A stretch of DNA of 57,885 bases from a virus. Positions 1 through 57,885 of the stretch are shown here, piece after piece. The position numbers and the translations under genes were made by a program. Position 1 is the stretch's first letter. The number at the start of each line of letters is the position of its first letter. Where the stretch lies: the IMG/VR virus record IMGVR_UViG_3300046170_000085, positions 1 to 57,885 of that record; one strand, written 5' to 3'. Below the pieces are notes generated by a model, which did no database searches, was not told the DNA's origin, and was given only the letters and a program-made list of their open reading frames with translations.

Positions 1-1004
1 CTGATTTTGGTGCGTTAAGTACACCTGTGACTAAAAAGTCTGGTTCAAGTATTCCAAACGAAGAAGAGATCCTGCTTGGTACATCTGGGTGGGGTAGCCT
101 AAACGATCACTATGTGCCTCGACCGATGTACAACAACCTGACGAATTATATCGTAGGCGAAGAAGATGGTGGGACTCAATTACTAAGAAGCACATGGAAC
201 TGGTTACTACGTGCAAAGGGTGTGTCTCAATATAGTAAGACAATCCTTTCACCTATCACACAGGTTCGTAACTTTACTACCGCTGCTGCCTTTGCTTTGG
301 CTAACGGAAACGTCCCATTTGTAGGTCGTCATGGTAGCATCAAAGATGCGGCAAAACTTATTTACGGAAACCTTCTTACAAAAGGTGATGATGAAGTTAT
401 TGCTGAGTTGATGGACGCACAACGACGAGGGATGCTAGGAACAAATGCAGAGTTAAGAGAGATTCAAGACTCCTTGCGTAAAGGTGTAGGGCTTACTGCT
501 CGTGGACCTGAGAGCGGAATAGAGGCTTTGATTGCGGGTAGTCCTACTCGTGAGAAGTTTGCGAAAAGTGCGGGGGGATTTTTTAAACCTCTGGAAAATA
601 TCTACCAAAGTTCAGACGATTTCTGGAAGCACTTTAACTACACCGCAGAGCAAGGCCACATTCGTAAGTCCTTAGACGGAATAGACTTTAGTAATCCACA
701 GCAAGCTGAAGAAGCTATTGCCTATCTTACAAAGAATGGCACCGACATCTCAGAAGAAACTAGGTCTGCTATCAGTAAAGGTTCTTTTACAAAGGCTGAC
801 ATTGATGAGATGGTCAAGCATCGTGCCGCACAAATTGTGAGAGATACTGTACCAAACTATAACAAGGGTGCTACGGATCTTGTTCGACTTGGTCGCCGTT
901 TACCTTTGGGTAATTTTATTACCTTCCCCGCTGAGATTTATAGAACAGGAATTAATATCGTAAGGCAGAGCTTAGATGACATGTCTTCAAGTATTCCTGC
1001 TGTT
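1..1004. repeat. Terminal redundancy, left copy
   Basis: These bases recur at 56876-57885. The right copy carries six extra single bases and no substitutions that I could find, so the contig closes into a circle of about 56,875 bp. The repeat lies wholly inside one open reading frame, which favours assembly overlap or headful permutation over a defined direct terminal repeat. Confidence 0.95.
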
Positions 1005-2336
1005 CGGACTCGTGGTCGTAATCGTATGATAGGTTTCTTGGGAACCACAGTTGCTGCTCCTGTCGGTGCCCTTGAAATGGGCTACGCAATTTCTGGAGTT
1101 ACGCAAGAGGAGATGGAAGCATATCAACGATCATTTTCTGCACCATGGGAAAAAGGTTCTGTCCTCATTCCATTAGGCAAAGAAGACGGCAAGATACAAT
1201 ACATGAACTTCAGTACCTCCAACCCATATGATGGCCTGTATCGTTTTGCTGTTCGTGCAATGAACGAGTTTGAAGATGCAGTTAAAGAAGGTAAAGGCCC
1301 AGGAGGCACGTTTACTAACTCAGTTGCCGGAGCAGTCAGAGAAATCTTTGAGCCTTTTCTATCAGAAGCGATGTTGACGGAAGCTGTTACAGATGTTTTC
1401 TTTCGAGGTGGACGCACTTCTACAGGAGCAGAAATATTTAACCCAGAAGACAGCGATGGTCTAAAGGGGTGGAAGATGATTACACACGTTCTGAATACCA
1501 TGGTGCCGAGTGTATCTCCTATAGATTTGAACGGAGAGCCTGGAAGGTTTATTCGTGGAACAGTAGGAAACATAGCTCCCGGTTTTGTGAACCCTAAAGA
1601 CAAACTGCTAAGAGAACGTGATTTAGTAACTGAAACTATCCGTGCTTTTACTGGTGTTACTCCGCAAGAGTTTGATCCTGCACGGGGTCTTGAGTTCGGC
1701 GCATACCGAATGAATCAGGCGCAGACCAACGCTAGACGAATATTTAATCAAGTAACTGATGATGGCAATGCTACGGCAGGCTCATTGAAAAGTGCATTCC
1801 AACGCGCAAACAACGCCAAGCTCCGTGTAGACAGAGAATACTATCAGATGATAGAAGATTTAAAGACCACTGGTATGACTAACCGTGACATTATGCGTGT
1901 TCTTAAAAAGAATAACATCGGTGGGTACAAGAACATTGTACGTGGTGAGTTCCAACCATTCAGAATCTCAAAGAAAAACATTCAAGAAATGCGGGATGCA
2001 GGTGTCTATCAACTATATCCGCGTGATGAGATTCGTCAGATACAAAAAGAAATGAAAGGGATGTCGCTCAAGCCTGATACAGACTTGTCTGTTTCTCCTC
2101 GACCCTCGGTTCCTTCTGGTGAAAACCCTTTCATGAACTTACCCGATGCTCCTAGCGCACCGACACCTAGCGCACCAAACCCTTTCATGAACTTACCAGA
2201 CAGTCAAAGCAGCCTCCAACAACCCGTGATCATGCCAACCCAAGCTCGTGCACCTGGGCCAGTAGATCCTGCATTACTAGGTGATAACCCGGTAACCGCT
2301 GCGCTTAATGCACAGATTGCGAACCGTCGTGGTTAA
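3..2336 (+). CDS. Giant internal virion (ejection-type) protein, C-terminal part
   Basis: This frame is open from the left edge. In the redundant right end it continues upstream to 54819, so the first GTG at 27 is not the true start. Joined across the junction the product is about 1460 residues. This part is rich in Arg, Gly and amphipathic helices, has no recognisable enzyme motif, and ends with two copies of an NPFMNLPD motif (bases about 2121-2205) that also occurs at the protein's N terminus as NPFMSLPD. Its position last in the structural operon, after the tail genes, is typical of podovirus proteins ejected with the DNA. That role is inferred from position and size. The 3' end overlaps the convergent gene at 2305 by 32 bases. 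Confidence 0.75.
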   Translation, partial: DFGALSTPVTKKSGSSIPNEEEILLGTSGWGSLNDHYVPRPMYNNLTNYIVGEEDGGTQLLRSTWNWLLRAKGVSQYSKTILSPITQVRNFTTAAAFALANGNVPFVGRHGSIKDAAKLIYGNLLTKGDDEVIAELMDAQRRGMLGTNAELREIQDSLRKGVGLTARGPESGIEALIAGSPTREKFAKSAGGFFKPLENIYQSSDDFWKHFNYTAEQGHIRKSLDGIDFSNPQQAEEAIAYLTKNGTDISEETRSAISKGSFTKADIDEMVKHRAAQIVRDTVPNYNKGATDLVRLGRRLPLGNFITFPAEIYRTGINIVRQSLDDMSSSIPAVRTRGRNRMIGFLGTTVAAPVGALEMGYAISGVTQEEMEAYQRSFSAPWEKGSVLIPLGKEDGKIQYMNFSTSNPYDGLYRFAVRAMNEFEDAVKEGKGPGGTFTNSVAGAVREIFEPFLSEAMLTEAVTDVFFRGGRTSTGAEIFNPEDSDGLKGWKMITHVLNTMVPSVSPIDLNGEPGRFIRGTVGNIAPGFVNPKDKLLRERDLVTETIRAFTGVTPQEFDPARGLEFGAYRMNQAQTNARRIFNQVTDDGNATAGSLKSAFQRANNAKLRVDREYYQMIEDLKTTGMTNRDIMRVLKKNNIGGYKNIVRGEFQPFRISKKNIQEMRDAGVYQLYPRDEIRQIQKEMKGMSLKPDTDLSVSPRPSVPSGENPFMNLPDAPSAPTPSAPNPFMNLPDSQSSLQQPVIMPTQARAPGPVDPALLGDNPVTAALNAQIANRRG

Positions 2337-2547
2337 CATCTGGATCTTCTTCGACAGATAGTTGTACTCCGACCCCACCGAATAACTTAATCATCTCGTC
2401 ACAAAGATGCTCGGCATCTTCTAGGATCTCATCATCCCCTGTGTCAGCGGCAAGATGCAATGTCATGCCCACAAGTTCCATGAGATGTTTGACCTGAACA
2501 GGATGCATTTCTCTAAGACCGACTGTTTTAATCTTTTCTGGTTTCAT
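2305..2547 (-). CDS. Small acidic protein of unknown function, coupled to polA
   Basis: The product is 80 residues, beginning MKPEKIK. The ATG overlaps the polymerase stop codon (ATGA) and GGGGAG lies about 8 bases upstream. A TTG 15 bases further upstream is possible but less likely. The protein is acidic and helical (LMELVGMTLHLAADTGDDEI). I do not recognise the family. Translational coupling to the DNA polymerase suggests a replication-related accessory role. The gene is the last of the leftward operon and runs into the convergent late operon. Confidence 0.7.
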   Translation of the reverse strand: MKPEKIKTVGLREMHPVQVKHLMELVGMTLHLAADTGDDEILEDAEHLCDEMIKLFGGVGVQLSVEEDPDVNHDGSQSVH

Positions 2548-4451
2548 TCGATTTCTCCCCAATTATCTTTGAGTTCATCGTCTACTTTAGAGGGGACTCT
2601 CAAGACATCCGACAACCCGTTTTCCATTATGTGCTTGATGTTGTGCGCTTGATCGTCGCCCTCTACTGAGAAGCATAACTCATCATGCACCGTTAGCATA
2701 GGCAAAAGTCCTTCTTTGTAGCAATCTGCCATAGCTTTTTTAGTTTGATCCGCAGCTGAACCTTGGATCAATTTGTTTAACGCCTTGTAAGTAAAGGCTC
2801 TTCTTAGAGGTTGACCATATGTTTTCATGGCCTCCTCGTATGGTAATGGTTTCTTATACCCGAAGGTTCGAGGCTCCCAAAGATGGAAGCGGCACCGCCT
2901 ACCCAACAGGGTTCTAATGTGTCCGAACTTATCTGCCTGTCTACTCGCAATGTCCGCAAGGTTCTTAACAAACGGAACCTTCTCTCTGTGTGTATCCAGT
3001 AAATCCCCTGCTTCTTCTGGTGATATATCTAACTGCGCTGCCAGTTTACCTTTGCCCATGCCATACATGATTCCCAGGTTTACAACCTTGGCTTCCTTAC
3101 GCTTGATTCCTGCAATGTCTGCCACCATCTGGTGTAGATCCACATCACCTGTGTTGTATTCGTCAACAATCTTATCGACAATCGGGTGCTTGTACTCACC
3201 CTTCAGGCTTGCTGCAAAGTGCACCAGTAACCTCGGCTCTTGGCTTGAGTAATCAAACGACCCCCACTTGCACCCTTGCTCTGGTATAAACAGACCACGG
3301 ATTAGTTTCTTGATCTCGGGATCTCGTGCCGGAATCTGCTGAAGGTTTGGGTTTGAACTAGAGAACCTACCCGTCACCGTGCCTCCGTCATCGGATCGTA
3401 GCTGATGGAACTCACAGTTGATCCTACCGTTGTGCGAGTGCTTGATGATTGTATCTATGAACGTGCTATCCGCCTTGTCAAATTCACGTAGCTTGACGAT
3501 CATTTGTGCAATTGGGTGGGCATGTGTATTGAGATACTGTTTGGTGAATGACGGTGCCCCTGCTTCAGTCTCAGGGTACTTCAGTCCTAGCTCCTCGAAC
3601 ACCGCAGCTACAGATGCAGCCGCCCATGGTTCTATCTTGATCTTTGTCTGTCGGTGGATCTCTTCCCTCAGTTCTTTGCCCTTGGCTTTGAGTAGAGTCT
3701 TGGCTTGATCTGCCTTGTCCAAGTCCACACGCACACCTAGCTGACGCATGTCACACATCATAGGTATCAGGCTAGTCTCCAAATCCCAGATGTTCCATAG
3801 GTCTTGCTTCTCCAGTTCTATCTTCAGTCGCTCCCACAAACGCAGGGTCATGCCTGCATCCTGTTCAGCATACCGTCCAACAAACTCAGGTGGTAGCTTG
3901 TACATCTCAGCCTTGGGATCAAAGCCCCACTCTGCTGCTGCAACACGTAGAAGTTTCTCATCCTTGCGCTCATCGAGGTAGTCTCTGCCAAGGTTATTCA
4001 AGCTGTATGACCAACGGTTCTCGTCCACCACCGCACCAGTAATCATGGTATCGATGATCCGACCCTCTACCTTTATGCCCTCGGCACGTAACCAACCCAG
4101 ATCATACGTGGCGTTGTGCATGATCTTGTCTATATCTGGTGTTGCCATCTGTTTCTGTAGCCATCGGAGTGCAATCTTTGCATCCATGTTGTGACCGTTC
4201 TCATGTCGGATAGGAAAGTATCCTTCCCAGTCTCCTGCTGCTACGGCTATGCCTACGATGTACCCGTCCTTACGCACCCATCCAGGGCCAAGCTTAATTA
4301 GATTCGGGTCACATGTCTCAAGGTCAACGGCTATCTGTTTGTAGCCCGTCAGGTCTGGAAACTCCGATGGTATATTCCATGTCAGTTCCTTACCTTGGTT
4401 CATCTGCTTGGCAATGATGTAGTCTTTCTCAAACATCTCAGTCTGTTTCAT
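2544..4451 (-). CDS. polA: DNA polymerase I, family A, with 3'-5' exonuclease domain
   Basis: The replicative polymerase is about 635 residues and lacks the 5'-3' nuclease domain, as phage family A enzymes usually do. Exonuclease motifs are visible: AVDLETC (Exo I), NATYDLGW (Exo II) and YAEQDAG (Exo III). Polymerase motif A is FDYSSQEPRL, motif B is KVVNLGIMYGMG, and motif C is TVHDELCF. In motif B the residue aligning with E. coli Phe762 is Leu (VNLG against INFG). I chose the ATG at 4451 because GGAG lies 8 bases upstream; an upstream in-frame ATG at 4475 lacks this. The start overlaps the end of the DUF6378-like gene, and the stop overlaps the next ATG. Confidence 0.97.
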   Translation of the reverse strand: MKQTEMFEKDYIIAKQMNQGKELTWNIPSEFPDLTGYKQIAVDLETCDPNLIKLGPGWVRKDGYIVGIAVAAGDWEGYFPIRHENGHNMDAKIALRWLQKQMATPDIDKIMHNATYDLGWLRAEGIKVEGRIIDTMITGAVVDENRWSYSLNNLGRDYLDERKDEKLLRVAAAEWGFDPKAEMYKLPPEFVGRYAEQDAGMTLRLWERLKIELEKQDLWNIWDLETSLIPMMCDMRQLGVRVDLDKADQAKTLLKAKGKELREEIHRQTKIKIEPWAAASVAAVFEELGLKYPETEAGAPSFTKQYLNTHAHPIAQMIVKLREFDKADSTFIDTIIKHSHNGRINCEFHQLRSDDGGTVTGRFSSSNPNLQQIPARDPEIKKLIRGLFIPEQGCKWGSFDYSSQEPRLLVHFAASLKGEYKHPIVDKIVDEYNTGDVDLHQMVADIAGIKRKEAKVVNLGIMYGMGKGKLAAQLDISPEEAGDLLDTHREKVPFVKNLADIASRQADKFGHIRTLLGRRCRFHLWEPRTFGYKKPLPYEEAMKTYGQPLRRAFTYKALNKLIQGSAADQTKKAMADCYKEGLLPMLTVHDELCFSVEGDDQAHNIKHIMENGLSDVLRVPSKVDDELKDNWGEIE

Positions 4452-4725
4452 TGTCAAACTCCGCACCCAGTGCACTGTATCCGCACTTGTCGATCCACGA
4501 ATCCTTGTGGTCTATCGTTTCTAACAAGCGACAGGTCTTCACCCAGTCCATCATCAGAGCTACGTGCTTGGCTGTAATCTTACCGTGGGTGTTCAGTGCA
4601 TCAGTGACTATGACATTCCATCCCGTTGCTATCCTGTCGAAGTTATCCTTGGCATCACCGTAGTCCTTGGCTCTGTTACCATTGATCAACTGCTTCGCCG
4701 TATCCAAGTAATCGTTACGTTTCAT
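4438..4725 (-). CDS. DUF6378-like protein
   Basis: The product is 95 residues with a pattern I associate with the DUF6378 phage family: an N-terminal GNRAKDYGDAKDNFDRIA, a central ITAKHVALMMDWVKTCRL, and a C-terminal HKDSWIDKCGYSALG. The helical shape and conserved acidic/His residues recall MazG-like nucleotide hydrolases, but I cannot see a complete MazG metal site, so function is open. The ATG overlaps the helicase stop (ATGA) and the 3' end overlaps polA by 14 bases, so it is co-translated with replication proteins. Confidence 0.85.
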   Translation of the reverse strand: MKRNDYLDTAKQLINGNRAKDYGDAKDNFDRIATGWNVIVTDALNTHGKITAKHVALMMDWVKTCRLLETIDHKDSWIDKCGYSALGAEFDNETD

Positions 4726-6251
4726 ATTTCATACCTATATTTTTTATCTGACTCAATTAGGTAGAGGTTTTGTTTTGTTCTTGTAACGGCAACATAAAAT
4801 ATTCTGTGCTCGTCCTCGGGATGTTTACCCTCTACGCAGTTCTTGGTGGATCCCAAATACACCGCTACGTTATCGTCTTCCCCTCCTTTCATGGCGTGGA
4901 TCGTTGATAACTTGATCCTCGGTTGCTTGTATATACTCTCTCCTCTACGCTCGATGGCGCGGATGTATATCTGTTCCTCCTCTGACAGACGCACCACGTC
5001 CATCGGGTGTGTGTTCTTCGGGGATAAGAGTCCATAATCAGATGCTAGATCCTCCCATGTCAAGGGCTGCTCTGGATCAGCAGCGTCTAGTAACTTAGCT
5101 GACCCTCTCTTGACTACAGGATTGTCTCCTATCTTCGGCACAGTTTTATAAAACTCCTTGATCCGTCCAAGGTACAATGCCTTTCCACCTACCAAGTCTG
5201 CCCATGTAGCCATAGCATCCAACTTCTTTTGTGAGACAGACGCATGACCCTTACGGCTGTAGAAATATCCTGCATCACTCAACGATTCAGCTATCTCTTT
5301 CACAAAGCTGTTGGTTCGAGCCATGATTGTCCATGACCCTTTGTCCAATGGTAGATTCCAAAGGCTACCCACAACCTTGACCATACCCTCGTCATCCTTG
5401 GGGAAGAACTCTTTCTCCAGTCTCCCTGGTATGTGGTCAGAGATACGCATAGCAAGCCTCCAGACGCTCTGTGGTAAGCGATAGGACTGGTTGAGTACTT
5501 CTACATGGTCGGAAGCTTTGATGAATCTCTGAACGTCTACGGAAGTCCAACGGTGGATTGCTTGATCGTCATCCCCTGCAATCAGAACTTCATCCGCAGT
5601 CAGTGCCATCTTCTCTACCATCGTCCACTGCAATGGTGTCAGGTCTTGGGCTTCATCCACAATCAATAGATCAAGGTTGGGTGTTTCACAAATCTCTATG
5701 TACTTGGAGATCATGTCAGTGAAATCTATTTTGTTTGTCTTGAGTTTATATTCAATTAATTGATTATGAATCTGAACCAACTTAGAGTAATCCAAAGTGT
5801 AGTCTTCTTCGTAGTTATACTCAAAGTCCAAGGACTCTTCCCGATAGATTGACCGCATGATAATCTGTAGATACTTGGCTCCCGATCCTCCTATCGGTGG
5901 TATCGTAACACCATCGTCAATGGAGGTGGCATCTGCTCCATCAAACGCCACCCCCAACATGCGACCAAGAGTTTTAAAATCCTCTCGGTCCATGACATCA
6001 GTACTCTTCAAGCCCAGTCCGTGATAACCAGTGGCATGGAGAGTTCTGAAATGCGGAAAGTCATTCTTAGTCAGGTTGAACTTAGCACATGCTCGATCAA
6101 CAAACTCCCCGATAGCTTTGGTAGTAAACGATACCACACCTATACGTGATGGGTGTACCCCTTCTTGCAGTTTCTCCTGCACTCTTTCGATTAACGTGTA
6201 AGTCTTACCACAACCGGGTGGCCCAAGTATCAGGGTTGCATTAGGTATCAC
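4722..6251 (-). CDS. Superfamily 1 (UvrD/Rep-like) DNA helicase
   Basis: An ATP-dependent DNA helicase of about 509 residues. Motif I is LILGPPGCGKTYT, motif II is LLIVDEAQDL, motif III is AGDDDQAIHRW, motif IV is around NQSYRLP, motif V is STIHAMKGGEDD and motif VI is YVAVTRTKQNL. The set is complete and in order. The start is the GTG at 6251, seven bases after GGAG; the longer reading from 6356 would bury 35 residues in the AlpA-like gene. It probably unwinds the fork for the adjacent polymerase. It overlaps genes on both sides by a few bases, so the module is one transcript. Confidence 0.93.
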   Translation of the reverse strand: MIPNATLILGPPGCGKTYTLIERVQEKLQEGVHPSRIGVVSFTTKAIGEFVDRACAKFNLTKNDFPHFRTLHATGYHGLGLKSTDVMDREDFKTLGRMLGVAFDGADATSIDDGVTIPPIGGSGAKYLQIIMRSIYREESLDFEYNYEEDYTLDYSKLVQIHNQLIEYKLKTNKIDFTDMISKYIEICETPNLDLLIVDEAQDLTPLQWTMVEKMALTADEVLIAGDDDQAIHRWTSVDVQRFIKASDHVEVLNQSYRLPQSVWRLAMRISDHIPGRLEKEFFPKDDEGMVKVVGSLWNLPLDKGSWTIMARTNSFVKEIAESLSDAGYFYSRKGHASVSQKKLDAMATWADLVGGKALYLGRIKEFYKTVPKIGDNPVVKRGSAKLLDAADPEQPLTWEDLASDYGLLSPKNTHPMDVVRLSEEEQIYIRAIERRGESIYKQPRIKLSTIHAMKGGEDDNVAVYLGSTKNCVEGKHPEDEHRIFYVAVTRTKQNLYLIESDKKYRYEI

Positions 6252-6441
6252 GACGCTTCTCCAACCACTGCTTGATTTCCTCCCGATCCCACCGACTCGC
6301 TGCACGTTGAGCGTCAGCGTTGCCAAGCTTGTAGGGTTTAGGAAAGTCCCCGTCATTTACCCATTTGTATATGGCAGACTCGGATACACCGAGCCAGTCT
6401 GCTACATCTTTAGCTTTCATAAAACTAGAACGGTATGTCAT
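6241..6441 (-). CDS. AlpA/excisionase-like helix-turn-helix protein
   Basis: A 66-residue protein with a MerR/AlpA-type winged HTH: KDVADWLGVSESAIYKWVND, then GDFPKPYKLGN and RWDREEIKQWLEKR. This family includes transcription regulators and phage excisionases. The ATG at 6441 has GGAG eight bases upstream; a second ATG at 6420 would give a form seven residues shorter. It lies between primase and helicase and overlaps both. No integrase is visible, so a regulatory or origin-binding role is more likely than excision. That is inference. Confidence 0.85.
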   Translation of the reverse strand: MTYRSSFMKAKDVADWLGVSESAIYKWVNDGDFPKPYKLGNADAQRAASRWDREEIKQWLEKRRDT

Positions 6442-7960
6442 TATCTATCTCCTGTACTGGCAGATCCATTTCATTGTTCTCAAATGATGGCACCCACCAA
6501 ACTCTCACCGTGGTTCTTGATCCATCTTCCTTGTTAATATTTTTGTGACCATGACATTCATGGTTGTCATTAAATCTCTTCAATTGTTCCTGCACCTGTG
6601 CCCTGGTGTAAGCCGTAAACCTTCTGTTAAATAGAAACTCCATCAGCCCTGCTATTGTAAAGGATGTATACCCTTGGTTATCTGTCCATGGTTTACCTTG
6701 CAGCATCTCCTCTGGGTGCATAGCACGGATCCTACTGGTACAGAACTGACGCAACAAAGCTTTGAACTCTCCGAACACGGTTAGTTCCTCCGGCACCTCG
6801 GACTTAACTCCCTCTGAGTACAGCTTCTGTAGTAGCTGTTGCCACTTAGCAGGGCGGATAGTCGGAGGCACAAGTTGCTCTTGCTCCATACACGCACGTT
6901 GAAACAGGCTTTGGTTCTGTAGCTGCTCCGTGTTTAACTGGATACGTTTCCCTGCCACCGTTAGAAAATACAGGCGCGGTTCCGATAGGATGATCTGCAA
7001 GCTTCCGATCTCAAGAGACTCGGCCCCTGCATCTCCGACACCATACTTTGTAGACAGGCACAGTTCCTTGTCACAGAAACTTTTGAACGGCTCCTGTTCG
7101 CAGGTATAGAAGTATTCTTTTTTCTCCAGGCTTTTCTGTAATGCCAGAACTTCTTTGGCATCGAGCGGTGGAGAACACAGAGTCTGGTTAAAAGTTTCCA
7201 TCTCTGCTTTCCAGTTGTCACTGTGCTTCATCCGACAGTACACACCGATCATAAACAGTTTCTTGTTGCGTTCTTCTCCAGTCGCGCCGTCAGAGAACAG
7301 ATGTTGCAAGCAAGGAGGTCCGTCTTTGAAGTACTTTCGGGGTTTCTTGGTTCGACCTTTCTCAAGTACAGCTACTGAGGTTCGCCTGATTTCTATGGCA
7401 TCCAAGAACTCCTTCAGTTCCATGGCCTCAACCTTATCATTGAAGCAATACCTCTGTGGTATCTCAGCATTGAAATAAGGGAGGTTAATAAAGTTCCCGA
7501 CATCTCCACGTTCAGACAGGATCCTATCTTGCTTCGGGAATATCTCACAGCCACTGTGCCCCAAGGCTACAGCCATCTCTAGTAAATACTCTCGGACAAC
7601 CTTGGCTTGCTCGTATTCTTCCAAGAATAAATACAGATGTGCTCCACCTGACTTGGATCTGCAATGCAGCAGCGGTAGCTTCTGTCTTTGTATTCTCGCT
7701 TGGAGTTCGTTGTGGTCTAGATCATATATGTCTATGTCCAACGCACCCCACTTGCACTTGTTATCTTCGTTGATCGGGATTGCCCCGACACCCTGCTCAC
7801 CCTGGATGTGTCCTTGCATAAGTTCTAATGTGAGCGGCTCCCGTACAATACGACTCTCAGCATCAGCCTTGCCATTGCGACCAATGCGTCCAACTGTAGT
7901 GGTGCCATGCGCAACCTTCGATCCTTCAAAGGCTGACAGCATTCTTTTATGAAGTGACAT
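6425..7960 (-). CDS. Archaeo-eukaryotic-type primase (TOTE primase-like)
   Basis: A 511-residue protein. The N-terminal third has the AEP catalytic features: GALDIDIYDLD (the DxD metal pair), then CRSKSGGAHLYLFLE (SxxxH nucleotide-binding motif) and EIFPKQD. This matches the primase domain known from TOTE conflict systems, which also occurs in marine phages. The C-terminal part is helical and could act in accessory DNA binding. It ends in DNDIPF, the type of tail used by SSB proteins to bind partners. An AGGAG box precedes the ATG. A 90-base spacer with a G/C-rich segment separates it from the SSB-like gene upstream, so it may start a transcript or be processed separately. Confidence 0.85.
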   Translation of the reverse strand: MSLHKRMLSAFEGSKVAHGTTTVGRIGRNGKADAESRIVREPLTLELMQGHIQGEQGVGAIPINEDNKCKWGALDIDIYDLDHNELQARIQRQKLPLLHCRSKSGGAHLYLFLEEYEQAKVVREYLLEMAVALGHSGCEIFPKQDRILSERGDVGNFINLPYFNAEIPQRYCFNDKVEAMELKEFLDAIEIRRTSVAVLEKGRTKKPRKYFKDGPPCLQHLFSDGATGEERNKKLFMIGVYCRMKHSDNWKAEMETFNQTLCSPPLDAKEVLALQKSLEKKEYFYTCEQEPFKSFCDKELCLSTKYGVGDAGAESLEIGSLQIILSEPRLYFLTVAGKRIQLNTEQLQNQSLFQRACMEQEQLVPPTIRPAKWQQLLQKLYSEGVKSEVPEELTVFGEFKALLRQFCTSRIRAMHPEEMLQGKPWTDNQGYTSFTIAGLMEFLFNRRFTAYTRAQVQEQLKRFNDNHECHGHKNINKEDGSRTTVRVWWVPSFENNEMDLPVQEIDNDIPF

Positions 7961-8050
7961 GCTCGACTCCTGTTGAGATTAAAAGTGGGGGAAGACATCG
8001 GACGCGGCCCGGACTCGGTCACACAAAACGTCAACCCCCAAGACTGTTAA

Positions 8051-8842
8051 CTAGAAGGGGATTTCGTTGTCCTCATCTACAGAACCGTCATGAGCATCTG
8101 GTTCTTTAACAGCCTTAACCTCACCCGCCATGATCGACTCACGGAAAGCTTTAGCTTCCTGTAACAGATCACGAGAGTTAACCAGGTTAACCTTGGATAC
8201 TTGGTAGTTGCCCCACGTACCTTGGTCATTGGTTTCTTCAGTCGTGGATAGTTTCCACATGGTGGCATACACCGCAGGAGTAACCATTGCTCCTGTCTTT
8301 GGGTGCTTAACCTTTTGCATTGCAATCTGTGTCTTCCAACGACGGCTCACCTTCAACTGGCTTGACTTCATGTCGATCACCGTTGGTTGAAATGAACCAT
8401 CACCGTCAACAACAAGACAGTAATGCTGATCCGACTTAACAAGTTCGTGACCATTGGGTAGGATCTCTTTTGATCCTTCTCGTGTGGTCTTGGTTAAGAC
8501 TGGATCGTTTGCAGGTATCTCACCTTGGAACCCACCCCCTTGTTCACGCGGAACAAACTCAAGGTACTTGGTAGTCTGGTAACAAGGAATCACTGTGACC
8601 CCTTCTTCACCTTCCCAATACTGATTGGTCACTGTATTAAACAGATCCCCTTGAGAAGCACCGTCGATAAACTCAGGCTTCTTCTTGCTGAGTTGTGGTG
8701 ACATTGCCTGTAAGATCCGAACAAACGGTATCTGCATCTCGGAACTGTCAAAGGATGCACCTTCTCCTGCTGTTTCAAAGATGTCTTCCATTACATCGGT
8801 GCTTACTTCCACACCTTTAACTGCTGCTACTGCATTAGCCAT
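8051..8842 (-). CDS. Putative single-stranded DNA-binding protein
   Basis: A 263-residue protein with a beta-rich middle and an acidic C terminus ending EDNEIPF, which resembles the SSB C-terminal interaction tail. I see no canonical OB-fold signature, so the call rests on the tail, size and neighbours. The upstream gene's stop and this ATG share a base (TAATG), and GGAGG lies about 8 bases upstream, giving efficient coupled translation. It probably coats single-stranded DNA during replication by the neighbouring primase, helicase and polymerase. A recombination mediator is an alternative. Confidence 0.6.
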   Translation of the reverse strand: MANAVAAVKGVEVSTDVMEDIFETAGEGASFDSSEMQIPFVRILQAMSPQLSKKKPEFIDGASQGDLFNTVTNQYWEGEEGVTVIPCYQTTKYLEFVPREQGGGFQGEIPANDPVLTKTTREGSKEILPNGHELVKSDQHYCLVVDGDGSFQPTVIDMKSSQLKVSRRWKTQIAMQKVKHPKTGAMVTPAVYATMWKLSTTEETNDQGTWGNYQVSKVNLVNSRDLLQEAKAFRESIMAGEVKAVKEPDAHDGSVDEDNEIPF

Positions 8843-9402
8843 TACGCTTTCCTCCGTATTTCTGCTGCGTTGTTGATGTATGCCCCGAACATATCGAGGT
8901 CTATTGGTCTACCATCCGTGACACGTTCTTTCACAAACGCTTTCAATGTGGATGGATGTACATGGGTCTTAGTCCTTGGATCAAAGCCCTTCTCATGCAG
9001 GATACCTACAACGTCCCCTGCTAGATTGTCTTCGCCCTTGCCAAACGAACAGGTCACATCGTTCTTTATGATGTCATCCAATCCATTCTCACGCAGCCAT
9101 GCGAATGCTTCTTCCTTGCGATCCGATGGTATCGATGCATGTACAATCATCTTACGTGTGACAGTCAACCCGTCCACGTCTACCCGATCCATACCCATCT
9201 CATCCATAAGTGCAGGAATGTTTTCAGTTGAAAGCTTGTGCTTTTCTAGCTTGACGGCTTTCAAATGCTGTTCCGCGTCCTCGATTTGGTTCTCGATGTC
9301 ACGCAGCTTGCGAACAAGATCACTCAATTGTCTTCCTGTTCCAGTATCGACTTGGGAGAGTGCATCTCCTTCGTCAAAGTAGTCTTCAAATATTTCATCC
9401 AT
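8842..9402 (-). CDS. Coiled-coil protein of the replication module, unknown function
   Basis: 186 residues. The true start is the ATG at 9402 after an AGGAG box; the ATG at 9447 adds 15 residues without a clear ribosome site. Residues about 20-60 are a charged coiled coil (RDIENQIEDAEQHLKAVKLE), followed by a compact alpha/beta part with MGMDRVDVDGLTVTRK. The layout resembles phage Gam-like or recombination-associated coiled-coil proteins, but I cannot assign it. It is the first gene of its leftward transcript and is fused by TAATG to the SSB-like gene. Confidence 0.75.
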   Translation of the reverse strand: MDEIFEDYFDEGDALSQVDTGTGRQLSDLVRKLRDIENQIEDAEQHLKAVKLEKHKLSTENIPALMDEMGMDRVDVDGLTVTRKMIVHASIPSDRKEEAFAWLRENGLDDIIKNDVTCSFGKGEDNLAGDVVGILHEKGFDPRTKTHVHPSTLKAFVKERVTDGRPIDLDMFGAYINNAAEIRRKA

Positions 9403-9427
9403 AAGTTTTCTCCTCTTCAGGACTGGG

Positions 9428-9456
9428 TTGACAAACCATTTTGCCATCCGTAAGGT
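9428..9456 (+). promoter_or_regulatory. Candidate sigma70-type promoter for the SNF2 helicase
   Basis: A perfect -35 box TTGACA (9428-9433) is followed after exactly 17 bases by TAAGGT (9451-9456), which keeps the key A2 and T6 of the -10 box. It lies in the only divergent gap of this region and points at the single rightward gene, whose ATG is 22 bases downstream. Confidence 0.55.
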
Positions 9457-9477
9457 GGACTCTACTGGAGATATGTG

Positions 9478-10944
9478 ATGACTGTCAAGTACAATTTTAA
9501 ATTAAAACCATTTGACCATCAGCTTGATGCGTTACGCAATGGTGTGCACCGTAAAGAGTACGGTTACTTCATGGAGATGGGAACTGGCAAGTCCAAAGTT
9601 CTGATCGACAACCTGGGTATGTTGTTCCTCGACGGGCAAATAAACTTTGCTTTAGTCCTCGCACCAAAGGGTGTGTATCGTAACTGGGTAGCCAAAGAAA
9701 TCCCAGAGCATATGTCTGATGACATACCACATAGAGTAATCCGATGGGTCGCATCTGCCAACAAGAAACAGACAGAAGAAATGCGATCAGTCAAAGATAA
9801 CTTCGCAGGGCTGACGATCTTTGTCATGAACGTGGAGTCCTTCTCCACAAAGAAAGGTCAGACAGCAGGCGAATGGATGGCTCGTACATTCGGTAACTAT
9901 GGACTGATTGCCATAGACGAATCAACGACGATCAAAAACCATAAGGCTAAACGAACCAAGGCACTCCTCAAGATTGCCTCACAGTTTAAGTATCGACGGT
10001 TGCTGACAGGTTCACCGATAACCAAGTCACCCCTAGATATATATTCACAGACAGAGTTCCTCCGACCAGGACTCATGGGTCATGAATCTTTCTATACATT
10101 CCAAGGTAGGTACGCTGTACTGCAACGCAGATCCATGGGTGCCAAGTCTTTCCAACAGATCGTCGGCTACAAGAACCTCGATGAACTGACAGAAAAGATC
10201 GATACCTTTTCATACAGGGTGCTCAAGAAAGACTGCTTGGATCTACCAGATAAAGTCTACACCGCCAGGTACGTGACGCTTACCGATGAGCAGTTTAGAA
10301 TGTACTCATTGCTACAACAACAGGCCATGCTTCTGTTCGAGGATGGCGAGATTGTATCTGCACCCGCTGTAATTACCCAGATGCTACGCATACAACAGGT
10401 TCTATCTGGACATCTGAAGACTGATGATGGCGAGATGAAATACTTTCCGTCACGCCGGATGGATGCACTCAAAGAAATCTTGGAAGAGCACGACGGTAAA
10501 GTAATTATCTGGTCACGATTCCGATACGACATAATACAGATAACTCAAATGTTGAACAAAGAGTTTGGTGAAGGGTCAGCTGCTGCATACTACGGGGACA
10601 CAACAGACGATGAACGCCAGTCTATCGTGCAACAATTCCAGACCCCCGGTTCTCGGCTCAGATTCTTCGTGGGCAATCCTGCCACCGCCGGATACGGACT
10701 GACTTTGACCGAAGCAGATCTCGTGATATACTATGCCAACGACTTTAACCTGGAGACACGCATTCAATCTGAAGATCGAGCACACCGCATTGGTCAAAAG
10801 AATAATGTGACATACATAGATCTAGTATCGGAGGGCACAATCGATGAGAAGATTGTCGAAGCTCTCCGCAATAAGATCGACATCGGAGCACGAGTGCTAG
10901 GAGAAGAGGCAAGAGAGTGGCTGACTTTGACCCCAAGAAGATAA
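9478..10944 (+). CDS. SNF2/Swi2-family DNA helicase
   Basis: An SF2 ATPase of 488 residues. Motif I is MEMGTGKSKV; motif II has DES in place of DEAH (LIAIDESTTIKN); motif III is LLTGSPI. The C-terminal lobe has YYGDTTDDER, GNPATAGYGLTLTEAD (motif V) and SEDRAHRIGQ (motif VI). Phage members of this family act in replication, recombination or repair. GGAG lies about 8 bases before the ATG at 9478; a GTG at 9475 is an alternative. It is the only rightward gene of the replication region apart from its small partner, and has its own promoter and terminator. Confidence 0.93.
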   Translation: MTVKYNFKLKPFDHQLDALRNGVHRKEYGYFMEMGTGKSKVLIDNLGMLFLDGQINFALVLAPKGVYRNWVAKEIPEHMSDDIPHRVIRWVASANKKQTEEMRSVKDNFAGLTIFVMNVESFSTKKGQTAGEWMARTFGNYGLIAIDESTTIKNHKAKRTKALLKIASQFKYRRLLTGSPITKSPLDIYSQTEFLRPGLMGHESFYTFQGRYAVLQRRSMGAKSFQQIVGYKNLDELTEKIDTFSYRVLKKDCLDLPDKVYTARYVTLTDEQFRMYSLLQQQAMLLFEDGEIVSAPAVITQMLRIQQVLSGHLKTDDGEMKYFPSRRMDALKEILEEHDGKVIIWSRFRYDIIQITQMLNKEFGEGSAAAYYGDTTDDERQSIVQQFQTPGSRLRFFVGNPATAGYGLTLTEADLVIYYANDFNLETRIQSEDRAHRIGQKNNVTYIDLVSEGTIDEKIVEALRNKIDIGARVLGEEAREWLTLTPRR

Positions 10945-11132
10945 CTAAGATAATGGAAGAACGTGCAACTGGATACGCTTCCCGCGAAACAGCAGCTAAA
11001 GAATTATCTGAGATGACAGGACTGAGCTACGATGTAGCCAAAGCATTCTGCTCCAACCTCAAACCCAGAGGGTCAGCAGGCATAGCCGAAGTGCGTGGAT
11101 ATAAAAAAGGTGAATGGCCTAAGAAAAAATAA
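10917..11132 (+). CDS. Small basic protein downstream of the SNF2 helicase
   Basis: 71 residues starting at a GTG inside the last 28 bases of the helicase gene, with a GAGG-type ribosome site just before it. The sequence is charged and helical (KKITKIMEERATGYASRETA) with a basic C terminus ending in KKK. I do not recognise it. Tight overlap suggests a partner of the helicase. A terminator begins at its stop codon. Confidence 0.65.
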   Translation: MADFDPKKITKIMEERATGYASRETAAKELSEMTGLSYDVAKAFCSNLKPRGSAGIAEVRGYKKGEWPKKK

Positions 11133-11160
11133 GGGAACGTATGGAGCAACGTCCCCTTTA
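11131..11160 (+). terminator. Rho-independent-type terminator after the SNF2 operon
   Basis: Arms at 11131-11140 and 11149-11158 pair over ten positions with one A/C mismatch around an eight-base loop. The outer pairs are A-T and the right side runs into CTTTAG. It ends the two-gene rightward island before the leftward genes begin. Confidence 0.6.
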
Positions 11161-11173
11161 GTTTCGAGCATAT

Positions 11174-11341
11174 CTAAACTTTAGCAGATTCAAAAACTTT
11201 TGCATACTCTTTTCTAATTATGACCGACAACTGTCGCGTCATGCTCCTTTGATCCTCGTTTGCTAACGCATTAAGCATGTCATGATCCTCTGGTAACAGA
11301 GCCACGTTGCAGTACTTGCGTTCTTCCTTCTTCTTAACCAT
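11174..11341 (-). CDS. Ribbon-helix-helix-like small protein
   Basis: A 55-residue product beginning MVKKKEERKYCNVALL. A short beta strand (RKYCNVALLPED) is followed by two helices (HDMLNALANEDQRSM and TRQLSVIIRKEYAKVF), the shape of an Arc/CopG-type DNA-binding dimer. AAAGGAG lies about 6 bases before the ATG. It is the last gene of the leftward small-gene cluster. A repressor role is plausible but inferred from fold only. Confidence 0.65.
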   Translation of the reverse strand: MVKKKEERKYCNVALLPEDHDMLNALANEDQRSMTRQLSVIIRKEYAKVFESAKV

Positions 11342-11374
11342 CTTCTTGCTCCTTTATTGTAGCACAGTTATATA

Positions 11375-11827
11375 CTACTTGTCGGTAGGAAGCAATATGT
11401 ATGCATCTGTTTTGAAAAATAACTGTTGATTCATTTCGAGCAGCGGTTGCACAACTTCAAGCTCCTCGTCCACCCCTTCTGCAACTTCCGATACAGTAAA
11501 AGGTATACCTGGATCAGAGTCTGCCATCCATTTTACTATCCTGTTGACCAACGAATCCAACCTCACATGGGTCGTGTCCAGGTCAAGCTCTATCGGCTCA
11601 ACTCGCATAGCTCTCCACGGTATCTGTTCGCGTTTATCTGGGTAGTTTGGCAACAAGAATGCATCATAAGAATCCCCAGGTTCTACCTTCATTGCATTCA
11701 CAAGACGAGCATTCATAAACACTTGCTCACCTTGTGGATTAACTGCAAACCCACTACCAGTATCCGTTATGTATTCAACAATTATCTGCTGCTTCCTTGT
11801 GTTGCTTATATCAAAAACGTGGGTCAT
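11375..11827 (-). CDS. Unknown protein with possible OB-like and winged-helix parts
   Basis: 150 residues. The first half is beta-rich (SGFAVNPQGEQVFMNARLV, then VEPGDSYDAFLLPNYPDK and IPWRAMRV), reminiscent of cold-shock or OB folds. The second half looks like a short winged helix (PFTVSEVAEGVDEELEVVQP). A GGAG box precedes the ATG, and the gene overlaps its upstream neighbour by 17 bases. I know similar unnamed sequences from marine phages but no function. A nucleic-acid-binding role is a guess from the fold impression. Confidence 0.7.
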   Translation of the reverse strand: MTHVFDISNTRKQQIIVEYITDTGSGFAVNPQGEQVFMNARLVNAMKVEPGDSYDAFLLPNYPDKREQIPWRAMRVEPIELDLDTTHVRLDSLVNRIVKWMADSDPGIPFTVSEVAEGVDEELEVVQPLLEMNQQLFFKTDAYILLPTDK

Positions 11828-11981
11828 ATATTTCTCCTTTACTAAACTTCTCTTTGTATTCTAGAATCTCACGAACTAGAGCCTCGATCCTCGGATCTTG
11901 CGGGTTGTCCCACTCTATATCGTCAAGTTCTTTTTGTTTGTTTCGTAGTAATTCTGCTATTGAATCTAGTCTCTCGTCCAT
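11811..11981 (-). CDS. Small acidic helical protein, unknown
   Basis: 56 residues, MDERLDSIAELLRNKQ at the N terminus, strongly charged and likely one long helix (RIEALVREILEYKEKF). AAAAGGAAAATAA precedes the ATG. Both ends touch neighbouring genes. I do not recognise it. Confidence 0.6.
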   Translation of the reverse strand: MDERLDSIAELLRNKQKELDDIEWDNPQDPRIEALVREILEYKEKFSKGEIYDPRF

Positions 11982-12302
11982 TTATTTTCCTTTTCGGGGG
12001 CGGGTTCTCGGTTGAGTCTCGTCCTCACGAGGAAGATCAAACCTATTGATTAAAATAATTACGTCCACCTCATCCATGTGTAATGCTTTCGCAACGTCTC
12101 CCCTTTCCATGCCATGCTTTAATAAGTTGTTTACCGTCATGGCAGGCTTGGACAACTGCTTTTGTTTAGGGGACGACGTACCTTTGTTCTCTTGTACATT
12201 CGCAAAGATCCTCGGGTTAGTCTGCATATCAATTTCATTCTGCGCTTTCCACGCCGCAGCATAGTACTCTTCAAACGCTGTAGTGTGAGGTATCTTAATC
12301 AT
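11982..12302 (-). CDS. Unknown protein with an HTH-like C-terminal segment
   Basis: 106 residues. The N terminus is helical (FEEYYAAAWKAQNEIDMQ), the middle is a Lys/Ser linker, and residues about 55-90 read like a helix-turn-helix (MTVNNLLKHGMERGDVAKAL, then HMDEVDVIILINRF). It ends in a basic tail (RTRPRKGK). The ATG overlaps the previous stop (ATGA). DNA binding is an inference. Confidence 0.65.
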   Translation of the reverse strand: MIKIPHTTAFEEYYAAAWKAQNEIDMQTNPRIFANVQENKGTSSPKQKQLSKPAMTVNNLLKHGMERGDVAKALHMDEVDVIILINRFDLPREDETQPRTRPRKGK

Positions 12303-12487
12303 ATCTTCACTCCGTTCGTTCTAAGTTTAGACACAAAAGATTTTAAATCCTCTCGTGCATGAAACAAATCTTGTTGTATGTTAGGTCGGGCATCGTATCT
12401 ATAACGCTCTTCCTCCAACGTATTGACCTGTTGTTTTAAGAAACGATACTCAAACTTCTGTGCAGGGCTTAGTGATTCATCACCCAT
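12299..12487 (-). CDS. Small coiled-coil protein, unknown
   Basis: 62 residues with a continuous charged helix (FEYRFLKQQVNTLEEERYRY). AAGGTGAG precedes the ATG, and it overlaps genes on both sides. No family recognised. Confidence 0.6.
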   Translation of the reverse strand: MGDESLSPAQKFEYRFLKQQVNTLEEERYRYDARPNIQQDLFHAREDLKSFVSKLRTNGVKI

Positions 12488-12728
12488 CTGGTCTCACCTT
12501 CGGTTTGATATCAGGTTTCTTTACACCTGACATAAACGGTGTCTTCTTGCAGTGCATCATGATCTCCTTGCCGTAAGTATCGGCAAGGATATCGTACAGG
12601 TTATCAAGAACACCATCACCCATGGCATCGTAACAAGCCTTTTCACTCGGGAAAATAACAGACGTTGCTACGTCTTGGTTTTCAACAACGTACTCAATGA
12701 TGAGCAACGTGTAAAAAAGTTTAAACAT
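12480..12728 (-). CDS. Small protein with a hydrophobic N terminus, unknown
   Basis: 82 residues. Residues 1-14 (MFKLFYTLLIIEYV) could be a short signal or membrane anchor. The rest is soluble, with two Cys (ACYDAMGDG and HCKKTPF) that might form a disulfide if exported. GGGAGG lies about 9 bases upstream. It overlaps the upstream winged-helix gene by eight bases. Confidence 0.6.
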   Translation of the reverse strand: MFKLFYTLLIIEYVVENQDVATSVIFPSEKACYDAMGDGVLDNLYDILADTYGKEIMMHCKKTPFMSGVKKPDIKPKVRPDG

Positions 12729-12969
12729 CCTTGACCACCTCCCACACGCCCTCGGCTCCTGCGTCTATATTAGTATCCCGAATCAAACCTTTGTTGTGCA
12801 AAGCAGATAGCTGCGGACGCACAATCGATAGCTTTAAACCCATCCGGTCTGCGAGTTGCCGAGCGGTTCCTGGGCCTCGATCGAGTTCAGCCAGGACTTG
12901 CTCCTTCCGAGTAAGTGCCTTGTTGTTTTGTCTCTTGCTAGTTAGCTTCTTCCAAAATTCTTTGATCAT
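12721..12969 (-). CDS. Winged helix-turn-helix protein
   Basis: 82 residues. After a basic N terminus the sequence follows a MarR/ArsR-like pattern: TRKEQVLAELDRGPGTARQL, ADRMGLKLSIVRPQLSALHN as the HTH, and KGLIRDTN leading into the wing. GAGGAG precedes the ATG at good spacing. It is a plausible candidate for a phage transcription regulator, for example at the TTACTTGTAA operators described here, but this is inference. Confidence 0.8.
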   Translation of the reverse strand: MIKEFWKKLTSKRQNNKALTRKEQVLAELDRGPGTARQLADRMGLKLSIVRPQLSALHNKGLIRDTNIDAGAEGVWEVVKDV

Positions 12970-13456
12970 CTTCTACTCCTCTCAATGCTTGAGTGATTTC
13001 TTCTAATGGTGTTAAGTCTAACCCAAAACTTTCCGCACATCCACGATAACGTGAAAGCCACGCAGCCATTGATGTTGCGGCCTGTCTTCTGAGTTCTTGT
13101 TGATCGTTCTCATTGTCAGGATCAAAAGCCACATAACCACCACCGTTCTTTCTGTTCTCTCTCGGAGAGATCAACGCAGGATATTCCCTGGTCTTTATTA
13201 TAATCGGAAGTTGTTCTTGTTCTTGTGATTCTTTGATCACGATCCTTAGTCCACTTGCCATCTGACGAGCCAAACCAATTCGATATTGTCTCGCAGCTTC
13301 TATATCATCCATACCATAAAACCATTCGTAAGCCTCATGATCAGGCTGTACACCTAACCAATCCACAAACTCATGTGGTACAAACATATTGCGACCTGAC
13401 GCCGCCAAGTATTCGTCAATAATTCTTTGACGTTCTTTCTTTGGAAAACCAGCCAT
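12938..13456 (-). CDS. Unknown protein, first gene of the small-gene cluster
   Basis: 172 residues from the ATG at 13456, preceded by GAAGGAG; the 197-residue reading begins inside the repeat array and is not credible. The N terminus is basic (MAGFPKKERQRIIDEYLAAS), with a DFx-like segment HEFVDWLGVQPDHEAYEWFY and a C-terminal helical part. Related unnamed proteins occur in marine phages. It follows directly after the pentamer array, so its leader may contain that array. Confidence 0.7.
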   Translation of the reverse strand: MAGFPKKERQRIIDEYLAASGRNMFVPHEFVDWLGVQPDHEAYEWFYGMDDIEAARQYRIGLARQMASGLRIVIKESQEQEQLPIIIKTREYPALISPRENRKNGGGYVAFDPDNENDQQELRRQAATSMAAWLSRYRGCAESFGLDLTPLEEITQALRGVEDDQRILEEAN

Positions 13457-13485
13457 ATTTTTTCTCCTTCTATTAGCTGTTAATT

Positions 13486-14026
13486 GACCGCCGTACCTTG
13501 CCGGACCTAGGCATACCAAGACCCGTAGCACCGCAACGCGACCGCCATACCATGACGCACCGAACCGACCATACCGATCCGTACTCCATCAAACCAAGAC
13601 CGCCTTGACTTAACATGACCTAACTTAACGTGACCTAACGGAACTGACCTTACCGCACCCCGACCGCCTCGCCTGACTGGACCCCGACCGAACACACCTG
13701 ACCCCGACACACCTCGACCGCCTTGACCAACCTGACCTCTCCACGCCCCGCCGAAAGCTGCCCTGTCTTGACCGCCTCAACCCGACTTACCCAAACACCC
13801 ATAACATACCCAACCCCGCGCCGACCGACTTACCGCAACAAAACGGACCACAACATAACTGATCTCAACGGACCTCACCCAGACCGCCTTGACCCGCCTG
13901 TCCTTGCCTTAACGTACCAAAACACAACGCATCCCGTCGTAACACACCCAGACCGCCTGACCCAACCAGACCGTACCCCGCCCTAACCGAACGTGCTCGA
14001 CCGCACCTCGCCCAGACCGTCTAACC
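13486..14026. repeat. Degenerate NNAMC pentamer array with GACCGCC boxes
   Basis: A non-coding C-rich, G-poor stretch built of five-base units. The clearest register is 13605-13659, eleven units in a row (TTGAC, TTAAC, ATGAC, CTAAC ... GCACC), and 13830-13879, ten units (TTACC, GCAAC, AAAAC ... TCACC). A longer box GACCGCC recurs at 13486, 13540, 13598, 13662, 13716, 13770, 13882 and 13951, with GACCGAC at 13823 and variants at 13969, 13999 and 14015, about 50-70 bases apart. Five-base periodicity excludes coding. A rightward terminator follows, so a rightward RNA is possible; the flanking genes read leftward. Confidence 0.8.
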
Positions 14027-14040
14027 TTGACCAAATAGAT

Positions 14041-14068
14041 GGGGGCACTCGGCCCCCGATCCTTTTTT
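14041..14068 (+). terminator. Rightward rho-independent terminator after the pentamer array
   Basis: GGGGGC (14041-14046) pairs with GCCCCC (14052-14057) around a five-base loop, then GATCC and six T. On the other strand the hairpin is followed by only ATCTATTT, so the rightward direction is better. No rightward protein gene precedes it; only the repeat array does. Confidence 0.65.
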
Positions 14069-14849
14069 ATTCCGCAGCTATGAGAGTAACGTCTCTTCGT
14101 GATCGTTCTTCATCCAAGAACTGCATCAACTCATTGGTCTGCTCGTCAGCATACACTGGGTTGTCCAATGCCTCTTGCTGAACATCGCGTCCCTCTTTCA
14201 TGAGTTCATCCCAGTCTTTCTGGTAGTCGCCCATGCTGTCTTCTGTCAGCACATCAAACGTACCAAACGAACCACGCCCCTTCTCCTGTCGGAAGTCTCC
14301 AATTCCAACAATCGAGCCTGCGTTTGTCAGCAACGATACAATCGAATACTGACTGAGCGTTGGCTGAACATACGCAATGTCAACCTCTGCACACCACCGA
14401 GGTAGATACGCACGGGTTCTCATGTCTGGGGTCTTGTTCATGTCCGCAGATCGAACCATGTCAATCTTGAGTTGCGGTGTACCCCAGATCTGAACGTGGG
14501 TTTGTGGTAGAAAAATCAACCGCTGAACACTGGTCTTGGTTATACCGTCCGTTTCCAATGCCGCCGTCGCCATCGCGCCCTTGACCCCTGGAGCAGGAAA
14601 ACATAACAGAGTTTCTCCAAACGGTTTCTTGTACACCGAATCTCGGAACTCCTGTTCTGGGTTGTGTTTGATCTCCTTACGTTGCGCGGCTGTCTTCTTG
14701 CCGCCACCGATTAAAAGATCACGCATGGCCTTGCTGCTCATGCTGTTGAAATATAATGGGGTCGTGCCCATCATGCGAAGCTTAATTCTTCCTCTTTTCA
14801 ATGGTTGAATTTCTAGTGTTGCTTCTTGTGGTACTTTCTTAGTTGCCAT
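14067..14849 (-). CDS. Conserved phage protein, possibly RAMP-like
   Basis: 260 residues. Conserved-looking blocks are GTTPLYFNSMSSKAMRD, LIGGGKKTAAQRKEIKHNPE, CFPAPGVKGAMATAALE and a late Gly-rich GIGDFRQEKGRGSFGTF. I know this family from many phages without an assigned function. The early GTTPL strand and the late glycine-rich loop recall RAMP/Cas7-type ferredoxin folds, but I cannot test it. AAGGAG precedes the ATG. The stop codon lies in the T-tract of the terminator that closes the pentamer array, so the two elements abut. Confidence 0.8.
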   Translation of the reverse strand: MATKKVPQEATLEIQPLKRGRIKLRMMGTTPLYFNSMSSKAMRDLLIGGGKKTAAQRKEIKHNPEQEFRDSVYKKPFGETLLCFPAPGVKGAMATAALETDGITKTSVQRLIFLPQTHVQIWGTPQLKIDMVRSADMNKTPDMRTRAYLPRWCAEVDIAYVQPTLSQYSIVSLLTNAGSIVGIGDFRQEKGRGSFGTFDVLTEDSMGDYQKDWDELMKEGRDVQQEALDNPVYADEQTNELMQFLDEERSRRDVTLIAAE

Positions 14850-14920
14850 AATTTTTTCTCCTTATATGGTTGTTTACTAATTAAAAGTGTATTGTTTGTG
14901 ACATGTTGATAAGTTGTATG

Positions 14921-15064
14921 TCAACAACTATTTTTATCCTCCTTTCTAAATTCATGAAATATCATGTTAATTGTTTCTCGGTACTCGTCTTGAGTATCGA
15001 ACTGAGCGATCACAAGTGATCCTATTATCTCGCATAAGCGATCTAATTCTTTGTCGTCCATCAT
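14921..15064 (-). CDS. Small acidic protein coupled to the methyltransferase
   Basis: 47 residues, [17 protein letters not shown] at the N terminus, helical and acidic. GGAGG lies six bases before the ATG, which overlaps the methyltransferase stop (ATGA). No family recognised. The 71 bases downstream, before the next gene, are AT-rich with no clear promoter. Confidence 0.6.
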   Translation of the reverse strand: MMDDKELDRLCEIIGSLVIAQFDTQDEYRETINMIFHEFRKEDKNSC

Positions 15065-16176
15065 CGAACCTCCATGTAACTTTCGATTAACCCTTGCGCG
15101 ACTGGCGCTGTGATGGCGTTGCCGTAGGCGCGGAGGCGTCCCACTCGGGCGGTAGCCCCATGAGCCAACGGGAATGACTCGGGTCTAACTGGCCTCCACT
15201 TTCCATCTCGGCACAAGAGCCAGTCAACATCTGACCACGCGCCGTTAGTCTCATTGGCCCTGCCATCTTCGACATCTGGGTCAGACTGCTCCCCGTCATT
15301 CGATCCGTGATCCCCGAACCTCCCCTCGTTCCGTCCGTTGCCGATGGCGTTGTCCACCCCGACATCTGAGATTGCTCCGCCAGATTGTGACCCCGACTGT
15401 TCCACTCCTTGACCGACTCTGGTTTCGCCGCTCCCTTGTGATCCGCTGTGGTCGGTGTCGCCCATCCCCACAGTACCGCTACCACTTCCTCCAGATTGGA
15501 TTTGTTGCGGTTCGCTAACTTGTCTCGGTTCTGTTCCGTGATCTCGGGATGAACTAAGTTCGCTCTCGGTGTCGGCCACCCCGTCAGTTGTGCCGCTACG
15601 TCCAACGTGTCCGTGCTGATCTTGCCGTTGCGTATCCGACCCCCTTGGTATCCACCCTTGTGATCTCGGGTTGTCGGTGTCGGCCACGAACCAAAGCCTT
15701 TGCCTGATGTGCGGTGCACCGAAGCTCGCAGAGCAGAGATCGAAAGCCCCGAGGGCGTAATCCGCTCCTTCCATGTCAGCTTGTACAAGGTCGATCCAAC
15801 CAAGTCCGTCTTTACTCGCAACCTGTTCTCCAAAGACTGTTGAAGGTCGGCACTCTTCGATGAGGTGAAACCAGTGAGGCCAGAGGTGCCGCTCGTCAGC
15901 CATCCCTTTTCTCGTGCCTGCACCGCTGAAAGGTTGGCAAGGACACGATCCCGTCCAGACGGGTCTGTCGTCTTCCCATCCCGATTGTCTGAGGGCACGA
16001 CTCCAGACTCCAATTCCTGCGAAGAAGTGACATTGAGTAAATTCATAAAGCTCTTCTGGTTTGACATCCGATATACTCCTTTCATCGACCACACCATCGG
16101 CAATGTGACCATCTCTAATTAAGTTTCGTAACCATGCCGCAGCATAAGGATCTATCTCGTTATAGTAGGCACTCAT
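15061..16176 (-). CDS. DNA (cytosine-5) methyltransferase
   Basis: 371 residues. Motif I is [14 protein letters not shown], the catalytic Cys lies in GSCPCQPFS (motif IV), motif VI is VFGEQV (EQV where many enzymes have ENV), motif VIII is IRQRLWFVA, and motif X is [13 protein letters not shown]. The section between about residues 185 and 315 is low-complexity (VADTD..., [10 protein letters not shown]) in place of an ordinary target-recognition domain. This same DNA encodes a second protein in another frame. It probably protects phage DNA from host restriction; no partner endonuclease is visible nearby. The start overlaps the upstream stop. Confidence 0.92.
15087..16067 (-). CDS. Overlapping ORF nested in the methyltransferase gene (WPTP-repeat protein)
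   Basis: 326 residues in the +1 frame, wholly inside the methyltransferase gene. Its ATG at 16067 has a strong AGGAG eight bases upstream, while the outer frame needs no signal there. It carries repeated [34 protein letters not shown] and [10 protein letters not shown] units and ends with [20 protein letters not shown] recall similar WPTP/WLMG sequences accompanying this methyltransferase type in other genomes, which suggests a conserved dual-coding arrangement; this is memory, not a search. Function unknown. Confidence 0.6.
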
Positions 16177-16409
16177 TCTTTTACGTCTCCCACCAACTCC
16201 TTGAGAAAGTCCACGCTATCCAATTCTGCCTTGCGCATCTCTTTTTCTCTCGGATCTCGTGACACATCCAAATCATTCAGATGCTCTTGCAGATGATCCA
16301 ACGCAACTTGCAACGTGTTCACGTCCATGTAGTTGAGTTGAGCAGCCGCTCCATTCGGGAGCACAAGATACATGTGCCCCACTGGTAGTTCGTGTATCCG
16401 CTTAGTCAT
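16173..16409 (-). CDS. Small protein of unknown function
   Basis: 78 residues from the ATG at 16409, with GGAGG seven bases upstream. Starts MTKRIHELPVGHMYLVLPNG, then a charged helical C terminus. The start overlaps the zinc-finger gene and the stop overlaps the methyltransferase start. No family recognised. Confidence 0.65.
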   Translation of the reverse strand: MTKRIHELPVGHMYLVLPNGAAAQLNYMDVNTLQVALDHLQEHLNDLDVSRDPREKEMRKAELDSVDFLKELVGDVKE

Positions 16410-16638
16410 CTTCGACCTCCAGTTCTCCAGTGCCACCGCACCATTCACACTCCACACGTCTGGTATCCAAATACCCTACGTCTCGGTTGAAGCCTTGTGG
16501 TCTAGGATACTCAGCCTCATACCATCCATCACCGTCGCAGTCTTCGCAAACCTTGCGGCTCGGTTCTTGATCCTTGCTATAAAATACCTTGTCAAAGATA
16601 TCGCTCAACATAATCTCTATCGGATCAACCTTATGCAT
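16402..16638 (-). CDS. Small DnaJ-type zinc-finger protein
   Basis: 78 residues. Two CxxCxGxG-like knuckles are present: CEDCDGDGWYE and CEWCGGTGELE, about 30 residues apart, matching one DnaJ cysteine-rich zinc site. There is no J domain. GGAGG precedes the ATG at 16638, which overlaps the Api92-like gene. Such short proteins may bind partners or RNA; the role here is unknown. Confidence 0.75.
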   Translation of the reverse strand: MHKVDPIEIMLSDIFDKVFYSKDQEPSRKVCEDCDGDGWYEAEYPRPQGFNRDVGYLDTRRVECEWCGGTGELEVEDD

Positions 16639-17110
16639 TCTCTTCCTCCCATCTCGCTTCTCGTTCCTTGATCTCTTCATCCGACAATGTCCGACAATGG
16701 TGCTCACCCAACGTGAACTCACCAACGACATCCGTTCCTTCGACCTCGTACTCAGCTTGGACTTCGATGCCCAACCGATGCAGTTTCTCCCACACAAAAA
16801 TAGGTGCATCCCATGCCGTCTTGCACACAAATCTGAAATATGATGTCGGGATAGGATAGTGATCGTCACCATGCACAAGCTCTTCTTTAATCAGAATATC
16901 TTTAACATCCCATTTCGTATTCCATTTGTTGCACCTCCAATCCCATTGTGGAGATGTGCTCTTGCCATCGTGCGGTTGCCCGATAACCTCTAAAGGTATC
17001 GGACAGACCACATCACAGAAACGCTTGCGCTCTTTTAGTTCCCAGTAAAGATGAGTAACCATGCTCGTCTCACCGTGAATATAAACCTCTTGCTCACACC
17101 AGTTAGGCAT
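16631..17110 (-). CDS. Api92/YubB-like ferredoxin-fold protein
   Basis: 159 residues. It begins MPNWCEQEVYIHG and contains CNKWNTKWDVKD and YFRFVCKTAWDAPI, the signature of the ferredoxin-like domain of Api92-like phage and plasmid proteins (DUF1281/YubB). Function in the family is not known to me. The ATG at 17110 shares a base with the previous stop (TAATG), and GGAGG lies upstream; the ORF's earlier ATG at 17125 is not preferred. Confidence 0.85.
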   Translation of the reverse strand: MPNWCEQEVYIHGETSMVTHLYWELKERKRFCDVVCPIPLEVIGQPHDGKSTSPQWDWRCNKWNTKWDVKDILIKEELVHGDDHYPIPTSYFRFVCKTAWDAPIFVWEKLHRLGIEVQAEYEVEGTDVVGEFTLGEHHCRTLSDEEIKEREARWEEENA

Positions 17111-17634
17111 TACACTGTCCTCCAAATATCTAATGCATCCGCTTCGGATAGATCATTCAAGATGGTAATGTCTGTGTACTCTTTCTTAATATGTTCTTTC
17201 AAAAGCCAATCAGGTTTACCCTTCGGTTTGTTCCACTCAACAACCTTCAGTTCCCCATCTTCTTTGATCTGAGCAACGACACATCTGTTCAAACGTCTCT
17301 TCATGTCTTTCTTAGTCAAGAAATTAGACACTTGATCCGCACACCAATACTCAAACTTCTGATCAAAACCTTCAGGTGACCATTGGTACTTGCCAACATC
17401 AACTTTAGGTAGTGATGCAAAGTACTCTTCTATCTCATCATACTTCTTGCGCCATGCACCTTGAACCTTGGTAAATGGTGTCTTGTCATGAGGGTGCACA
17501 CGGTCACATCCACCATGACCATCGTTGCTGACATCAGCAAATGGTTTGCCATCCAGATATACGACTGCGGTGTAGCAATATGTTTCTTCACTGCCAGATG
17601 CGAAGTGCTTGATTGATTTCATTTCTAAGTTCAT
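17110..17634 (-). CDS. Unknown phage protein, first gene of the methyltransferase operon
   Basis: 174 residues. N-terminal SGSEETYCYTAVVYLDGKPF reads as a small beta sheet, followed by SNDGHGGCDRVHP and a long Lys-rich C terminus. I have seen this pattern as an unnamed phage protein. A TTGACA promoter candidate with an operator-like sequence lies about 35-60 bases upstream. An AAAGGAATTAAC-type ribosome site precedes the ATG. Confidence 0.75.
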   Translation of the reverse strand: MNLEMKSIKHFASGSEETYCYTAVVYLDGKPFADVSNDGHGGCDRVHPHDKTPFTKVQGAWRKKYDEIEEYFASLPKVDVGKYQWSPEGFDQKFEYWCADQVSNFLTKKDMKRRLNRCVVAQIKEDGELKVVEWNKPKGKPDWLLKEHIKKEYTDITILNDLSEADALDIWRTV

Positions 17635-17660
17635 TGTTAATTCCTTTCGTAGTTGTTGAA

Positions 17661-17696
17661 TACTTGTAAGTTATCTGAGGGAAAATATACTGTCAA
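17661..17696 (-). promoter_or_regulatory. Leftward promoter with TTACTTGTAA-like operator
   Basis: Reading leftward, TTGACA (17691-17696) is followed after 17 bases by TAACTT (17668-17673). A near copy of the dyad TTACTTGTAA (ATACTTGTAA, 17660-17669) overlaps the -10 box. It would drive the methyltransferase operon. Confidence 0.5.
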
Positions 17697-17708
17697 GAAA
17701 ATAATTAT

Positions 17709-17866
17709 GATTACGTTGATTACAGTATATACGCTTTGCCAGAGATTTTATTTTTTTTTTTTTTTCAAATCTGAAATGGCGTAATCTTTGTAAACGGCGT
17801 AATCAAGACCTTATTTATATAGCTCGGTATGATTACGGTAGATTACAAAAGAGGCTAAATGATTAC
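17709..17866. promoter_or_regulatory. GATTAC box array in the divergent region (operator or origin candidate)
   Basis: GATTAC occurs at 17709, 17718, 17831, 17841 and 17861, and its complement GTAATC at 17781 and 17799. Spacings are 9, 18, 10 and 20 bases within groups, close to whole helical turns. A run of 15 T (17751-17765) lies between the first and second groups. The region separates the leftward methyltransferase operon from rightward TerS. Repeated boxes beside an A/T tract are typical of a regulator array or a replication origin; I cannot tell which. Confidence 0.6.
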
Positions 17867-17939
17867 ACTTTATTTTAAGAAATGTATTTGATGCCCTTGA
17901 TTAGTTGCAGTATGGTTGTTGAAAACACAGGATGTAGAA

Positions 17940-18512
17940 ATGGGGTCTATAAAGAAAAAAGTGGAGGCTGAACATGACCGTCAGCTTACCAACAGGCAGA
18001 TGACATTCGCTCGAAAAATAGTTGAAGGCATCTACTCTAATGCAGAATGTGCTAGACTTGCAGGGTATGCTCCAGAACTTGCATCGAAACAAGCATCTGT
18101 TCTTTTAAATGGCAGAGATTATCCCCACGTTGTGGAGTATGTCCAAGAGTTGAGGCAAGAACGAGAGCGTCGGTATGGTGTGACAACCATCGGTCAACTT
18201 GAAAGATTACATTCTCTATCTCTTGGTGCTGAAGATGCAGGGCAGTTCTCTGCTGCTATAAATGCGGAGAAGATCCGCTCTGCTTTGGGTGGTCTGACTA
18301 TCGACAGACGAGAGACAATCAATACCATTGATCAACTATCAAGGGATGAGATTACAGCAAGACTTGCGGCACTACAAAAACAATATCCGCAAGCATTCCA
18401 GATTGATGCAGACTACAAGGATATTACACCAGATGAGCAAGGGTCAGGAAGCGAACTTCTGGAGCACACTAAGACAGAACCTACCGAAGAAGTGCTTCGC
18501 AACGCGGATTGA
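17940..18512 (+). CDS. terS: Terminase small subunit
   Basis: 190 residues. The N-terminal region LTNRQMTFARKIVEGIYSNA, then ECARLAGYAPELASKQASVL, is the HTH of phage small terminases that recognise the packaging site. A central oligomerisation-type helix (QELRQERERRYGVTTIGQLE) and an acidic tail follow. I chose the ATG at 17940 (CAGGA upstream); the longer TTG start at 17916 is possible. It is about 7.4 kb from the large subunit, in its own rightward island next to a nuclease-like gene. Confidence 0.8.
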   Translation: MGSIKKKVEAEHDRQLTNRQMTFARKIVEGIYSNAECARLAGYAPELASKQASVLLNGRDYPHVVEYVQELRQERERRYGVTTIGQLERLHSLSLGAEDAGQFSAAINAEKIRSALGGLTIDRRETINTIDQLSRDEITARLAALQKQYPQAFQIDADYKDITPDEQGSGSELLEHTKTEPTEEVLRNAD

Positions 18513-18864
18513 AAACGTGCATGGGGGCGGTGTTCCTGATGTGCATTTCATCTGGGATGGGTTGCCGTTCTGGTGTGAATTGAAAGTATCCAAAAGTAAT
18601 GCAGTAGCAATCTCTGCTCATCAAGTTGCTTGGAATACAGCATATTGGGTACGAGGTGGGGCAAATTTCTTCTTAGTAAAGAGCCTCAAGGAACGCGATC
18701 TAATTTTATTTGACGGTGATCAGGGGGCTGATTTGATACAGGGTGGGATCTCTGCGGCTCAAGGTTCGCGGTTCACGAACCCTGCGTCTTTGTTCTGCGC
18801 CCTGCGGCCCAGGTTAGAGCGCCGGATCTCTGCGACCCTGCGGCCCTGCGACTCTGCGGCCTAG
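18433..18864 (+). CDS. PD-(D/E)xK-type nuclease (VRR-NUC-like), possible resolvase
   Basis: 143 residues overlapping the 3' end of terS by 80 bases. The core reads ENVHGGGVPDVHFI (catalytic Asp), LPFWCELKV (ExK-type ELK), then SAHQVAWNTAYW, the arrangement of small phage VRR-NUC or Holliday-junction resolvase-like nucleases. It may resolve branched DNA before packaging. The last 40 or so residues are encoded by repeated CTGCGRCY octamers and look like an extension created by repeat growth rather than part of the fold. The ATG has AAGGA about 11 bases upstream. Confidence 0.7.
   Translation: MSKGQEANFWSTLRQNLPKKCFATRIENVHGGGVPDVHFIWDGLPFWCELKVSKSNAVAISAHQVAWNTAYWVRGGANFFLVKSLKERDLILFDGDQGADLIQGGISAAQGSRFTNPASLFCALRPRLERRISATLRPCDSAA
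18830..18861. repeat. Tandem CTGCGRCY octamers
   Basis: Four head-to-tail units: CTGCGACC, CTGCGGCC, CTGCGACT, CTGCGGCC. Related single units lie upstream in 18750-18815. A 17-base stretch spanning the last units recurs exactly at 19679-19695. The repeat is eight bases long, so it cannot preserve a protein repeat. Confidence 0.8.
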
Positions 18865-18898
18865 TGTATATGTGCTTGTGCCTTGGGGCAAGTGTAAA

Positions 18899-18916
18899 GG
18901 GGAGCCGCAGCTCCCC
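18899..18916 (-). terminator. Hairpin between convergent genes, likely leftward terminator
   Basis: GGGGAGC (18899-18905) pairs perfectly with GCTCCCC (18910-18916) around CGCA. Read leftward it follows the stop of the gene at 18923 and is followed by TTTAC. It may also slow rightward transcripts from the nuclease gene. Confidence 0.55.
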
Positions 18917-18922
18917 CAGGAT

Positions 18923-19603
18923 TTAGTGCTCCACTATGGCAATTGATTTTGCAAGGCTCGATCCCTTGCATAGCTTGCAGGCGGTGCATTGCACCCGTCG
19001 CCCTGCTTCCTTGGATGCCGGACATAGGGCTTCGTTTGCCTTGTCGATCTGGCCTAGATCCGCGACAACTCGGAACGTCCGACGACCTTGCTTCCAATGC
19101 ATAACTGCTTCCGCGTGGCTATCCGCGCTTTGCATTGCAATGTCGGGTCGCCATGGTTTTTGATGAGTGTATGCCGTCCACGTTTCGCACTCGGATAAAA
19201 GGTTATCCCAAACATGCGACGGAACGGCGGCAGGATCGCCATAGGTTCCAATGCGAACGAAACGACCACGACCCATTGTTGCCGCGTCTCCCGTTTGATA
19301 AACTCCGCGCTTGTATGCTTTCCATACGATTAAAACGCCTTGCCCTAGATTGACGTAACACTTGCGACCCTTTGCTTGCTTGCGTTCTGGATCCGTTGTA
19401 ACTTCGCCACGCATTGGACAATCGCCACAAATAGAATAATCTTCGCCAGTCTTCGACGCTTCAAGTGGGTTTATATCTTCGCGCAATATATAAGTTTGCA
19501 CGACCTTTCCCGTTTTAGTATTCCGATTGGAATAGGTGGCAATAACTACAATTGGTTTATCATCCAATAAGCTAGGCCCGTTGTAAATGATAGCTGATTT
19601 CAT
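18923..19603 (-). CDS. Conserved cysteine-rich phage protein (DUF7227-like)
   Basis: 226 residues from the ATG at 19603, preceded by AAGGAATTAAAC; the 19-residue longer reading runs through promoter sequence. Conserved blocks are SICGDCPMRGE, KCYVNLGQGVLIVWKAYKRG, RIGTYGDPAAVPSHVWDNL, TAYTHQKPWRPDIAMQSAD and CPASKEAG with QCTACKLCKG. The Cys spacing suggests zinc or an iron-sulfur cluster. I believe this is the family named DUF7227, found in many phages without known function. Confidence 0.8.
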   Translation of the reverse strand: MKSAIIYNGPSLLDDKPIVVIATYSNRNTKTGKVVQTYILREDINPLEASKTGEDYSICGDCPMRGEVTTDPERKQAKGRKCYVNLGQGVLIVWKAYKRGVYQTGDAATMGRGRFVRIGTYGDPAAVPSHVWDNLLSECETWTAYTHQKPWRPDIAMQSADSHAEAVMHWKQGRRTFRVVADLGQIDKANEALCPASKEAGRRVQCTACKLCKGSSLAKSIAIVEH

Positions 19604-19631
19604 GTTTAATTCCTTACTAGTTAACAGTCCG

Positions 19632-19664
19632 ATTATACACCGGCCACAAGTAAACAACAAGTAA
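19632..19664 (-). promoter_or_regulatory. Leftward promoter with two TTACTTGT boxes
   Basis: Leftward, a perfect TATAAT lies at 19632-19637, with a weak TTGTTG 17 bases upstream. TTACTTGT occurs at 19646-19653 and again at 19657-19664, 11 bases apart, covering the spacer and -35 region. It serves the cysteine-rich gene. Confidence 0.5.
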
Positions 19665-19678
19665 AATATATTTTTATT

Positions 19679-19695
19679 CCTGCGACTCTGCGGCC
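19679..19695. repeat. Second copy of the CTGCGRCY repeat
   Basis: Seventeen bases identical to 18845-18861. More CTGCGGCC-like units follow inside the terminator at 19711-19742. Confidence 0.75.
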
Positions 19696-19710
19696 CTGTG
19701 TTTATATATT

Positions 19711-19742
19711 CAAAAGCCCTGCGGCCTTGCGGCCCCAGGGCT
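19711..19742 (-). terminator. Strong leftward terminator of the small-gene operon
   Basis: Leftward, AGCCCTG pairs with CAGGGCT, then after one G/G mismatch GGCC pairs with GGCC around a GCAA (GNRA) loop; TTTTG follows. The stem is 28 bases overall. It ends the operon that begins at 20892. Confidence 0.75.
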
Positions 19743-19784
19743 ATCGAAAGGAAATGCCCGGTAACCCTGGGCCAGGGATTAGTG

Positions 19785-19925
19785 TTACATTACAGCTGCG
19801 CCATACAATAAAAAGATTACAGCGAATAGGATTACGAATAGCGCAATCCCGCCTAGTAGATCCTCGAGGGCAGACGATGGTCTGCCCTGGATCCAGTTAA
19901 TTAGTGTCTGGATAGCGTGGATCAT
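19785..19925 (-). CDS. Small single-TM membrane protein
   Basis: 46 residues. The N terminus is short and polar; residues about 24-46 (LGGIALFVILFAVIFLLYGA) form a hydrophobic helix reaching the C terminus. The ATG shares a base with the previous stop (TAATG). A host-envelope or superinfection-type role is possible; it is far from the lysis cassette. Confidence 0.65.
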   Translation of the reverse strand: MIHAIQTLINWIQGRPSSALEDLLGGIALFVILFAVIFLLYGAAVM

Positions 19926-20251
19926 TAGAACTGTCCGAAATCTATATCTTTGGCGATCAGTTCTTTTCCGTTTGTGATCTTCCCGTTTGACATATCGACC
20001 ACGTAGTGCCCGTTATCAAAGTCTTCCTTGTGTTGAACTATACCTAGCGATAGACCACCGTCTATCTCTTGGTGGTACGTGCCAATCAATCGAGCCAGTG
20101 CATACTGGCAATCATTATGGCGCATTCTTGGCGCAGCTTTCACTACTACCTCAATCACTCGCTCGGGAGACCCGTCCCAATGCACGTAAGCATAGCACGG
20201 GAACGAATCCCCCATGCTGTCTTTTACTTCTATTGTTGCTCTATTTCCCAT
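19925..20251 (-). CDS. Conserved phage protein, unknown function
   Basis: 108 residues. It begins MGNRATIEVKDSMGDSFP and continues CYAYVHWDGSPERVIEVV and DGGLSLGIVQHKEDFDNG, a pattern I know from many phage proteins without function. The ribosome site lies in a shared leader AGAAAGGAAAGA. The TM protein follows directly. Confidence 0.75.
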   Translation of the reverse strand: MGNRATIEVKDSMGDSFPCYAYVHWDGSPERVIEVVVKAAPRMRHNDCQYALARLIGTYHQEIDGGLSLGIVQHKEDFDNGHYVVDMSNGKITNGKELIAKDIDFGQF

Positions 20252-20289
20252 TGTCTTTCCTTTCTAGTTAAGATGCCAAGCGCATCACG

Positions 20290-20313
20290 GATGAGCCAGT
20301 TTCCTGGCTCATC
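20290..20313 (-). other. Perfect 10-bp intergenic hairpin
   Basis: GATGAGCCAG (20290-20299) pairs with CTGGCTCATC (20304-20313). On the leftward RNA the loop is GAAA, a GNRA tetraloop. No T-tract follows, so it is more likely a processing or stabilising element, or a partial terminator, between two genes of one operon. Confidence 0.65.
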
Positions 20314-20323
20314 TCTGATATGC

Positions 20324-20596
20324 TTAGACGTTGTACTCGTCTCGCCATTCTGGATCGGCATCTACAAGTTGCCCGAACTGTGTGATCTCACGGGCATAGG
20401 TGTCTCCCTCTTCGTAACCTCCGTCAAACATCATAGGCGATGTAGCTGCGACGTACCATCGAGCGTATGGATCTTTTGCTTCAGAACTAGAATGTTTGTA
20501 GGTTTTGAGAACTTTCCATACCCAACCTTGGCTGTTTGCATATACTGCGTATGGTTTATCTTGATCACGTTTCTTTCCGAATTTATTCTTAGGCAT
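20324..20596 (-). CDS. Small basic protein, unknown
   Basis: 90 residues. Basic N terminus (MPKNKFGKKRDQDKPYAVYA), then GWVWKVLKTY and an acidic C terminus (FGQLVDADPEWRDEYNV). The AGAAAGGAAAGA leader precedes the ATG. No family recognised with confidence. Confidence 0.7.
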   Translation of the reverse strand: MPKNKFGKKRDQDKPYAVYANSQGWVWKVLKTYKHSSSEAKDPYARWYVAATSPMMFDGGYEEGDTYAREITQFGQLVDADPEWRDEYNV

Positions 20597-20625
20597 GTTC
20601 TTTCCTTTCTAATTGAACAGTTTGA

Positions 20626-20653
20626 TTGTAGCCCGATTGTTGTCGGGCTACAA
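20626..20653 (-). other. Perfect 11-bp intergenic hairpin
   Basis: TTGTAGCCCGA (20626-20636) pairs with TCGGGCTACAA (20643-20653) around six bases. It lies between two leftward genes, without a T-tract in either direction, in the same place as the hairpin at 20290. Confidence 0.65.
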
Positions 20654-20661
20654 GTGTTTAT

Positions 20662-20892
20662 TTAAACTATCTCGAACCTTTTTACTTCGGTACTCTTAAC
20701 GTGTTTCTGCCAAGTACTTGGGCGGTGCTCTTTCCACCATGCTAGTGATGGCGCTCTCTGTGAGATTGTGATCTTCCACATTGCCCAACCTTTCATGATT
20801 GCTTCCTCACGTAATGCCTCACGTTTCTTTTGTAGAAGCTTGATACCAGTTTCTACTTCGGCAAGTTCTGTGATTAGATTTCTTTTAGTCAT
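20662..20892 (-). CDS. Small coiled-coil protein, first gene of its operon
   Basis: 76 residues. A charged helix (ITELAEVETGIKLLQKKREA) leads to a Trp-rich basic part (WKITISQRAPSLAWWKEHRP). The AGAAAGGAAAGA leader precedes the ATG. A promoter with a perfect dyad operator lies just upstream. Unknown function. Confidence 0.65.
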   Translation of the reverse strand: MTKRNLITELAEVETGIKLLQKKREALREEAIMKGWAMWKITISQRAPSLAWWKEHRPSTWQKHVKSTEVKRFEIV

Positions 20893-20921
20893 TGTCTTTC
20901 CTTTCTAGTTAAAGTGTAACT

Positions 20922-20964
20922 CTTGTTACAAGTAACAAGATAAACATCTACAAGTAAAAGTCAA
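20922..20964 (-). promoter_or_regulatory. Leftward promoter with overlapping dyad operator
   Basis: Leftward, TTGACT (20959-20964), 16 bases, TATCTT (20937-20942). A perfect dyad CTTGTTAC-AA-GTAACAAG (20922-20939) covers the start region and touches the -10 box. A second ACAAGTAA lies in the spacer (20950-20957). This is classic geometry for repression. Confidence 0.6.
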
Positions 20965-21025
20965 GTGCTCTACAAGATTTATTTTAATTAATTTCAAATT
21001 AATTCGACCAAGGTTCGGGGTTACT

Positions 21026-21089
21026 GTGCCGCGCTGCGGCACGATTGCTGCAACGCAGCAAGGGGCACCCCCCCATATATAGAGGGTGC
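21026..21089. other. Three tandem hairpins upstream of the late operon
   Basis: GTGCCGC/GCGGCAC (21026-21042, loop GCT), TTGCTGC/GCAGCAA (21045-21061, loop AAC) and GCACCC/GGGTGC (21065-21089, 13-base loop) follow each other within 64 bases. No T-tract follows in either direction. The rest of 20965-21266 is AT-rich, with a TATAAT at 21108-21113 lacking a good -35 box, which could start the late operon. Confidence 0.65.
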
Positions 21090-21107
21090 ATAGCACACAA
21101 TACTGTC

Positions 21108-21113
21108 TATAAT
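21108..21113 (+). promoter_or_regulatory. Possible -10 box of the late operon
   Basis: TATAAT is perfect but no TTGACA-like sequence lies at 16-18 bases upstream; the third hairpin ends there. A middle or late promoter using an activator would look like this. Weak evidence. Confidence 0.3.
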
Positions 21114-21266
21114 ATTGGTATTGTAAATTCATTCGGGGATAATTCCATTGGGGCAACAACTACTCAACAACTAGGTTCCCTAGCCCCCAGAAAAAATTAC
21201 GGGTGTATTTTCATTTGGGTTTATTGTAAAGTGTCACCAGAACCAAGGAGCGAGGTTAAATCCTAG

Positions 21267-21911
21267 ATGTCCGAGAACAACAGGCACAGGCGTGTAGCTT
21301 CGCAGATGGCGGAGCGGTATGGTGTTGATCCAGAGGTATTTACTCGATTGATTGCGAGGGAGAGCAGTTGGGATCCTAATGCGAAGGGTGCTAACGGTGA
21401 GCTTGGTTATACTCAGATTATGTTGGAGACGGGCATTGATCCGGGGTACGGGGTTAAGCCTATCAGTGATCGGAATGATCCGATTGATAACTTGCGGTTT
21501 GGCGCGGAGTATTTGGGTGCGTTGGTAAAAGAGTACAACGGGGATTATAACAAGGCATTGATGGCGTATAACGGTGGTCCGGGGAACGTGAACAAGGGCA
21601 CGGTATCGAATGCGGCACAGAAGTACGCGGCGGAAGTTATGAGCGGGAAGGAAGTTCAGACTAAACCCAAACCACGGCCCACGGGTCTTGTACCGCAGGT
21701 AGCGGACAAGCGGGGGATGGATGCGATTAGCAAGGGGATCATGGATTTTTTGAATCCGAAGCCTTTGCCTTTGAAGGCTCCGCCTCCTCTTACTCGGACA
21801 CGTAGGAGTGGTCGGATGAGTCCGTTGAGTGGAACGGGGATTCCGGGTTTAGGGAACATCAAGAGGTATTCGACACCTGGTGGAATAGAGAGTTTGTATC
21901 GGGGTAAGTAA
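21267..21911 (+). CDS. Lytic transglycosylase (SLT domain)
   Basis: 214 residues. The catalytic Glu lies in LIARESSWDPNAKGANGE, followed by LGYTQIM and ALMAYNGGPGNVNKG, the three SLT (lysozyme-like) motifs, within residues 20-115. The C-terminal half is Pro/Lys-rich and looks like a disordered virion-attachment tail. It cuts peptidoglycan, probably as a virion protein during DNA entry, since the holin and endolysin are elsewhere. First gene of the rightward operon; its stop overlaps the next ATG. Confidence 0.9.
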   Translation: MSENNRHRRVASQMAERYGVDPEVFTRLIARESSWDPNAKGANGELGYTQIMLETGIDPGYGVKPISDRNDPIDNLRFGAEYLGALVKEYNGDYNKALMAYNGGPGNVNKGTVSNAAQKYAAEVMSGKEVQTKPKPRPTGLVPQVADKRGMDAISKGIMDFLNPKPLPLKAPPPLTRTRRSGRMSPLSGTGIPGLGNIKRYSTPGGIESLYRGK

Positions 21912-22357
21912 TGGAGTATTCGACGGCTACGGTTGATGATTCTTTGGACGTGACGCACATTTGGAGAAGGTTTCAGCAAGAAAGCAGTCAGTCTTATGTT
22001 GATTTTGACTGGGACAAGGCCCACGAACAGGTTTTGTCTTGGATTGAGGATAAGGATTGGGAAATATTTTTAGCTTGGAAGGGTCGTATATTGTGTGGTG
22101 TATTGATTGGTGCGGTGACCACGTATCCTTATTCTAGGGCACTTATTGCGGGGGATTATATATGGTATATTATACCAGAGTCTCGTGGTGGGATGACAGG
22201 GGTGAGATTAATGCGTATGATGGAAACGTGGGCTAGAGATCGAGGAGCGGTATCGATGGAGACTGGATCTACTTCTGGGGTTGAGAATCGGGCTATGGGT
22301 TTAATGGAGAGATTAGGGTTTTCTCCTGTTGGCATGTTAATGCGGAAAGGTTTGTGA
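21911..22357 (+). CDS. GNAT-family acetyltransferase
   Basis: 148 residues. The acetyl-CoA-binding motif is seen as [20 protein letters not shown], with [20 protein letters not shown] and [15 protein letters not shown] as motif B region. The start shares a base with the transglycosylase stop. The substrate is unknown; similar GNAT genes occur near structural genes in marine phages. It could modify a virion or host protein. Confidence 0.88.
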
Positions 22358-22358
22358 G

Positions 22359-25921
<3,563 letters not shown>

Positions 25922-25925
<4 letters not shown>

Positions 25926-27386
25926 ACTTACACGCCTTACCAGAAGAAGCTCTGAAAGAGATACTAGCCCTTACGGAGGCTAAGAAAACATTAGATCTGC
26001 GTGAAAAAGCGCAAGATTATTTCATGCCCTTTGCTCATCATGTGTATGAGAACTTCATTGAGGGCAGGCACCATCGAGTTATTGCGGAAAAGCTTGAGCA
26101 AGTGGCGCAGGGTAAGTTAAAACGTTTGATCATTAACATGCCACCTCGTCATTCTAAGTCTGAGTTTGCTAGTTTCTTGATGCCTGCTTGGTTTCTGGGG
26201 CGCAATCCAAAGCTCAAGATCATCCAAGCTACACACAATACGGAACTTGCGGTGCGTTTTGGACGCAAGGTTCGTGATCTTATAGACGATCCACAATATA
26301 AAGACATCTTTCCTGATACTAACTTGAAAGAAGACAACAAAGGAGCGGGTAAATGGCAAACCGACAAGGGTGGTGAGTATTTTGCGGCGGGTGTTGGGGC
26401 TGCGGTTACTGGTCGTGGTGCGGACTTGTTTGTCATTGACGACCCTCACTCGGAACAGGACGCTCTAAGCGAGAGCGCATTCGACAATGCGTATGAATGG
26501 TACACTTCTGGACCTCGTCAGAGGCTTCAACCGGGTGGTTCGATCATAATTGTTATGACTCGATGGGGTAAAAAGGACTTGACAGGTCGTTTGATAGCGG
26601 CACAGGGCAGTGATGTCATGGCAGATCAGTGGGAAGTGGTGGAATTTCCTGCAATTCTACCATCAGATGACCCATTATGGCCTGAGTTCTGGGAAAAAGA
26701 CGCTTTACTGGGAATAAAAGCATCACTTCCTGTGGGGAAAATGGAATGCGCAGTGGCAGCAAACGCCAACTACGTCCGAATCTGCCATAGTTAAGCGGGA
26801 ATGGTGGCAACCGTGGGAAAAAGAAGAGATTCCCCCTGTAAAATACATACTTCAGTCCTATGATACCGCGTTTTCCAAGAAAGAAACGGCTGATTACAGC
26901 GCGATTACTACTTGGGGAGTGTTTGAACCAGAAGAAGGTGGCCCTGACAACATAGTATTGATGGATGCGCAGCGGGGTAGGTGGAATTTCCCTGAATTAA
27001 AGGAGAAAGCCTACCAAGAGTACGAGTATTGGGAGCCAGATATGGTACTTGTGGAGGCAAAAGCTACTGGTACACCGTTGATTGACGAGTTGCGTTTACG
27101 TGGTATTCCTGCATTAGGCTTTGCTCCAGGCAAAGGACGTGATAAGGTAACGCGAATGCACATGGTTGCGCCATTGTTTGAAGCGGGTGTAGTATGGGCA
27201 CCAACGGACAAGAAATTTGCAGATGAAGTCATAGAAGAAGTTGTTTCATTTCCTAATGGCGATCATGATGACTTTTGTGATAGTATGACTTTAGCATTAA
27301 TGCGTTTTCGCCAAGGAGGGTTTATCTCTCTACATGGTGAGAATGAAGAACAAGAAGAATATCGCAAGAAGCGGGAGTATTATTGA
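25922..27386 (+). CDS. terL: Terminase large subunit, interrupted by one frameshift
   Basis: ATPase-nuclease that pumps DNA into the capsid. N-terminal Walker A-type [13 protein letters not shown], Walker [13 protein letters not shown], and [10 protein letters not shown] are visible. The nuclease half has [18 protein letters not shown] (first acidic residue), [10 protein letters not shown] and [12 protein letters not shown]. An extra base in GGGGAAAA (26734-26741) breaks the frame; removing one base gives [10 protein letters not shown] and a continuous protein of about 487 residues. The pieces read as 25922-26794 and about 26740-27386. The error type matches the insertions in the terminal repeat, so the gene is probably intact. 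Confidence 0.93.
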
Positions 27387-29857
27387 TGGCATTACCACCT
27401 CTAGTAGATTCAGGAATCAGGCCCGAAGACATGATACCCACTGAAGCGTCAGTTGATGTATCAGTTGCACAACCAGAAACTTTTGAAAGTGGTGCGGAAG
27501 TTATTCCTGACGGGCAAGGTGGTGCAGTTATTCAAGCTCTGACACAGGCTCTCATGGGAGCCGAGCAAGAGCAACAGGTTCCACATGACGCAAACATAGC
27601 GGAGTTATTAGATGATGGGTATCTTGGAGAACTTTCTACGGATCTTAGGGGGTCTTATGAAGAGGATATGGAGTCTCGTTCAGAGTGGGAAGAGACTTAT
27701 ACTAAGGGTCTTGATCAGCTTGGTGTCAAGCATGAGGAACGCTCTCAGCCATTTGAAGGAGCTTCTGGAGTCACTCATCCCCTGATTGCGGAGAGTGTTA
27801 CTCAGTTTCAAGCGCAAGCATATAAAGAACTGTTACCATCTGGTGGTCCAGTAAAGACTCAAGTCTTGGGTTTACAGGATGCAGCTAGAGAAGAACAAGC
27901 TTCTCGTGTTAAGAACTTTATGAACTATCAGATTATGGAGGTCATGGAAGAGTTCGATCCAGACATGGATCAGTTGTTATTCTATTTACCGTTGTCTGGT
28001 TCTACATTTAAGAAAGTATATTTTGATCAAGCAAAACAAAGGGCGGTATCTAAGTTCATTCCGGCGCAGGATCTGGTTGTACCTTATGCTGCATCGGATC
28101 TGGCGACTGCTTCTCGTGTTACGCATGTTCTACGCATGGACGCGAATGAAGTTCGCAAGATGCAAATCGCGGGGGTCTACAAAGATGTAGAACTAAGCAA
28201 GTATGATGAGGGTGAAGACGAGGTTCGTCAGAAGATAGACGAGATACAAGGTACATCTAAGACATACACAGACGAAGTGTTCACTATTCTAGAGATGCAT
28301 GTCGATCTAGACCTTGAGGGTTTTGAGGATATGTCTCCAAACGGAGAGCCAACGGGGATAGCACTTCCTTACATTGTTACGATTGATGAGGGATCTGGGA
28401 AGATTCTAGGCATACGTCGTAACTTTGAAGAGGGTGCGGGGCTTGCAAAGAAAACACAGTACTTTGTGCACTATAAGTTTATGCCAGGTCTAGGCTTTTA
28501 TGGCTTTGGCCTGATCCACATGATTGGTGGCCTTGGTCGTGCGGCAACGAGTATCCTTCGACAGTTGATCGATGCAGGTACACTTGCCAATCTCCCAGCA
28601 GGATTCAAGGCCAGAGGGGTGCGGGTTCGCAATGATGACGAGCCTTTGCAGCCTGGGGAGTGGCGGGACATCGATGCACCTGGCGGGAATATACGGGATT
28701 CGATTATCCCGCTGCCATACAAAGAACCATCTGGTACGCTGGCACAGCTACTGGGTGCGCTCATAGAAGGCGGTAGACGCTTTGTTTCCCTTGCCGACCA
28801 GCAGACTGCCGACGCGAACGGTCAGGCTCCTGTAGGGACGACTGTGGCTCTCCTAGAGCGTGGTATGAAAGTCATGTCCGCTATTCACAAGCGGCTCCAC
28901 TACTCACAGAAACAGGAGTTCCGTGTACTAGCGCGGATCTTCCGTGACAATCTACCACCAGAATACCCTTACGATGTTGAGGGTGGTAACCGAATGATCA
29001 AAGCAGAGGACTTTGATAATCGTGTTGACGTTATTCCTGTAAGTGATCCAAACATATTCTCAATGGCACAACGGGTTACACTAGCACAAACACAGTTGCA
29101 GCTTGCTCAGTCTAATCCACAGGTACACAATCTACACGCGGCTTATCGCCGGATGTACCAAGCCCTCGAGGTACAGAATATAGATGAGATACTGCCTCCA
29201 CCACCACAACCACAGCCATTAGATCCTGCTATTGAGAATGCTCGTGCATTGATGGGAGAAATATTAAATACATTTCCAGAACAAGATCACGATATACACA
29301 TCCGTATACACATGGCGTTTATGAAAACACCACTTGTTATGACATCACCACAAGTCATGGGTACGTTCTACTCACACATTATGGAGCATGTTTCACAAAA
29401 AGCACGACAGATGGTGATGGAAGAAATAAAAGGTATTATAGGACAAGCAGAACTTGCAGCGCAAAGTGGAGCAATAGATCCGCAAGCAGCGCAAGTACAG
29501 ATTATGAAAGTACAACAGGATATGCAAGATCCTGCACAGATGGAGTCATTGATATCTTTGCAGATGGAAAAACTTATGGCAGAGGTTCTACCTGGATTGT
29601 TACCAACGGGTAATGATCCAATGGCAGATCCACTTGTTCAGATCCGTATGCAGGAGTTGGCTCTGAAAGAAAAAGATCTACAGCGTAAAGTAGAAGATGA
29701 TCAAGGTGACATGCTGATGGAACTACAGAAGATGCAGCAACGTGCAGCAACTGATGCTGCTCGTATTGAAAGCCAAGAAGACATTGCCCAGAACCGTAAC
29801 GAAGTAAACCGTGAACGCATTGACGTGCAGCGTCAGGCGGCGCAGCGGAGGGGATAA
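27386..29857 (+). CDS. Portal protein
   Basis: 823 residues, the size of podovirus portals (P22-like fold inferred). Typical blocks are FEGASGVTHPLIAESVTQFQ, LLFYLPLSGSTFKKVYFD, PAQDLVVPYAASDL, and a long helical C terminus rich in Gln and Met that could form a barrel. It forms the dodecameric DNA gate and docks terminase. The ATG at 27386 shares a base with the terL stop; a TTG at 27383 is an alternative. Confidence 0.9.
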   Translation: MALPPLVDSGIRPEDMIPTEASVDVSVAQPETFESGAEVIPDGQGGAVIQALTQALMGAEQEQQVPHDANIAELLDDGYLGELSTDLRGSYEEDMESRSEWEETYTKGLDQLGVKHEERSQPFEGASGVTHPLIAESVTQFQAQAYKELLPSGGPVKTQVLGLQDAAREEQASRVKNFMNYQIMEVMEEFDPDMDQLLFYLPLSGSTFKKVYFDQAKQRAVSKFIPAQDLVVPYAASDLATASRVTHVLRMDANEVRKMQIAGVYKDVELSKYDEGEDEVRQKIDEIQGTSKTYTDEVFTILEMHVDLDLEGFEDMSPNGEPTGIALPYIVTIDEGSGKILGIRRNFEEGAGLAKKTQYFVHYKFMPGLGFYGFGLIHMIGGLGRAATSILRQLIDAGTLANLPAGFKARGVRVRNDDEPLQPGEWRDIDAPGGNIRDSIIPLPYKEPSGTLAQLLGALIEGGRRFVSLADQQTADANGQAPVGTTVALLERGMKVMSAIHKRLHYSQKQEFRVLARIFRDNLPPEYPYDVEGGNRMIKAEDFDNRVDVIPVSDPNIFSMAQRVTLAQTQLQLAQSNPQVHNLHAAYRRMYQALEVQNIDEILPPPPQPQPLDPAIENARALMGEILNTFPEQDHDIHIRIHMAFMKTPLVMTSPQVMGTFYSHIMEHVSQKARQMVMEEIKGIIGQAELAAQSGAIDPQAAQVQIMKVQQDMQDPAQMESLISLQMEKLMAEVLPGLLPTGNDPMADPLVQIRMQELALKEKDLQRKVEDDQGDMLMELQKMQQRAATDAARIESQEDIAQNRNEVNRERIDVQRQAAQRRG

Positions 29858-30333
29858 TGGACCCCGTCAGTTGTGTCATGATGGCAACTGGGGCTTTTAA
29901 AGGATTAAAGTCTGCCATTGCCGCAGGGAAAGATCTTCAGGATATGACAGGTCAATTGTCTAACTGGGGTAAGGCTTTTTCTGATTTCACAAACATTGAA
30001 GAACGTGAGAAGAATCCTCCGTTTTGGAAGAAGACGTTTAAGGGCTCCGATGAAGAGACGGCTCTAGAAATCTTTGCTAATAAGAAAAAAATGGAACAGA
30101 TGAGGGCAGAGATTAAAGATCATATCTCTTGGAACTATGGGCCGAGTGCATGGAAAGAAGTCCTACAGATAGAGGCCCAGATGCGTAAGCAAAGAAAAGA
30201 TGAACTGTATCGTAAGCAGGAGCAAGTTGATGCGGCTATCAACTTTGCTATTGGTGCTTTTATCTTTGTACTAAGTGGTGGAATATTGTTTATTGCTTTT
30301 TATTTTTTAGGCAGATGGCAGGGGCGTTGGTAG
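29857..30333 (+). CDS. Membrane protein following portal
   Basis: 158 residues. Soluble charged N-terminal part with KNPPFWKKTFKGSDEETAL and a coiled segment, then a TM helix near the C terminus (AINFAIGAFIFVLSGGILFI) and a short basic end. ATG overlaps the portal stop. Similar proteins with one TM helix occur at this place in marine phages; a lysis or head-assembly role is possible. Confidence 0.75.
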   Translation: MDPVSCVMMATGAFKGLKSAIAAGKDLQDMTGQLSNWGKAFSDFTNIEEREKNPPFWKKTFKGSDEETALEIFANKKKMEQMRAEIKDHISWNYGPSAWKEVLQIEAQMRKQRKDELYRKQEQVDAAINFAIGAFIFVLSGGILFIAFYFLGRWQGRW

Positions 30334-30510
30334 ATGTGGGTTTTACTTTGGGTTCAATTAACAACAAGCGCAGCTACTGGTGGTGACTTTGAACATTATC
30401 ACGTAGGAAGTTATACTAAACAAGAGGTGTGCGAATTAGCAAAAGAAGAGGCTAAAGTTCTTGTAACGAACGAAAAATCAAAAGTTGTGTGTATTAAAAT
30501 AGAACTGTGA
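30334..30510 (+). CDS. Small exported-looking protein
   Basis: 58 residues. MWVLLWVQLTTSAATGGDF looks like a signal peptide with a possible cleavage after Ser-Ala-Ala. The mature part has two Cys (QEVCELAKEE and VVCIKIEL). It starts right after the preceding stop. Could be a small outer-membrane or spanin-type component; unproven. Confidence 0.6.
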   Translation: MWVLLWVQLTTSAATGGDFEHYHVGSYTKQEVCELAKEEAKVLVTNEKSKVVCIKIEL

Positions 30511-30620
30511 TTGTAGTTGAGCGGCGTGGAAAATACATAATATATGACAAATCTGGTAAAGTTGTTATAATCACACGGGAAAAAAGAATAGCGGTTGCAT
30601 ATGCGAGGTCAAAGAAATGA
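30507..30620 (+). CDS. Tiny basic protein
   Basis: 37 residues starting at a GTG overlapping the previous stop (GTGA). MIVVERRGKYIIYDKSGKV reads as a small beta hairpin, then a basic helix. The end overlaps the next ATG (ATGA). The overlaps at both ends favour a real gene. Confidence 0.5.
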   Translation: MIVVERRGKYIIYDKSGKVVIITREKRIAVAYARSKK

Positions 30621-30967
30621 CAGAGTTTGAAAAAGCAGATACCAATAACAATGGCGTTATAGAGAAATCAGAGTGGAATAAAATTGCTCTGGAGGATAGA
30701 CGACTTGAGATGATTGACCGGGATCTCAAGCGTAACGCAGAGCGACGTTTTACAGGTTTTGCTTTAATGGGAATGTTGATCTACCCGTTCATCATCTTGC
30801 TTGCTTCAGTACTTGGATTTGACAAAGCGGCAAGTCTTATAACAGATATAGCAAGTGTATATGTCATAGCAGCTTCTGGAGTGGTCGCAGCTTTTATGGG
30901 ATTCAATGCATACAGCGCAAAGTCTGAAGCTAAGAAAACAAATATTAAGATGGAGGAAACTTGTTGA
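30617..30967 (+). CDS. EF-hand membrane protein, holin-like
   Basis: 116 residues. An EF-hand-type loop DTNNNGVIEKSEW (residues about 8-20) has acidic and Asn residues at calcium-binding positions. A charged helix follows, then two TM helices (TGFALMGMLIYPFIILLASV and SLITDIASVYVIAASGVVAA). It lies just before the holin and endolysin, so it may be an accessory or alternative holin. Calcium response is an inference. Confidence 0.75.
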   Translation: MTEFEKADTNNNGVIEKSEWNKIALEDRRLEMIDRDLKRNAERRFTGFALMGMLIYPFIILLASVLGFDKAASLITDIASVYVIAASGVVAAFMGFNAYSAKSEAKKTNIKMEETC

Positions 30968-31347
30968 TGTTACAGTCATTGATAGGACCAATAGCTAATT
31001 TAGCAGGGAGTTGGTTCGATGCAAAGTCACAGGCACAAGCTGCAAGTGCAAAGCTAAAGCTAACAGAGGCAGAAGCCAAAGCTAAGATAATGCTTAGTAA
31101 GGAAACAAGTGTCGCTGATTGGGAACGCATCATGGCGCAAGGATCTCAGTCTAGTTGGAAAGACGAATGGTTCGTTATTGTCCTGTCTATCCCGCTTGTT
31201 TTAGCGTTTGTTCCAGGCACTGAGGGTTGGGTAGATAGTGGTTTTGAACAACTCTCCAAAGCACCAGACTGGTATTTTTACAGTTTAGGTATCGCCATAT
31301 CAGCGTCATTTGGTGTGCGTGGTGTACAGAAGTTCTTTAAGAGGTAA
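30967..31347 (+). CDS. Holin (GTA three-TM holin family)
   Basis: 126 residues. The pattern KDEWFVIVLSIPLVLAFVPG, then GFEQLSKAPDWYFYSLGIAI and SASFGVRGVQKF matches the GTA_holin_3TM family. It would form inner-membrane lesions that release the endolysin two genes downstream. N-terminal amphipathic helix with Ala/Lys repeats. GGAGG precedes the ATG, which shares a base with the previous stop; the ORF start six bases upstream is a TTG. Confidence 0.88.
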   Translation: MLQSLIGPIANLAGSWFDAKSQAQAASAKLKLTEAEAKAKIMLSKETSVADWERIMAQGSQSSWKDEWFVIVLSIPLVLAFVPGTEGWVDSGFEQLSKAPDWYFYSLGIAISASFGVRGVQKFFKR

Positions 31348-31349
31348 TT

Positions 31350-31619
31350 ATGGCTGATATGAAAATACCTGTTGCGTTAGTTTTTGCTATGGCTGTGCAA
31401 TTAGTTGGTTTAGTGTGGTACATAAGCAACATCGTCCATGACATTGAACATCTTCAAGGCCAAGTATCCGCGCAAAAAGATATTATTAATTTGTTGAATG
31501 ATGATGTAAACGATCTGTGGGTATTCTGTACCTTCACAGAGAATAAATGGGCAGAAGCCTACATAGACGATATGGTATATGAACGTGTTTGTGGAACAAA
31601 AGAGGTTGTAAATGAGTGA
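31350..31619 (+). CDS. Small membrane-anchored coiled-coil protein, spanin-like
   Basis: 89 residues. One N-terminal TM helix (IPVALVFAMAVQLVGLVWYI) followed by a helix (DIEHLQGQVSAQKDIINLLN), then two Cys (VFCTFTE and RVCGTKE). Topology and place between holin and endolysin fit an inner-membrane spanin or Rz-type protein. No outer-membrane partner is clear unless one of the small genes nearby serves. Confidence 0.65.
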   Translation: MADMKIPVALVFAMAVQLVGLVWYISNIVHDIEHLQGQVSAQKDIINLLNDDVNDLWVFCTFTENKWAEAYIDDMVYERVCGTKEVVNE

Positions 31620-32220
31620 AGCATTAAAAACATTACAGGAAAAGATAGGATCTTCACCTGACGGTGCGTTTGGTCCCAACACTGCAAAGAAGATCTGTGA
31701 CCACTACGCTTTGAATCCAGAGCGTGGAGCGCATTTCTTAGGGCAGCTTGTGCACGAGAGTGGTACGTTTCGTTATACACAAGAGAATCTAAACTATAGC
31801 AAAGAATCTATACTAGGAGTATTTGGAAAATACTTTAAGTCTGAAAGTGATGCCGAAAGCTGTGCCCGAAATCCACAAGCTTTAGCAGACCGTGTGTATG
31901 GTGACAGGATGGGCAATGATGGACAGGGTTATCTGTGGCGAGGACGTGGATTTTTACAGTGCACTGGCAAAAATAACTACTCTCAATTCGCGGCGGACAT
32001 GGATTTGCCTGAGATAATGGATGATCCTGACTTGGTTGCTACTAAGTATCCTATGGAATCTGCTATCTGGTTCTTTCACAGAAACAAACTTTGGGACATA
32101 TGTGATGAGGGTGTTAACAACGAGGTTATAAAAACTATCACAAAAAGAGTGAATGGTGGGTATAACGGTTTAAAGCATCGTAAAGAAGAAACGGTAAAAA
32201 TTTATGGTTGGTTTATGTAA
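31612..32220 (+). CDS. Endolysin, GH19 chitinase-like
   Basis: 202 residues. Catalytic Glu in HFLGQLVHESGTFRYTQE, second conserved region GYLWRGRGFLQCTGKNNY, and AIWFFHRNKLWD are typical of GH19 phage lysozymes. A short N-terminal segment (TLQEKIGSSPDGAFGPNTA) resembles a peptidoglycan-binding repeat. No signal peptide, so export depends on the holin. It overlaps the spanin-like gene by 8 bases. Confidence 0.9.
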   Translation: MSEALKTLQEKIGSSPDGAFGPNTAKKICDHYALNPERGAHFLGQLVHESGTFRYTQENLNYSKESILGVFGKYFKSESDAESCARNPQALADRVYGDRMGNDGQGYLWRGRGFLQCTGKNNYSQFAADMDLPEIMDDPDLVATKYPMESAIWFFHRNKLWDICDEGVNNEVIKTITKRVNGGYNGLKHRKEETVKIYGWFM

Positions 32221-32432
32221 TGGATGTTGTTGACTTATCGAAATATTTGTATAAAAAATTAGAAGAGCGACAAAACGATATATCTGTTGCTCTTGCAAAT
32301 GGTGCTGTTAAAGATTGGGAACAGTACAAAATGGCGGTGGGAGAGATACGGGGACTCTCTTTTGCTCGAGAAGAAATCAAGTCCCTGCTGGAGAAAAACG
32401 TAGACGATGTCGAAGACCTTATATCTTCCTGA
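32220..32432 (+). CDS. Small helical protein before the co-chaperonin
   Basis: 70 residues from the ATG at 32220 sharing a base with the endolysin stop. Acidic helices (VVDLSKYLYKKLEERQNDIS). Similar short proteins precede capsid assembly genes in marine phages, but I cannot name it. Overlaps the next gene by 26 bases. Confidence 0.65.
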   Translation: MDVVDLSKYLYKKLEERQNDISVALANGAVKDWEQYKMAVGEIRGLSFAREEIKSLLEKNVDDVEDLISS

Positions 32433-32892
32433 ACATCTTGCGCAGAAAGTTAACAAAGAAAAGAAAGAGGTTAAGTCCTCTGACTCTTTGAATAGCGCAT
32501 ATGTTGACGCTAATGAACGGGTGCTAGACCCGTCCCTCTTAGATAAACCGTTACTCGAAAGACTCCCGCAACCGACTGGTTGGCGGGTTTTAGTTATGCC
32601 GTATCAAGGTAAAGCTAAAACTGCGAGTGGCTTATATATTCCTGATGAAGTGAGAGAACGTGAGTCTGTAGCTACGACTGTAGCATACGTGATGAAGGTT
32701 GGACCCTTGGCGTACAAAGATCCAAGTAAGTTTGGATCTGAAAGTGAACCATGGTGCAAGGAGGGTCAATGGGTTTGCATTGGTCGCTACTCTGGATCTC
32801 GATTCAAGATTGACGGCGGAGAAGTTCGTATAATCAATGATGATGAAGTCATTGCTACGATCCTTGAGCCTGATGATGTAAAACAAGTATAA
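32407..32892 (+). CDS. GroES/Cpn10-like co-chaperonin
   Basis: 161 residues. Residues about 55-155 follow the Cpn10 plan: PTGWRVLVMPYQGKAKTASG, LYIPDEVRERESVATTVAYV, then VGPLAYKD, EGQWVCIGRYSGSRF and IINDDEVIATIL. The segment AKTASGLYIPDE takes the place of the mobile loop. An N-terminal extension of about 50 charged residues is not part of GroES. It probably caps the host GroEL ring for folding the capsid protein encoded four genes downstream, like T4 gp31. Confidence 0.82.
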   Translation: MSKTLYLPEHLAQKVNKEKKEVKSSDSLNSAYVDANERVLDPSLLDKPLLERLPQPTGWRVLVMPYQGKAKTASGLYIPDEVRERESVATTVAYVMKVGPLAYKDPSKFGSESEPWCKEGQWVCIGRYSGSRFKIDGGEVRIINDDEVIATILEPDDVKQV

Positions 32893-32903
32893 GGGGATAA
32901 GTC

Positions 32904-33782
32904 ATGGCAGAAGAAGAGAAACAAGTTACCGAAGAAGAAATAACTATAGAAACACCCGAAGCAGCTACTGAAGAAAAGGTTGAGGTTTCTACAGAAGCAG
33001 AAGAAAAACCTCAAGGAGATGAGTTAGACTCTTACAGTAAAGGTGTTCAGTCTCGTATAAAAAAACTCACAGAAAAGTACCGCCAAGAAGAACGGGATAA
33101 AGGAGAAGCTCTTAGAGTTTCTCAAGAACTGCTTGAGGAAAATAAAAAATTAAAATCCCGTGTGCAAGCCTTGGACACAGGATATCTTTCTGAGTATGGC
33201 ACCAGATTGCAATCGCAAACTGAGTCAGCAAAACGTGCGTATAAAGAAGCATATGATGCAGGCGACAGTGACAAAATGGTGGAAGCGCAACAAGCTTTAT
33301 CCAATATTGCAGTAGAAACGCAACGTTACAACACTGCTAAGATCAGGGCAGAACAACAAGCTAAAGTACAGGTTGCTCAACAACAACAGCCAGTACAACA
33401 GCAACGGCCAGTACAACAACAAGCTCAACCAGATCCCCGTGCAATTCAGTGGAAGGATAAAAATACTTGGTTTGGTGACGATAAGATTATGACAGCTGCG
33501 GCTTTCGCGCTTCATAGTCAACTTACTGAAGAAGAGGGGTTTGACCCGAACACAGAAGAGTACTATAGTGAGGTTGATAGCCGTATGCGGAAGGAGTTTC
33601 CACACAAATTCCAGACGGCTAAGAAATCGGGTGGAGCACAGGTCGCCGCTGCTGCTGCTTCAGCATCCCGCAGTACAGCAAAATCAGGGCGCAGGTCGGT
33701 CAAGTTATCGCACTCACAAGTAGCGATTGCGAAAAAACTGGGCGTACCTCTTGAAGAATACGCCAAGTATGTGAAGGAGTAA
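32904..33782 (+). CDS. Scaffolding protein
   Basis: 292 residues. Very acidic N terminus (MAEEEKQVTEEEITIE), long coiled coil in the middle, Gln-rich linker near residues 155-175, and basic C terminus (SRSTAKSGRRSVKLSHSQ). This composition and the place directly before capsid genes are characteristic of head scaffolds, which guide shell assembly and then leave. Confidence 0.82.
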   Translation: MAEEEKQVTEEEITIETPEAATEEKVEVSTEAEEKPQGDELDSYSKGVQSRIKKLTEKYRQEERDKGEALRVSQELLEENKKLKSRVQALDTGYLSEYGTRLQSQTESAKRAYKEAYDAGDSDKMVEAQQALSNIAVETQRYNTAKIRAEQQAKVQVAQQQQPVQQQRPVQQQAQPDPRAIQWKDKNTWFGDDKIMTAAAFALHSQLTEEEGFDPNTEEYYSEVDSRMRKEFPHKFQTAKKSGGAQVAAAAASASRSTAKSGRRSVKLSHSQVAIAKKLGVPLEEYAKYVKE

Positions 33783-33785
33783 CAA

Positions 33786-34247
33786 ATGGCTGACACTAGA
33801 ACACCGCGTGAAAACGCAACACGAGATAAAGAAACTCGCAGAAAACCTTGGGCACCGCCCAGTCACCTTGAAGCACCTGAAGCCCCGAAGGGTTTTGTGC
33901 ATCGATGGATACGAATTGCAATGCGTGGGGAGGAGGACAAGATGAACGTCCATGCCAAGCTACGTGAAGGATGGGAACCCGTCCGCGCAGATCAGTATCC
34001 ACACTATGAAGCTCCTGTCATCGATGATGGCAAATATCAGGGAGTGATTGGACAAGGAGGACTGATGCTGTGCCGTATACCTGAAGAGACAGCGCATGAG
34101 AGAAACGAGTATTACGGGGGCCGAACCCGCGAACAAATGACTGCTGTGGATCAGGACTTGATGAAGGAACAACATCCTTCAATGCCGATTACTAATAATC
34201 GGCAAAGTCGTGTAACCTTCGGGGGATCCAACGGAGACTCCGATTAA
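33786..34247 (+). CDS. Conserved head-region protein
   Basis: 153 residues. Starts with a basic, disordered region (RENATRDKETRRKPWAPPSH), then GFVHRWIRIAMRGEEDKMNV, WEPVRADQYPHYE and IGQGGLMLCRIPEETAHERN. It is a family often found between scaffold and capsid in marine podoviruses, function unknown to me; a capsid-associated role is likely. AGGAGTAACAA precedes the ATG. Confidence 0.75.
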   Translation: MADTRTPRENATRDKETRRKPWAPPSHLEAPEAPKGFVHRWIRIAMRGEEDKMNVHAKLREGWEPVRADQYPHYEAPVIDDGKYQGVIGQGGLMLCRIPEETAHERNEYYGGRTREQMTAVDQDLMKEQHPSMPITNNRQSRVTFGGSNGDSD

Positions 34248-34264
34248 CATAAAGGATTGCTACT

Positions 34265-34900
34265 ATGGCAAACACTAACGGTGCATTCGGACTTCGTCCG
34301 ATTGGAGTAGTCGGTCAGGCTACTAACACCACTGGTGCGACCGAGTATCGTATAGCAGCCGGAAATACAAACACGATCTTTCAAGGCTCACCTGTTATCC
34401 CGCTATCAACTGGTTTTATTGACAAAGTTGGCGCGGCAACTGGTGGCACTGTAGGTCTCGTAGGTGTTTTCTGGGGTTGTGAATACGTTTCGTCCACCAC
34501 TGGTGAAACAATATTTTCTAACAACTGGCCTGGTTCTGGCGCGGATACTAACCATCCCGTCAAAGCTTTCGTGTATGACAACCCAATGCAAACATTCGTC
34601 ATCTGTTCAGACGCTTCACTAACTAGCGCAGCAACTGCTAGAGGACATGTGTTCGCAAACGCAAATTTTGCAGACGGTGCTGCCGGATCTTCTACGACTG
34701 GTATCTCTTCCGCAAAGTTGGGTGTTAGCACAATTAACACCACTGCAAACTTAAATTTGAGAATCATGGGTATCCAAGATGACCCTGAAAACTCAGATTT
34801 TACCGCAGCGGGTATCCCTGTAATTGTTCGTTTAAACAACTCCTTCAATTCCGCCAATGGCGCGATTGCAGGCGGTACTGTTTCAACGACTGGCGTATAA
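34265..34900 (+). CDS. Capsid-associated (decoration-like) protein
   Basis: 211 residues. It starts MANTNGAFGLRPIGVVGQA and contains VKAFVYDNPMQTFVICSDAS. This family is common in marine phages next to the major capsid gene. The beta-rich Gly/Thr composition fits a head decoration or minor capsid protein. No catalytic motif. Confidence 0.78.
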   Translation: MANTNGAFGLRPIGVVGQATNTTGATEYRIAAGNTNTIFQGSPVIPLSTGFIDKVGAATGGTVGLVGVFWGCEYVSSTTGETIFSNNWPGSGADTNHPVKAFVYDNPMQTFVICSDASLTSAATARGHVFANANFADGAAGSSTTGISSAKLGVSTINTTANLNLRIMGIQDDPENSDFTAAGIPVIVRLNNSFNSANGAIAGGTVSTTGV

Positions 34901-34912
34901 GGAGACTGACTT

Positions 34913-35824
34913 ATGGCTATATCTCGCGCACAACTAGCGAAAGAGTTGGAACCAGGTCTCAACGCCTTGTTTGGTATGGAGTACGAAAGGTACGAAAACC
35001 AACATGCAGAGATCTACACTACTGAATCTTCAGATCGAGCATTTGAAGAAGAGGTTATGTTATCCGGCTTCGGAGCGGCACCGACTAAATCAGAAGGTGG
35101 CGCAGTAAACTTTGACGACGCTAACGAAGCATACACTGCTCGTTACAACCACGAAACAGTAGCGTTGGCATTCTCAATCACTGAGGAAGCTATCGAAGAC
35201 AATCTCTATGATCGTCTTGGTTCACGTTATACTCGTGCGTTGGCTCGTTCAATGGCACACTCAAAGCAGGTTAAAGCTGCATCTGTATTGAACACAGCGT
35301 TCACAGGTGGTGCTACTGCGGGTGGTGATGGTGTTGCACTTTGTGCGACTAACCATCCTCTAACTTCTGGAGGTACATTTGCCAACGAACCTGCAACTGC
35401 TGCTGATTTAAACGAAACATCTCTTGAAGATGCTTTGATTAATATCGCAGGATTTGTTGACGAGCGTGGTTTAAAAGTTGCTTTACGTGGCATGAAGTTA
35501 CTTATCCCAAGACAACTGCAATTCGTTGCAGAGCGTCTGATGGTATCTAACCTTCGTGTTGGTACAGCGGACAATGATACAAACGCACTAAGATCAATGG
35601 GCATGTTGCCTAACGGTTATGCCGTTAACGACTTCCTAACAGATCCTGATGCGTTCTTTATCATGACTGATGCTCCTCGTGGAATGATCCACTTTGAGCG
35701 TACTCCGCTATCCACAAACATGGAAGCAGACTTCGACACAGGAAACATGAGGTTTAAAGCTCGTGAACGTTACAGCTTTGGGTTCTCAGACCCACGTTGT
35801 ATCTTTGGTTCACCTGGAGCCTAA
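34913..35824 (+). CDS. Major capsid protein
   Basis: 303 residues, HK97-fold type by size and pattern. Landmarks: N-arm MAISRAQLAKELEPGLNALF, acidic E-loop region, FSITEEAIEDNLYDRLGSRY as spine helix, and LKVALRGMKLLIPRQLQFVA in the P/A region. It closes the head transcript: a double hairpin and strong terminator follow. Confidence 0.9.
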   Translation: MAISRAQLAKELEPGLNALFGMEYERYENQHAEIYTTESSDRAFEEEVMLSGFGAAPTKSEGGAVNFDDANEAYTARYNHETVALAFSITEEAIEDNLYDRLGSRYTRALARSMAHSKQVKAASVLNTAFTGGATAGGDGVALCATNHPLTSGGTFANEPATAADLNETSLEDALINIAGFVDERGLKVALRGMKLLIPRQLQFVAERLMVSNLRVGTADNDTNALRSMGMLPNGYAVNDFLTDPDAFFIMTDAPRGMIHFERTPLSTNMEADFDTGNMRFKARERYSFGFSDPRCIFGSPGA

Positions 35825-35836
35825 ACTGTGATATAA

Positions 35837-35887
35837 GGAGGTATTACCTCCATTTTGATTGGGGCAGCTTCGGTTGCCCCTTTCTTT
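35837..35887 (+). terminator. Terminator after the major capsid gene
   Basis: GGGGCAGC pairs with GTTGCCCC around TTCG (35861-35880, a stable UUCG-type loop), followed by TTTCTTTTTG. A smaller hairpin GGAGGT-ATT-ACCTCC (35837-35851) precedes it and hides a perfect Shine-Dalgarno-like sequence that serves no gene. Confidence 0.85.
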
Positions 35888-35966
35888 TTGTTTAAAGATA
35901 AGTTACTCTGTTTGTATCCCTGACAGTCACATGGTGTGGCTGACTAACCCTAGACAGGAGATCAAC

Positions 35967-36437
35967 ATGGGTACGACAACTTTTTCAGGTCCGATTCGGG
36001 CAGGTAATATTAGAAATACAACGGGTACTGTCGTTGGAACAGACATAGCAAACGTCGGCTACGTTGTAATGACTCAACAACATGTAATGGATATTTCTGG
36101 CGGTGCTGTTGCAGCAGAAGCCACAAATGTAGTGATTCCCGCTAACTCAAAAATCGTAGACATAATTATCGATTTAGAAGTAGCTGCTAACACCACAACA
36201 AATATTAGTGTTGGTGATACTGTAGGCGGTGCAGCAACTCTTGTTAATGCTGTTGCTTCTGGAACTACTGTAGGTATTAAAGCTTTAGGTGCTTCTGGTG
36301 GTGGTACACTTACATGGAAGAACACTGGTACATCCGATTTAAAATTAACAGCTACCTCAAGCGCAGGTACGAATGCGGGATCAGTTGTTATAACAGTAAT
36401 GTATGCTCAGGCTTTTAACACTGCTGTTCAACCTTAA
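35967..36437 (+). CDS. Virion protein, beta-rich
   Basis: 156 residues from the ATG at 35967 (AGGAGATCAAC upstream); the longer ORF from 35859 runs through the terminator. The sequence has STFSGPIRAG-like N-terminal beta content (TTTFSGPIRAGNIRNTTG) and many Val/Thr/Ala strands. It is a widespread marine-phage protein that I would place on the head surface. Confidence 0.75.
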   Translation: MGTTTFSGPIRAGNIRNTTGTVVGTDIANVGYVVMTQQHVMDISGGAVAAEATNVVIPANSKIVDIIIDLEVAANTTTNISVGDTVGGAATLVNAVASGTTVGIKALGASGGGTLTWKNTGTSDLKLTATSSAGTNAGSVVITVMYAQAFNTAVQP

Positions 36438-36450
36438 TAGGAGATGTTAA

Positions 36451-36723
36451 ATGGCTGCTTCTATTTCTGCAAAGACAGTTACGTCTACTGGCACGTTACA
36501 AGGCGGTAGAACTAGACTAAAATCATTCTATGTAAAAACTGCGGGTAGCGGTTCTCCTGCGGTTGTGTTCAAAAACGGTAGTAGTGGAGCAACACAGTTA
36601 TCTATGGTCTTTCATCAAAGTGATGACAATCAGATCACTATCCCAGATCATGGTATGATCTTTAGTGCTGAGTGTCATGTGACACTTACCAACATTGACT
36701 CGATCACTGGATTCTTTGGTTAA
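36451..36723 (+). CDS. Small virion-type beta protein
   Basis: 90 residues, MAASISAKTVTSTGTLQGGR, with FYVKTAGSGSPAVVFKNGSS and a final DSITGFFG. Known to me as an unnamed marine-phage protein in this position. AGGAGATGTTAA precedes the ATG, and a terminator follows. Confidence 0.75.
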   Translation: MAASISAKTVTSTGTLQGGRTRLKSFYVKTAGSGSPAVVFKNGSSGATQLSMVFHQSDDNQITIPDHGMIFSAECHVTLTNIDSITGFFG

Positions 36724-36726
36724 AGC

Positions 36727-36755
36727 AACGGCGGTGTAAGAGCCGCCGTTTTTTC
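36727..36755 (+). terminator. Rho-independent terminator
   Basis: AACGGCGG (36727-36734) pairs with CCGCCGTT (36743-36750) around eight bases, followed by a run of T. It is the second strong stop in the capsid region. Confidence 0.85.
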
Positions 36756-36765
36756 TGAGGGTAAG

Positions 36766-37011
36766 ATGGCTAAGATCGATAAGGATAGAATGAAGTGCAA
36801 CAAACCGAAACGTCAGGTTTCTGGCGGCAAGAAGTTTGTTGTCAAGGCGTGTGACAAGGGTAAAGAAAAGATAGTCAGATTTGGGGACGCCAATATGACT
36901 ATCAAGAAATCAAACCCAAAACGTCGTAAGTCTTTCCGTGCTCGTCACGGTTGTGATAAAGGCACTCTTGATAAACTAAAGGCCAAATACTGGTCTTGTA
37001 AAATGTGGTGA
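36766..37011 (+). CDS. Small basic Cys-containing protein
   Basis: 81 residues, strongly basic. MAKIDKDRMKCNKPKRQVSG, KFVVKACDKGKEKIVRFGDA, a KSNPKRRKSFRARHGCDK segment and final YWSCKMW. Four Cys might bind zinc. It is common in marine podo- and cyanophages; role unknown. It opens a group of five short cationic proteins. Confidence 0.78.
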   Translation: MAKIDKDRMKCNKPKRQVSGGKKFVVKACDKGKEKIVRFGDANMTIKKSNPKRRKSFRARHGCDKGTLDKLKAKYWSCKMW

Positions 37012-37016
37012 ATGAA

Positions 37017-37253
37017 GTGAACAAACAAGTCACAATAGCTCTTATAACAGCTTTCATAATCGGTGTTGGTGGTGTTGGCTACAGTTGGATTGATTGGGTT
37101 ACTAAAGACCTTTGATCAGCAGTAGATAAAAGAACAGAGGTCATGGCCTCACAGATTGATTATATAAAGACAGAGATGGAGAGGACATATGGCAATCTCG
37201 AGGGCGCAGATGCGACAGCAAGTATCCAAGCCTCCATCGAAGGGGGTGACTAA
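37017..37253 (+). pseudogene. Small membrane/coiled protein with an in-frame TGA
   Basis: A GTG start at 37017 opens VNKQVTIALITAFIIGVGGV, a TM helix, to WVTKDL. Then TGA (37113-37115) interrupts, but the same frame continues for 45 more codons (SAVDKRTEVMASQIDYIKTE) to TAA at 37253. One substitution or a balanced sequencing error would explain it; alternatively two separate products with restart at the ATG near 37143. One TM helix followed by a helix resembles spanin-like proteins. Confidence 0.55.
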
Positions 37254-37532
37254 TGGCAAAGAAAAAGACAAAAAAAGACGCTTGTTATCACAAAGTAAAA
37301 AGCCGTTACAAAGTATGGCCCTCGGCTTACGCTTCGGGGGCGTTATCAAAAGTGCCGCAAAGTAGGGGCAAAAAACTGGGGAAACTCTACTAAGAAAGCA
37401 GAAGGTGGAATAGTTTCTTCAATTGATAATCCCAAACGTCCTCCTAAGAAAGGGTTTAATGGAGGGGGTTTTATTGCCTCTGGCTGTGGTCAAGTAGAAG
37501 AGTCAAGGCGTAAGACTACAAGGACATTTTGA
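37253..37532 (+). CDS. Small cationic GG-motif protein, one frameshift
   Basis: MAKKKTKKDACYHKVKSRYK then VWPSAYASGAL; an extra A in 37348-37351 shifts the frame. Removing it gives SKCRKVGAKNWGNSTKKAEG and a tail NGGGFIASGCGQVEESRRKT, total about 92 residues. This is a known marine-phage small protein type. The stop at 37532 overlaps the next ATG. Confidence 0.75.
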
Positions 37533-37765
37533 TGGCGAAAAAGAACTCTTTGCGGGAATGGTTTGGTCAGAATGATGGCAAGGGTTGGGTTGACTGCAAG
37601 ACAGGAAAGCCCTGTGGTCGTCAAAAGGGAGAGAAGCGTAAAGGTTATCCCGCTTGTCGCCCTACTATGGCACAGTGTACATCTGCTGCAAAGAAAAAGA
37701 AATCGTCGAAACGAATTAGTTGGAAGAATAAAAAGGCTAATGGTGGCTTAATAAGAGTGTTTTGA
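37532..37765 (+). CDS. Small cationic Cys-rich protein
   Basis: 77 residues. Core: GWVDCKTGKPCGRQKGEKRK, GYPACRPTMAQC with four Cys that could bind zinc, then a Lys-rich part and C-terminal ANGGLIRVF. I know this conserved pattern from marine phages (of the DUF5872/6321 kind, uncertain). Role unknown, possibly packaged with DNA. Confidence 0.78.
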   Translation: MAKKNSLREWFGQNDGKGWVDCKTGKPCGRQKGEKRKGYPACRPTMAQCTSAAKKKKSSKRISWKNKKANGGLIRVF

Positions 37766-37778
37766 AAGGAGAACTCAC

Positions 37779-38030
37779 ATGGCTATGAAGAAGAAAGGCT
37801 ATCGTAACGGTGGCAAAATAAAACCCAAAGGGATGAAAAATGGCGGCAAGGTCAAGCCTAAAGGGATGAAGAACGGTGGTAAGGTTAAGCCCAAGGGAAT
37901 GAAGAACGGTGGCAAGGTCAAGCCCAAGGGAATGAAGAACGGTGGCAAGGTTAAGCCCAAGGGAATGGCTAAAGGTGGCAGAGTTGGTGGAGCGCAGGTT
38001 TCAGGCTTAGGTTTCAAAGGACACTTCTAA
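37779..38030 (+). CDS. Lys/Gly tandem-repeat protein
   Basis: 83 residues, almost entirely five copies of MKNGGKVKPKG (33 bases each, 37799-37970), then GGRVGGAQVSGLGFKGHF. Strong positive charge and no hydrophobic core mean it is disordered alone and likely binds DNA or RNA or an acidic partner. AAAGGAGAACTCAC precedes the ATG. The repeat unit can change in number by slippage. Confidence 0.8.
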   Translation: MAMKKKGYRNGGKIKPKGMKNGGKVKPKGMKNGGKVKPKGMKNGGKVKPKGMKNGGKVKPKGMAKGGRVGGAQVSGLGFKGHF

Positions 38031-38035
38031 ACAAA

Positions 38036-38722
38036 ATGTCATACCTACAAAGTAACATCCCTTACTTCAAAGCATGGGTTCGTCGTGAATACACTCACAA
38101 TCATGAGAAGTATCACGGCGAATTTCTACATGCTATGGTTGTTGCTGTAACCACAATTCCAAATCGGTCTCTTAGTTTTCAAGTTATTTTTACTGGTTGT
38201 GAAGCTGAAGATGAAGAAGAGGACACCGTTCATGGTGGTGCAATGTGGGCAAGAATGCCTCTTACGGCATTGGTGGCAGATATTCCATTAGCTGAATGGC
38301 CTGTGCCGATGTCAACACATGATGCTCAACCGTGGGATTGTGCATCACATGATCATGCGGTGTATGTTTTAGATAGGGCTACACCATGTCCATGGATGGC
38401 GAAGATTGATGGACAGTTCTTTCCTGCAAAGTATCTTTTTACTGTAGACTACACAAACTCTGAGATTGCAGATGATCCGGCACAACATAAACAAAGCCAT
38501 GTGATGCAGTTGTTGGATGCAGGAGAGTGGACGGGAAATATAGTAGCGTTACCAAATAATCGGGTAAGGGTTACACATCCTGCTTGGTTTGCGGTGGGTG
38601 AGGGTGCACCAGACTTTAGACCTTCACAACATACACACTATTCAAAAAGTGATTTAGACTATACACTAGATGTCAATCGAGTGTTCGATAATCTGTATAA
38701 CCAAGAGGATAATAATGGATAA
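38036..38722 (+). CDS. Conserved virion-region protein, unknown
   Basis: 228 residues. MSYLQSNIPYFKAWVRREYT, FTGCEAEDEEEDTVHGGAMW, WPVPMSTHDAQPWDCASHDH and a C-terminal TLDVNRVFDNLYNQE. Seen in marine cyano- and podophages near tail genes; function not known to me. Conserved His/Asp residues could bind metal. Confidence 0.72.
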   Translation: MSYLQSNIPYFKAWVRREYTHNHEKYHGEFLHAMVVAVTTIPNRSLSFQVIFTGCEAEDEEEDTVHGGAMWARMPLTALVADIPLAEWPVPMSTHDAQPWDCASHDHAVYVLDRATPCPWMAKIDGQFFPAKYLFTVDYTNSEIADDPAQHKQSHVMQLLDAGEWTGNIVALPNNRVRVTHPAWFAVGEGAPDFRPSQHTHYSKSDLDYTLDVNRVFDNLYNQEDNNG

Positions 38723-38873
38723 CTCTGACAAGAAAGATCCCAATGAAGGGATAAAAGCATTGAGAAAACAAGCAAAAACAAACCCTAATGCTCAAAAGGC
38801 GTTAGATAATATAGGTTACAAAAACGGCGGTTGCGTTATGGTTAAAACAAATCAGAAACCAAAAATGAGTTGA
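38715..38873 (+). CDS. Small protein with NGGCVMVK end
   Basis: 52 residues from the ATG at 38715, overlapping the previous gene by 8 bases. MDNSDKKDPNEGIKALRKQA, then IGYKNGGCVMVKTNQ. The KNGG motif links it to the cationic group upstream. Confidence 0.65.
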   Translation: MDNSDKKDPNEGIKALRKQAKTNPNAQKALDNIGYKNGGCVMVKTNQKPKMS

Positions 38874-38877
38874 TACA

Positions 38878-39543
38878 ATGACAACATCAGGATCAAGAGA
38901 TTTTAACCTCGATGTCGGAGAGGTAATCGAAGAAGCATACGAGAGGTGTGGGCTAGAAGTTCGCACGGGGTATGATGCTAAGACGGCTCGTAGGTCTATG
39001 AATCTGATGTTTGCAGACTGGGCTAATCGTGGTCTTAACTTGTGGACGGTAAAAGAAGCAAGCTTTACTGTAACACAAGGGACATCTTCTTATTCGTTAG
39101 CTGCTGATGTCGTTGATGTGTTGGACGTTGTGATACGAAGATCTAATACTGATTACGAACTTCAACGTATTAGCCGTGGTGATTATGCGACAGTTCCCAG
39201 TAAAACTACTCAAGGCAGACCAAGTCAGTTTTGGTTAGATCGGCAAATTACACCTGTAATGTATTTGTGGTCTACTCCTGAAAACTCTACAGACCAAGTT
39301 CGTTATTATTATGTACGCAGGATAGAAGATGCAGACGCTCTTGTTAATACTACTGATATGCCTTTTCGTTTTTATCCTTGTATGGTGGCGGGGTTAGCCT
39401 ACTACATGGCTATGAAACGAGCACCAGATCGTATTCAGATGTTAAAATCAGTTTATGAAGAAGAGTTCCAACGTGCAGCGGACGAGGATCAAGGTCGAAC
39501 ACCTTTGAAGTTGCAGCCTAGTTTGAGTTATCTGAGGGTGTAA
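38878..39543 (+). CDS. Head-tail adaptor (P22 gp4-like candidate)
   Basis: 221 residues. Pattern: VIEEAYERCGLEVRTGYDAK, RRSMNLMFADWANRGLNLWT, GRPSQFWLDRQITPVMYLWS and VRYYYVRRIEDADALVNTTD. This is typical of podovirus adaptor or tail-tube proteins that bind the portal base. It shares a base with the next gene (TAATG). Confidence 0.75.
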   Translation: MTTSGSRDFNLDVGEVIEEAYERCGLEVRTGYDAKTARRSMNLMFADWANRGLNLWTVKEASFTVTQGTSSYSLAADVVDVLDVVIRRSNTDYELQRISRGDYATVPSKTTQGRPSQFWLDRQITPVMYLWSTPENSTDQVRYYYVRRIEDADALVNTTDMPFRFYPCMVAGLAYYMAMKRAPDRIQMLKSVYEEEFQRAADEDQGRTPLKLQPSLSYLRV

Positions 39544-40331
39544 TGGCCTACGCTAGTGGTAAACATGCTTATGGTATATCGGATCGGTCAGGTCGCCGTT
39601 ACCGTCTTCGTGAGATGAAGACAGAGTGGACGGGTGCCAAGGTCGGTCCTGATGAGTTTGAGACTAAGCATCCACAGTTGTTTCCACCAAGAGCGTTTCC
39701 AGACCCACAAGCTTTACGCGGTCCTAGACCAGAGACAGAGTTGCCAGAACAAAGAGCTATCCAACATGGGTACAATCCTGTTGGTTTTAGAGACGTACCA
39801 GGAATAACGCCACCAAACAACTTAGTTGCTCAAGGAGAAGTTGGATCTGTAACTGTAACTATATCAGATACAGGTAACGAGGCCGTAAACGTAACAGGTT
39901 CAGCAGGAACAAGTGCAATTGGTTCTGTTACAGTCAATACTACTAGCGCAAATGTAAGTGTTAGTGTAACAGGTCTTGCAGGTACAGGTACGGTTGGTGC
40001 AATTTCAAACGTGATCTCAGATACTTTTGCTGTTACGGTATCTAACCCAGGATCAGGTAATAGATATTATATTGACACTGTTTTACAGGCCACTCTCAAC
40101 TTAAACGAGGGAAGAACTTATATTTTTAATTGGTCTTCAGCAACAGGTCATCCTTTAAGGTTTTCAACTACCTCAGATGGCACACACGGTGGCGGTTCAG
40201 AGTATACAACAGGTGTTGTAAAAGATGACAGTGCATACACAACGCAAATAACTGTAGCGGCTAGTGCTCCAACACTGTATTACTATTGCCAGTTCCACAG
40301 CGGAATGGGAGGTCAGATTAACACGCCATGA
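39543..40331 (+). CDS. Virion protein with cupredoxin-like C-terminal domain
   Basis: 262 residues. N-terminal 90 residues are Pro/Arg-rich and likely attach to the virion. Residues about 95-170 are beta repeats (SVTVTISDTG..., VSVTGLAGTGTVGAIS). The last 85 residues read as a plastocyanin-like fold: YIFNWSSATGHPLRF supplies a His, and LYYYCQFHSGMGGQI gives the C-x2-H-x2-M copper-ligand spacing. Copper binding and purpose are untested. Confidence 0.72.
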   Translation: MAYASGKHAYGISDRSGRRYRLREMKTEWTGAKVGPDEFETKHPQLFPPRAFPDPQALRGPRPETELPEQRAIQHGYNPVGFRDVPGITPPNNLVAQGEVGSVTVTISDTGNEAVNVTGSAGTSAIGSVTVNTTSANVSVSVTGLAGTGTVGAISNVISDTFAVTVSNPGSGNRYYIDTVLQATLNLNEGRTYIFNWSSATGHPLRFSTTSDGTHGGGSEYTTGVVKDDSAYTTQITVAASAPTLYYYCQFHSGMGGQINTP

Positions 40332-40985
40332 GCTTTACATACGATCAACTTAAGACAGCTATCCAAGATTATACGGAAAATGATGAGACTTCTTTCGTAA
40401 ACAATATTCCATTGTTTATACGAATAGCGGAAGAACGAATACTAAAGAACGTGCAGCTTAGTTTGTTTCGTAAGAATGCTACGGCCTACATGTACGGCTA
40501 GTAACAAAGTTTCTCGCATGTCCTAGCGACTTTCTAGCTCCTTTTTCTTTAAGTCTTGCAGGAACAGATGGAGACAAGTTCTTCATAGACTTTCAAAGAT
40601 CCTAGTTTTGTACAGACTTATACTCCAGATGCTACAACTACGGGATCCCCTCGATACTACGCGGTCTTCGATGTGGACAACTTTATATTGGCTCCAACCC
40701 CGAACGCTAGCATTCACCGCTGAACTTCATTATTTCTATCGCCCTGCAAGTTTGACTGCGCGGATCTGGTAGTGGAACGACTTGGTTGAGTGAAAACGCT
40801 GAGATGGCTATGTTGTATGGAGCGCTTATTCGAAGCGTACATATACATGAAGGGTGAACAAGATGTCATGGCTATGTATGCCGGAAGGTTTCAAGAAGCA
40901 ATTACTGGTGTAAAAGATGCTTGGAGAAGCAAAAGAAACTACAGACGAATATCGCACTGGAAAAGTTATAAGGGCTAAACAATAA
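40328..40985 (+). CDS. Tail adaptor-type protein, broken by several single-base insertions
   Basis: Begins MSFTYDQLKTAIQDYTENDE and reads well to NATAYMYG, then needs about seven one-base corrections: near 40480-40500, 40510, 40597, 40720, 40756, 40832 and 40915. With them the protein continues KFLACPSDFLAPFSLSLAGT, PRYYAVFDVDNFILAPTPNA, ENAEMAMLYGALIEAYIYMK and VIRAKQ, about 218 residues. It matches a marine podovirus tail adaptor family. Dense insertions with intact codons between them indicate poor consensus here, not decay. Confidence 0.75.
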
Positions 40986-41281
40986 TGTTTAAAATAGATG
41001 TAAGTGTTCCTAGAGATGAATCTTTAGTTCAAATAAACACAACCCATAATAGGGGTCTTACCCCTGATGAATTATCCGAACAGTGTGTCGAAAAGATCAT
41101 AGCTGTTTCGGATTCAGCGCATCCAGAAATAAGGGATCAGGCTCGTGCCTACTCTAAGCATCTGGAGAAATTGGTGGCTTACTATATGAGACAAGCTATT
41201 CACAGTGACCGTACAACTGTGTATAATGCTCTCAAGGAAGCAGGTCATCCTGAACTAGCCGACCTTATAAGGAGATTGTAA
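40985..41281 (+). CDS. Small helical protein, tail region
   Basis: 98 residues, MFKIDVSVPRDESLVQINTT then helices (EIRDQARAYSKHLEKLVAYY). ATG shares a base with the previous stop. Similar unnamed proteins occur here in marine phages. Role unknown. Confidence 0.7.
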   Translation: MFKIDVSVPRDESLVQINTTHNRGLTPDELSEQCVEKIIAVSDSAHPEIRDQARAYSKHLEKLVAYYMRQAIHSDRTTVYNALKEAGHPELADLIRRL

Positions 41282-41282
41282 A

Positions 41283-41732
41283 ATGGCATTTAGCGGCAAC
41301 TTTATGTGCACATCATTCAAGAAAGAATTGATGACTGCAACACACAACTTTACCAACTCAAGTGGTAATACTTTCAAACTAGCTTTGTATGATAACAGTG
41401 CTTCATTCAACGCAGCTACTACAGCGTATACTACTTCTAACGAGGTATCAAACTCTGGAACGTATGCTGCGGGTGGAGGAACGTTGACAAACGTAACACC
41501 TACTACTTCTGGAACCACAGCGTTTACCGATTTTGCAGATTTAACTTTTACATCTGCAACAATCACGGCTCGTGGTGCGTTGATATATAACACTCAAACA
41601 GCAGGTGGATCTGGCACAACAGATACGGTTGTTGTATTAGACTTTGGATCAAACAAGTCTTCTACATCTGGAGATTTTCAGGTTGTGTTTCCAACGGCTG
41701 ACGCATCTAACGCGATTATTCGTATAGCGTAA
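41283..41732 (+). CDS. Beta-rich tail/virion protein
   Basis: 149 residues, MAFSGNFMCTSFKKELMTAT, FKLALYDNSASFNAATTAYT and RGALIYNTQTAGGSGTTDTV. A common marine-phage virion protein; probable role in fibre or tail surface. No enzyme motif. Confidence 0.75.
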   Translation: MAFSGNFMCTSFKKELMTATHNFTNSSGNTFKLALYDNSASFNAATTAYTTSNEVSNSGTYAAGGGTLTNVTPTTSGTTAFTDFADLTFTSATITARGALIYNTQTAGGSGTTDTVVVLDFGSNKSSTSGDFQVVFPTADASNAIIRIA

Positions 41733-41744
41733 GGAAGCTTTCCC

Positions 41745-42721
41745 GTGACTAACATCACAGGTTGGGGGCGTGGAACATGGGGCGAGGGCGCTTGGAATGA
41801 AGCGGTCCCTGTCCGTGTGGGGCACACCATCAACGGTTGGGGTGAGTTAGGTTTTGGGAACACAGCTTGGGGCGGTGAAAAATCTACTTTTGCCGCAATG
41901 CAAGGTCAAGTTGGCACTGCTACCAAAAGAGATGATATCAATGTTCCAACTACAGGATTACAGGCCGCAGGATCTGTTGGAAGCGTCACTGCAAAAGGCA
42001 ATAATACAGTTCTTCCTGTAGGTCTTGCGGCTACAGGATCTGTTGGAACAGTAAGCCTTAAAACGGATCAAAACAACGTACTGGTTACTGGCATATCTGC
42101 CACGGGTGTCGTTGATACGGCAACCGTTGTTCAAGGTGGGGGTGTTGATGTTCGTGTTCTTCGATCCCCTTGGGGTTTAGGCGGCTTTGGGGATGGTGCT
42201 TGGAGCGGCATTGTTGATCTGACAATGACAGGATCTGTTGGCTCCATAAGCTTTAATGGTGCCGTAGATGTAAATGTCACTGGAATCGCAGCCACTGGAG
42301 AAGTAGGCAGCTTAACGATCATTGATGGTGATGGGGTGATTGTATCTCTCACTGGAATCGCGGCAACGGGCGCAGTTGGAACGGCCTCCGTTATTGGTGA
42401 TGCTGACAATATACCCACCACGGGCATTGCAGCTACAGGGTCGGTTGGGTCAGTTTCACTCAAAACCTTCCAAAGAGTTCCTGTGTTCGCAGGAGACATA
42501 ACTGCAACAGGTCAAGTTGGTAGCGCAACAATCGTTGCTCCTGCCTCTGTATCTGTTACAGGTATTAGCACTAGCGCAACTGTAGGATCTGTGTTAGTTT
42601 ACGGTAATATAATTCCTGCTCCAGGGACAAGTTGGACTGGTGTGGCTCCAAATCCTAGGTAGTACATGGACAGGAGGAGCAGCCTAATCCAAACACAACT
42701 TGGACAGAAATAGCAGCGTAA
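41745..42721 (+). CDS. Virion protein with TGIAATGSVG repeats, frameshifted C terminus
   Basis: Starts at a GTG. N-terminal Trp/Gly-rich part (GWGRGTWGEGAWNEAVPVRV) is followed by about nine repeats of the form TGIAATGSVGSVS, each 20-30 residues, predicted as beta structure. The frame stops at 42662 after VAPNPR, but continuing with two one-base corrections gives STWTGGA and PNPNTTWTEIAA to the stop at 42721. It is likely a fibre or spike-like protein. Confidence 0.72.
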
Positions 42722-42733
42722 AGGTAGGGAAAA

Positions 42734-43423
42734 ATGGCAACCTATACAACAAATGGCGGTATCAAAAAGATTGCGACAGGTGATGAATCTGGACATGGGG
42801 TACGTCAACAAATACAAACTTTGATATCATTGACAGGCTTTCTGTAGGTGTTGGAGATATAACACTCTCAGGAACAACGCATACACTGACTACATCAGAT
42901 GGGTCTGCATCAGACGGTCAGTACCATGTTCTTGTGTTAGGCGGCTCACCTTCTGGTACAAATACTATTACAATAGCACCTAATGACTCAAAAAGATTGT
43001 ATCTTGTAAAAAATAACTCAGGTCAGACAGCTACATTCTCTCAGGGATCTGGTGCTAATGTAAGCGTAACAAACGGCAAGTCTGCGATTATATACGCTGA
43101 TGGCGCAGGATCAGGCGCAGCGGTGGTAGATCTTACCTCAACATTTGCTTCCGTACCTGTCACAGGCGGCTTACTAGCTGCAAACAATTTATCAGATGTT
43201 GCGAATGCAGGAACATCTAGATCGAACTTAGGGCTTGCAATAGGCACAAACGTGTTGGCTTATGACGCAAACCTACAGAGCTTTTGTAACGGCTCTTACC
43301 CTACCTACATCTGATGGGACAAACGGGCAAGCGTTGGTTACAAATGGTAGTGGTACTGTTAGTTTTGGCAGTGCTGGAATTGGAACTGGTAAGGCCATAG
43401 CTATGGCTATTGTTTTTGGTTAA
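42734..43423 (+). CDS. Tail fibre-type protein with two frameshifts
   Basis: MATYTTNGGIKKIATGDESG; one base seems missing near 42791-42794, and one is extra in TTTT at 43282-43285. Corrected, it reads FDIIDRLSVGVGDITLSGTT, DSKRLYLVKNNSGQTATFSQ, LGLAIGTNVLAYDANLQSFV and ends KAIAMAIVFG, about 229 residues. The AYDANLQ...TNGSGTVSF pattern is typical of phage fibre and trimerisation regions. Confidence 0.75.
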
Positions 43424-43436
43424 AGGAGGCTAAGAT

Positions 43437-43814
43437 ATGGCTGCACCGAACATTGTAAATGTAAGCTCAATACTAGGAAAAACCGCAGTGGTTGCGTTGG
43501 GTTCAACATCACAGACTACACTTCTAAGTAACGCAGCATCGAGTGATGATGTTTTAAAAGTGAACATGATTCAAGTTGCTAACATAGACGGCACAAATGC
43601 TTGTGATATAACTATAGACGTACACAGCGCGGCATCAGGTGGGGGCACAGCATACTCGCTTGTTGCAACCGTATCTGTTCCTGCTGATGCATCATTAGTT
43701 GTGTTGGACAAAAGCACCGCGATTTATCTTGAAGAGAATACTTCGATAACTGCAACTGCGGGTACTGCAAGCGATTTAGAAGTAATTGTAAGCTACGAGC
43801 AAATCACCGACTAA
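43437..43814 (+). CDS. Beta-rich virion protein
   Basis: 125 residues, MAAPNIVNVSSILGKTAVVA, KVNMIQVANIDGTNACDITI and AIYLEENTSITATAGTASDL. Marine phage family near fibre genes, unknown role. AAAGGAGGCTAAGAT precedes the ATG. Confidence 0.75.
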   Translation: MAAPNIVNVSSILGKTAVVALGSTSQTTLLSNAASSDDVLKVNMIQVANIDGTNACDITIDVHSAASGGGTAYSLVATVSVPADASLVVLDKSTAIYLEENTSITATAGTASDLEVIVSYEQITD

Positions 43815-43826
43815 TAGGAGTCGCAC

Positions 43827-45802
43827 ATGGCTAGAGGTAGAGGCGGCTTTATAGGTCAAGACGGGCTGAACGCACCAGACAGCCCTACAGCGGTTAGTGG
43901 CACAGCAGGTAATCAGCAAGTAACAGTTAGTTGGACTAATCCTACTGACGTTGGTGGGTCGGCTATTAATGGGTATGTAATTAGTTCAACTCCTTCTGTA
44001 CCAATAAGCCCCCCGTCATTAACAAATGCATCATATACTAGCAAATCTTTTAGTCTTGCTAGTCAAGGAAGCGGCGATATTCATTATGGAATGACTTTTA
44101 ACAGTGACGGAACAAAGGCTTATTTCACTGGCTATGGGGCGGCATCTATCTTTCAATATTCGTTGTCAACCGCTTGGGATATTTCAACAACTTCTTACGA
44201 TAACGTGACGTTAAGCACTTCTGGTCAAACGAGTTCTGGTCAGTCAGGGCTAGTGTTTAGTCCTGATGGAACTAAGCTCTATATGGTCAGTTATAACACT
44301 GACACCGTTTATCAGTACGCTCTAACAACTCCGTATGACCTATCATCAGGTAGTTATGCAAGCAAAAGCCTAAGCGTATCTTCTCAGGACAGTAATCCGC
44401 AAGATATGTATATTAAATCTGATGGCACAAAACTTTATGTTTTAGGGGACACTAACAATTCGGTATTCCAATATAGCATGTCAACACCCTTTGATTTGGC
44501 AACAGCATCATACGACAGTGTAAGTTTTGCTACTACTTCACAACAAACAAACCCAACTGGATTGTTTTTTTCTCCAGATGGCACAACAATGTTGATTTGT
44601 GGGTATGCCCCTAAATCGGCTGATAAGTACACTTTAAGTACCCCTTGGGTCGTGTCATCTGCTTCGCATGTTAAGTCGTATACTTTGACAGAACTAAGTT
44701 CGGGGTATCCTAATTCTATTTTTGCAGGGAACGATCTAAGTAATATGTTTGTTGCGGGGGGCAACGCAAGCAATACAGACGGTAGTGTATTTCAGTACAG
44801 CGTGGGTATGCCAACTGGATCGCCGTTTGTTTACAAAGGATTATCCAACGGCACTGCCTATACGTTCAACGTCTGGGCAATTAATGCGTTTGGTTATTCT
44901 GCGCCTAGTGATGCGAGTACGGGTGTAACTCCTGCAAATCTTGGTCGGGCAATATTCGGTGGCGGTTCAGAGTATGGAGCAACTGTGGAGTATGTTGAAA
45001 TAGCTTCTTTAAGCAATTCTATTGATTTTGGTGATTTAGCAGCTTCAACAACAGGAACAGCGGCTTGTTCTTCCTCAACTAGAGGAGTGTTTGGGGGTGG
45101 ATATGCAGGAGGATATTTAAATGTTATGCAGTATTTTACTATAGCCTCAACGGGAAACTCTACAGATTTTGGTGATACAGTGTCATCTCTCACGGAACTA
45201 ACAGGGTTAGCAAACTCTACCAGAGGTTTGTATTTAGGAGGTTCTAATTAATGGGTCGATATAATACTATACAGTATATTACTATAGCTTCTACAGGGAA
45301 CGCTACAGATTTTGGAGATTTATCAACTGCTGCATATCGGATGGGGGAATGTTCGAGTCCAACTAGGGGCTTAGTTGGTATGGTTGCTGATGGCTCTGCC
45401 TCAAATGTTATTGAGTATGTCACCATAGCTTCCACTGGAAACTCTACAGATTTTGGAGACTTGACAGAGAGTAGGCGTTCAGGAACAGGGTTTAGTTCAA
45501 ATACACGAGGTTGTTTTGCTTGTGGTGAAACAGGCGGCGGTTCAACTAGAGTAACGGTAGATTATGTCACTATAGCGTCTACAGGAAACGCCATAGATTT
45601 TGGGGACGCTACAAGAGGTCATACTTATGGAACTGCAACATCGGGCAATACACGGGGTTTAGTGTTAGCAGGAGAAGGTAATAATGTCATTGAATATTTT
45701 ACGATAGCATCTACAGGTAACGGCACAGATTTTGGCGATACAAGTCAAAGTGGCAATCAGAGATTTGGCTCTTGCTCATCTGCTCACGGAGGGATTTCAT
45801 AA
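43827..45802 (+). CDS. Fibre protein: FN3 split by beta-propeller, then TIASTGN repeats (one frameshift)
   Basis: The first 474 residues stop at 45251; adding one base in AATTAATG (45247-45253) continues without break to 45802, total about 658. Residues about 15-57 and 333-375 form two halves of one fibronectin III domain (VTVSWTNPTDVGGSAINGYV ... GLSNGTAYTFNVWAINAFGY), with a DGTKLYM-type propeller of about 270 residues inserted between them. After that follow YFTIASTGNSTDFGD units of 45-55 residues with STRG in between. Ends SSAHGGIS. Probably a receptor-binding fibre. Confidence 0.78.
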
Positions 45803-46779
45803 TGCCAAATTATCAAGGTGTATGGTCGCTCTCGACGCAGATGCAGGCAAAAGGTGACAATAACTGGCCTGCAAACTATGTTACACCAATTGCAGTTAAC
45901 ATGAGGGCAGGCACTACTGGTAATACTACAAATGCTTATACTACATTTAATTTAAGTTCTCAGGGCAACGCTTCGAATTTTGGTAACGCTGATGTTAATA
46001 GAACCCAATTCGGGAGATTGTCTTCAACGACCAGAGGTGTGTTCGCGGGAGATCAAAACGCTTCTTCTGGAACTAGTATAGAATACATTACGATAGCTTC
46101 AGCAGGTAATGGAACTGATTTTGGTAATCTAACGGCTTCGTATTATCAGTTTGATGGAGCATCTAATTCAACTCGTGGTCTCTTTTTTGTTACAAATCAA
46201 AATGCTATTAGTAATGCAATTGAATACATTACAATAGCTTCTACAGGAAATTCTTCTGATTTCGGTGACAGTCTTGCGGCGCGTCGAGGAAATGCCGCAA
46301 CATCTAGCTCAACAAGGGCGCTTGAGGCGTTAGCCTACGTCAGTGGAACAGGTCAAGTAAATACCGTTGACTATGTTACGATAGCAAATACAGGAAATGC
46401 TATTGATTTCGGAGATCTTTCGTCATTACACGCATACAAGTGCGGCGCTTTTTCTTCTTCCACTAAAGCCTTTTTTGCAGCGGGTGGTGGAAGTACAGGT
46501 ACTGGTTTTCAAATTATTGATCAGTTTACAATAGCCTCCACTGGAAACGCTACTGATTGGGGTGATTTATTAGCGGGTTATAACGCTCCCGGCGCTACAT
46601 CTAGCACTGTTTATGGATTTATTGTTGGGGGTTATACCAACGCGGGTGCGACAGGAGTGGTTGACACCATTCAAAATGTTTCTCTTTCTAGCGCAGGCAA
46701 CTCATCGGACTGGGGAGATTTAACTGTAGCAGGTTATAATAATAGAACGGTGTCGAGCGTCCACGGGGGAGTAGCATAA
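45802..46779 (+). CDS. Fibre protein with TIASTGN repeats
   Basis: 325 residues from the ATG at 45802 (TAATG). N terminus MPNYQGVWSLSTQMQAKGDN resembles attachment peptides of neighbouring fibres. Six repeats carry EYITIASTGNSSDFGD or close variants. Ends SSVHGGVA. Probably a beta-propeller or solenoid that binds host surface glycans. Confidence 0.78.
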   Translation: MPNYQGVWSLSTQMQAKGDNNWPANYVTPIAVNMRAGTTGNTTNAYTTFNLSSQGNASNFGNADVNRTQFGRLSSTTRGVFAGDQNASSGTSIEYITIASAGNGTDFGNLTASYYQFDGASNSTRGLFFVTNQNAISNAIEYITIASTGNSSDFGDSLAARRGNAATSSSTRALEALAYVSGTGQVNTVDYVTIANTGNAIDFGDLSSLHAYKCGAFSSSTKAFFAAGGGSTGTGFQIIDQFTIASTGNATDWGDLLAGYNAPGATSSTVYGFIVGGYTNAGATGVVDTIQNVSLSSAGNSSDWGDLTVAGYNNRTVSSVHGGVA

Positions 46780-48059
46780 TGTCAGAGAAGCGTTATCAAG
46801 GAAACATTATAAGCAAGACTCCAGTTACTCCGACAGCAAATTCAAGTTCAAGCTACGGCACGGCAAGCGGTGTTTGGTCATTAGCTGAAGCTAAAGCTTT
46901 TTCAGCGGCAAGTAAATGGCCTGTGCCTGCTACAGTTCCTGCTGCCCCAACTATAGGGACAGCAAGCGGTGGTGAAGGTAATGCGTCTGTAGCTTTTACC
47001 GCTAATGCAACTGGTGGTTTTGATATCACATCTTTTACGGCTACTTCTAATCCAGGCAGTATCACGGGAAGTGGAAGCTCCTCCCCAATCACTGTTTCAG
47101 GTTTAACTAACGGAACAGCCTATACATTTACAGTAACGGCTACCAATCCTGTAGGAACGAGCGCCGCTAGTTCCGCAAGTAATAGTGTAACTCCCGCAGT
47201 CAATTTAACTGATGTAGGGTTTTTCTATGCGGGACGGGTTGGTACTAATGCAATCAATAAAATTAGCATACCTTCAACAGGTAACGCTACAGGTTATGGT
47301 AATTTAGGTTACACCAATGCGTATACGGGTATAGATATTGGAGGAAATGCCACAAGAGGTTTGATAATGTGGGGCGAATTAGGGTTTAGCGTCACCAACG
47401 AAGTTACTCTTTTTGAATATGCCACAACTGGAACCAACGGAGACTTTGGGGATTTAACAGTGGCTAGACGTTCGGCTGCGGTAATGTCAAACAGTACACG
47501 TATAGTCTTTGCTCAAGGGTATGCAGGGGGTCAAACCAATGTTATAGACTACTTTACTATTGGCTCTACAGGGAATGCCACTGATTTTGGCGACAGTAAT
47601 GAGAATGGTAACATGGGTAAGGGTTTAGGAAGTTCCACCAGAGGTGTTTATAATAATGGTACGGCAGATTCTGGTAAAACTAGTATAGCTTACATTACGA
47701 TTGCTTCTACAGGGAACGCTTCTGATTTTGGAGATACAACGGTTAATATGAACCAGAACGCAGCAGGGTCAAACTCAACAAGAGGAATATTTTTTGGAGG
47801 TAATAACGGGGGGGATCAAATAAATTACATTACGATTGCTTCTACAGGGAACGCTTCTGATTTTGGTGATTTGTCTCAGGATAACAACAGTAGTGGTGCA
47901 GCGGCAAGTTCAACTAGATGTGTTACTGCGATTATGGATGGTTATAATATTTTGGAATATGTAACGATATCTTCCACAGGTAACTCTACAGATTTCGGTG
48001 ATCTTACTTGGAGTAGTAACTATGGTGGTGGATCATCTACAGCACACGGCGGTTTGTAA
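46779..48059 (+). CDS. Fibre protein: FN3 plus TIASTGN repeats
   Basis: 426 residues. N-terminal KRYQGNIISKTPVTPTANSS and SGVWSLAEAKAFSAASKWP, one FN3 domain (residues about 55-140, SGLTNGTAYTFTVTATNPVG), then seven TIASTGNATDFGD-like units and the end STAHGGL. Third of three consecutive genes with this plan, likely paralogues arising by duplication. Confidence 0.8.
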   Translation: MSEKRYQGNIISKTPVTPTANSSSSYGTASGVWSLAEAKAFSAASKWPVPATVPAAPTIGTASGGEGNASVAFTANATGGFDITSFTATSNPGSITGSGSSSPITVSGLTNGTAYTFTVTATNPVGTSAASSASNSVTPAVNLTDVGFFYAGRVGTNAINKISIPSTGNATGYGNLGYTNAYTGIDIGGNATRGLIMWGELGFSVTNEVTLFEYATTGTNGDFGDLTVARRSAAVMSNSTRIVFAQGYAGGQTNVIDYFTIGSTGNATDFGDSNENGNMGKGLGSSTRGVYNNGTADSGKTSIAYITIASTGNASDFGDTTVNMNQNAAGSNSTRGIFFGGNNGGDQINYITIASTGNASDFGDLSQDNNSSGAAASSTRCVTAIMDGYNILEYVTISSTGNSTDFGDLTWSSNYGGGSSTAHGGL

Positions 48060-48069
48060 GGGAGAAAAC

Positions 48070-48948
48070 ATGCCAAAAGACACAACACAAGAAATAGCCT
48101 TAACAACACCCGACATTAAAATTCAGCTTCCACAAGCGAAGCCTGAGTATAAATCTATGTTGGCGAATATACAGGAAAAAGCTCCTGCAATCGCACAGGC
48201 GTCTAGTAACTTTTATAAGTCACACTCACAGATGATGAGCGTCACACTCGATGTTACGGCTATCACACCTATACGTTCCGTAAAGCACAGTCTTGCTGAG
48301 ATAGAAAAGACCAAGTCGGCTTTGCAAGAAGGCTACTTCAAGATGAAGAAGGAAGAAGTAAAGCTCAAGAAGCTAGAGCGTAAGCTCCTAGAAGAAGAAG
48401 ATGATCTTGAACGTGAGATGCTTGAGATCAAGATTAATGAAAAGCAGGCACAGGCGGCAAGCTCTCGTGGATATGTAGAAGCTGCGGTTCGTAAGCTAAA
48501 TTTCTTTACCAATCAGTATGACAACCTAATGAAAAAGATAGGTAAGGATGAGCTTACTGAAGAGGATTATGAGTTAGAAGAAATTAAGTACCACATTATG
48601 ACAAACATGAAACAGGCGTTGAACGCGGCTCGTTCTCGTGGTGGTCAGATTGACGAGGGTAATTTAATTTATTTATTTGATCTAGGAATTAACGCAGCAC
48701 AAGCCCAAGCTGAAGTGTTTGCCTACCTTCAATGGGAAAATGAATTAATAAAAGAGGGCAAAGCACCAGAACATTATCACACAGTACAGTGGCTAGAAGC
48801 GTGTGCTGAAAGATGGGCGCATTGCCCAGGAGATTTTGCTAACAGCCGTGGTTTTGATATACTAGACAAAACATCATTAACCAACACCCCCCAGATAGAG
48901 GATAAAAAAAATGGCACACAAAGTAGTAAAGTACAGACTAGAAAGTGA
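48070..48948 (+). CDS. Coiled-coil protein after the fibres
   Basis: 292 residues from the ATG at 48070 (GGGAGAAAAC upstream). Strong coiled coil at residues 85-160 (EEVKLKKLERKLLEEEDDLE). C-terminal EHYHTVQWLEACAERWAHCP has several His/Cys. It may be a fibre-assembly chaperone or tail component; the overlap with the next gene is 38 bases. Confidence 0.7.
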   Translation: MPKDTTQEIALTTPDIKIQLPQAKPEYKSMLANIQEKAPAIAQASSNFYKSHSQMMSVTLDVTAITPIRSVKHSLAEIEKTKSALQEGYFKMKKEEVKLKKLERKLLEEEDDLEREMLEIKINEKQAQAASSRGYVEAAVRKLNFFTNQYDNLMKKIGKDELTEEDYELEEIKYHIMTNMKQALNAARSRGGQIDEGNLIYLFDLGINAAQAQAEVFAYLQWENELIKEGKAPEHYHTVQWLEACAERWAHCPGDFANSRGFDILDKTSLTNTPQIEDKKNGTQSSKVQTRK

Positions 48949-49264
48949 CGGCACTATACCAACTTGGTTGAAGTTTGGTGTTACGCAGAGAACAGGCGGC
49001 ATGTATCCTGTTGCAGATAGTGGTACAGCTAGTCCACAAGATTGGATTATGATTGGCATATCTGCTGATGGTTCAGATATTTCTGGTGCAATTGAGGAAA
49101 TAACATCTAAAGATAATCTACAGACCTACCTTACTGCGCAAGCATCAGCAGGCAGTTGGACAGACCCTGCACCAACAGATGAAGATCCAGATGCAACAAC
49201 AACTTTTGACGCGGCTGCACATGCTCAACGTGTTTGGGATGATTTAGACGCACTTAACGCATAG
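48911..49264 (+). CDS. Small tail-region protein
   Basis: 117 residues, MAHKVVKYRLESDGTIPTWL, MYPVADSGTASPQDWIMIGI and an acidic C-terminal part. Might be a fibre-assembly or fibre-tip protein. No clear family. Confidence 0.65.
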   Translation: MAHKVVKYRLESDGTIPTWLKFGVTQRTGGMYPVADSGTASPQDWIMIGISADGSDISGAIEEITSKDNLQTYLTAQASAGSWTDPAPTDEDPDATTTFDAAAHAQRVWDDLDALNA

Positions 49265-49272
49265 GATGCTAG

Positions 49273-51183
49273 ATGCCCCTGACCAAACTTCAGTTCAAAC
49301 CCGGTGTCAATCGAGAGACTACCTCTTACACTAACGAGGGCGGGTGGTTCGACGTAGACAAAGTACGTTTTCGCTTTGGTATGCCTGAAAAGATTGGCGG
49401 TTGGCAGAAGTTTACGCCTGCATCATACTTAGGCACATCAAGAGCTATGCACCCTTGGGTTGCTTTAGATAATGGCCGATTGATAGGTATTGGCACATCT
49501 CTTAAATACTACATCAACCAAGATGGTGGTGCCTTTAATGATATAACCCCGATTAGAAGTACGACAGCAGCAGGAGATGTAACCTTCGCTGCAACCAATG
49601 GATCATCTGTAATCACTGTAACAGATGCATCTCACGGGGCGGTGGTAAATGACTTTGTAACCTTTAGTGGTGCAGCCACTCTTGGCGGCAACATAACCGC
49701 AACCGTATTAAACCAAGAGTACAACATTACAGAAATAATAAACGCCAATAGCTACAAGATTTCTGCTCGTGCCGCAGGTACGGCATTACAAGATATAACT
49801 GTAAACGGAGCATTAGTTCCTAGCTTAGTAACCGCAAGTGGATCAGACTCAGGCAACGGTGGTGGATCTATAGTTGGAACCTATCAAGTAAGTGTTGGAC
49901 TAGATACAACTGCAACAGGTGCGGGTTGGGGTGTAGGAACTTGGGGTCGTAACGGTTGGGGTCAGGCAGCTACCACACCTATTGTTACAAACACCTTGCG
50001 TATCTGGTCACATGATAACTTTGGTGAGGATCTGCTTATCAACGTGCGTAACGGTGGTATATACTATTGGGATAAAACAAACGGTTTTGCTACGAGAGCC
50101 GTAAGCCTAGATTCGATTGCCGGATCTACGAGTGCACCTACCATAGCAAAACAAATCTTAGTATCAGACCGGGACCGACACATCATAGCATTTGGTTGTG
50201 ACACAGAGGCTAATCCGGGTGTTCAAGATCCATTGGCTATACGGTTCTCGTCCCAAGAATCTTTAACCGACTGGGCATCCACAGCGACCAATACAGCAGG
50301 AGAGTTGCGTCTCGGTTCTGGTTCAGAGATTGTTGCAGCAGTAGAAACAAGACAACAGATCTTGGTGTACACGGACGAATCCTTGTATGCCATGCAGTTC
50401 TTGGGTCCACCGTTTACTTTTGGTGTAAACCTTGTGTCAGAAAACATTACGACTATGGGTCCGTTATCCGCTGTGGCTGTAGAAGACAACGTATTCTGGA
50501 TGGGACTGAAAGAGTTCTATGCTTACGGTGGTACGGTACAAAGACTGCCTTGTTCTGTCAGAGATTTTGTATTTGATGACTTTAACTTATTACAACGAGA
50601 GAAGGTTGTAGCTGCAACTAATACAGCTTTCTCTGAGGTCTGGTGGTTTTATCCATCTGCAAGCAGCGACAATAACGATAGATATGTAGTTTACAATTAC
50701 GAGCAACAGGTTTGGTATTATGGGGCACTTGCTAGAAGCTTTTGGATGGATCGTGGTATCTTCGACAACCCAATTGCAGCAGGGCCAAACAATTATCTCT
50801 ACACTCAAGAGTCTGGATTTGATGACGATGGGGCTGCAATTACTGCATATATTGAATCAAGCCAAGTGGACATTGGAGATGGAGAGCAGTTTTCTTTCAT
50901 ACGTCGTATGATACCAGATCTGACATTCAGAGGATCAACGGCGGGTAGCCCATCTGCAAACATAACGGTCAAGACACGTAACTTCCCTGGAGGTAATTAC
51001 CTTCAGTCAACATCGAGTGCTGTAACAAAGACGGCATCAGTGCCTGTTGAACAGTTTACGGATCAAGTACATTTAAGATTACGGGGTCGTAGCTTTGCTA
51101 TGCGTATAGAATCTACGGCCTCTGGAGTGGGGTGGCGATTGGGATCACCAAGACTAGATGTGCGTCCTGATGGGAGGAGATAG
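49273..51183 (+). CDS. Tail nozzle/tubular-type protein (P22 gp10-like candidate)
   Basis: 636 residues. Pattern KLQFKPGVNRETTSYTNEGG, WFDVDKVRFRFGMPEKIGGW, then LLINVRNGGIYYWDKTNG, RHIIAFGCDTEANPGVQDPL and VAVEDNVFWMGLKEFYAYGG, a beta-propeller-rich layout seen in podovirus tail nozzles. It would extend the tail tube under the adaptor. Confidence 0.8.
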   Translation: MPLTKLQFKPGVNRETTSYTNEGGWFDVDKVRFRFGMPEKIGGWQKFTPASYLGTSRAMHPWVALDNGRLIGIGTSLKYYINQDGGAFNDITPIRSTTAAGDVTFAATNGSSVITVTDASHGAVVNDFVTFSGAATLGGNITATVLNQEYNITEIINANSYKISARAAGTALQDITVNGALVPSLVTASGSDSGNGGGSIVGTYQVSVGLDTTATGAGWGVGTWGRNGWGQAATTPIVTNTLRIWSHDNFGEDLLINVRNGGIYYWDKTNGFATRAVSLDSIAGSTSAPTIAKQILVSDRDRHIIAFGCDTEANPGVQDPLAIRFSSQESLTDWASTATNTAGELRLGSGSEIVAAVETRQQILVYTDESLYAMQFLGPPFTFGVNLVSENITTMGPLSAVAVEDNVFWMGLKEFYAYGGTVQRLPCSVRDFVFDDFNLLQREKVVAATNTAFSEVWWFYPSASSDNNDRYVVYNYEQQVWYYGALARSFWMDRGIFDNPIAAGPNNYLYTQESGFDDDGAAITAYIESSQVDIGDGEQFSFIRRMIPDLTFRGSTAGSPSANITVKTRNFPGGNYLQSTSSAVTKTASVPVEQFTDQVHLRLRGRSFAMRIESTASGVGWRLGSPRLDVRPDGRR

Positions 51184-51479
51184 TGTCACGAAACCTGATC
51201 CTTCCGTTCTTCGCTGTACCACCAACGCAATACGACCAACAATACTTCGCAAACCTAACGCGGAGTTTTGCCATATATATGGAGCAACAACAAAACCCTG
51301 GAGAAGAAAGGGCAACGAAGCTTACAATAACAGACTTACAGACTGATGATTCAGGTCTAGAAAATGGAGCATTGTTTCAACAGGATGGTTTTGTTAAGAT
51401 AGCATTAATCAATAAACCGCATGTCCGTGGTTCTGGGGCAACAGGTGCGGTAGGAACGGTAACGGTGACAACGACATGA
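51183..51479 (+). CDS. Small tail protein
   Basis: 98 residues from a GTG overlapping the previous stop. NLILPFFAVPPTQYDQQYFA, then ENGALFQQDGFVKIALINKP and a C-terminal GATGAVGTVTVTTT that matches the TG-A-VG repeat of the gene at 41745. Overlaps the next by four bases. Confidence 0.72.
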   Translation: MSRNLILPFFAVPPTQYDQQYFANLTRSFAIYMEQQQNPGEERATKLTITDLQTDDSGLENGALFQQDGFVKIALINKPHVRGSGATGAVGTVTVTTT

Positions 51480-51703
51480 GTGATACAATTTTAGTAATGT
51501 CAAACGGTTCTAAGTGGAAACCTTCGACAAGTTCTGATACAGTGCATTGTGTAAACTGTGAGAACGCAGTTGACACGCCTGAAGAGATTGCAAGCTACCC
51601 TAGCGGAAACTGTCCAGATTGTGGACAAGCTTGGACAGGATCTGAAAGACGTAGCACAAGTATTATGGTGACGGCACCAGAAGCAATTTCAGGAGAGGCA
51701 TGA
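51476..51703 (+). CDS. Zinc-ribbon protein
   Basis: 75 residues. HCVNCENAV and GNCPDCGQAW form a four-Cys zinc site 20 residues apart. ATGA overlap with the previous gene. Similar short ribbon proteins lie between tail and internal virion genes in marine phages. Confidence 0.75.
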   Translation: MSDTILVMSNGSKWKPSTSSDTVHCVNCENAVDTPEEIASYPSGNCPDCGQAWTGSERRSTSIMVTAPEAISGEA

Positions 51704-52503
51704 TGGCACTAGACGAATCAGGATCAGAACTAGAAAGCAAAAAATCAAATCTGTTTGAGTCTCTTGGTGCTCTTGCCGGTTTGCTTACAGGTGGTATCGG
51801 AGGCGCATTTGTTGGGGGTGTTGGCGGTGCCCTCATGTCAGGTAAATCGGTAGAAGATGCTTTCCGATCTGGTATTGGTTCGTTCTTTCAAGGTGCAACT
51901 ATGGGTGCACCAGGTCTCGCACTCAATGCTTTAGGTGGTGCGGGTGGTAGTGCCGGAAACATAGGCCGTGGTATCATGGGCGCGGTTACCAGTCCTCAAG
52001 CCATGCAACTCGCAGCTTTATCCAGTGGGGCTAATCCTGCTCTTCAAGCTGTAATGATGGGATTGGCGGAACAACAAGCGCAAGGCGAAGGAAAAAAAGA
52101 CGGAATCATGGGTAACCTACTTCAAGGTATAATTCGTGAAAAACTTGATCAACAACGCTTTCCACAATTTCAAAACGTAATGTCAGATTTAGAAATGGCG
52201 CAGTATGCAAAAGGTGAACGCAATCCAAATTTCCGTGGGGTCGCGGCCCCTGGTACTCCTGTTGTAAGTTACACTCCAAGAAAATTGGCAATGGGTGGAT
52301 ACATTGAGGGTCCAGGGACAGGAACCAGTGATTCAATACCCGCAGCGATCTATCAGAATGGTGGTAGAGTTCAGGAAGCAGCCTTATCAGACGGAGAGTT
52401 TGTTATGACAGAGGCTGCTGTGAAGGGCGCAGGAAACGGCAACCGAGATCGGGGGGCAGCAAAGATGTACCAGATGATGAATCAGTTTGAGAGGAGAGCC
52501 TGA
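51700..52503 (+). CDS. Glycine-zipper internal virion protein
   Basis: 267 residues. Residues about 20-85 are glycine-zipper membrane-type helices (LAGLLTGGIGGAFVGGVGGA). The C-terminal part has LAMGGYIEGPGTGTSDSIPA, YQNGGRVQEAALSDGEFVMT, a motif that recurs in many marine phages. It may form part of the channel for DNA entry. Confidence 0.75.
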   Translation: MMALDESGSELESKKSNLFESLGALAGLLTGGIGGAFVGGVGGALMSGKSVEDAFRSGIGSFFQGATMGAPGLALNALGGAGGSAGNIGRGIMGAVTSPQAMQLAALSSGANPALQAVMMGLAEQQAQGEGKKDGIMGNLLQGIIREKLDQQRFPQFQNVMSDLEMAQYAKGERNPNFRGVAAPGTPVVSYTPRKLAMGGYIEGPGTGTSDSIPAAIYQNGGRVQEAALSDGEFVMTEAAVKGAGNGNRDRGAAKMYQMMNQFERRA

Positions 52504-53768
52504 TGGCGGAGGAAATCATCCAGAAACAGATGACGCTACTTCCTGAGTATCAGGAAGAGTTCTTAAAAAATCTACTAGCAAACATCTATCAAGTTGACGA
52601 AGAGACGGGCACGATCACAGGTATCGCTGCCCAATCGCCTTTGTATGGACAACCTGTTTATCAGATGGAAGGGGGCGGAACGACCCTCGATCCAACACAG
52701 GCTGCTGTTGATGCAGAGGGAAATAAAGTACAATTCTATGAAGGTGCGGATGGCAGCTTTACTACAGATCCTAGTCTTGCTCTTACCGATCAATACGGAG
52801 AGGCTATCTTTGCCACAGAAGGTGGCGTAGCTGTTCCTGATGTCATTGGTTTTACAGACTCACAGGTTGATGCCCTCCGTCGTATGACTGGATACACCGA
52901 TCCTGTGACAGGAGAAGTTGTCTACGAAGGTATGATGGATGCCTATCAGCCTTATTTAGATGAGGCACTTCAGACTTTTCAGTCAGGCACGGACCTTGCA
53001 GGCACGGCAGGAACTGCACGTTACGACCCTAGTGGTCAGATTGTATATGACACCGTAACAGATCCTAATACGGGACAAGTGTCTCAAGTTGCTCGTAAAG
53101 ATGCAGAAGGAAACGTAGTACGTGAGGGCGGATACAAAGACTTCTTTGATCCCTTTGTTGATGACGTAGTTGACGCGGCACAGTTAGACATTCAAGAAGC
53201 GTTGGAGCGTGAACGTTCTAGGATAGGTTCAGAGGCCGCATCGATGGGAGCGTTTGGTCGTCGTCGTGACTTGATTGAAGGTCAGGCGATAGGTCGATCC
53301 GCTGCGGAAGAAGGTAAACTTACCGCGCAGTTAAAGTCGGCGGCGTATACTGCGGCACAAGAACAAGCGCAGTCTGCTTTTGAAAATCAACAAAAACGCG
53401 GGATTCAAGCGGGTCAGTTGTTCCAAGGATTAGGAACAGGGATCGGGGCACTTGGCGAGGCTGCACAGAACCTTGGATTCCAAGATGTAAACGCGCTGTT
53501 TAACACTGGTCAGTTGGAACAACGTCAGTTGCAGAGTGAGTATGATGTTCAACGGGCAAGTCAGTTAGAAGAAGCGTATGAACCGTTTGCTCGATTCTCT
53601 TACATGCGTGATATTTTGTCAGGTTTACCTGCCTCTTCTACCGCTCTTGCGGCGGCGGCGACACCTAAAGCCAGTCCTCTAACTAATATTCTACAGAACG
53701 CAAATATAGCGGGTGGCTCAAATATCTTTGGTGGTCTTGGTAGTTTGAAAAATGTAAGCGGGGCATAA
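52503..53768 (+). CDS. Internal virion protein candidate
   Basis: 421 residues, rich in Gln/Ala/Gly, with long helices in the second half (LDIQEALERERSRIGSEAAS, MGAFGRRRDLIEGQAIGRSA). A frequent marine-podovirus type located after the tail nozzle. Shares a base with the previous stop. Confidence 0.75.
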   Translation: MAEEIIQKQMTLLPEYQEEFLKNLLANIYQVDEETGTITGIAAQSPLYGQPVYQMEGGGTTLDPTQAAVDAEGNKVQFYEGADGSFTTDPSLALTDQYGEAIFATEGGVAVPDVIGFTDSQVDALRRMTGYTDPVTGEVVYEGMMDAYQPYLDEALQTFQSGTDLAGTAGTARYDPSGQIVYDTVTDPNTGQVSQVARKDAEGNVVREGGYKDFFDPFVDDVVDAAQLDIQEALERERSRIGSEAASMGAFGRRRDLIEGQAIGRSAAEEGKLTAQLKSAAYTAAQEQAQSAFENQQKRGIQAGQLFQGLGTGIGALGEAAQNLGFQDVNALFNTGQLEQRQLQSEYDVQRASQLEEAYEPFARFSYMRDILSGLPASSTALAAAATPKASPLTNILQNANIAGGSNIFGGLGSLKNVSGA

Positions 53769-53769
53769 A

Positions 53770-54819
53770 ATGCAAGGGATACATAACGCAGCGTTGTTTG
53801 GAGCTTCTCAAAGGAGTGCTAGAGATAAATTAGAAATGATGGGCGGCATCAAGCGCAGCCCTCGTGGGATTCTAGCGTCATCTCCCGAACTAATGCAGGC
53901 CGCTGCACCACGGGCCATGACACCACCACCTACAATGCCAAGGCCAATGGCCCCACCACAGGCTACAATGCCCATGGTTCAAGCAGCATTACCACAAGTT
54001 CCAGTGCAAACTACTGTTGCTCCGATGATGCAACAACAACAACAGGCTCCGGCTGTTCCAACAGTTCCACGCCCTGCTTCTCCAAGCACTCCTATGGGGT
54101 TTGAGGAGGCAGGACCAGTAGACATTCGGAACCCTGCCAGTGCTTTTGTCTCTGCGGTTGAAGGTTTAGGAACAGGACTCTTTGACATGTTGGTTAATAA
54201 GTTTGGGTCCGCAGAAAAAGCGCAGAAAGAAACGGCGACTAAAAAAGACACAATTGATTCGGCACTTGAAGCTACTGAAGATCCGAAGAAGATTGGTGAT
54301 GCTGTAATGGTCGCGGCGGAACTTCCTCCTACTAATGAAAGCAAAATAGATTTTGCACAATCTGTCCTTGGCATTGATACCGATAATGTTGGAGAGATCG
54401 ACGATGAAATCTTTAGAGTCCTGACATCGGACCCAAGCCTGTCTGGGCAGAAGCTACAACAAGCCGTGCTCCTTGGTCTAAACAACTTCAAGCAGACAGC
54501 GGCTGCTAGGGCTGCGGCGGCATCGGGTAGTGGTAGCGGGTTTGAACCCATGCCAACGTATATAGAAGCCCTGCCAAAAATGATTCAAAGTATTATGTCT
54601 AATGACCCTGGTATCAGTATGGAGGAAGCATCGGCTGAAGCTCAGAAGGTTCTTGATCCTTTGTACGGTAAAACAGGTGGTGGTGCACCCAAGGTAGAGT
54701 TAACAGCCGAACAACAGACTATTCTAACTCAAGCGCAAGAGGCACTTGCTGCCGGAAAAGATCGTAAAGCAGTGGAAGCTGAAGCAATAAAACGAGGTCT
54801 TCCCGTAGGAGCATTATAA
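53770..54819 (+). CDS. Pro/Gln-rich internal virion protein candidate
   Basis: 349 residues. Residues 35-120 are Pro, Gln, Met-rich and likely disordered. The rest is helical with Glu/Ala (STAEQQTILTQAQEALAAGK-like end). Its stop shares a base with the giant gene's ATG. Confidence 0.72.
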   Translation: MQGIHNAALFGASQRSARDKLEMMGGIKRSPRGILASSPELMQAAAPRAMTPPPTMPRPMAPPQATMPMVQAALPQVPVQTTVAPMMQQQQQAPAVPTVPRPASPSTPMGFEEAGPVDIRNPASAFVSAVEGLGTGLFDMLVNKFGSAEKAQKETATKKDTIDSALEATEDPKKIGDAVMVAAELPPTNESKIDFAQSVLGIDTDNVGEIDDEIFRVLTSDPSLSGQKLQQAVLLGLNNFKQTAAARAAAASGSGSGFEPMPTYIEALPKMIQSIMSNDPGISMEEASAEAQKVLDPLYGKTGGGAPKVELTAEQQTILTQAQEALAAGKDRKAVEAEAIKRGLPVGAL

Positions 54820-57800
54820 TGGCTGAAAATCCCTTTATGTCTTTGCCAGACGCTCCCGCATCTACGGAATCAGACAACCCTTTTATGTCTCTTCCAGATG
54901 CTTCTTCTGATTCAGACTCTGAAAGAACTTTTAACATCAAAGGACTCTCAGATCGTGGCGATACGCTTATCGGAGACACAGGTATAGGTTTTGTGGACGC
55001 GGTCACAGGAGCAATAGGCAGGACTGGCTATGCAATTGCTGACAACATCATCGGGTTTGACGATGGGGTTGATACCTTTGGTGAGCGTCTTGGCTCTGGT
55101 CTTAGAGAAACAGGGGAAGGTGTAGGCTCTGGTTTTATTAAAGGGCTTGAAGGAGCAGGGACTACAATAGCCCTCGCACCAGATTACTTTCTAGGCACAG
55201 AATACGGTGACGCTATTACGGAAGGTTCTGAGGCAATTAGAGATTCCCTTGGTTTAGACCCAGAGGGTATCATGGGTAAAGGTGCAGAGATTGTTACACA
55301 GTTTGTTCTACCTGGTGGGCTTGCCGCAAAAGGTGCAGGAGCTTTTTTAAAAGCTAATCGTGTTAAAAAAGGTTTGGCTAATGTACCTTTATCTAAAAAA
55401 GAAAAGTTTGGTCACGCCGCAGCAGAGATAATAGCAGCCGGAGTTGCTGACGGTTTTGTTTCTAATGACGGTATGACTACTGTTGGTGACTGGGCAGAAA
55501 TGGGATTTACTCAAACCGAAGATTTAATCGGACTCCGTGGACAAGAACGAACACTTGCCTAGATTAAAGAACAAAGCTACAAGTTTTTTGGTGAAGCTGC
55601 TCTTCTTGGTAGCGTAGCACAAGGCGCGTTGATGGCGGCGGGAAAGACCATTGGTCAAGCAGTTAAAAGCCCTAGAGGACAAGCGACAGCCTCTGCATTG
55701 AAAGCTCGGATAGATCGAGCAGCGGAAAACGCAGACAACCTATTGTATCAACGCATGATGACTCCTGATGAATTAACTCCTTTGCAACGATTCAAAGCAG
55801 ACGCCATTGCTATGGCTACACCCAAGGGTTATCTGCCAGAGTCTGCTTCAGAAGCCAGATTTGCTATAGAGTCTAAAACAAATGCTGCAAATAAAGCAGA
55901 AGAGTTTATGCGTAAAGACTATGATACAGCACTTAACAAGTTGTTCAAAGAGGTTCCTCCAAGCGAGTTAGAGGGCAACATTGAAAGGCTTGAAATTTTA
56001 AATCGTGGTAAGGGCTTTTCTGGAAGAGGCTGACGAAAAGATTGCTGATGGTATTTTAAAACGAATGCCTGGTACGCTACGTCCTAGTCTTAGAAAATAT
56101 AAAGAAAACTTACGCGGATTGAGCGAACGAGTTGGTGACTCTAAGTTTTTGAAGAACAATAATATAGAGACAAAAGATGGTCGAAAATTAATAGACATCG
56201 TTAAAGATAATGATGCTGCCCATTTGCGTCGAACCTACCGTATATTTGAAGACGAAAAGTATGTGCCAACACAAGAATCTATTGAAGCTGCGGATTCGTT
56301 TTTCACAGCAAATAAAAAGTTTACAGAAAAAACGCTAACTGAAATAGCACGTAAAGACGTTAACGAAAGGTTGTTGCCTAAAGAGTTCCTGACAAAGAAC
56401 GGGTTGAAGAAGACAGAATGGCCCTGAAGGTCCAGTGGTAACTGTGCCAGACAAAATTACTCCTGACGTTGCAAAGAAAGCTCGTGAAGGTTTTCTCGCA
56501 GACAAACAACTCAAGATGCGTCAGTCGTACAAAGGTGGTCGCATTGCTAGGGACAGACTGGATACAGGTATGCTTGTAATCTAGGGAAAAGATTCCTGAA
56601 ACTCTAAGAGCTTTGATGGGGGAGACAGGAACCAAGGTTGTTAAGACCGATAAGGGCTTCAAAGTTTACCACGATTTTAGAGACCTCGGCCCTTCGGACC
56701 ATTTCTGATATGTCCCAGTTTGTTGCAGTAGATGATTTCTTTGGTCAGATGGCTAGACTAGCAGATCAAAAAAACAGGTTACTCAAAGACCTTATAATCA
56801 AAGGCGAAGGTCTAAGTCCGGCACAACGACAGGGTTTAGTTGACAGCGGGTATGTGCGTCTTGGTGGAGACTCGTCTGATTTTGGTGCGTTAAGTACACC
56901 TGTGACTAAAAAGTCTGGTTCAAGTATTCCAAACGAAGAAGAGATCCTGCTTGGTACATCTGGGTGGGGTAGCCTAAACGATCACTATGTGCCTCGACCG
57001 ATGTACAACAACCTGACGAATTATATCGTAGGCGAAGAAGATGGTGGGACTCAATTACTAAGAAGCACATGGAACTGGTTACTACGTGCAAAGGGTGTGT
57101 CTCAATATAGTAAGACAATCCTTTCACCTATCACACAGGTTTCGTAACTTTACTACCGCTGCTGCCTTTGCTTTGGCTAACGGAAACGTCCCATTTGTAG
57201 GTCGTCATGGTAGCATCAAAGATGCGGCAAAACTTATTTACGGAAACCTTCTTACAAAAGGTGATGATGAAGTTATTGCTGAGTTGATGGACGCACAACG
57301 ACGAGGGATGCTAGGAACAAATGCAGAGTTAAGAGAGATTCAAGGACTCCTTGCGTAAAGGTGTAGGGCTTACTGCTCGTGGACCTGAGAGCGGAATAGA
57401 GGCTTTGATTGCGGGTAGTCCTACTCGTGAGAAGTTTGCGAAAAAGTGCGGGGGGATTTTTTAAACCTCTGGAAAATATCTACCAAAGTTCAGACGATTT
57501 CTGGAAGCACTTTAACTACACCGCAGAGCAAGGCCACATTCGTAAGTCCTTAGACGGAATAGACTTTAGTAATCCACAGCAAGCTGAAGAAGCTATTGCC
57601 TATCTTACAAAGAATGGCACCGACATCTCAGAAGAAACTAGGTCTGCTATCAGTAAAGGTTCTTTTACAAAGGGCTGACATTGATGAGATGGTCAAGCAT
57701 CGTGCCGCACAAATTGTGAGAGATACTGTACCCAAACTATAACAAGGGTGCTACGGATCTTGTTCGACTTGGTCGCCGTTTACCTTTGGGTAATTTTATT

Positions 57801-57885
57801 ACCTTCCCCCGCTGAGATTTATAGAACAGGAATTAATATCGTAAGGCAGAGCTTAGATGACATGTCTTCAAGTATTCCTGCTGTT
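54819..57885 (+). CDS. Giant internal virion (ejection-type) protein, N-terminal part, with several breaks
   Basis: Begins MAENPFMSLPDAPASTESDN with a second NPFMSLPD. Gly/Ala-rich membrane-type segments follow (LPGGLAAKGAGAFLKANRVK). Breaks: an in-frame TAG at 55560-55562 (frame continues IKEQSYKFFGEAALLG), one-base shifts near 56011, 56415, 56583 and 56690, and the insertions of the terminal repeat copy. After 56875 the clean copy starts at base 1 and reads to 2336. Total about 1460 residues. The insertions match the known error mode, so the gene is probably whole; only the TAG is unusual. Confidence 0.72.
56876..57885. repeat. Terminal redundancy, right copy
   Basis: Matches 1-1004 with six single-base insertions: in a T run near 57141, G near 57346, A near 57445, G near 57674, C near 57733 and C near 57810. 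All lie in short homopolymers, as expected of uncorrected long-read consensus. Confidence 0.95.

Follow-up and report, generated by a model that had tools for sequence, protein, structure and literature searches.

A probable VIPR locus in an uncultured phage, with a continuous array of guides directed at rival elements

We suggest that the pentameric array described here and the two genes on either side of it almost certainly form a VIPR locus, in which a vipr gene and a vap-like gene enclose a leftward array of about seven guides, aimed at rival elements through a code that skips one base per unit. The locus lies in what we call the window, the whole 57,885-nt stretch of viral DNA that was analysed. 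VIPR (Viral Interference Programmable Repeat) is described in a 2026 preprint as combining a RAMP protein, Vipr, with an accessory gene, vap, and with vrRNAs built of GGY/NN pentamers; the NN pairs of these read double-stranded DNA and leave out one base per unit (PMC13142463). According to the same preprint, the system serves conflict between phages and satellites and comprises seven types, some with staggered arrays and overlapping vrRNAs (PMC13142463). A first-pass annotation of the window, made from the letters alone, knew of no described phage element like the array; the match to VIPR supplies one.

Results

Structure of the array

The array runs from 13488 to 14031 on the minus strand, as delimited by a period test and HMM segmentation. 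The five-base period proposed in the first-pass annotation is real and strong: across 13481-14035, lag-5 identity reaches 0.445, while 500 dinucleotide shuffles give 0.302 (z 7.8). Harmonics are present at lags 10, 15 and 20 too, and a comparable signal is approached in no other 300-base stretch of the window. The unit, written earlier as NNAMC, does have five bases but is not so strict, being NNRMC on the plus strand and hence GKYNN on the minus strand. Across 6,532 units from related arrays, the minus-strand form is G-(G/T)-(C/T)-N-N, with G at position 1 in 94% of units, G or T at position 2 in 93%, C or T at position 3 in 95%, and a much more even composition at positions 4 and 5. Both uninterrupted registers seen before are present, each slightly longer in the HMM segmentation than had been counted (12 units at 13605-13664 and 11 at 13830-13884).

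GACCGCC-like boxes, previously said to recur every 50-70 bases, lie 53-69 bases apart over most of the array. Read on the minus strand, the box is a unit one base short, GGCG, followed by GTC. In the relatives, boxes follow one another at 5n-1 bases: 509 of 700 spacings leave a remainder of 4 when divided by 5, and the distribution peaks at 54 bases. Every box thus contains a single unit of four bases, at which the register moves. Modules of GGYNN pentamers, read leftward, are split by these units; the long ones in the window count 10-13 pentamers, and short ones of 4-6 are also present. With its register shifted by each 4-nt unit, and with no long open frame running across it, the array was rightly called non-coding.

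An Rfam scan of the window returned no family at the array and no hammerhead ribozymes, and a search for nucleotide similarity to known phage DNA returned none. Neither strand folds better than its own shuffles, and the rightward one is less folded than its shuffles (z 2.7). Between the vipr stop codon and the array lies a hairpin (14040-14058) that had been taken for a rightward terminator: it does carry a T6 tail in that direction, but it is terminator-like leftward as well, and the relatives retain its stem in altered sequence but have lost the rightward T-run. Directly after the array stands AGGAG (13464-13468, minus strand), the ribosome-binding site of the vap gene.

The vipr and accessory genes and their relatives

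The gene at 14067-14849 (minus strand) encodes a protein of 260 aa which, on profile and model evidence, is Vipr, with a predicted RAMP fold of the Csm3/Cas7 type. A profile of its family (A2, 63 members; hmmsearch) matches one solved structure, PDB 36pp_D, "SUSP1 Vipr protein" (E 3.1e-10). In the SUSP1 genome, used as a positive control, the same profile finds vipr at 28474-29061; a second gene, vap1 by position, lies at 28031-28471, and discrete tailed vrRNAs lie on the same strand as vipr. Foldseek was run on the PDB with the structure that AlphaFold predicts for the window protein (mean pLDDT 87), and its best 50 matches were all chains of CRISPR effector complexes, mostly Csm (best E 1.2e-5). 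Vipr proteins have an RRM-core RAMP fold with a Gly-rich loop; in the window protein this loop is GIGDFRQEKGRGSFG, and residues G178, G182, G184, R187, G193 and G196 are invariant in the 63 sequences.

The vap-like accessory gene (12938-13456, minus strand) encodes 172 aa, and its relatives (129 matches, aligned) accompany vipr in nearly every locus with enough flank. The model of its product (pLDDT 88) has no Foldseek match in the PDB below E 0.5, and homology to SUSP1 vap1 is not detectable. Pfam gave no named family for either gene; in PHROGs, 14067-14849 matches one PHROG of unknown function, and again neither gene has a named family. Family scans found no nuclease family in vipr or vap and no Cas family among the neighbouring genes scanned.

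Scans of viral contigs yielded 159 stretches encoding close relatives of Vipr, and Gordonia-phage and Mycobacterium-phage queries added further sets. Among the isolated phages that carry the gene are Gordonia phages Ecliptus and UmaThurman and Mycobacterium phages Brocalys and Saal; three relatives come from bacterial contigs that bear the labels Rhodobacteraceae, Pararhodobacter marinus and Nealsonbacteria, the last being a metagenome bin. Of 145 vipr loci, 140 have a GGYNN array on the sense strand no more than 2.5 kb from the gene, either after vipr, between vipr and the next gene, or before it; in four of the five that have none, the contig stops no more than 30 bases from the gene. The proposed tie between array and 14067 gene is borne out, and in the relatives the array keeps its place beside this gene. 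The C/A-rich rightward RNA of about 550 bases, proposed alongside it, finds no support: in those 140 loci the vipr sense strand is the one that carries the G-rich GGYNN units, so the functional RNA should run leftward.

Several relatives have peculiarities of their own. The array at L133:4320-6701 extends over 2,382 bases, several-fold longer than that of the window; L153 and L155 have weak pentamer arrays, and in L154, a distant vipr-vap pair whose flanks are complete on either side, none is detectable. In UmaThurman a "hypothetical protein" gene (gene 40, L087:5634-5957) is annotated inside the pentamer array, probably as an annotation artefact. In Ecliptus (10338-11651, L085) the vipr-array-vap cassette stands between the tail assembly chaperone and tape measure genes, has HTH genes next to it and resembles an inserted module.

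The one-base-skip code

Arrays were cut into modules at the four-base units, and the 795 resulting guides of at least 8 units were compared with 2.27 Mb of the relatives' DNA, arrays masked. With a skip of one base, 21 guides had a match at E<0.05 and 5 at E<1e-3, whereas the controls (skips of 0, 2 and 3, and reversed base order) gave 2-8 guides at E<0.05 and 0 at E<1e-3; these E-values assume even base composition. One guide of L097 matches 22 of 22 bases in two phages, whose sites differ only at the skipped bases, and a guide of L058 matches Gordonia phage UmaThurman on the non-coding strand. The guide at L108:3606-3655 matches 18-19 of 20 bases in the LSLLDAGG-motif codons of other phages' vipr genes (19 of 20 at L102:3474, in the vipr gene of another phage), and VIPR carriers, to judge from such matches, appear to target each other's VIPR. 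As far as sequence can tell, these independent data confirm the published one-base-skip rule in a clade other than the bench-tested one.

Targets of the guides in the window

Targets are proven for two of the seven long modules in the window, all of which read on the minus strand. The guide at 13669-13718 (10 units, GA GT GG CA GT CG GG CC CA GA) matches the large subunit of the terminase (TerL). Nine of its ten units, or 18 specified bases, were found exactly (18/18) in at least 120 viral contigs among 2.9 million scanned, and several contigs match 20/20; the best match in the window itself is 14/20. By comparison, three further 18-base patterns built in the same way returned 0, 0 and 1 matches, so chance would account for about one match or fewer. 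All 80 sites examined fall in a single gene and a single frame, LAxLDEVGQVRGPxx, where the skipped base occupies the wobble position and varies, and Pfam identifies the gene as that of the terminase large subunit (TerL_ATPase, TerL_nuclease). This site (EVGQVRGPHD in the portion spelled by the guide) is the Walker B motif of the enzyme. Among 249 Rhodobacteraceae-family genomes the same guide has no convincing target; one of these genomes matches the pattern with one mismatch in a different gene, which we regard as chance.

The second proven case is the guide at 13958-14017 (12 units, TG GA GC CG AC CG AG GG AC CT TG CA), with the target family CEARTRSGTPCQ...CxLHGGxSTGP. It matches 23 of 24 bases in one of the 249 Rhodobacteraceae-family genomes (G095), where about 5e-4 such matches would be expected. 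The site codes for CEARTRSGTPCQ in a 114-aa protein that continues to GRCKLHGGASTGPRT. Eight guides from VIPR loci contain a dinucleotide string of the CRxHGGxSTGP motif, a motif of this type of protein, which makes chance even less likely. The target gene adjoins a primase-like gene and an apparent transposase, and for this reason it probably sits in an integrated element or its remnant. Two 9-unit patterns from the guide, run against the viral contigs, gave 0 and 1 matches, the single one chance-like.

The guide at 13830-13884 (11 units, TG GA CC GA CA AT GT CC TT GC AA) spells the HNH motif [DE][HQ][IM]VP[FL]A[KN]. An 8-unit core of it matches 46 contigs, mostly in HNH genes and in frame. 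This core was picked after the motif had been seen, and 9 units have no exact match in the viral contigs, so HNH genes as its target are only suggestive. Target searches found none for the guides at 13889-13953 (13 units, TG GT AC GG GC GT TT AC AA AA CA GG AA), at 13723-13772 (10 units, AA AG AG TC GG GT GA CA TG AA) and at 13605-13664 (12 units, GG GC AA CA CC AG AC AA AG AT AA AA; none among the 249 Rhodobacteraceae-family genomes either), nor for the last guide-like module, at 13488-13542 (11 units by HMM, one of them irregular).

Discussion

From homology, fold, array, strand, code and targets, all read from sequence and structural model, we infer how the locus would be expressed and processed and how it would bind and repress its targets. 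The array would be transcribed leftward with, or like, vipr and vap into a G-rich GGY-NN RNA. This RNA would then be cut into, or serve as, about seven guides, each 10-13 units long and delimited by a GGCG unit with GTC after it. Subunits of Vipr, a minimal Cas7-like RAMP, would coat the guide, one per pentamer, as its family suggests, and the NN pairs of successive units would pair with double-stranded DNA at two of every three bases, one being skipped per unit. In coding targets the skipped base is the wobble base, so that a guide would read a conserved peptide motif and a synonymous third-base change would offer no escape; the idea that reading codon positions 1 and 2 prevents third-base escape is raised in the preprint (PMC13142463). 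One guide of the window is aimed at the Walker B codons of TerL in other phages, and another at a small protein with CxARTRSGTPC..HGGxSTGP, encoded by what is probably an integrated element. Guide binding should block transcription of the target genes, and such a block seems more likely than cutting because neither vipr nor vap belongs to a nuclease family in the scans.

The window locus is a member of VIPR, itself a stripped-down relative of CRISPR, but its architecture is not that of the SUSP1-like type II. With type II of Escherichia phage SUSP1, as the preprint describes it (PMC13142463), it shares a Vipr RAMP gene with one small, putatively accessory gene near it, GGY/NN pentamer guides (9-16 repeats there, 10-13 units in the long modules here), one-base-skip recognition of DNA, alignment to the wobble position and targets in rival mobile elements. 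It differs in that its array is continuous, with about seven guides between vipr and vap and GGCG|GTC junctions, whereas each SUSP1 vrRNA carries a conserved 3' tail that the window array does not have; its accessory protein, moreover, has no detectable relation to SUSP1 vap1. Nor does it resemble VIPR with a hammerhead-interspersed array, given the Rfam result above. We would tentatively raise the possibility, which we ourselves rather doubt, that the clade represents a VIPR type without prior experimental characterisation, marked by a tail-less continuous array, guides delimited by GGCG and GTC, an unrelated accessory protein, and guides picked for invariant active-site codons (the terminase Walker B, the HNH motif, the vipr motif of rivals), which would block synonymous escape.

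Other RNA-guided systems are further removed. The RAMP subunits of class 1 CRISPR-Cas (Csm3/Cas7) share the predicted protein fold, and a filament on the guide RNA would be expected in both; in contrast, the window locus has no CRISPR repeats and no other cas gene in its neighbourhood, and its pairing is noncontiguous, with a period of five bases instead of six. TIGR-Tas, as described (PMC12045711), is likewise an RNA-guided, DNA-targeting array found in phages, but it relies on the Tas protein family and not on a RAMP with pentamer repeats.

As to what else the array might be, one reading builds on the first-pass annotation: a rightward C/A-rich RNA of about 550 bases with its own terminator, which would serve a TRAP-like ring protein as sponge or attenuator. 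The T6 tail at 14040-14058, the low folding of the rightward strand (z 2.7) and the five-base spacing, which is that of the (G/U)AG-NN sites of TRAP, speak for such a reading. We nevertheless consider it very improbable: the arrays follow the vipr sense strand in 140 of 145 loci whatever their position, and the T-run is not conserved. TRAP, moreover, binds GAG/UAG triplets set 2-3 bases apart, not the GKY (GGY) motif found on the array strand. What survives of that reading is a multi-subunit RNA-binding protein, by analogy, the partner being a Cas7-type RAMP of another fold; and the two variable bases carry guide information instead of serving as spacers, as their matches to real targets indicate. 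Much the same weight against applies to a DNA-level binding array (an origin, partition or packaging site) along which a protein would assemble on the double helix. Five bases do make about half a helical turn, and the array may stand upstream of, between or after both genes; yet its strand is fixed relative to the genes, and the N positions, which ought to be free, reproduce conserved coding motifs of other phages exactly when one base is skipped. Least credible of all is a coding sequence, decayed or repetitive: UmaThurman does have a gene annotated on an open frame within the array, but a period of five bases is not divisible by three, each 4-nt unit changes the register, and no long open frame crosses the array.

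An alternative within VIPR, that the array RNA is used as long overlapping guides running across the GGCG junctions, deserves more consideration, though we think it unlikely. The modules touch each other with neither spacers nor tails, and staggered arrays with overlapping vrRNAs occur in some VIPR types, as the preprint mentions (PMC13142463). Against this, complementarity fills a single module and stops at the junctions on both sides, in the 22/22 match of the L097 guide as in the TerL guide of the window, which argues for one guide per module.

The locus shows what guides of uncultured phages are aimed at: codons of catalytic motifs, with little freedom to vary. The relatives also bring the system into phages of Gordonia and Mycobacterium smegmatis that are isolated and easy to grow, and the simple grammar of the array, with its 5n-1 boxes, provides a way of finding and decoding further arrays.

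Additional observations in the window

Three features elsewhere in the window are of separate interest. On the minus strand, open frames of 371 aa (15061-16176) and 341 aa (15087-16112) overlap almost completely in different frames. A phage DNA methyltransferase (phrog_363) is encoded by one, and the other is also protein-like; the local GC is raised, at 0.57. A 1188-aa protein encoded at 22359-25925 (plus strand) has a very long Glu-Pro repeat near its C-terminal end. An Rfam match of 60 bits at 35918-35969 (plus strand) to Mu-gpT-DE RNA indicates that the phage carries a Mu-gpT downstream element.
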